From: Desulfobulbaceae bacterium
GTDB lineage: Bacteria; Desulfobacterota; Desulfobulbia; Desulfobulbales; Desulfocapsaceae
Reading direction: 5' to 3'
Length of the DNA stretch: 32,247 bases
Assembly: GCA_008933635.1 (NCBI GenBank)
Contig: WBUQ01000038.1
Span: forward strand, 1-32,247
Position numbers and translations under genes: made by a program. The notes below the pieces were generated by a model. The model ran no database searches. It was not told the DNA's origin and saw only the letters and a program-made list of their open reading frames with translations. Numbering within the stretch: the first letter of the stretch is position 1; each line of letters starts with the position of its first letter. This document shows positions 1 to 32,247 of the stretch, piece by piece.

Positions 1-1938
1 GTCGGTACAGTGGCCGACCATCCTGACCTTCCCGACAAGCCCCAGTTCCTGCACCAGGGCGTTCAATTCTTCGACAAATCCCGGATTCTCCTTCGTGTCT
101 CCCACCAGAAGGGCCTGGAAATCCTCATGCCGCAACAAGCTGAGAGCCTTGATAAAAACGGCTTGTCCCTTCAGCCGGGTAATGCGGCCAGGGAGCATGA
201 CAACCGGCCTGTCGCCGCTGATCCCCCACTGCCGGCGAAGACGTTCCACCCGCTCCCTTTCGACGTTCTCGGGGGCGAACTGCTCGGTGTCGACCCCGCG
301 GAATATCAGCCTGACACCATTTTTCTTGCCGTAATGTTCGTAAATATGCTGCCTGATGCTCTCGGACACGGCGATGACGGCCATGCCTTTAGTCATGATC
401 GCACTGTAGGCATTGACGGAATAAAAACCGTGGAAGGTGGTGACCAGAACCGGTCGTCGATGGGTCGGCAAGGTCTTCCATGCCAGATAACCGATCCAGG
501 CTGGCATCCTCGATCGCAGGTGGAGGATATCGACCTTTTCCCGCTTGAGCAGAGACCGCAGAGGGAGGATATACCGCAGACACACCGGTGACTTGCTGCC
601 AACGTTCCAGCTGAGATGGGAGCTCCCCTCCTTCTCGAGCTGCGGGACGAGTCGGCCCCCTCCTGAAATGACGATCGACCGGTGCCCCTTCTCTGCGAGA
701 TAGCGTCCAACCTCCAGGGTTCCACGCTCAACTCCACCTCCCTCCAGTTCAGGAAGCATCTGGACCACCGTCAGCCGCCGCTTCTCCCTGACCGCTGCTT
801 TTTCCCTGATCAGCCTCAGATACAGATCGACCGTCTTGGAACACATCAGCGAGGCGGTAAAATGCTGGTGAACCCAGGTCTTGCCGGCCTCGCCCATCCT
901 TGTCAGCTTGTTCCTGTCGGCCAGAGCCTGACGCAAGGCATCCGCCATTACCTGAGGGTTTGAGGGCGGTACCAGCCAGCCGTTGACCCCGTCGACCACG
1001 GTCTCCAGACTGCCGCCATGGGCTGTGGCGATCACCGGCCTGCCCATGGCCATTGCTTCGATGGCAACCTTGCCGAAGGCCTCCGGCTGGCTCGACGAGG
1101 CGGAGACGACAACATCGGCGAGCAGCATGGCGGCAGGCATATCCGAACAGTGCCCTACCAGCTTGACCTTTTCCTCGAGCCCGCCGTCTCTGATCTTTTC
1201 CTGGAGTTTTTTTGTATAGGACTGATTTTCCTCGGTATCTCCCACACAAAGGGCGATAAACGGGATATCCCTGATCAGGGCAAGGCAGTCGATAAACACC
1301 TCCTGGCCCTTCCACTGGGTCAAACGCCCTGGAAGCACGACGACGGGCAACTGCTGGTCATCCAGGTGCCACTTCCTCTTCAGGGTCGCCAGCCGGTCCG
1401 GCGATACCAGGGCCGGATCGAAACACTGGGTTTCAAAGCCACCGTGGATCAGTTCTATCTTCTGCGGATCCAGGCCGTAGTTGTCGATAATATGGTCGCG
1501 TATGGTTTTCGAGACGGCGATGACCTTCTCGCCCTTGGTCATAATGGTCGAGTACTTGTTGACCGAATAGAAGCCATGGAAACTGGTGACCAGGGCCGGA
1601 CGAGTCTCGACCGGGAGCATTTTCCAGGCCAGGTAACCGATCCAGCCGGGAAGCCTCGACCGCAGATGGAGGACATCGATCTTCTCTTCCGACATCAGGT
1701 TGCGAAGCTTCTGGATGTACTTCAGGCAGCGCGAGCTCTTTTCGCCGATATGCTGCCAGTAGATATGCTCGCAGCCTCCCCGCTCCAGCAGCGGCACCAT
1801 TCGTCCGCCCCCGGAGATAACAATGGAACGGTGACCGCAACGCGCAAGGTGAACAGCCAGTTCGAGCGTTTCACCTTCGACGCCGCCCTCCTCCAGTTCA
1901 GGAACGATCTGTATGACGCTCAATCTTTCGGTGGCCAT
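1..1938 (-). CDS. Tandem double glycosyltransferase (two GT4 units in one frame), partial
   Basis: The frame is open without a stop from ATG at 1938 to the window edge (646 codons), so the C-terminus is missing. Residues 6 to about 380 form a complete GT-B, family-4-type glycosyltransferase: glycine-rich start PELEEGGVE, SGGGR near 42-46, SFHGFYSVN near 119, donor-phosphate site GRLTQWKG (R205, K210) and EX7E motif E286/E294. From residue 389 a second copy begins (PELEGGGVE, SGGGR, TFHGFYSVN, GRITRLKG) and runs off the edge before its EX7E motif. The copies are more than half identical by eye. The family transfers sugars from nucleotide-sugar donors to envelope glycans; acceptor unknown. The start overlaps the upstream ELM1-family gene by 19 nt, implying coupled expression. 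Two adjacent genes would be the normal arrangement; a fusion is unusual. Membership in the family is secure; the substrate is not. Confidence 0.88.
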   Translation of the reverse strand, partial: MATERLSVIQIVPELEEGGVEGETLELAVHLARCGHRSIVISGGGRMVPLLERGGCEHIYWQHIGEKSSRCLKYIQKLRNLMSEEKIDVLHLRSRLPGWIGYLAWKMLPVETRPALVTSFHGFYSVNKYSTIMTKGEKVIAVSKTIRDHIIDNYGLDPQKIELIHGGFETQCFDPALVSPDRLATLKRKWHLDDQQLPVVVLPGRLTQWKGQEVFIDCLALIRDIPFIALCVGDTEENQSYTKKLQEKIRDGGLEEKVKLVGHCSDMPAAMLLADVVVSASSSQPEAFGKVAIEAMAMGRPVIATAHGGSLETVVDGVNGWLVPPSNPQVMADALRQALADRNKLTRMGEAGKTWVHQHFTASLMCSKTVDLYLRLIREKAAVREKRRLTVVQMLPELEGGGVERGTLEVGRYLAEKGHRSIVISGGGRLVPQLEKEGSSHLSWNVGSKSPVCLRYILPLRSLLKREKVDILHLRSRMPAWIGYLAWKTLPTHRRPVLVTTFHGFYSVNAYSAIMTKGMAVIAVSESIRQHIYEHYGKKNGVRLIFRGVDTEQFAPENVERERVERLRRQWGISGDRPVVMLPGRITRLKGQAVFIKALSLLRHEDFQALLVGDTKENPGFVEELNALVQELGLVGKVRMVGHCTD

Positions 1939-2897
1939 CTTCTCACAATTTCGGCAGCGCAGCGCCTTGCCTCGTTCAGGGGTTCATGTTCTCGCCACTG
2001 CCCTTCCCCGCCGGCAAGCCAGGCTGAGTACGGTACAGCCAGACCGTGGCGGGCAAGATAATCGGCACTTTTCTTGAATTTGTTGTCAGCACGTCTCCAG
2101 GCAACAGGCAGAATGCCGACCCGGCAACCGGCACTCAGCGCCTCATAGACCATGGACATCGAGTCCGCGGTTACCCAGACGACACTGCTCCTGGCGTACT
2201 GTCCCTCGATCCAGCCAGGCTCTGTTTCCTCAAATCTGAAAAAGTCGACATTGGTCAGTTCACTGGCAATTTCAATCATCATTTCGACCATATCCGACGG
2301 AGTGCGGGGCGACGAGGAAACCGTCCAGTGGACACCCGCCCCACGCTGGACGATGGTCCTGATCCGGTCAACGATTTCAGGTGAGCGCCAATGGTGGCTT
2401 TTCGGGTCAACGCCGCCGAGCAGAATCAGACCGGCCGATACGCTCTTTTCCCCCTGTGGCCGCGAGCAGTTCGGCGGTCCGATCGTCGTCACGATATTGC
2501 CGCCGTCGGCGATCCCGTCATGCAGAGGGGCAAAACAGAGGTCGAACCGCGATCGCAGGTAGGAGGCCGGCACCATGCAGGTGATGGCGGGGATGCCAAG
2601 GGCCCGCTTCATCCTCAGCATCGGGACATGGGTCTGCGTACCGGTGCCGATAAGGAAATCGGCCTCCTGGTATCCCTCCAATCCTGCTGTCTGTTTCTGC
2701 GAGAACAAAAGCCCTGCCAGATCCCACACCATCGCGGGCAGGGTCTGGCGCCGGACCTTGATTTCAATCACTTCAAGGTTTACCAGCGCCTCGAGTTCCC
2801 TCAGAATCCCCCTGGTCTGTTTTTCGTGGCCTGGACGCCCATCCAGAAAAGCAATAACCTGCATTGGCCGTCTATGTTCCGTCATGGGATGCAGCAT
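1920..2897 (-). CDS. ELM1/GtrOC1-like family protein, probable envelope glycan function
   Basis: This 325-residue protein resembles the bacterial members of the mitochondrial-fission ELM1 family (PF06258-type), which have a GT-B-like architecture and often sit in LPS core or O-antigen loci. Visible features are the N-terminal FLDGRPGHEKQTRG segment (about 19-32), LIGTGTQTHVPML (about 84-96), LLGGVDPKSHHW (about 158-169), and a C-terminal WVTADSMSMVYEALSAGCRVGILP stretch with the family's typical D-S-M-S-M-x-E-A pattern. Exact reaction unknown; a glycosyltransferase-like role is inferred from the family and from the overlapping double glycosyltransferase downstream. No strong ribosome-binding site separates the three possible ATG starts (residues 1, 5 and 12), so the N-terminus may be up to 11 residues shorter. 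Confidence 0.82.
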   Translation of the reverse strand: MLHPMTEHRRPMQVIAFLDGRPGHEKQTRGILRELEALVNLEVIEIKVRRQTLPAMVWDLAGLLFSQKQTAGLEGYQEADFLIGTGTQTHVPMLRMKRALGIPAITCMVPASYLRSRFDLCFAPLHDGIADGGNIVTTIGPPNCSRPQGEKSVSAGLILLGGVDPKSHHWRSPEIVDRIRTIVQRGAGVHWTVSSSPRTPSDMVEMMIEIASELTNVDFFRFEETEPGWIEGQYARSSVVWVTADSMSMVYEALSAGCRVGILPVAWRRADNKFKKSADYLARHGLAVPYSAWLAGGEGQWREHEPLNEARRCAAEIVRRWPPKD

Positions 2898-2946
2898 ACA
2901 CCAAAGCCATATCGATGCAAGAAATTGAACCTGCAGAGGCGAAACA

Positions 2947-2973
2947 GCCGTCAGCCGAGGTGGCTGAAACGGC
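2947..2973 (-). terminator. Hairpin downstream of the pilB-like gene
   Basis: Read on the minus strand, GCCG-TT-TCAGCC pairs with GGCTGA-CGGC around a 5-nt loop, giving a 10-bp stem with a 2-nt bulge. It lies 18 nt after the stop of the secretion ATPase gene. Only a weak T-rich stretch (TGTTTCG) follows, so intrinsic termination is likely to be partial. Confidence 0.4.
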
Positions 2974-2990
2974 AGGGCGGGTGCAAGCTA

Positions 2991-5240
2991 TTAGCGCTGT
3001 GCTTGCGGAGGAGGACCAGGAGGTGGCTTGCGGACGCCACCGCCGGCCAGTTTGACGATGATCTGGTTGGATTTCAGCAACCTGGTTGTCATGGTTTTAA
3101 ACAGGTGGCTGGAAACATCCGGGTATTTTTCAATGATCTCATCGATCTTGTCGCCGGGGAAGCGCTTGATGGTGCTCCGCCCCATGGACACGATTGTGGC
3201 CGTCCGCTGCTCCCGGGTGATCGCCGCCATTTCACCGAAATACTCTCCCGGCTCGGTCAGCTCGGCAATCTTCTTGCCACCCTTGATTACCGACAGGGCC
3301 CCGCGGATCAGCTTGAAGAAATCCATATCGGTGTTGCCTTCCCGGATGATGATGTCGCCATCATCATAATTCTCCACATCCGGATTGACGAGATAGGCCG
3401 GCAGGCTTTCCTTGTGGGCGACCGTCCGCCGCAACGCTTCCTCGACGCTGGTTATCCCCTGCCTGACTTTCTCAAGCGCCGCCTCCCGCAGCGGCGTCAT
3501 CCCTTCCTGGATCGCAACCTTGCGCAGCTGGTCCTCCGGGACTTCTGCACTGACGGCCTTGCAGACCTCGTCGGTCATCTCCAGCAGCTCGAAGAAACCC
3601 ACCCGTCCCTTGTAGCCAAGACCGTTGCACTCCGGACAGCCTGCCGGCCCATAGGTGACTACCGTGTCGACCTCATCCTCGCGGAATCCGGCATGGAGCA
3701 ATTCGTCCGGCGAATATTTGACGACCCGCTTGCAGCTGCCGCAGAGCCTGCGCCCAAGCCGCTGCGACAGGACCATCGTTACCGACGAGGCCAGCATGTA
3801 GGAGGGAATACCGATATCCATCATACGGCTGATGGTGGCGGCACTGTCGTTGGTGTGCAGGGTGGAGAAGACGAGATGGCCTGTCATCGCCGCCTTGATG
3901 GCGATCTCGGCCGTTTCCATGTCACGGATCTCACCGACCATGATGATATCCGGATCCTGACGGAGAAAGGCTTTGAGGGCGGCGGCAAAGGTCATGCCGA
4001 CCTCGTTGTGGACGTTGACCTGATTGATGCCCTTGAAGTTGAACTCGACCGGGTCCTCGGCTGTGAGGATCTTGATATCTTCGCTGTTGAGGGAGTTCAG
4101 GGCGCTGTACAGGGTCACCGTCTTGCCGGAGCCGGTCGGACCGGTAACCAGCAGCAGCCCCTGCGGTCTGGAAAGACAGCGCTTGAGCATCTCGAAGGTT
4201 TTCTGTTCGAAGCCGAGTTTGGTCAGGTCGACGTTGAGCGAACTCTTGTCGAGGATACGCAGGACCACCGACTCGCCATACAGCGTCGGCAGGGAAGACA
4301 CCCGGAAGTCGACGGAGCGGTTGCGGCCGACCCGCATCTTGATACGACCGTCCTGGGGTACCCGGCGCTCGGTGATATCGAGGCCGGAGAGGATTTTGAG
4401 CCGCGCGACCAGGGCATTCTTGATCGTCAGCGGCAGGTTCATTGCCTTGAACAGCGAGCCGTCCTTGCGGTAACGGACCTGCATGTTCTTTTCATACGGC
4501 TCGACGTGGATATCCGAGACGCCATCCTGGACGGCCTTGACCAGGATGCCGTTCACCAGCTTGATGATCGGCGCGTCCGAGGCGTGGAACTGATCGAGAT
4601 TCTCATCGCCTTCGGAGGAGTCGATTTCAAAATCGTCGGCCGCCTCCGCCAGGATCGACCCGAAGTCATCGACATTGGTGACCGTCTCCTCCTCGTGAAC
4701 CTCTTCCTTGAAGAAGAAAAAGCTGCGCGCCTCCTCATCGTCGATTCCGTAGTATTTCTTGTAGGCTTCGACGATATCGTGCTCCGTCGACACACAGACG
4801 GACAATTCCTTGTTGAGGGAATTCTGCAGTTCCTCGACCGCCATCGAATCGGTCGGCTCGGCCATCGTGACCTGCAGCGTATTTCCCGCCATCCGCAGCG
4901 GGAAAGCCATGTACTGTTTGGCGGTCTCGTACGGCAGCAGCCGCAGCGCATCCTTGGACGGCGGTTCGTTCTTGATGACTACCGGCGGATAGTTATGCTG
5001 CCGGCTGAGGAAGTTGAAGACGGTGTTCTCATCGATGTAGTCGAGCTTGCGGAGGATGCTGCTCAGCCGACTGCCGCTCTTCTGCATCTCCTTCTTGGCG
5101 CTTTCCAGCTGCGATGGCGTTATGTAGCCAGCCTTGCTCAACAATTCGCCGATCTTGAGTTTTCCGGCACCTGACTGGTCCTTGACAGTCTTCTTCATCG
5201 AAGTGCCGGTCCGACTTGCAGTACTCGCTAACGCAGCCAT
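2991..5240 (-). CDS. pilB: PilB/GspE-type assembly ATPase fused to a cyclic-nucleotide-binding domain
   Basis: This is a hexameric cytoplasmic ATPase that would power type IV pilus or type II secretion assembly. Numbered from the ATG at 5240: an MshEN-like N-domain with two LGELL/SSILRK-type repeats (about 28-85), Walker A GPTGSGKT (367-374), Asp box TAEDPVE (393-399), Walker B IIMVGEIRD (432-440), His box with STLHTND (to 465), and the tetracysteine zinc site (C500, C503, C535, C538). After the usual family end there is a cNMP-binding domain (about 622-727) with an intact phosphate cassette, FGEMA (E670) and QRTAT (R679), then a Pro-rich tail. This start was preferred because AGGA lies 11 nt upstream; ATGs at 5294 and 5198 are possible. 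No pilin or pilus genes lie nearby, so pilB rather than gspE is a guess. Confidence 0.85.
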   Translation of the reverse strand: MAALASTASRTGTSMKKTVKDQSGAGKLKIGELLSKAGYITPSQLESAKKEMQKSGSRLSSILRKLDYIDENTVFNFLSRQHNYPPVVIKNEPPSKDALRLLPYETAKQYMAFPLRMAGNTLQVTMAEPTDSMAVEELQNSLNKELSVCVSTEHDIVEAYKKYYGIDDEEARSFFFFKEEVHEEETVTNVDDFGSILAEAADDFEIDSSEGDENLDQFHASDAPIIKLVNGILVKAVQDGVSDIHVEPYEKNMQVRYRKDGSLFKAMNLPLTIKNALVARLKILSGLDITERRVPQDGRIKMRVGRNRSVDFRVSSLPTLYGESVVLRILDKSSLNVDLTKLGFEQKTFEMLKRCLSRPQGLLLVTGPTGSGKTVTLYSALNSLNSEDIKILTAEDPVEFNFKGINQVNVHNEVGMTFAAALKAFLRQDPDIIMVGEIRDMETAEIAIKAAMTGHLVFSTLHTNDSAATISRMMDIGIPSYMLASSVTMVLSQRLGRRLCGSCKRVVKYSPDELLHAGFREDEVDTVVTYGPAGCPECNGLGYKGRVGFFELLEMTDEVCKAVSAEVPEDQLRKVAIQEGMTPLREAALEKVRQGITSVEEALRRTVAHKESLPAYLVNPDVENYDDGDIIIREGNTDMDFFKLIRGALSVIKGGKKIAELTEPGEYFGEMAAITREQRTATIVSMGRSTIKRFPGDKIDEIIEKYPDVSSHLFKTMTTRLLKSNQIIVKLAGGGVRKPPPGPPPQAQR

Positions 5241-5323
5241 ATTTGCAGTGTTCCTGAAGAGCTTATATCCCGGTTCAACTTCTCCAAACGACATCCCAAT
5301 CGGTTAAAGATACTCGTTTGTCC

Positions 5324-5339
5324 TGCAAAAACAAACCCA
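5324..5339 (-). promoter_or_regulatory. Candidate sigma-54 (-24/-12) promoter of the pilB-like gene
   Basis: On the minus strand TGGGTTTGTTTTTGCA matches the invariant GG and GC dinucleotides at the exact 10-nt spacing and the TTGCA of the -12 element; the CAC of the -24 consensus is not conserved. It lies 30-100 nt upstream of all candidate starts. Sigma-54 control of pilus genes is known in several proteobacteria; here it rests only on this match. Confidence 0.35.
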
Positions 5340-5445
5340 TTAATTGAATATCGGACATGCTGCCGTTATTGCCTTTGAGAAGAAAATGAGAAAAGATCCT
5401 CATCGCGGTCGGCGAGTGAATGGATTCTTCCCGCTGCAGCTCAAA

Positions 5446-6372
5446 CTACATGAACGGGTATCTCCGTTGGATCTCTTCGGCCAGCGGGATCATGATCTCC
5501 CGCATCGAAGGCTCGGCTGCCGGCGAGGTCCGGAGTGTAAAAACATGCTTCCACTCCGCAAGATTACAGTACATGATCAGTTCAGTTTTACAGGAATTGG
5601 GTAAAACTGTCCTCGCCGCCTGGGGGGTGGACGTCTCGAGAAGCTGGAGGTACAGGCGCTCGGTCTCCTCCATCGCCTGTTGCCAGAGGCTGTATTCTGC
5701 AGTGCCTTTTTCAAAGAACATCGGTTTGATGAAGGTTACCTGATTGCCGAATTTTTCCTGACTGTAACGACAGTAGCGCTGACTCTCCTGTAGGAAGGAA
5801 CACGGCCGGTGGCGAACAAGCTCATGGGTTACCGCCCTGTTGACGATGAATTTCACCCCGACAAACCGATGTCGCCGCAACAGTTCGGCCGGCAGTGCAT
5901 CCACCTCATCCAGGCTGAGTTTGCGCACGCCGAGGCCTGCCGGCGGCGCCTGCATATCCTCTTCTGCCACCACGCCGGCGAAGAGAAACGGTGACTTGGC
6001 GGAGAGCACCGACAGGATTCCGCGTATGATCGCGTTGTCGGCATGGGCCGCGCCGGCCTCCCGGTAAGCCCTGATCGAGCCGGTGATGAAACAGCCGGCA
6101 GGTGTCGGATCGATGATCAGGTACCTCGGCTGGCAGGCAAACAGGTCTGCCAGCCGTTCGGGACGGCAGGTGACCTCCACGGTCGCCACGGCCATTTCGA
6201 GCACGGAATTGTGCCCATGAGCGGCAACCTTGGTGACGAAGGGAATGGCCGAATCCTCAGTAATCTTATCTTCACTCTTGTAGCAGATCCTGCCGCAGGC
6301 CTCGAGACGGACCGCCAGCGAGGCACGATCGAGGTCATCCTGGATCTCAAACGAGGGTTCGACAATCTTCAT
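5446..6372 (-). CDS. thyX: Flavin-dependent thymidylate synthase ThyX
   Basis: ThyX converts dUMP to dTMP using methylenetetrahydrofolate and reduced FAD, replacing ThyA. The 308-residue protein has the diagnostic RHRxxSxxxxSxR motif exactly (R187-H188-R189, S192, S197, R199) and the upstream HGHNSVLEM segment (52-60) that helps bind FAD. It is longer than the compact ThyX enzymes of about 220 residues, with the extra sequence between about 100 and 180. The ATG at 6372 is preceded by AAGGA 10 nt upstream, inside the end of nifS; the gap from nifS is only 4 nt, so it is probably co-transcribed with nifU-nifS. The gene ends about 150 nt before the secretion ATPase, which may have its own promoter. 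Confidence 0.95.
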   Translation of the reverse strand: MKIVEPSFEIQDDLDRASLAVRLEACGRICYKSEDKITEDSAIPFVTKVAAHGHNSVLEMAVATVEVTCRPERLADLFACQPRYLIIDPTPAGCFITGSIRAYREAGAAHADNAIIRGILSVLSAKSPFLFAGVVAEEDMQAPPAGLGVRKLSLDEVDALPAELLRRHRFVGVKFIVNRAVTHELVRHRPCSFLQESQRYCRYSQEKFGNQVTFIKPMFFEKGTAEYSLWQQAMEETERLYLQLLETSTPQAARTVLPNSCKTELIMYCNLAEWKHVFTLRTSPAAEPSMREIMIPLAEEIQRRYPFM

Positions 6373-6376
6373 GGGC

Positions 6377-7561
6377 TCAGTTTCCTTTCCAGAAGGGTGA
6401 CATCTGCCTCAGCGACTCGATGATGCCCGGCATCTTTTCCAGGACGAAATCGACCTCGGCCTCGGTGTTATAGGTGCTCAGTGAAAAGCGTATCGAACCG
6501 TGGGCAGCGGTGAACGGCACTCCCATGGCCCGCAGCACATGCGATGGTTCAAGCGAGCCGGAGGTGCAGGCCGAACCGGAGGAGGCGCAGATGTTGTAGC
6601 GGTTCATATGCAGCAGGATCGCCTCACCTTCGACAAATTCGAAGCTGATGTTGCTGGTGTTCGGCAGACGATCGGTCTTGTGGCCGTTCAGCATCGACTT
6701 CGGGACAGCGGCCAGCAGTCCCTCTTCCAGTTTGTCGCGAAGGGCCTTGACCCGCGTGTTTTCATCCTCCATTTTCTCTGCGGCCAGGTCGCAGGCGCGG
6801 CCAAGGGCGACGATCGAGGCCACGTTCTCGGTGCCGCCCCGCCTTCCCTTCTCCTGGTGTCCGCCGGTCAGGAAGGGGACGAACATCGTCCCCCGGCGCA
6901 CGTAAAGAACTCCCACTCCTTTGGGCGCATGCAGTTTATGTCCTGAAAGCGACAGGAAATCGATATCGAGTTCCTTCAGATTGATCGGCACCTTGCCTAC
7001 CGCCTGGACGGCATCGGTATGGAAAAGAATCCCCCTCTCCCTGGCCATCCTGGCCATCCTCTCGATCGGGAAAATGACGCCGGTCTCGTTGTTCGCCCAC
7101 ATCACGCTGACAATGGCGGTATCCTCGGTGAGCGCCTCCGCATATTCATTCAGATCGAGCGTTCCGTCGGCCGCCACCTTCAGCCTGGTCACCCGGTGCT
7201 TGTGGCCGGTCAGGCGGTCGAGGTTCTCGCAGAGATTCTTGATCGCCGGATGCTCCACCCGGGTGGTCACGACATGGCGTTTTTCCGGGTAGGTCTGCAG
7301 GGCGGACAGGATCGCTGTCGAGTCGCTCTCCGTGCCGCAGCTGGTGAAGGTGATCTCTTCCGGATCGGCACCCAGCAGGCTGGCGACCTGTCTCCTGGCC
7401 TTGGCAAGGGCCTGTCCGACCTGGCCGCCGAAGGTGTGCATGCTTGAAGGATTGCCATAGTAATCGGCGAGATAGGGCATCATCGCCTCGAGCACCTCGG
7501 GAGCGATCCTGGTCGTGGCATTGTTATCCATGTAGATAACTGCGTCGTGATGCAGATCCAT
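6377..7561 (-). CDS. nifS: Cysteine desulfurase NifS
   Basis: This PLP enzyme takes sulfur from L-cysteine and passes it as persulfide to the scaffold NifU. Numbered from the ATG at 7561 (394 residues): YMDNNATT at the N-terminus, PLP-stacking H104, D183 in FHTDAVQA, PLP lysine K209 in LSGHKLHAPKG, and the mobile-loop cysteine C332 in SSGSACTSGS. The last motif is the group I (NifS/IscS) type. A TTG at 7564 would be an alternative start, but GGAGG lies 7 nt before the ATG, which therefore decides the start; this ATG shares one base with the nifU stop. No nitrogenase genes are present, so a general Fe-S role is more likely than a nitrogenase-specific one. The NifS name rests partly on the partner being NifU. 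Confidence 0.93.
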   Translation of the reverse strand: MDLHHDAVIYMDNNATTRIAPEVLEAMMPYLADYYGNPSSMHTFGGQVGQALAKARRQVASLLGADPEEITFTSCGTESDSTAILSALQTYPEKRHVVTTRVEHPAIKNLCENLDRLTGHKHRVTRLKVAADGTLDLNEYAEALTEDTAIVSVMWANNETGVIFPIERMARMARERGILFHTDAVQAVGKVPINLKELDIDFLSLSGHKLHAPKGVGVLYVRRGTMFVPFLTGGHQEKGRRGGTENVASIVALGRACDLAAEKMEDENTRVKALRDKLEEGLLAAVPKSMLNGHKTDRLPNTSNISFEFVEGEAILLHMNRYNICASSGSACTSGSLEPSHVLRAMGVPFTAAHGSIRFSLSTYNTEAEVDFVLEKMPGIIESLRQMSPFWKGN

Positions 7562-8397
7562 CAATTTTCCTCCACAATCAGGGTGTCAAGGACCAGTTCG
7601 CGCAGCTTCTTCTCCACGTATTCCTTGATCGTGGTCTGGGATTTCGAACAGCTCTTGCATGCCCCCCGCAGGGACACACTGACGAAATCGCCATCCACGT
7701 CGAGGAGCTCGATGTCGCCGCCGTCCTTTCGCAGGCCGGGCCTGATCTCCCGCTCGAGGACCTCCTCGATCTTCTTGATCTTCTGCAGCGTCGTCATCCT
7801 CTTCGGTTTTTCCATCGGCTTGATCCATTCCAGCTTGCTGCCGGACACCGTCTGCTGGAGGATTTCCCGCAGCCTGTCCTCGCACTTGCCGCACCCCCCG
7901 CCGGCCTTGGTGAAATTGGTGATCTCCTCGACGGAACGGAGGTTGGACTCGTTGATCGCCCGGATGATCTCGAGATCGGTAACCCCGAAGCACTCGCAGA
8001 CGATCTCGCCTTCCGCCATCGGCAGCGCCATCCCACGGTAATCGGCGATCGCCGCTTCGAGGGCCTCCCGGCCCATCACCGAACAGTGCATCTTCTCCTT
8101 CGGCAGGCCGCCGAGAAAATCGGCGATATCCTCGTTGGTGATCTTGGCTGCCTCGTCAAGGGTCATGCCCTTGACCATTTCGGTCAGCGCCGACGAAGAG
8201 GCGATGGCGCTGGCGCAGCCGAAGGTCTTGAACTTGGCGTCGGTAATCACCCCGTTCTCATCGACCTTGATCGTCAGCTTCAGCGCATCACCGCAGGCCA
8301 GCGAGCCGACATCGCCGGTGCCGCTGGCGTTCTCCACTTCACCGACATTGCGCGGATTCAGAAAATGTTCCTTCACCAGGTCCGTATATTCCCACAT
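7561..8397 (-). CDS. nifU: Fe-S cluster scaffold NifU (three-domain)
   Basis: This scaffold assembles Fe-S clusters from sulfur supplied by NifS. The 278-residue protein shows the full classical layout: an IscU-like N-domain with C35, D37, C61 and C105; a central BFD-type [2Fe-2S] domain with C134, C136, C169 and C172; and a C-terminal Nfu domain with the CKSC pair (C247, C250). All cluster-binding residues are present. The start has a strong ribosome-binding site (AGGAG, 7 nt before ATG). It is the first gene of the nifU-nifS-thyX run; the 127-nt gap to pgm probably contains the promoter, but no clear one was identified there. In organisms with NifU-NifS and no isc operon, this pair serves housekeeping cluster assembly; that is inferred here. 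Confidence 0.95.
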   Translation of the reverse strand: MWEYTDLVKEHFLNPRNVGEVENASGTGDVGSLACGDALKLTIKVDENGVITDAKFKTFGCASAIASSSALTEMVKGMTLDEAAKITNEDIADFLGGLPKEKMHCSVMGREALEAAIADYRGMALPMAEGEIVCECFGVTDLEIIRAINESNLRSVEEITNFTKAGGGCGKCEDRLREILQQTVSGSKLEWIKPMEKPKRMTTLQKIKKIEEVLEREIRPGLRKDGGDIELLDVDGDFVSVSLRGACKSCSKSQTTIKEYVEKKLRELVLDTLIVEEN

Positions 8398-8524
8398 AGA
8401 CTAACTCCTGAATATTGTTTGTCAGAAAGGCCACACATCGAGTTGACAATAATACCAAAGCCACAAAAAGCAACCGCCTTTTACTCCCTCCCGCCGGCGC
8501 GTCAACCGTCATCCGGGGGCCTGT

Positions 8525-10255
8525 TCATTCCAGCAGTCCGATTTCGGCCAGCATGGCCCTGGCGGTGGCGACCAGATGCACCGTGCCGGCGGCTGTCCGC
8601 GATTCGACGTAGAAGCGGATCTTCGGTTCGGTCCCCGAGGGACGGATCATCAGCCAGGAACCGTCATCGAGGATCATCTTGCGGCCATCCAGAGTGATGA
8701 CCTCGACAATCGTCTTTTCCTGACCGCCAACGGCAACCTTTGCCCCCGGGCCGTATTTATCCAGCCGGGAGAGGACCTCGAGCAGTTCGCGGCCCTTGAG
8801 GCGGACCGCCACGCCGTCCCGATCGGGATAATAGGCGCCGTAGGCATCCTCGATCTCCTGCAGGTATTCCCCCAGGTTCCGGCCGGTGGTCATGACCATG
8901 TCGAGGGCCAGCAACAGGCCGATATAGGCGTCTTTTTCGGGAGTGTGACCGATAACGGAGATGCCGTCCGATTCCTCGAAGAAGACCAGGGCACGGCCGA
9001 TAACCGGCTTGAATTCCTTGAATCCGACCTTCGGTTCGAACAGTTCCTCGCCGAAGGCGGCTGCCAGGCAGTTGGCCAGGTTCGAAGTGGCCACCGTCTT
9101 TGCCACCATGCCCCTCTTCCCCCGGGACTGATGGAGGAAATGGTAGGCCATGGCGCCGAACTGGTTCATGCTGATCTCCTTGACGCCGTCGGTGAACCGG
9201 ATCCGGTCGCCGTCGGGATCGATGATCGCGCCGAGCCTCAGCTTCTCGGGGCGGGATCCCACCGTCTCGACCACGCTCTGCATATTGGCAGTCGACGGTT
9301 CCGGGGCAATGCCGCCAAAGGTGACATCGGCCGTGTCCCGCAGGGTGACCAGGCGATCGCTCCCGGAGCCGGCAAACAGCCGGCGGATGTGCAGACGGCT
9401 GGCGCCGTGGACCGAATCGACGGCGACCACGATGTCCCGCCGGTCATGGAAGGCAGCCATTATCCGGTCGAGGTCAAGGCCGTGCCGACCTTGATTCCTG
9501 CGGACCAGGTTCTGCCAGCAGGCCAGTGCGTCAAAGGGCCGCAGATTCGGCAAATCCGGCATCTTCCCGGTATATTCACCTGAATCGAGATTACCGCCCT
9601 CATCCATCAGCCGCCTGGCATTGGCGGTGATCCGCTCGGTCAGCACCGCCGCCGCCGGACCGGCGTCGGCAGCGTTGTATTTGTAGCCACCGTATTCCAG
9701 GGGATTGTGCGACGGGGTAAGGTTGATCGAAAAGGCGGCAGACAATTCCAGGACAGCGGCAGACAGTGCGCCGGTGGTCGACTCGCCGGCATAATGGACG
9801 ACAAACCCGGCAGCCAGCAGCGTCTCAGCCGCCGCCGCCGCAAGGATTTCGCCGCCGAAACGGTTGTCGAAACCGAGGACGCAACCCCGCCGCTGCGCCT
9901 CCTGGAAACTTCCAACCCCCAGGTGGACGGCATTGGCGTTGTCCTTCTCCAATCCGGCATAGAGTTCGATGATGGCTCTGGTGACCACGGCCACCGACCG
10001 GACGAAAATATCCTTCCCCAGCAGGCCGCGCCAGCCGGAGGTGCCAAAGGTGACAGGCTCAGTCGGCCTGCCGCGGTTCTCGACGATTTCCCGCCGCAGC
10101 AGGGAATAGGCCCGGTCAATCGCCGGCTGCCAGGAGGATCCTTCAGCGCTGCGCCTGGCGACAAGCTCCTTGATCAGGCCGAAAAAATCGCTCCTGCCAT
10201 GATCACCCTCGACAACGTATCGGGCAAACAGCTGCCCGGCCGCATCTTTGTCCAT
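8525..10255 (-). CDS. pgm: Alpha-D-phosphoglucomutase
   Basis: This enzyme interconverts glucose 1-phosphate and glucose 6-phosphate, linking glycolysis or gluconeogenesis to glycogen and envelope sugar synthesis. Numbered from the ATG at 10255 (576 residues): FGTSGWRG (70-77), active-site phosphoserine S182 in LTPSHNP, metal-binding loop DPDGDR (346-351), sugar-binding EESDG (427-431), and phosphate-binding RPSGTEPK near the C-terminus. The TPSHNP form, rather than TASHNP, is the one seen in E. coli-type Pgm. An ATG two codons upstream (10261) overlaps the GGAGG itself; the second ATG has GGAGG at 6 nt and is the likely start. It is divergent from ppsA, consistent with shared carbon-storage or gluconeogenic control. 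Confidence 0.93.
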   Translation of the reverse strand: MDKDAAGQLFARYVVEGDHGRSDFFGLIKELVARRSAEGSSWQPAIDRAYSLLRREIVENRGRPTEPVTFGTSGWRGLLGKDIFVRSVAVVTRAIIELYAGLEKDNANAVHLGVGSFQEAQRRGCVLGFDNRFGGEILAAAAAETLLAAGFVVHYAGESTTGALSAAVLELSAAFSINLTPSHNPLEYGGYKYNAADAGPAAAVLTERITANARRLMDEGGNLDSGEYTGKMPDLPNLRPFDALACWQNLVRRNQGRHGLDLDRIMAAFHDRRDIVVAVDSVHGASRLHIRRLFAGSGSDRLVTLRDTADVTFGGIAPEPSTANMQSVVETVGSRPEKLRLGAIIDPDGDRIRFTDGVKEISMNQFGAMAYHFLHQSRGKRGMVAKTVATSNLANCLAAAFGEELFEPKVGFKEFKPVIGRALVFFEESDGISVIGHTPEKDAYIGLLLALDMVMTTGRNLGEYLQEIEDAYGAYYPDRDGVAVRLKGRELLEVLSRLDKYGPGAKVAVGGQEKTIVEVITLDGRKMILDDGSWLMIRPSGTEPKIRFYVESRTAAGTVHLVATARAMLAEIGLLE

Positions 10256-10261
10256 CTTCAT

Positions 10262-10574
10262 CCTCCAGCATCCATGAGCTGCGTTCAGCGGCAGATATTG
10301 CCACCTGGTTCAGTGCCTTGCCTGTGCAGTATTTTTACGGCAGAAGGGTCGTGTTGTACAGTTTTTTCCTGAATTTTCCTCCCATTGCCGCGTCAGCCGG
10401 ATCTCCTGCGACTTGACAAGCATCAATAATTCTTTTACGCTTTAACAGTAATTCTGATTCGTAGCGATTTCCTGAAGCCACCGCTCCCCATCCTGCCGCC
10501 CCCCGACAGACAAGGACCAGCGGGGTCATCGCCATCCGGCACCACCTATCCCTTTTCACCTCCAGGAGTCATGC
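10262..10574. other. Divergent intergenic region between pgm and ppsA
   Basis: This stretch of about 313 nt separates two divergent genes. It contains a good plus-strand sigma-70 promoter for ppsA, ribosome-binding sites at both ends, and AT-rich stretches near 10330-10380 where the pgm promoter may lie, although no clear -35/-10 pair was found on the minus strand. A 74-codon minus-strand frame inside it has no recognisable domain and is not called a gene. Confidence 0.6.
10413..10441 (+). promoter_or_regulatory. Sigma-70-type promoter of ppsA
   Basis: A perfect -35 hexamer TTGACA (10413-10418) is followed after 17 nt by TACGCT (10436-10441), which keeps the important T, A and final T positions of the -10 box. 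Transcription would start near 10448, leaving a leader of about 125 nt before the ppsA start. Confidence 0.6.
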
Positions 10575-13028
<2,454 letters not shown>

Positions 13029-13036
13029 GCGGCAAA

Positions 13037-13063
13037 GGGGCGGTCGGGAAGACCGGCCGCCCC
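13037..13063. terminator. GC-rich hairpin shared by convergent ppsA and Trm112-like gene
   Basis: GGGGCGG (13037-13043) pairs with CCGCCCC (13057-13063); an alternative inner stem CGGTC/GACCG can form around GGGAA. The hairpin fills the 41-nt gap between two convergent stop codons. There is no T-run, so termination would rely on the very stable stem. Confidence 0.55.
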
Positions 13064-13069
13064 GAAATC

Positions 13070-13246
13070 TCAGGCCAGCTGTCCCACCTTCTTCGCCTCC
13101 TCGACCAGCATCACCGGGATGCCGTCCCTGATCTCATAAAGCAGTCCGCATTTTCCGCAGAGCAGCCCCTTGTCGTCTTCCACCAGTTTGACCGGCCCCT
13201 TGCACTGGGGACAGGCCAGTATCTCGACAAGCTCTTTCATATCCAT
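13070..13246 (-). CDS. Trm112-like (YcaR family) zinc-ribbon protein
   Basis: This 58-residue protein begins MDMKELVEILACPQCKG and continues with CGKC and a LYEIRDGIPVML segment, the typical Trm112p-like/UPF0434 pattern. Two CxxC pairs (ACPQC and CGKC) would form a single zinc site. In eukaryotes Trm112 activates methyltransferases; the bacterial short forms are poorly characterised, so function is not assigned. A TTG five codons upstream (13261) would also be in frame, but AGGA lies 7 nt before the ATG at 13246, which decides the start. It is a single gene, convergent with ppsA and divergent from proC. Confidence 0.85.
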   Translation of the reverse strand: MDMKELVEILACPQCKGPVKLVEDDKGLLCGKCGLLYEIRDGIPVMLVEEAKKVGQLA

Positions 13247-13348
13247 GACATATTCCTTCAATTAGAGTATCGTTCCTTCATTTTCGAGCATGTGGACTGT
13301 GCCAAGGATACATGGTACAGTGCAGAACGCAAATAAATAGAGGCCCAT

Positions 13349-13371
13349 CTTCCGGGGGAACATCCCGGGAG
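13349..13371 (+). other. Hairpin in the proC leader
   Basis: CTTCCGGG and CCCGGGAG can form an 8-bp stem (one G-T pair) around a 7-nt loop, about 55 nt before the proC start. There is no T-run. It could shape the leader mRNA, since GGAGG (13368-13372) overlaps its 3' arm; no known riboswitch was recognised. Confidence 0.3.
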
Positions 13372-13426
13372 GTTCGATCAACCATGCCGCGGGACAACCT
13401 CCCTGCCGCACACTACCATACCCTAT

Positions 13427-14239
13427 ATGACAGAGATGCTCGGTTGCATAGGCGGAGGCCAGATGGGAGAAGCCCTGATCAAAGGCATCCTCCAGTCCGG
13501 CCTCTACCGTTCGGAACAGGTCCTGATCACCGAACCGAACCAGGACCGCCGCGCCTGCCTCGAGAAGACGTATGCCGTCAGGACCAGCGGCGTCAGCGAT
13601 GATCTCTGGCGGGAATGCAGCACGGTGATCCTCGCCGTCAAGCCGCAGATCATGGGATCGCTGCTGTCCGACGCCAGAGGCCTAGCCAGCAAGCGACACC
13701 TGATCATCACCATTGCCGCCGGCCTGCCGCTGTCGTTCTATGACGACTCCCTCGGTTCCTCATCGCTGCGCATCATCAGGGTGATGCCGAACACCCCGGC
13801 ACTGGTCCTGGCCGGGGCATCGGCGATCAGCGGCAATGCCAATGCCAGCGCCGAAGACCTGCAGAAGGCGCTTGATATCTTCAATGCCGTCGGTACCGCC
13901 ATGATCGTCGGCGAGACCTATCTCGACGCGGTCACCGGCCTCAGCGGCTCGGGGCCGGCCTACGTCTTCACCTTCATCGAGGCAATGATCGATGCCGGCG
14001 TCAAGTGCGGCCTGCCCCGGGACATCGCGGAGAAACTGACCCTGCAGACGGTTCTCGGCTCCGTCAAGCTGCTGCAGGAGGACGGCGGACATCCGGCCGT
14101 CCTGCGCTCGAAGGTCACATCGCCGGGCGGAACGACGATAGCCGGCCTGCATGTTCTGGAACGGGCGGGCTTCTCCGGTATCGTCTTCGATGCCGTCGAG
14201 GCGGCGACACGACGTTCCCTTGAGCTCGGCAAGGGATGA
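13427..14239 (+). CDS. proC: Pyrroline-5-carboxylate reductase
   Basis: ProC carries out the last step of proline synthesis, reducing pyrroline-5-carboxylate with NAD(P)H. The 270-residue protein has the N-terminal Rossmann motif GCIGGGQMGEALI, ILAVKPQ, the MPNTPALVLAGASAI segment, and the C-terminal family signature around LSGSGPAYVFTFIEAMIDAGVKCGL and SPGGTTIAGLHVLE. Length matches the family. No clear Shine-Dalgarno sequence precedes either the ATG at 13427 or the in-frame ATG at 13436, so the start is uncertain by three codons. The final codons overlap the nadK start, so the two are probably translated together. Confidence 0.95.
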   Translation: MTEMLGCIGGGQMGEALIKGILQSGLYRSEQVLITEPNQDRRACLEKTYAVRTSGVSDDLWRECSTVILAVKPQIMGSLLSDARGLASKRHLIITIAAGLPLSFYDDSLGSSSLRIIRVMPNTPALVLAGASAISGNANASAEDLQKALDIFNAVGTAMIVGETYLDAVTGLSGSGPAYVFTFIEAMIDAGVKCGLPRDIAEKLTLQTVLGSVKLLQEDGGHPAVLRSKVTSPGGTTIAGLHVLERAGFSGIVFDAVEAATRRSLELGKG

Positions 14240-15108
14240 TGAACGGCGCGTCCTTCCACACGGTGCGGGAGCTGACTGTCCGCCGGGCCGGAATCATCAC
14301 GAAGCCCGACGACCCCGAGTCGACTGCCTGTGCCGAACGTCTGGGCACCTGGCTTGCCGGGCGGCATATCGAAACAGTGCTCGACAGCATTACCGCCGAT
14401 CTTGACCTCCTCCTCGTTCTCGGCGGCGACGGCACCATGCTCCATATCGCCGAAAAGGCCGCGCTGCATGCCATCCCGGTGGTCGGCATCAACCTCGGTT
14501 ATCTCGGCTTCCTCACCGAATTCACCGCACAGGAAGCTGAAAACACACTCGCTTCGCTCCTTGCCGGACCGGTCACCATCGAGAATCGCCAGATGCTGCA
14601 GACCCGGCTGCTGGCAGATGGCGCAAGCAGTGGAAAACGGTTCGCGCTCAATGACATCGTTATCAACAAACGCGCGCCAGACCGTCTCCTCAACCTCGCA
14701 ACCAAGGCCAACGACAATATCATCACCACCTACAAGGCCGACGGCCTGATCTTTTCCTCACCCACCGGCTCGACCGCTTACAACCTCTCTGCCGGCGGTC
14801 CGCTCGTCCACCCGGGGTTGTCGGCAATCCTGGTCACCCCCATCTGCCCGTTCATGCTCGGCAGCAGGCCGATCATCCTGCCCGCCGACCGCATCCTCAC
14901 CACCGGCTTCGACAGCAGATCGAGCAGCGACACCGCCAAGATCATCGTCGATGGCCGGCACACCTGGGACATGCACCAAGGCGACATCCTCGAAGTCAGG
15001 GCCGCCGAGTTCCCCCTTCAGCTCGTCACCTCCCCAAGCCGGGACTACTTCTCCATCCTCCGCACAAAACTGCACTGGGGCTTCCAGGGCAATCCCTGCC
15101 GGGAGTAA
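14236..15108 (+). CDS. nadK: NAD kinase
   Basis: NadK phosphorylates NAD to NADP using ATP or polyphosphate. The 290-residue protein has the catalytic GGDGT motif (63-67, D65), NLGYLGFL, the NE/D-type ALNDIVINK segment, and the SPTGSTAYNLSAGGP loop, all diagnostic. Two adjacent ATGs (14236 and 14239) are possible; AAGGG directly abuts the first, so the second may be used. The first overlaps the proC stop by 4 nt. Pairing NADP supply with an NAD(P)H-dependent reductase fits. The operon appears to end here. Confidence 0.95.
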   Translation: MMNGASFHTVRELTVRRAGIITKPDDPESTACAERLGTWLAGRHIETVLDSITADLDLLLVLGGDGTMLHIAEKAALHAIPVVGINLGYLGFLTEFTAQEAENTLASLLAGPVTIENRQMLQTRLLADGASSGKRFALNDIVINKRAPDRLLNLATKANDNIITTYKADGLIFSSPTGSTAYNLSAGGPLVHPGLSAILVTPICPFMLGSRPIILPADRILTTGFDSRSSSDTAKIIVDGRHTWDMHQGDILEVRAAEFPLQLVTSPSRDYFSILRTKLHWGFQGNPCRE

Positions 15109-15470
15109 AAAATCCCTTCTGCCGTCAGGCAGAATCACACGATCGGCCGAAGACGGTTATCATTCTGAATTACCGTTCATCTTGTTTTTGCTGCCATCAT
15201 GCATAATTATCTCTGATTATCTTCTTCAACCGAATGAATTAAAAGTTGCCGTTATCGATATTTCTGCGAGATTGCGGTTATTTTACACACTCTGGGAGCA
15301 ATTCTCATATCTCCAGCTTACGTAAAATTCCCCCTGCATGTTTGCCCTTTTCGGCGCAATCCATGTTCATGTTGTGCTGAATATGCGTACAACTGCCTTG
15401 TCTTTTTCCCCTTTACACTCAAACCAGCGAGTTTTCGATGCTGATGCGATTGTGTCGGTTGGCAGCAAAT
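15106..15470 (-). ncRNA. Possible small RNA in the nadK-nuo gap (speculative)
   Basis: A minus-strand promoter-like element (15477-15504) and a minus-strand terminator-like hairpin (15107-15134) bracket about 365 nt with no convincing protein gene. Only frames of about 20 codons occur on that strand, without good ribosome-binding sites. A non-coding transcript is the simplest reading if both signals are real; neither alone is strong, and no known RNA family was recognised. Confidence 0.2.
15107..15134 (-). terminator. Terminator-like hairpin, T-run on the minus strand
   Basis: TTCTGCC (15117-15123) and GGCAGAA (15128-15134) form a perfect 7-bp stem with a 4-nt loop. Read on the minus strand the stem is followed by GGGA and then six T (15112 to 15107), resembling an intrinsic terminator. 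On the plus strand no T-run follows, so it is a weak terminator for nadK. The minus-strand reading implies a transcript coming from the AT-rich island. Confidence 0.45.
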
Positions 15471-15476
15471 CGCGTA

Positions 15477-15504
15477 ATTATGACCGCTTGTCAAGAATTG
15501 TCGA
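15477..15504 (-). promoter_or_regulatory. Minus-strand sigma-70-like promoter in the AT-rich island
   Basis: On the minus strand TCGACA (15504-15499) and CATAAT (15482-15477) are separated by 16 nt; each matches its consensus at five of six positions. No protein gene follows on that strand. AT-rich DNA gives chance matches, so confidence is modest. Confidence 0.35.
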
Positions 15505-15628
15505 TCTGCTGTCGATTATTCGCCATGCAACAATGCAATCCGTGCCCGCACACTACGCACAAGACTGATCGCTCCATATCCATCCGGAATTGCAAACAAT
15601 ACATGGCTTACGCACAATAATTCTTTGC

Positions 15629-15658
15629 TTGACACAAAGCTCATCCTCCTGATATCGA
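15629..15658 (+). promoter_or_regulatory. Putative promoter of the nuo operon
   Basis: A perfect TTGACA (15629-15634) is followed after 18 nt by TATCGA (15653-15658), a weak -10 box. The leader would be about 80 nt. A 9-bp sequence, TACGCACAA, occurs twice just upstream and could be an activator site. Confidence 0.4.
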
Positions 15659-15742
15659 TTGGCAAATCCTATTGCAGTTCCTGAGTGAAACACCTTGCCA
15701 GGTCAAGGTCATCGTCAAAGCACGTTCAGACAGGAGGAGCGG

Positions 15743-16102
15743 ATGGAGACAGAACTGGTTCTTTCGGCAGCGGCGCTCATCGGCCTTGCCGTACTCATCC
15801 CGATCCTGATGCTGGTCACGGCCGTCTTCGGGCCGCGATCGGAGAGCAAGGTCATAGACGAAGCCTACGAGAGCGGCATCGGATCGACCATCGGCATGGT
15901 CGACCAGAAATTCAGCGTCAAGTTCTATCTGCTCGCCATCCTCTTTCTCATCTTCGACATCGAGGCCGTCTTCATGTACCCGTGGGCCGTCAGCGTCCGC
16001 GCACTCGGCTGGTTCGGCTTCATCGAGATGGTCGTCTTCATGCTGCTGCTGCTCACCGGTCTCATCTACATTCTCAAGAAGGGGGTGCTCAATTGGCGCT
16101 AG
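15743..16102 (+). CDS. nuoA: NADH-quinone oxidoreductase subunit A
   Basis: NuoA is a small three-helix membrane subunit at the junction of the peripheral and membrane arms of complex I, near the quinone entry path. The 119-residue protein has three hydrophobic helices (about 6-28, 60-80, 90-111) and the conserved loop [10 protein letters not shown] plus helix [22 protein letters not shown] with the acidic FDIE. The ATG at 15743 has AGGAGG 5 nt upstream; an in-frame ATG at 15695 adds 16 unlike residues and was rejected. It is the first gene of the nuo operon and overlaps nuoB by 10 nt. Confidence 0.95.
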
Positions 16103-16605
16103 GACTCGAATCCCAACTGGGGGAATCCGTCATCACCACCCGGCTTGATGACATCATCAACTGGGGCCGGCAGTATTCACTGTGGCCGATGGTATTCGGC
16201 ACCGCCTGCTGTGCCATCGAATTCATGAGCGCCGCCGCCAGCCAGTACGACATCTCCCGCTACGGCGCCGAGGTTGTCCGCTTTTCGCCGCGTCAGGCCG
16301 ATCTGCTGCTGGTCTGCGGCACCATCAGCTACAAACAGGCCCCGATCCTCAAACGGATCTACGAGCAGATGCCGGAACCGAAGTGGGTGGTGGCGATGGG
16401 CGCCTGCGCCTCCTCCGGCGGCATCTACGACAACTACTGCACCGTCCAGGGCATCGATACCATCATCCCGGTTGACGTCTATATCTCCGGTTGCCCGCCA
16501 CGGCCTGAAGCGGTGCTTGATGCCCTGATGAAGATCCAGGAACAAATCGCCGGCGAGACCGTCACCAGGGATCGCCATAAAGATTTCAAGGGGATACTCG
16601 GTTAA
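16093..16605 (+). CDS. nuoB: NADH-quinone oxidoreductase subunit B (cluster N2)
   Basis: NuoB holds the terminal [4Fe-4S] cluster N2, which passes electrons to quinone. From a TTG start at 16093 it has 170 residues: [20 protein letters not shown], then [15 protein letters not shown] with C39 and C40, MGACASSGG with C105, and [10 protein letters not shown] with C134, giving all four N2 ligands. The frame is open far upstream across nuoA, but homologous proteins begin close to this point and GGGGGTG lies a few nt before the TTG. The start overlaps the nuoA end by 10 nt, favouring coupled translation. The next gene begins 1 nt after the stop. Confidence 0.94.
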
Positions 16606-16606
16606 G

Positions 16607-18322
16607 ATGAAGGCTCACGCTCTCGAAAAAATCCGTACCGCCTTTGCCGGGGCAACCTGTTCCGAGATCCTCGGCAACCTCACCATCGATGTGACGGCAG
16701 ACGACCTGATCGCTGTTCTGGAAATGCTGAAGACCGACCCGGAACTCCGCTTCGACCTGCTGCTCGATGTCACCGCCATCGACTACCTGGACTTTCCCGC
16801 GACGCGCGCCGCTCGCTATGCCGTGGTCTATACGGCAAGGAGCCTTGAGCTGAGCATGGTGGCGCAGGTCCGGGTGCCGGTCAGCGATCCCGATGTGGGC
16901 ATCCCCAGCGCCACCGGCATCTGGGATTCCGCCAACTGGGGGGAACGCGAGGCCTTCGACCAGTACGGCATCCGCTTCAACGGCCATCCCGACCTCCGCC
17001 GGATCCTCAACCACTGGCAGTTCGAAGGCCATCCGCTGCGCAAGGACTATCCGATCGGTCGCGGCCAGATCTGCCATGAGACCGACAGCATGGAAAAAGA
17101 GATCCGTGGCAGGCTGCGCTCCAAGGGCATCGATGCCGACGTGCTCTCCGACATCAACACCGAGGTCATGTTCCTCAACCTGGGGCCCTCCCATCCGGCA
17201 ACCCACGGAGCGATCCGCATCCTGACCGCGCTCGACGGAGAGACCATCCTCGCCAATGTCAACGAAATCGGCTATCTGCACCGCGGATTCGAGAAAACGG
17301 CCGAAAGCCTGACCTACAACCAGGTCATCCCGCTGACCGACCGTCTCAACTACTGTTCGGCCCTGATCAACAATATCGCCTACGTCAAGGCGGTGGAGAA
17401 GTGGCTGGGGATCGACATCACCGAACGAACCAAGTTCATGCGGGTGATCCTCACCGAATTCTTCCGTATCCAGGACCACCTCGTCTGCATCGCCGCCAAC
17501 CTCGTCGACATGGGCGGCCTGACCAACTACTGGTATCTGTACAACGAGAAAGAGGCCTCCTACGACTTCATCAGCCGGCTCACCGGCGCCCGCCTGACCA
17601 GTTCCTTCACCCGCATCGGCGGCATGTACCGCGATTTTTACGAAGGCTGGCAGCAGGACCTCGAAACCCAGATCCAGGCCATTGAACGGGGCGTCTCCGA
17701 TTCGCTCAAGCTGGTCCTGAAGAATCGGATCGTCCATGACCGGACCCAGGGTGTCTGCATCCTGCCGGCGGATACCGCCCTCGCCTACGGCTTTACCGGG
17801 CCCTGCCTGCGAGCCAGCGGAATCCCGTTCGACCTGCGCAAGGACGCCCCGTACTACCACTACGATCTCTTCGATTTCGAAGTGCCCGTCGGCAGCGCCG
17901 GCGACATCTACGACCGGATCATGATCCGCTTCGAAGAAATTTTCCAGAGCATCCGCATCATCCGCCAGGCAGTAAAGATCATCCCGGAGGGGCCGATCTT
18001 CGTCGACAATCCACTGGCCGTGCTGCCGCCGAAGGAAAAAGTCTACGGCAACATCGAAGGGCTGGCCAACCACTTCAAGCTGATCTTCGAAGGGGTGAAG
18101 GCGCCGGCCGGCGAATGGTACGATTCGTACGAGGCGGCCAATGGCGAGCTCGGCTTCCATTTCGTCTCCGACGGCTCCGGTCGTCCGTACAAGGTGAAAG
18201 TCCGTCCTCCCTGCTTCTACATCATGGGCGGATTCCATGAAATGGTCGAGGGCCAGATGGTCGCCGACGCCGTCATCAACCTCGGCAGTCTCAACATTAT
18301 CGGGGGGGAACTTGACCGATGA
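16607..18322 (+). CDS. nuoCD: NADH-quinone oxidoreductase fused subunit C/D
   Basis: This 571-residue protein joins the NuoC (30-kDa) and NuoD (49-kDa) subunits that, with NuoB, form the quinone-reducing centre. The NuoC part (about 1-158) ends with the signature EREAFDQYGIRFNGHPDLRRIL and GHPLRKDYP. After a linker (about 160-184) the NuoD part starts at NTEVMFLNLGPSHPATHG, containing quinone-site H197 and H200, followed by NEIGYLHRGFEKTAE and ending VINLGSLNIIGGELDR, where the aspartate near the C-terminus is the usual family end. The fusion is the E. coli arrangement and is common in one group of bacterial complex I operons. One nt separates it from nuoB and the stop overlaps nuoE. Confidence 0.96.
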   Translation: MKAHALEKIRTAFAGATCSEILGNLTIDVTADDLIAVLEMLKTDPELRFDLLLDVTAIDYLDFPATRAARYAVVYTARSLELSMVAQVRVPVSDPDVGIPSATGIWDSANWGEREAFDQYGIRFNGHPDLRRILNHWQFEGHPLRKDYPIGRGQICHETDSMEKEIRGRLRSKGIDADVLSDINTEVMFLNLGPSHPATHGAIRILTALDGETILANVNEIGYLHRGFEKTAESLTYNQVIPLTDRLNYCSALINNIAYVKAVEKWLGIDITERTKFMRVILTEFFRIQDHLVCIAANLVDMGGLTNYWYLYNEKEASYDFISRLTGARLTSSFTRIGGMYRDFYEGWQQDLETQIQAIERGVSDSLKLVLKNRIVHDRTQGVCILPADTALAYGFTGPCLRASGIPFDLRKDAPYYHYDLFDFEVPVGSAGDIYDRIMIRFEEIFQSIRIIRQAVKIIPEGPIFVDNPLAVLPPKEKVYGNIEGLANHFKLIFEGVKAPAGEWYDSYEAANGELGFHFVSDGSGRPYKVKVRPPCFYIMGGFHEMVEGQMVADAVINLGSLNIIGGELDR

Positions 18323-18825
18323 GCAACCGCGCACACCTGACCTTTACCGGAAAACCCTTCCAGTTCGATGCCGAGCGCGATGCCGAATTCGAATACCTGG
18401 TCAAGCGCTACCCGACCAGGGAATCGATGATCCTGCCGGCCCTGTGGCTGACCCAGGAGCAGGAAGGCTGGGTCCCCGGCGAGGCCATCGCCTATATCGC
18501 CGACCGGATCGGCACCTTCGCCAGCCAGGTCTACGAGGCAGCCACCTTCTATACCATGTACCACCTGCACCCGGTCGGCCGGAACCACATCTGCATCTGC
18601 CGCACCCTGTCCTGCTGGCTCCGGGGGAAACAGGAAATCGTCGACTACCTTGCCGGCGAGATCGGCATTCGCCCTGGCGAAGTAAGCGAGGACGGCCGGT
18701 TCAGCCTGGAGGAGGTCGAGTGCCTTGGCCACTGCGGCACCGCCCCGGTGGTCCAGGTCAACGGCGAGTTCCACGAGAACATGGATGTGGAAAAACTGAA
18801 ACAGCTGCTGGCAGGCCTGCCGTAA
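18319..18825 (+). CDS. nuoE: NADH-quinone oxidoreductase subunit E (24-kDa)
   Basis: NuoE binds the [2Fe-2S] cluster N1a in the NADH-oxidising module. The 168-residue protein has the thioredoxin-like ligand pattern CX4C (C94, C99, in CRTLSC) and CX3C (C135, C139, in CLGHC) and the preceding helical part with EAATFYTMYHLHPVG. It starts with an ATGA overlap with nuoCD and is followed 13 nt later by nuoF, whose ribosome-binding site AAGGAG immediately follows the stop. Length is typical. Confidence 0.95.
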   Translation: MSNRAHLTFTGKPFQFDAERDAEFEYLVKRYPTRESMILPALWLTQEQEGWVPGEAIAYIADRIGTFASQVYEAATFYTMYHLHPVGRNHICICRTLSCWLRGKQEIVDYLAGEIGIRPGEVSEDGRFSLEEVECLGHCGTAPVVQVNGEFHENMDVEKLKQLLAGLP

Positions 18826-18838
18826 AGGAGACGCATCG

Positions 18839-20107
18839 ATGGAAGTAAAAGTTCTCAGCGCAAAATTCGACATCGCCGATGCCCATCTTCTCGAGGTCGC
18901 CAAACAGCATGGCGCCTATGCCACCCTGGAAAAGCTCTTTGCCATGCCGCCGGCCGATGTCATCGACGAGGTCAAGAACAGCGGACTGCGGGGTCGCGGC
19001 GGCGCCGGCTTCCCGGCGGGCCTCAAATGGTCGTTCCTCCCTAAAGGTCTGGATAAACCGGTGTACCTTGCCGTCAACTCCGATGAATCGGAACCGGCGA
19101 CCTTCAAGGACCGTTATATCCTCACCCGCGACCCCCACCTGCTGATCGAAGGCATCATCATCTGCTGCTGGGCGATCGGCTGCCATGACTGCTATATCTA
19201 TATCCGCGGCGAATACACGACCCAGCGCAAAGCGCTGCAGAAGGCCATCGACGAGGCCTACGACGCCGGCTATCTCGGCGAGAAGGTCGCCGGGCAGGAT
19301 TTCCGTCTCGACGTCACCGTCCACCGCGGCGCCGGGGCGTATGTCTGCGGCGAGGAAACGGCGTTGCTGGAATCGGTCGAGGGCCGCAAGGGCCAGCCCC
19401 GCAGCAAGCCGCCCTTTCCGGCGGTGGCGGGCCTCTACGGTTGTCCGACGATCATCAACAATGTCCAGACCATCGCCTCGCTGCCCTTCATCATCGCCAA
19501 CGGTGCCGACGCCTACAAGGCCTACGGCACTGAAAAAAGCCCGGGCACTCACCTCTTCGGCATCTCCGGCCATGTCGAACGTCCCGGCATGTACGAGCTC
19601 CCCTTGGGTCTGCCGCTGCTCGAAGTGATCGACAAGGTCGCCGGCGGCGTCTGGAAAGCGAGAAAGCTCAAGGCCGTCATCCCCGGCGGCAGCTCGACCC
19701 CGGTGCTGACCCCGGAAGAGGCGGCGACCACGACGCTTGACTACGAATCGATGGCTGCCCACAAGACGATGTTCGGCTCCGGCGGCATCGTCGTGCTCGA
19801 CGAGACCGTCGACATGGTCCGTCTGGTCAAGAACCTGATCGATTTCTACCACCACGAGTCCTGCGGCCAATGCACCCCCTGCCGGGAAGGCCTCGGCTGG
19901 ATGCTGAAGATCGTCAAGCAGCTGCTCAACGGCGAGGGCACCACCGCCGACATCGACCTGCTGCGCGAGCTCTGCGACAATATCGAGATGAAGACCGTCT
20001 GCGTCCTGTCGGCCGCCTGCACCATGCCGGTCCGCAGCTATCTCGACAAGTTCCGACCGGAATTCGAGGCCTACGCCGCGGACCGGGCCAAGACCGAAGC
20101 CGCATGA
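18839..20107 (+). CDS. nuoF: NADH-quinone oxidoreductase subunit F (NADH- and FMN-binding)
   Basis: NuoF oxidises NADH through FMN and passes electrons to cluster N3. The 422-residue protein has the FMN/NADH-binding GRGGAGFPAGLKW (52-64), GAGAYVCGEETALLESVEG (164-182), and [4Fe-4S] ligands C342, C345, C348 (SCGQCTPCREG) plus C388. Some usually conserved positions differ: NSDESEPATFKDR where NADEGEPGTFKDR is common, and VCVLSAACTMPV where CxLGDAAAxPV is common. These keep the ligands but may affect nucleotide handling. AAGGAG lies 8 nt before the ATG. The nuoG gene follows after 20 nt. Confidence 0.95.
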   Translation: MEVKVLSAKFDIADAHLLEVAKQHGAYATLEKLFAMPPADVIDEVKNSGLRGRGGAGFPAGLKWSFLPKGLDKPVYLAVNSDESEPATFKDRYILTRDPHLLIEGIIICCWAIGCHDCYIYIRGEYTTQRKALQKAIDEAYDAGYLGEKVAGQDFRLDVTVHRGAGAYVCGEETALLESVEGRKGQPRSKPPFPAVAGLYGCPTIINNVQTIASLPFIIANGADAYKAYGTEKSPGTHLFGISGHVERPGMYELPLGLPLLEVIDKVAGGVWKARKLKAVIPGGSSTPVLTPEEAATTTLDYESMAAHKTMFGSGGIVVLDETVDMVRLVKNLIDFYHHESCGQCTPCREGLGWMLKIVKQLLNGEGTTADIDLLRELCDNIEMKTVCVLSAACTMPVRSYLDKFRPEFEAYAADRAKTEAA

Positions 20108-20127
20108 ACAGGAGATAAGGAACCATC

Positions 20128-21687
20128 ATGGCTGAGACGGTAAAGCTCTTTGTCAACGGACAGGAAGTGGAAGTGGAATCGGGGAAGAACCTGATCGACG
20201 CGCTGAAGGTCGTCGGTATCGAAATCCCCCACTTCTGCTATCATCCGGCGCTCGGCGCCGACGGCAACTGCCGGATGTGCCTGGTCGGCATCGAGGATGG
20301 CCGGCCGCCGCTGGTGCCTGCCTGCAAGACACCGGTATCCGAGGGATTGAAGGTCCAGCTCGATGCCGAGAAGATCAGGAAGATCCAGCACGACGTGATG
20401 GAACTGGAGCTGATCAATCATCCAATCGACTGCCCGGTCTGCGACCAGGCCGGCGAGTGCGCGCTGCAGGACTACTACATGACCTATGACCACCAGGCCA
20501 GCCGGATGCGGGTGCCCCAGGTGGTGAAGGAGAAGAAGCTCGATTTCGGCTGCGGCGTCGTCCACGACCAGGAGCGCTGCGTCCTCTGCGCCCGCTGCGT
20601 GCGCTTCACCCGCCTGATCACCAAGACCGGGGAACTCGGGATCGTCAACCGCTCCGACGAGGCCAGGGTGACCGTCTTCCCCGGCCGCCAGCTCGACAAC
20701 CGGTACGCCCTGAACGTCGTCGACCTCTGCCCGGTCGGGGCGATGACCAGCCGCGACTTCCGCTTCAAGCAGCGGGCCTGGTTCCTGAAGAGGTCGCCGT
20801 CCATCTGCCACGGATGCTCGATGGGCTGCAACATCTTCATCGACCATAATCGCGAAAAGGGGGGCGACGATCTGATCTACCGCTTCCGTCCCCGCCACAA
20901 CGCCCTGGTCAACGGCTACTTCATCTGCGACGAGGGAAGGCTCACCTACCACCAGGAGAATGAAGGGAGACTGGCGACGGCCATGGTTGACGGCAAGGAC
21001 AGTCCCCTCGATCAGGCGATCGAGATGGCCCGCCGGAAACTGGAAAACGCCCGCAAACCCGTCTTCCTGCTTTCGCCGAACTGTTCGCTGGAACAAATGC
21101 TCGCCATCCGCGCCCTGGCCGAATCACGCAAGGCCCGACTTTCCGGTTTCAGCGACGCCTACATCAAAAACGGAGATGGAGACGGCTGGCTGATCCAGGA
21201 CGATAAATCTGCCAATCGCGCCGGTCTCGAACTACTCGGCATCGACACTGCCAGGGAGGGGTTCGCCCAGGCCCTCGAGGACGCCGACCTTCTCGTCAAC
21301 TTCAACAGCATGCGCATCGTACCGGCCGCCGCCGAACTGGCCGGGAAAATAGCCGGTCTTACCACCATCGCGATCAGCAGCCACAACGGCCCCTTGACAC
21401 GCCAAGCCGCCGTTGCCCTGCCGGTCTCCTCCTACAGCGAATACGGCGGCATGGTGATCAACACAAACCATATCCTCCAGCGTTTCGCGCCTGCAGTCAT
21501 CAAAAATCAGCCGGCACCGGACATGCTCGACCTGCTGCGCCAGCTGGGATGTACCCTCACAGAACGTACCGACCTCGGCAAGGCGATGCAGCAAGCCATT
21601 CCGGCGCTGGCCGGCACCGATATGTCCGCCTTTCCCGCAGAAGGACTGAATTTGAAGGAGAAGGAGACCGATCATGTCACCGCTTGA
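20128..21687 (+). CDS. nuoG: NADH-quinone oxidoreductase subunit G, short form
   Basis: NuoG carries the Fe-S chain from the flavin module toward NuoI. In this 519-residue version all N-terminal ligands are visible: [2Fe-2S] N1b C37, C48, C51, C66; N4 H98, C102, C105, C111; N5 C151, C154, C157, C201; and the extra N7 site C227, C230, C234, C267. The C-terminal molybdopterin-oxidoreductase-like part (about 280-500) is much shorter than in E. coli (about 900 residues in all) or Thermus (about 780). The frame is intact and ends 14 nt into nuoH, so it is a compact form, not a broken gene. AAGGA lies 6 nt before the ATG. Confidence 0.93.
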   Translation: MAETVKLFVNGQEVEVESGKNLIDALKVVGIEIPHFCYHPALGADGNCRMCLVGIEDGRPPLVPACKTPVSEGLKVQLDAEKIRKIQHDVMELELINHPIDCPVCDQAGECALQDYYMTYDHQASRMRVPQVVKEKKLDFGCGVVHDQERCVLCARCVRFTRLITKTGELGIVNRSDEARVTVFPGRQLDNRYALNVVDLCPVGAMTSRDFRFKQRAWFLKRSPSICHGCSMGCNIFIDHNREKGGDDLIYRFRPRHNALVNGYFICDEGRLTYHQENEGRLATAMVDGKDSPLDQAIEMARRKLENARKPVFLLSPNCSLEQMLAIRALAESRKARLSGFSDAYIKNGDGDGWLIQDDKSANRAGLELLGIDTAREGFAQALEDADLLVNFNSMRIVPAAAELAGKIAGLTTIAISSHNGPLTRQAAVALPVSSYSEYGGMVINTNHILQRFAPAVIKNQPAPDMLDLLRQLGCTLTERTDLGKAMQQAIPALAGTDMSAFPAEGLNLKEKETDHVTA

Positions 21688-22960
21688 TTACCTGCTGGTC
21701 GCCCTGCGCGTCGCCTTCGGCGCCTTCGTCCCGCTCTGCTTCGTCGCCGTCCTGGTGTGGATGGAGCGGCGCGGAGCCGCCTTCTTCCAGGACCGGGCGG
21801 GCCCAAACCGATGCAATATCTTCGGATTCCGTGCCGCCGGCCTGATCCAGAACCTCTCCGATGCGGTCAAGCTGGTATTCAAGGAAGATATCGTGCCGGG
21901 CCATATCCCGCACAAGTTCTACTTCATCCTGGCGCCGGTACTGGTTTTCGTCACCGCCCTGATCTCGTTTTCGGTTATCCCGTTCGCCGACACGCTGGTA
22001 CTGGGAGAGAACAGCTACGTGATGCAGGCCATCCCGCTCGATATCGGCATACTGTGGTTTCTGGCCTGTGCGGGATTTTCCGTCTACGGCATCATCCTCG
22101 CCGGCTGGTCGTCGCACAACAAGTACGGCATCCTCGGCGGGCTGCGGGCGGCGGCCCAGGTCATCAGCTACGAGATCCCGATGGGACTCGCGCTGGTCAG
22201 CCTGCTGGTGGTCTACGGCACGGTGAATCTCAACGAGATCGCCAGGTTCCAGGGACAGCTGCTGTTCGGCATGATCCCTGCGTGGGGCGTGATCCTGCAG
22301 CCGCTGGGCGTCATCCTGTTCATCGTCGCCGCCTTTGCCGAGACCAACCGGACCCCCTTCGACCTGGCCGAGGGTGAGAGCGAGATCGTCGCCGGCTATC
22401 ACGTCGAATACAGCTCGATGAAGTTCGCCCTGTTCTTCATGGGCGAGTACGTGGCGATGTTCGTCTCCAGCGCCATCATCATCACCCTGTTCTTCGGCGG
22501 CTACCAGATCCCCTGGCTTGCCACCGAAACCCTGGTCGCCTACGCCAAGCCGGTCGCTCTGGTACTGCTTGTGCTGCTGCCGGTGGCCAACTACTTCTTC
22601 ACCGGCTGGATCCGCAGGAACAACACCAGCCATTACTACCGGCCGAATGACCCGCGGGTCCGCGAAGCCAATATCTATATCCGGTGTTTCTGGATTCTGA
22701 CCGGCATCGTCGAGATCATCCTGCTCGGCCTGCTGCTCGCCGATACTGCTCCTGAAACAATACGGATATTCGTGGCACTGCTGCAGATGGCCACCTTCCT
22801 GCTGAAAACGGTGGCGATGTGTTTCGTCTACGTCTGGGTACGTTGGACCCTGCCGCGGTTCCGCTACGACCAGTTGCAGAAACTCGGCTGGCAGACGATG
22901 TTGCCGCTGTCCCTCGTGAATATCTTTGTCACCAGCGCCGTTGTCGTGGCCCTGAGTTGA
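21674..22960 (+). CDS. nuoH: NADH-quinone oxidoreductase subunit H with extra membrane segment
   Basis: NuoH joins the quinone cavity to the membrane arm. Family motifs are clear: VWMERRGAAFFQDRAGPNR (28-46), LSDAVKLVFKED, the acidic loop AETNRTPFDLAEGESEIVAGYHVEYSSMKFA (222-252), and the end WVRWTLPRFRYDQLQKLGWQ. The protein has 428 residues, about 90 more than usual; the extra part lies at about 285-365, between the family's last two helices, and includes two hydrophobic helices (about 292-312 and 336-356) around a charged loop. It overlaps nuoG by 14 nt, with AAGGAG upstream of the ATG. Confidence 0.95.
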   Translation: MSPLDYLLVALRVAFGAFVPLCFVAVLVWMERRGAAFFQDRAGPNRCNIFGFRAAGLIQNLSDAVKLVFKEDIVPGHIPHKFYFILAPVLVFVTALISFSVIPFADTLVLGENSYVMQAIPLDIGILWFLACAGFSVYGIILAGWSSHNKYGILGGLRAAAQVISYEIPMGLALVSLLVVYGTVNLNEIARFQGQLLFGMIPAWGVILQPLGVILFIVAAFAETNRTPFDLAEGESEIVAGYHVEYSSMKFALFFMGEYVAMFVSSAIIITLFFGGYQIPWLATETLVAYAKPVALVLLVLLPVANYFFTGWIRRNNTSHYYRPNDPRVREANIYIRCFWILTGIVEIILLGLLLADTAPETIRIFVALLQMATFLLKTVAMCFVYVWVRWTLPRFRYDQLQKLGWQTMLPLSLVNIFVTSAVVVALS

Positions 22961-22971
22961 AGGGGAATATG

Positions 22972-23496
22972 ATGAGTGCGAAAATCAAGACCATTGAACG
23001 GCAAGGCGTCAGCTATGACCAGCGGTTGTTCCTGATCGAGGTGTTCAAAGGCATGCGCGTCACCTTCGGCCACTTCTTCCGCAATCTGCTTGACAATTCC
23101 AAGCTCTACGTCCGCCATTATCCCGAAGTCAAGCCGGAGATCACTCCGCGCTGGCGGGGACGCCACCGGCTCACCACCCATGAAGACGGTACGGTAAAAT
23201 GCGTGGCCTGCTTCATGTGCCAGACCAACTGCCCCTCGCACTGCATCTCGATCACGGCGGGCGAGCGGAACGACGGCCGGTCTGAAAAGCTGCCGGTCCG
23301 TTTCGATATCGACCTGCTGGAATGCATCTACTGCGGCTACTGCGTCGAAGCCTGTCCGATGGATGCGATCCGCATGGACACCGGCATCTTTTCCGTGGTC
23401 ACCGCCGACCGCCAGTCGGTTGTCATGGGGTTGGACAAACTGCTGGCCACTCCCGGGGCCTTCACTGAAGAAGACTATAAAAAAAGGGGATTGTAA
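22972..23496 (+). CDS. nuoI: NADH-quinone oxidoreductase subunit I (clusters N6a/N6b)
   Basis: NuoI holds two [4Fe-4S] clusters that hand electrons to N2 in NuoB. The 174-residue protein has two ferredoxin motifs, CVACFMCQTNCP (C77, C80, C83, C87) and CIYCGYCVEACP (C118, C121, C124, C128). A conserved amphipathic N-terminal helix, VFKGMRVTFGHFF, lies on the membrane. AGGGG is 6 nt before the ATG at 22972 and only 3 nt before the adjacent ATG at 22969, so the second was chosen. A longer in-frame start at 22819 lies inside nuoH and was rejected. Confidence 0.95.
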   Translation: MSAKIKTIERQGVSYDQRLFLIEVFKGMRVTFGHFFRNLLDNSKLYVRHYPEVKPEITPRWRGRHRLTTHEDGTVKCVACFMCQTNCPSHCISITAGERNDGRSEKLPVRFDIDLLECIYCGYCVEACPMDAIRMDTGIFSVVTADRQSVVMGLDKLLATPGAFTEEDYKKRGL

Positions 23497-23500
23497 AACC

Positions 23501-24010
23501 ATGCTCAGTCAATGGCTGTTCTACGGCTTTGCCACCCTGGCTGTGGTCGGCGCCCTCGGCCTGATCCTCAGCCGTCACCCGATGAACGGGGCGATGTGCT
23601 TTGTGATCACCCTGATATCGCAGGCCGGGCTCTACGCCCTGCTCTCGGCATCGCTGCTGTTCGCCCTGCAGCTGATCGTCTATGCCGGCGCCATCATGTC
23701 GCTGATCCTCTTCATCATCATGTTCCTCAATATCCAGCCCGCCGATCTCCCGCAGGAGACCGGCAGATGGGGCTTTCTCATCGGCGGGAGCCTGGCCGTC
23801 GTCCCGATCGGCCTGCTGCTGCTGAAAATCGTCAGATCCCTGCCGGCGGGAGAGACCACGATCATCGGCAACGGCTTCGGCCATGTCAAGTCGGTGGGCC
23901 TGGTCCTTTTCCGCGACTGGCTGCTGCCGTTTGAGATCGTTTCGATCCTGCTGCTGGTCGCCCTCGTCGGCGCCATCGTCCTCGCCGGCAAAAAGGAGAC
24001 GATCCAATGA
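23501..24010 (+). CDS. nuoJ: NADH-quinone oxidoreductase subunit J
   Basis: NuoJ is a five-helix membrane subunit whose third helix takes part in the conformational coupling of complex I. The 169-residue protein begins MLSQWLFYGFATLAVVGA and contains the conserved LQLIVYAGAIMSLILFIIMFLN segment (about 57-78). Hydrophobic helices cover most of its length. It lies 4 nt after nuoI and its end overlaps the nuoK start in ATGA fashion. An upstream in-frame start at 23363 would lie in nuoI and was rejected. Confidence 0.94.
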   Translation: MLSQWLFYGFATLAVVGALGLILSRHPMNGAMCFVITLISQAGLYALLSASLLFALQLIVYAGAIMSLILFIIMFLNIQPADLPQETGRWGFLIGGSLAVVPIGLLLLKIVRSLPAGETTIIGNGFGHVKSVGLVLFRDWLLPFEIVSILLLVALVGAIVLAGKKETIQ

Positions 24011-24303
24011 TCCACGACTATCTCTCCCTGAGTATCCTGCTTTTCTGCCTCGGCGTACTCGGCGTCATTTCCCGGCGCAATGTCTTCACCGTCTTCATGT
24101 CGATCGAGCTGATGCTGAATGCCGCCAATCTCGCCTTCATCGCCCTCGCCCGCCTGCACGAGAGCATGGATGGACATGTCCTGGCCCTGCTGGTGATGGC
24201 CGTCGCCGCCGCCGAAGCCGCGCTGGCACTGGCCGTCGTCATCCTGCTGCACAAGCATACCGGCAAGGTCGACACCAACGTCTTCAGTCTGCTGAAAGGG
24301 TGA
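24007..24303 (+). CDS. nuoK: NADH-quinone oxidoreductase subunit K
   Basis: NuoK is a three-helix proton-channel subunit related to MrpC. The 98-residue protein keeps both functionally important membrane glutamates, E34 in MSIELMLNAANLAF and E70 in AVAAAEAALALAVV. Its ATG overlaps the nuoJ stop by 4 nt and nuoL begins 4 nt after its stop. Length is typical (about 100). Confidence 0.95.
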   Translation: MIHDYLSLSILLFCLGVLGVISRRNVFTVFMSIELMLNAANLAFIALARLHESMDGHVLALLVMAVAAAEAALALAVVILLHKHTGKVDTNVFSLLKG

Positions 24304-24307
24304 ACAG

Positions 24308-26221
24308 ATGGCCAACACCACTACCTATCTCGGCCTGATCCCACTGCTGCCCCTCGTCGGCGCGGCCGTCATCGGCTTCCTCCATCTCGGCACCTGCAAG
24401 GGCGAACGGCTCCCGGAGCGGTTCTACGGACTGCTTGCCTGCACCGCTCCGATCCTGACTTTCCTGCTGGCAGTCAAGGTCTTCTTCGATCTCCGCGGCC
24501 TGCCGGTCGAGACGCGCTTCCTCAGCCAGGAGGTTTTCACCTGGTTCAAGGTCGGCGAGATGGATATCGCCATGGGCTTCCTCGCCGACCCGCTCAGCTC
24601 GCTGATGCTGCTGTTCGTCACCTTCACCGGCTCGCTGATCCACATCTACTCCATCGGTTACATGGCAAAGGACGAGAGCTTCGCCAAGTTCTTCGCCTAC
24701 CTCAACCTCTTCCTCGGCAGCATGCTGATCCTGGTCCTCGGCAACGGCCCGGTCGTCATGTTCGTCGGCTGGGAGGGCGTCGGTCTCTGCTCCTACCTGC
24801 TGATCAGCTACTACAGTGAAGACCGGAGCAACGTGCTGGCCGGCAACAAGGCCTTCATCGTCAACCGCATTGGCGACTTCGGCTTCGTCCTCGGCATGGC
24901 CTTCCTGTTCTGGGCCATCGGCAGCGGCGGTTTCGATTACATCTCGCTCAAGGCCAACGCCCACATGCTGCCGGAGGCGACCGTCATCCTGGTCTGCCTG
25001 CTGCTGTTCCTGGGCGCCACCGGCAAGTCGGCCCAGATCCCCCTCTACGTCTGGCTGCCCGACGCCATGGCAGGTCCGACCCCGGTCTCGGCCCTGATCC
25101 ACGCAGCGACCATGGTCACCGCCGGCGTCTATATGGTCGCCCGCTTCAGTTTCCTCTACGCCCATGTTGCCGCCGTCGGCGTCTTCATCGCCTGGGTCGG
25201 CATCATTACCGCTCTGGTCTCTGCGATCTACGGCATGTACCAGGACGATATCAAGAAGGTGCTCGCCTACTCGACCGTCAGCCAGCTCGGCTACATGTTT
25301 GCCGGTGTCGGGCTCGCCGCGTACTCTGCCGGCATCTTCCACGTCTTCACCCACGCCTTCTTCAAGGCCCTGCTCTTCCTCGGCGCCGGTTCGGTGATCT
25401 ACGCCATGCACCACGAGCAGAACATCTGGAAGATGGGCGGCCTGCGCAGCAAACTGCCCCTGACCTACAAGACGATGCTGATCGGCTCGCTGGCTCTGGC
25501 CGGCTGCCCGCCGTTCTCCGGTTTCTTCAGCAAGGACGAGATCCTCTATTCGGCGCTGGCCTCCGGTCACACCGGGATCTGGCTGGTCGGTGTCTTGGTG
25601 GCCGGCATGACCGCTTACTACACTTTCCGGATGATCTTCGTCGTATTCCACGGCAGCCCGCGCGACGCCCACGCCTTCGACCATGCCCATGAGCCGCCGG
25701 CGGTGATGACCGTGCCGCTGGTCATCCTCGCCATCGGCGCCCTGTTCGCCGGCTTCCTCAACCTGCCGGCCCTGTTCGGCGGTTCGCAGCAGGTCACCCA
25801 CTGGCTGGCACCGAGCCTGGCCGAACACGCCCACGAGGCTGCCCACAGCACCGAGATCATCGCTATCGCCGCCAGCGTCGCCGCCTTCTTCGTCGGCATC
25901 CTCATCGCCTGGCGCAAGTTCGGCCAGGGAGCTGAAGAACCCGTCTTCAGAGGCTTCGCCAGCTTCGCCTACCACACCTTCCGCGTCAACGAGTTCTACG
26001 ACGTCATACTGGTGCGGCCCTACAAGGCCATCGGAGGAGCCATCGCCAATTTTATCGATGCGAATATTACAGACATTCCGGCACAGGTGATCGCCTGGTT
26101 CTACCGTCAGGCCGGTTCGCTGTTCAAGCTGCTGCAGGTCGGTTATGTCAGGGCCTACGCGATTTACATGATCGTCGGCCTGAGCGTGATGAGCCTGCTG
26201 CTCGCCCAATCCTTCAAGTAG
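24308..26221 (+). CDS. nuoL: NADH-quinone oxidoreductase subunit L (antiporter-like)
   Basis: NuoL is the distal proton-pumping subunit, with a long lateral helix at the C-terminus. The 637-residue protein shows the pump signatures: E156 in MFVGWEGVGLCSYLL, K240 in GATGKSAQIPLYVWLPDAMAGPTPVSALIHAATMV, and the later helix with STVSQLGYMFAGVG. About 14 hydrophobic helices can be seen, then an amphipathic C-terminal stretch (from about 520). AAGGG overlaps the end of nuoK just before the ATG. Length is usual (about 610-650). Confidence 0.96.
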   Translation: MANTTTYLGLIPLLPLVGAAVIGFLHLGTCKGERLPERFYGLLACTAPILTFLLAVKVFFDLRGLPVETRFLSQEVFTWFKVGEMDIAMGFLADPLSSLMLLFVTFTGSLIHIYSIGYMAKDESFAKFFAYLNLFLGSMLILVLGNGPVVMFVGWEGVGLCSYLLISYYSEDRSNVLAGNKAFIVNRIGDFGFVLGMAFLFWAIGSGGFDYISLKANAHMLPEATVILVCLLLFLGATGKSAQIPLYVWLPDAMAGPTPVSALIHAATMVTAGVYMVARFSFLYAHVAAVGVFIAWVGIITALVSAIYGMYQDDIKKVLAYSTVSQLGYMFAGVGLAAYSAGIFHVFTHAFFKALLFLGAGSVIYAMHHEQNIWKMGGLRSKLPLTYKTMLIGSLALAGCPPFSGFFSKDEILYSALASGHTGIWLVGVLVAGMTAYYTFRMIFVVFHGSPRDAHAFDHAHEPPAVMTVPLVILAIGALFAGFLNLPALFGGSQQVTHWLAPSLAEHAHEAAHSTEIIAIAASVAAFFVGILIAWRKFGQGAEEPVFRGFASFAYHTFRVNEFYDVILVRPYKAIGGAIANFIDANITDIPAQVIAWFYRQAGSLFKLLQVGYVRAYAIYMIVGLSVMSLLLAQSFK

Positions 26222-26234
26222 GAACGAGGTCCGC

Positions 26235-27746
26235 ATGTTTGATAACGTCCTCTCGACCATGATCTTCCTGCCGATTGTCATCGGTCTGGCGGTGATGCTG
26301 ATACCCTTCGGATCAAATGCCGCCCGTCGGATCGGGCTCGCCGCCTCCCTGCTGGTTCTGCTGCTCGGCGTCAGGGCTTACTTCAGCTTCACCGGCAGCG
26401 GCCAGCTCGAATTTGCCGAGACCCGAAACCTGATCGAAACCCTCGGCATCGCCTACCGCCTCGGCGTCGACGGCATCAGCTTCTTCGTCCTTCTCACCGG
26501 GGCTGTGCTGATCCCCATCGTCTTCGTCGTCGTCAGGGACCGGCCACGCGCCTTCTACGGCAACCTGCTGATTACCGCCGGGGCGATGGCCGGCGCGATC
26601 GCCGCCTGCGACCTGGTGCTCTTCTACATCTTCTGGGAGATCATGCTGATCCCGATCTTCTTCATGATCGGACTCTACGGCGGACCGGACCGCAGGGCGG
26701 CAACGATCAAGATCATGCTCTACACGGTCTCCGGATCGCTGCTGATGCTGGCCTCGATCATCTACCTCGGCGCCGCCTTCCACGCCCATTTCGGGGTCTG
26801 GTCGTTCGAAACCATCGCCCTGACCGGTCTCGATCTCAGCGGTCGCACCGCGACCCTGGCCTTCTTCGGCTTCATGCTGGCCTTTGCCATCAAGATCCCC
26901 ATCTTTCCCCTCCACACCTGGCTGCCCGATGCCTACACCGAGGCCCCTGCCGCCGCTACCTTCCTGCTTTCTGCGATCATGGCCAAGATCGGCATCTATG
27001 CGGTCATCCGCTTCATCATGCCGGTCTTCGGTCCCGAACTGGTCCATTACGCCGTGCCGCTGGCCTGGGCCGCCGTCATCGGCCTGATCTACTGCGGCAT
27101 CGCCGCCATCGGGCAGAAGGACATGAAGCGGCTGCTGGCCTTCTCGTCGGCCTCGCACATGGGTGTCCTCGCCCTCGGCCTGTTCTGCCTGAACATCCAG
27201 GCCCTGACCGGTTCGATCTTTCAGATCATGGCCCACGCCACCAGCACCGGCCTGCTGTTTTTGCTGATCGGCATGATCGAGGACAGGTTGCAGACCCGTG
27301 AGATCGCCGACCTCGGCGGCATCGCCCGTCAGGCCCCGATCTTCGCCTTCTTCTTCGCCGTCGCCCTGCTGGCCTCTGTCGGTCTGCCCGGCACGAGCGG
27401 TTTCATCGGCGAATTCCTGATCATCCTCGGAGCGATCAAATTCGACACCACGATCGGCATCTTCGCCGCCACCACGCTGATCATCGGCGTCTGTTACATG
27501 CTGTGGATGTTCCAGCGGGTGTTCTTCGAGAAAGGCAACGACAGGACAGCCGGCTTCACCGACCTGTCAGCGGCCGAAACCCTGGCATTCCTGCCGGTCA
27601 TCGTGCTGATCCTGCTGATGGGCGTCTTCCCGCAGCCCTTTATCGCCAGGATCGAACCGGCCGCCCAGAATCATATCGCCACGGTCCAGGCGACCGGCCG
27701 GACTTCAGGCCAGATCGCCCTGGATCATACCCTGCAACAGCATTGA
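26235..27746 (+). CDS. nuoM: NADH-quinone oxidoreductase subunit M (antiporter-like)
   Basis: NuoM is the middle antiporter-like proton pump of the membrane arm. The 503-residue protein has E135 in YIFWEIMLIPIFFMIG, K220 in FAIKIPIFPLHTWLPDAYTEAP, and the conserved KRLLAFSSASHMGVLALG helix that includes the later lysine and histidine region. GAGG lies 5 nt before the ATG. Spacing is 13 nt from nuoL and 9 nt to nuoN. Length is usual. Confidence 0.96.
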   Translation: MFDNVLSTMIFLPIVIGLAVMLIPFGSNAARRIGLAASLLVLLLGVRAYFSFTGSGQLEFAETRNLIETLGIAYRLGVDGISFFVLLTGAVLIPIVFVVVRDRPRAFYGNLLITAGAMAGAIAACDLVLFYIFWEIMLIPIFFMIGLYGGPDRRAATIKIMLYTVSGSLLMLASIIYLGAAFHAHFGVWSFETIALTGLDLSGRTATLAFFGFMLAFAIKIPIFPLHTWLPDAYTEAPAAATFLLSAIMAKIGIYAVIRFIMPVFGPELVHYAVPLAWAAVIGLIYCGIAAIGQKDMKRLLAFSSASHMGVLALGLFCLNIQALTGSIFQIMAHATSTGLLFLLIGMIEDRLQTREIADLGGIARQAPIFAFFFAVALLASVGLPGTSGFIGEFLIILGAIKFDTTIGIFAATTLIIGVCYMLWMFQRVFFEKGNDRTAGFTDLSAAETLAFLPVIVLILLMGVFPQPFIARIEPAAQNHIATVQATGRTSGQIALDHTLQQH

Positions 27747-27755
27747 GGACGGACC

Positions 27756-29171
27756 ATGACCTCTGATCTCGTATTCCTGCTCCCCCTCGTCACCGTCACC
27801 ATCGGGGCCATTCTGCTGATGCTGCTGTCGGCCTTCGAGAAGATTCGCATCGAGGTGTCGTCCGCCCTGGCGATGGGCATCTTTGCCGTAGCCTTCCTCA
27901 TCCAGCTGGTGCCGGTCGGCCCTGACGACGTCAGGCCATTCGTCTCCCTGTTCAACGGCATCCTGCTGGTCAGCGACTTCACCCGCATCGCCTCGCTGAT
28001 CATCATCGCCTGCGGCTTTTTCACCGCGATGAGCTCAATTTCCTACTTCCGCCAGAACAGCTTCGCCACCCTCGAGTTCTTCAGCCTGATGACCTTTGCC
28101 GTCAGCGGCATGATCCTGCTGACCATGGCCCAGGAACTGATCACCGTCTTCATCGCCCTCGAGACCGTGTCGCTGTCGATTTACGTCCTGGTCGGCTGCA
28201 ACCGCCGGAGCGTATTGAGCACCGAGGCCATCCTCAAGTACCTGATCCTCGGCGCCTTCGCCGGGGCCTTCTTCACGATGGGTGCAGCCCTGGTCTATGC
28301 CGGCGTCGGCAGCACCGGTTTTGCCGCGATCACCGATGCGATCGCCATGGGCGGACTGCTGCAGAACCCGGCTCTAGCCGGCGGGCTGCTGTTCATCCTC
28401 TTCGCCCTCTTCTTCAAGGTCACCGTCTTCCCGTTCCACGCCTGGGTCGTCGATGTCTATGACGGGGCCCCGATCCCGGTAACCGGTTTCATGGCCACCG
28501 CCCTCAAGACCTCGATATTCGCCGTGCTGGCCAACGTACTGCTGCTCGCCGACGACATCCGCGGCACCTGGGTCGACATGCTCTTCTACCTCACCGTCTT
28601 CACCCTCTTTGCAGGCAACCTGATCGCCATCGGCCAGAACAGCCTGAAACGGATGCTCGCCGCCTCCGGCATCGTCCATACCGGCTACCTGCTGATCGCC
28701 CTGATCGCCGTCTCCGGCGACAGCTTCAGCGGTTCGGTTATCCTGTATTATCTGGCTGCCTACGCCGCCAGCACCCTCGGCATCTTCGCCTCGTTGTCCT
28801 ATCTCTCCGGCAACGATGAAAAGCGCAGGGACTTCGACGACTTCAAGGGACTGGCAAAGGTCCGGCCGTACTCGGCTGCCGTCATCGCCATCTTCCTGCT
28901 GTCGATGGCCGGGATCCCGCCCACCGCCGGCTTCATGGGCAAGCTCTACATCATCGTCACCGCCTTCCAGGCCGGCCAGACCGCCCTTGCCGTCCTCGGT
29001 ATCGTCAGCAGCATCCTGTCGATGTGGTATTACCTGCGGCTGATCATCGCCATGTACTTCCATGAATCCGAGGATGCCTTCGAGGTCAGCAGTTCACGGT
29101 CGGCACCGTACTGCGCCTTTATCCTGGCGGCCTGCGTCCTGGCGATGGGGCTGTACCCGGTGGCGATCTGA
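27756..29171 (+). CDS. nuoN: NADH-quinone oxidoreductase subunit N (antiporter-like)
   Basis: NuoN is the proximal antiporter-like pump. The 471-residue protein has E136 in TVFIALETVSLSIYVLVG, K221 in FALFFKVTVFPFHAWVVDVYDGAPIPVTGFMAT, and the KRMLAASGIVHTGYLLIAL helix. GAGG lies 7 nt before the ATG. It is the last structural gene of the complex; the CBS-domain gene follows after 47 nt on the same strand with no hairpin between, so it is likely to be co-transcribed. Confidence 0.96.
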   Translation: MTSDLVFLLPLVTVTIGAILLMLLSAFEKIRIEVSSALAMGIFAVAFLIQLVPVGPDDVRPFVSLFNGILLVSDFTRIASLIIIACGFFTAMSSISYFRQNSFATLEFFSLMTFAVSGMILLTMAQELITVFIALETVSLSIYVLVGCNRRSVLSTEAILKYLILGAFAGAFFTMGAALVYAGVGSTGFAAITDAIAMGGLLQNPALAGGLLFILFALFFKVTVFPFHAWVVDVYDGAPIPVTGFMATALKTSIFAVLANVLLLADDIRGTWVDMLFYLTVFTLFAGNLIAIGQNSLKRMLAASGIVHTGYLLIALIAVSGDSFSGSVILYYLAAYAASTLGIFASLSYLSGNDEKRRDFDDFKGLAKVRPYSAAVIAIFLLSMAGIPPTAGFMGKLYIIVTAFQAGQTALAVLGIVSSILSMWYYLRLIIAMYFHESEDAFEVSSSRSAPYCAFILAACVLAMGLYPVAI

Positions 29172-29218
29172 CAATTACGGCCAACATCACCCACCCATAG
29201 CGGAGAAGGAGAACAGCA

Positions 29219-29659
29219 ATGAAAGCGAAGGACATTCTCGCAGTCAAGGGCCGCAGGGTCATCACTATCCACCAGGACAACACGGTGATAGAGGCTATCG
29301 CCCTCTTCTTCGCCAACCGGGTCGGATCGCTGATCGTGGTCGACGAGAATGACGACATCAAGGGCATCCTCGCCCCGAATGACGTCCTCAAGGCCGTCCA
29401 CAACGACCTCGACAACATCCAGCACACCAAGGTCAGCCGGTTCATGAGCACCAACCTGATCGTCGCCAAACTCGATGACGACATCGACTATATCCAGGCG
29501 GTCATGACCGAAAACCGGGTCCGGCACATCCCGATCATCGAAAAGGGCAAGCTGCAGGGGCTGGTCTCCATCGGCGACGTAGTCAAGGCCCAGCTGAAGA
29601 TAAGGGACGTGGAGAACCAGTATCTCAAGGAATACATCGAAGGGAAGTACCCGGCGTAA
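29219..29659 (+). CDS. Two-CBS-domain protein, possible nucleotide sensor
   Basis: This 146-residue protein consists of a pair of CBS domains: the first about 1-60 (MKAKDILAVKGRRVITI, GSLIVVDENDDIKGIL) and the second about 68-127 (VSRFMSTNLIVAKLDDDI, RVRHIPIIEKGKLQGLVSIGDVV), then a short helical tail. CBS pairs bind AMP, ATP, NAD or similar ligands and regulate other proteins. AAGGAG lies 7 nt before the ATG. Its position directly behind nuoN suggests, but does not show, a link to respiratory control. No additional effector domain is present, so it would act by binding a partner. Confidence 0.88.
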   Translation: MKAKDILAVKGRRVITIHQDNTVIEAIALFFANRVGSLIVVDENDDIKGILAPNDVLKAVHNDLDNIQHTKVSRFMSTNLIVAKLDDDIDYIQAVMTENRVRHIPIIEKGKLQGLVSIGDVVKAQLKIRDVENQYLKEYIEGKYPA

Positions 29660-29697
29660 ACTCCAGCCGAGTCGTCGACACCTGACCTGGCCCCGGT

Positions 29698-30483
29698 TCA
29701 GAGCCGCCCGTAAGCGGCGCGGATGAATTCGGGGCCATATTTTTTCTCCAGCCGCAGCAGGATGAAGTGTCCCCTGGCCATCGCCTGGAAATGGTCGATG
29801 AACAGGGTGTTGATGACAGCCCCGCCGAGGGCCCCGATCACCGGCACGGCCTGGGCGGCGATCTTTTCCGACACCTGCACCCCGAACCGTGAGGCGACCT
29901 GGGTCAGCAGCCTGACCATCACCGGCGGCGCCGACTTCGACAGTCCCTTGCCGGCGATATGCCTGGCCGCATCCGACACCACCTGGGCCAGACCGGCACG
30001 GACGGCGAAGTAGCCGGTCTCGGAGCCATCGTCCCCCTTCCCCGGCCCGCCGAAGGCGAAGACCTCGATACAGGCGACCTTGATCGCCGGGTCGGTGATC
30101 AGGTGATCTTCGCTGCGCGCGATATCGGCGATCGACCGCATCATGATGGTGGTGGCCAGCGGCAGTTCGACGGCCAGGGCGGGAATACCCCAGAATCCGG
30201 CGGCGGCACCGGTTCCTGCAACCATCAGCCGGTGGAGGGAATTCGCCGCTGCCTTCTTCTGCTCTCCCACCTTCATGGTCAGTATGGCCGAATGGGCTGC
30301 CGCTTCGAGGGCCTTGCGGCTGAGGGCGGCCACCGTGCCCGACCAACCTGGCGGCAGCATGGCGAAGCCTTTCTCCAGCGACGTGCCGAGCATCGCCGTC
30401 AGCTTCATCGCCAGCCCGGGATTTTCCAGCAGCAGCCGAGCCTGCCTGAGGTCGGACAGGTCCTGCGGGGTCAGCTCAGGCAT
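29698..30483 (-). CDS. EcsC family protein
   Basis: The sequence matches the EcsC family (PF12787-type): a helical N-terminus (DLRQARLLLENPGLAMKL), an Ala/Gly-rich hydrophobic middle (GTGAAAGFWGIPALAVELPLATTIMMRSIADIARSE), and the C-terminal VPVIGALGGAVINTLFIDHFQAMARGHF segment. The family is poorly understood; EcsC is named after the Bacillus ecs ABC locus. Membrane association is likely. GGAG lies 6 nt before the ATG at 30483; an in-frame ATG at 30501 with its own GGGAG is also possible. Either start overlaps the end of the upstream sensor kinase gene (8 or 26 nt), so the two are probably co-expressed. The stop is 38 nt from the convergent CBS gene. Confidence 0.82.
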   Translation of the reverse strand: MPELTPQDLSDLRQARLLLENPGLAMKLTAMLGTSLEKGFAMLPPGWSGTVAALSRKALEAAAHSAILTMKVGEQKKAAANSLHRLMVAGTGAAAGFWGIPALAVELPLATTIMMRSIADIARSEDHLITDPAIKVACIEVFAFGGPGKGDDGSETGYFAVRAGLAQVVSDAARHIAGKGLSKSAPPVMVRLLTQVASRFGVQVSEKIAAQAVPVIGALGGAVINTLFIDHFQAMARGHFILLRLEKKYGPEFIRAAYGRL

Positions 30484-32247
30484 CGCCAGCTCCGCGGCCA
30501 TCCAGGATCTCCCGGATCTTCCCCGACAACTCCCTGGCGGTGAAGGGTTTCTGAATGAAATGGACCCCCTGGTTCAGGACCCCGTGTCTTGCGATGATAT
30601 CTGCGGTATAACCCGACATGAACAGCTGGGCCGTCTGGGGGTGGCTGGCGGCCAGCTGCTTCGCCAGATCCCAGCCATTCATCTCGGGCATGATGACGTC
30701 GGTGATCAGCAGATCGATCTCCGCACCATATTTCCCGGCCAGCTGCAGGGCGAGGTACGGCCTCTCGGCGGCCAGAACCCTGTAGCCCAGGCCTTCGAGC
30801 ATCCGCTTCTCCATGTCGAGAATCGTCGGGTCATCCTCAACCAGCAGTATCGTCTCCCCCGCGGTCTTGCGCCTGATGCCCTGCTCCCCGGCGCCATCGC
30901 GGATCACTCCATCCCGGTATCTCGGCAGATAGATGGTAAACTCGGCCCCCCTTCCGGGCTCGCTGAGCACCTCGATGCTGCCGTTGTTCTGCCTGACAAT
31001 GCCGTAGACGGTCGCCAGGCCGAGGCCCGTGCCCAGCCCGACGTCCTTGGTGGTGAAGAAGGGCTCGAAGATGTGGTCCATCGTTTCCCGGTCCATGCCG
31101 CAGCCGTCATCGCTGACGCTCAGCCGGACGTAATCACCGGCTGTCAGCCCCGGCAGGCGCATGAGGTGCTCGTCATCCAGGCTGACGTTGCCGGTCGTTA
31201 TCGTCACCCGTCCGACACCGTCGATGGCATCCCGGGCGTTGACGCAGAGATTGGCGAGGATCTGATCGACCTGGACCGGATCCATGTGCACCGGCCACAG
31301 ATCCTTGCCGGTCCGCCAGGCAAGTTCGATGTCCTCACCGATCAGGCGGTGGATGATGCCGAGCATCCGGTTGACGGACTCGTTGAGGTTGAGCGGTACC
31401 GGCATGATGGTCTGCTTGCGGGCGAAGGCGAGCAGCTGGCGGACGATGCCGGCTGAACGCTGGGCGGCGTCGAAGATCTTGCCGATACTGTCGTGGATCG
31501 GGCTGCCGGCGGGGAGCTGATCGAGGACCATCTCGCTGTAGCCGATGATGATCATCAGGATATTGTTGAAATCATGGGCAACGCCTCCGGTCAGACGGGC
31601 GATGGCCTCCATCTTCTGCGCATGCTGCAACTGCTCGGCCATCCGCAGGTTTTCGGTAATGTCACGCTTGACCGCGACAAAATTGACAATCCGCCCATCG
31701 GTGTCGTGCACCGGCGAGATCGTCATGTCCTCGGTGAAGTGTGTGCCATCCTTGCGCCGATTGGTGATGTGCCCCTTCCAGGTCCTGCCGCCGGCGATCT
31801 CGCCCCACATGGTCCGATAGAATTCGTCATCCTGGCAGCCGCTCTTGAGCAGACGGAGGTTCCGGCCGATGGCCTCCTCGGGGCTGTAGCCGCTGGTCGT
31901 GTAAAACGCCGGGTTGGCATAGGTGACGTTGCCCTCAGGATCGGTAATGACAATGATTTCGCCGGCCTGCTCGATCGCGATCATCAGGCGTTCGCGCTCC
32001 GCCTCGGTCTGCTTGCGGCTGGTGATGTCGAGGGCGGTGAAGGTGACTCCCTTCGAGAGATCGCCGACATCGAGCGGTGTCGAGCTGAGGAGGACATCGA
32101 TCACTCTGCCGTCCCTGCACCGCCACCTGGTCTCCATCGTGCCGGTGCCATGCTGCCGGATCATCTCGTATTTTACCCGGCCGACGTGTTCGTAACCGGC
32201 ATCGTCGACATAGAGCATCCGGGCGCTGCTGCCGATCAGTTCCTCGC
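30476..32247 (-). CDS. PAS-containing hybrid sensor histidine kinase with receiver domain, partial
   Basis: The 5' end lies beyond the window; the frame is open to the right edge ([13 protein letters not shown] precedes the first internal Met at 32218). Numbered from that Met: end of a PAS domain with ALDITSRK (to 69), a second PAS (about 79-192, with [25 protein letters not shown] and KRDITE), the phospho-acceptor H-box [11 protein letters not shown] (H215), ATPase boxes N ([10 protein letters not shown]), G1 (DDGCGM), F (FEPFFTT) and G2 (GLGTGLGL), and a C-terminal receiver domain with phospho-acceptor D507 in [13 protein letters not shown] and the KPF lysine near the end. HDFNN kinases with a fused receiver are common in Desulfobacterota. 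The signal is unknown. It overlaps the EcsC gene downstream. Confidence 0.92.

Follow-up and report, generated by a model that had tools for sequence, protein, structure and literature searches.

The start of this window, by which we mean the whole 32,247-nucleotide stretch of the Desulfobulbaceae contig WBUQ01000038.1 that was analysed, raises the question of why two GT4 glycosyltransferases should share one polypeptide and on which glycan such a pair would act. The reverse strand (positions 1-1938) holds a stop-free frame of 646 codons that opens with an ATG at 1938 and runs past the contig edge, the contig starting at window base 1. Pfam searches of this frame identified PF13439 and PF00534 twice each, with whole-protein scores above cut-off, and these paired stretches together with the open frame confirm the two GT4 units proposed in a preliminary description of the sequence, i.e., one full GT4 enzyme followed by the first 261 residues of a second (Table 1). 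No NCBIfam model scored above its cut-off for the fused protein among the best 25 of 41 matches. Judging from relatives, roughly 120 residues of unit 2 are missing beyond the contig edge; when the window's own assembly was searched with the matching end of the complete two-unit gene of a Desulfoprunum MAG (L009), only the same gene and weaker matches elsewhere were recovered, and the remainder of unit 2 was not found.

Local alignment of the two window units gave 144 identities in 262 aligned columns (55%), somewhat below the roughly 60% that had been estimated by eye for the N-terminal halves, and similarity began at residue 388 rather than at the residue 389 named as the start of the second copy. 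The landmarks listed in the preliminary description are present in both copies, and the EX7E motif of unit 2 does fall past the contig edge, as it had stated. No stop or frameshift interrupts the junction in the window. An internal start for unit 2 was rejected: in a simple scan of 42 fused genes with consensus letters, no in-frame start close to the junction carried a Shine-Dalgarno-like motif.

Table 1. Features of the fused GT4 gene and its upstream partner in the window
Feature	Position	Strand	Basis
Unit 1, N-terminal full GT4/GT-B, derived copy, residues 1-385	784..1938	-	frame, Pfam, alignment, tree, columns
Unit 2, C-terminal GT4/GT-B, ancestral-type copy, residues 386-646	1..783	-	frame, Pfam, alignment, tree, columns
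EX7E of unit 1, residues 286-294, K at 290 where unit 2 of relatives has R	1057..1083	-	column analysis
GGVE of unit 1, residues 18-21, followed by G-E (R-G in unit 2 and most single-copy relatives)	1876..1887	-	column analysis
GGVE of unit 2, residues 401-404, followed by R-G	727..738	-	frame, alignment
ELM1 family (PF06258) gene, KdoT-like, directly upstream and overlapping, carries SPRT	1920..2897	-	Pfam; PMC12856342 (available portion)

A search of related genomes recovered the same two-unit architecture widely. In a set of 93 genomes of the window's family, 53 matched unit 1 at E≤1e-60, and 44 of these carry the fused frame, which is ~770 residues long when complete; 42 of the 44 have both domains in one open frame (four of them cut by contig ends), and two more, G028 and G089, were counted as fused because unit 1 runs into unit 2 in one stop-free frame. 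These two had looked like split or single genes when first inspected by frame, a reading we rejected: the frame changes of G028 (L108) lie inside both units and are indels or sequencing errors in a fused gene, and G089 is cut by a contig edge and has its frame change elsewhere in the gene. In G036 (L107) the frame changes at the unit junction itself, within an A-rich stretch, where a genuine split and a sequencing indel would look the same. Unit 1 stands alone in three genomes (G053, G056 and G090), with no trace of unit 2 in the stretch covered, which in G056 ends with the contig about 100 bases past the match. A unit-2-like copy stands alone in four (G035, G047, G001 and G003), and in G035, G047 and G003 the stretches tested held no trace of unit 1; G002 has a GT4 copy of outgroup type. 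Among 43 loci from genomes of named species there were 12 complete two-unit frames of 765–808 codons between stops (L009-L019 and L035), including that of the isolate Desulforhopalus singaporensis DSM 12130 (L018), and two more frames (L020 and L021) cut by a contig end. Outside the family, a draw of 193 genomes from the order gave eight matching genomes, all eight with one unit in frames of 371–422 residues (that of G186 is of single length with an internal stop); at most ten GT4 candidates were scored per genome, so some matches may have been missed. Literature searches showed no earlier report of the fused GT4 pair. Since proteins with several glycosyltransferase modules are already known, e.g., WbdA (PMC11231755, available portion), we rank the pair as a further variant and not as a new kind of protein.

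The divergence of the two units is old. In a tree of 121 units, 42 unit-1 sequences grouped with five unit-1-like singles (SH-aLRT 100), and a second group comprised 42 unit-2 sequences and seven singles (SH-aLRT 97); of the named loci only 16 could enter, hand-chosen with the intention that they not duplicate genomes already in the family set. When five long or short rows were removed (G144, L033, L030, unit 2 of G031, and L032) support for unit 1 stayed at 100 and that for unit 2 dropped to 41, and a tree holding the other unit-2 sequences together without G001 and G003 was not rejected (AU p 0.598). On these sequences unit 1 is therefore a firm single clade, whereas the boundary of unit 2 is less settled, as is the position of G001 and G003; given that unrejected tree, these two genomes may be unduplicated rather than reduced, and we did not count them as losses. 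Because the unit-1 copies group together to the exclusion of unit 2, the duplication and fusion are ancestral to much of the family. This supports the earlier claim of a duplication followed by long divergence and fusion, and the trees fit one old event with a few later losses.

Both units appear equipped for catalysis. EX7E is intact in all 47 unit-1-type sequences of the column analysis, from which G144 was left out, and in 46 of 49 unit-2-type sequences, i.e., in every readable copy, the other three, including that of the window, being cut off. The KG pair and the histidine of FHG are among the columns conserved at 90% or more in both units. In the predicted structure of the L009 protein (pLDDT 89.4, pTM 0.73) there are two similar halves, each modelled with a GT-B fold, unit 1 closing with a helix that ends at residue 384 and unit 2 opening with a strand from residue 390. 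Residues 4–379 and 386–761 of the model both matched GT4 structures by VIA-align, the best being the Rickettsia africae glycosyltransferase 7mi0 (Z 45; 36% identity to L009 unit 2 over 370 aligned residues), which was also the best solved structure for both units by sequence. It is a single unit and shares the R-G, RGV and EAFGR letters of unit 2. Two working active sites are thus the most likely prediction from these motifs.

The two units nevertheless differ at ten columns that are fixed differently between them (at least 85% within each unit, less than 10% shared), several of them within or adjacent to GGVE and EX7E. Arginine in unit 2 is replaced in unit 1 by G at residue 22 (adjacent to GGVE), by G at residue 166 (shortly ahead of the C-terminal domain) and by K at residue 290 (within EX7E). 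Arginine is also the commonest residue at these columns in 24 single-unit sequences (17, 20 and 22 of 24, respectively), and 7mi0 has it at all three. As unit 2, most singles and 7mi0 keep the arginines that unit 1 lost, we regard unit 1 as the derived copy.

These columns bear on whether both units might catalyse the same reaction, repeating one linkage or raising dosage. Their common ancestry and 55% identity would suit such a role, as would the occurrence of either unit alone in some genomes; however, the ten diverged columns, several of them at the motifs themselves, and the separation of the two groups on the tree, which gave no sign of gene conversion, make it unlikely. It is also improbable that one unit alone is catalytic in vivo and the other serves as a scaffold or acceptor-binding module. 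One active copy per pair is a common fate of duplications, and the three arginines kept in unit 2 and most singles are gone from unit 1, but EX7E is complete in every unit-1 copy, the KG pair and the FHG histidine are held in both units, and unit 1 occurs on its own in three genomes. The suggestion that one copy is purely structural is accordingly disfavoured, since both motifs are whole wherever readable and each unit is also found alone; the other early suggestion, two consecutive additions to a growing glycan, is the best reading we have, and as a reading of sequence it stands as a proposal.

The gene next to the pair indicates which glycan this may be. In the window the start of the GT4 gene overlaps the stop of an ELM1 family gene by 19 nucleotides (PF06258, E 1e-62). 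A PF06258 match is present in 51 of the 53 GT4-positive family genomes and in none of the 40 GT4-negative ones; the two positive genomes without it (G062 and G089) have the GT4 gene cut off at the contig end on the upstream side. By match coordinates, ELM1 lies directly upstream on the same strand and within 128 nucleotides in 48 of the 51. The gap is 474 nucleotides in G037; in G036 ELM1 is a neighbour on the strand opposite to the GT4 pair, and in G002 it is about 79 kb away. ELM1 does not adjoin GT4 in G138 and lies about 4 kb from it in G109. Single-unit pairs from Desulfobacterota, Gammaproteobacteria and Planctomycetota (L022-L050 except L035) belong to the same GT4 family and have one unit where the fused gene has two; ELM1 was directly upstream in 21 of the 29 loci L022-L050, among them loci from Gammaproteobacteria and Planctomycetota, and no ELM1 match was found in three (L026, L029 and L048). 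Five Halothiobacillus/Guyparkeria loci gave weak ELM1 matches on the other strand, of which that of L040 was confirmed as PF06258 by Pfam. The L040 protein (4953-6230, reverse strand) and its likes in L038, L039, L041 and L047 are longer, divergent ELM1 proteins encoded beside GT4 on the opposite strand.

An ELM1-family protein and an EX7E-bearing GT4 also act together in inner-core assembly in Acinetobacter baumannii, where, according to the available portions of PMC12856342 and PMC10936431, Kdo2-lipid A receives a third Kdo from the ELM1-like KdoT, after which GlcNAcA is attached by GnaT, a GT4 enzyme once called LpsB. In the same portions KdoT and GnaT are described as mutually required in cells, with KdoT active alone in vitro; in that of PMC12856342, a Rickettsia KdoT homologue restores core extension and no complex of KdoT with GnaT was detected, so that Acinetobacter is not known to need the two to be physically coupled. 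In this comparison, made by published description and family, the ELM1 and GT4 genes overlap here, and the systems differ in that GnaT is a single unit of ~42 kDa, whereas the GT4 enzyme here is duplicated and fused. The available portion of PMC12856342 also reports that R180 of the KdoT motif SRRT is important and R179 dispensable; all 36 ELM1 sequences here read SPRT, which we equate with SRRT by motif alone, and R180 would be kept if the motifs correspond. The other comparison, WbdA-type O-antigen polymerases, likewise places two or three glycosyltransferase modules in one chain, one per linkage type (PMC11231755, available portion). In contrast to those O-polysaccharide polymerases, the pair here is a direct duplication that adjoins an ELM1 gene, and some genomes have lipid A/LPS genes close by.

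Enterobacterial LPS has, as textbooks describe, a heptose inner core, and to our knowledge Acinetobacter is without heptose. If the ELM1-GT4 cassette replaces a heptose core, then heptose genes should be absent where the cassette occurs. In the family, a strong heptosyltransferase match (Glyco_transf_9, E<1e-30) was present in one of the 53 GT4-positive genomes (G056) compared to 39 of the 40 GT4-negative ones, and G040 has neither GT4 nor a strong match. A further nineteen GT4-positive genomes gave weak Glyco_transf_9 matches (best E-values 6.5e-11 to 9.3e-19), which for the most part fell in the C-terminal portion of the profile. Matches to GmhA at E≤1e-10 followed suit, in 2 of 53 (G032 and G062) against 34 of 40, although the curated GmhA cut-off was passed by none of the 93. 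PF04413, the WaaA family, was identified in 91 of the 93 genomes and the two without it are 56% and 59% complete, from which we take Kdo transfer to be kept in both groups; most family genomes have two PF04413 matches, with or without GT4.

The pattern recurs across the order, in counts that are not phylogenetically independent: 33 of 35 GT4-positive genomes of the draw lack a Glyco_transf_9 match at E≤1e-25, and 148 of 158 GT4-negative genomes have one. GT4-positive genomes without Glyco_transf_9 occur in five families (f1, f4, f5, f9 and f12), and both states occur within one genus (g22 of f5); such recurrence in five families is hard to ascribe to a single common ancestor. Two genomes, G186 and G209, argue against strict exclusion, as they combine GT4 and ELM1 with a strong Glyco_transf_9 match. 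Of six order genomes with ELM1 and no GT4 match at threshold, three have strong Glyco_transf_9 matches (G129, G193 and G216) and three have none (G108, G117 and G132); ELM1 by itself does not exclude heptosyltransferases. The presence of the GT4 set where heptose enzymes are scarce suggests that these bacteria assemble the base of the outer-membrane sugar chain by another route.

We therefore propose, at a probability of roughly 60%, that the gene encodes a GnaT-like GT4 enzyme, duplicated and fused so as to have two active sites, which belongs to an LPS inner-core pathway free of heptose. A GnaT/LpsB-like glycosyltransferase of the LPS core would long ago have been duplicated in tandem and in frame, giving one polypeptide, of ~770 residues in complete relatives, with two retaining-type GT4 sites. 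WaaA would place Kdo on lipid A and the KdoT-like ELM1 enzyme would add one more Kdo; unit 2, with the ancestral signature, may then add the next sugar, and unit 1, with its three arginines changed beside or inside conserved motifs, another sugar, or it may take another acceptor. The fusion would couple both additions and hold the units at a ratio of 1:1. More broadly, we would speculate, at a little short of even odds, that the ELM1-GT4 cassette has widely replaced the heptose inner core within the order, with several gains or losses, and that in the window's family the GT4 gene was duplicated and fused, with the new N-terminal site adding a different sugar, giving an undescribed heptose-free core.

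The pair could instead act on another glycan, such as an exopolysaccharide, O-antigen or glycoprotein, with the heptose pattern a coincidence of lineage. We clustered 40 loci by gene and annotated 14 cluster representatives, and the neighbours thus identified point both ways. Several are unrelated (GlgB and formate-tetrahydrofolate ligase), the genes downstream of GT4 vary, and the lack of phylogenetic independence noted above would also favour coincidence. However, representatives also included MsbA (TIGR02203, above cut-off), an O-antigen-ligase-family protein (PF04932) and an LpxL-type acyltransferase (PF03279), and by cluster an MsbA-type gene is present in 12 of the 40 loci, the PF04932-type (Wzy_C-type) cluster c15 in nine and the acyltransferase type in three. 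No O-antigen ABC exporter or chain terminator was named among the 14 representatives. As the heptose pattern recurs in five families, and an ELM1-like KdoT transfers Kdo in Acinetobacter (PMC12856342, available portion), action on another glycan seems quite unlikely to us.

That the two genes were joined merely by an assembly or frameshift artefact, as the position of the gene at a contig edge and the junction frame change of G036 might hint, is refuted for the clade by the same in-frame fusion in 44 genomes and in the D. singaporensis isolate, and the chance that it applies to the window is negligible.

Of these results, we consider the link between ELM1 and heptose loss more valuable than the fusion. 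Across several families of one order, heptosyltransferases and the ELM1-linked GT4 gene nearly exclude each other, which points to a different kind of core in these environmental bacteria and extends the probable action in LPS of the family misleadingly named "mitochondrial fission ELM1" past the groups in which it was tested. The fused pair serves as a natural experiment on how a second specificity may arise after duplication of a glycosyltransferase, with three arginine positions named.

Two minor observations were also made. The window gene at 2991-5294 (reverse strand) looks by eye like a GspE/PilB-like ATPase that has an end of cyclic-nucleotide-binding type; cluster c2 lies upstream of ELM1 in many loci. 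The genomes that have unit 1 alone (G053, G056 and G090) or unit 2 alone (G035 and G047) are natural single-unit tests of what each unit adds.
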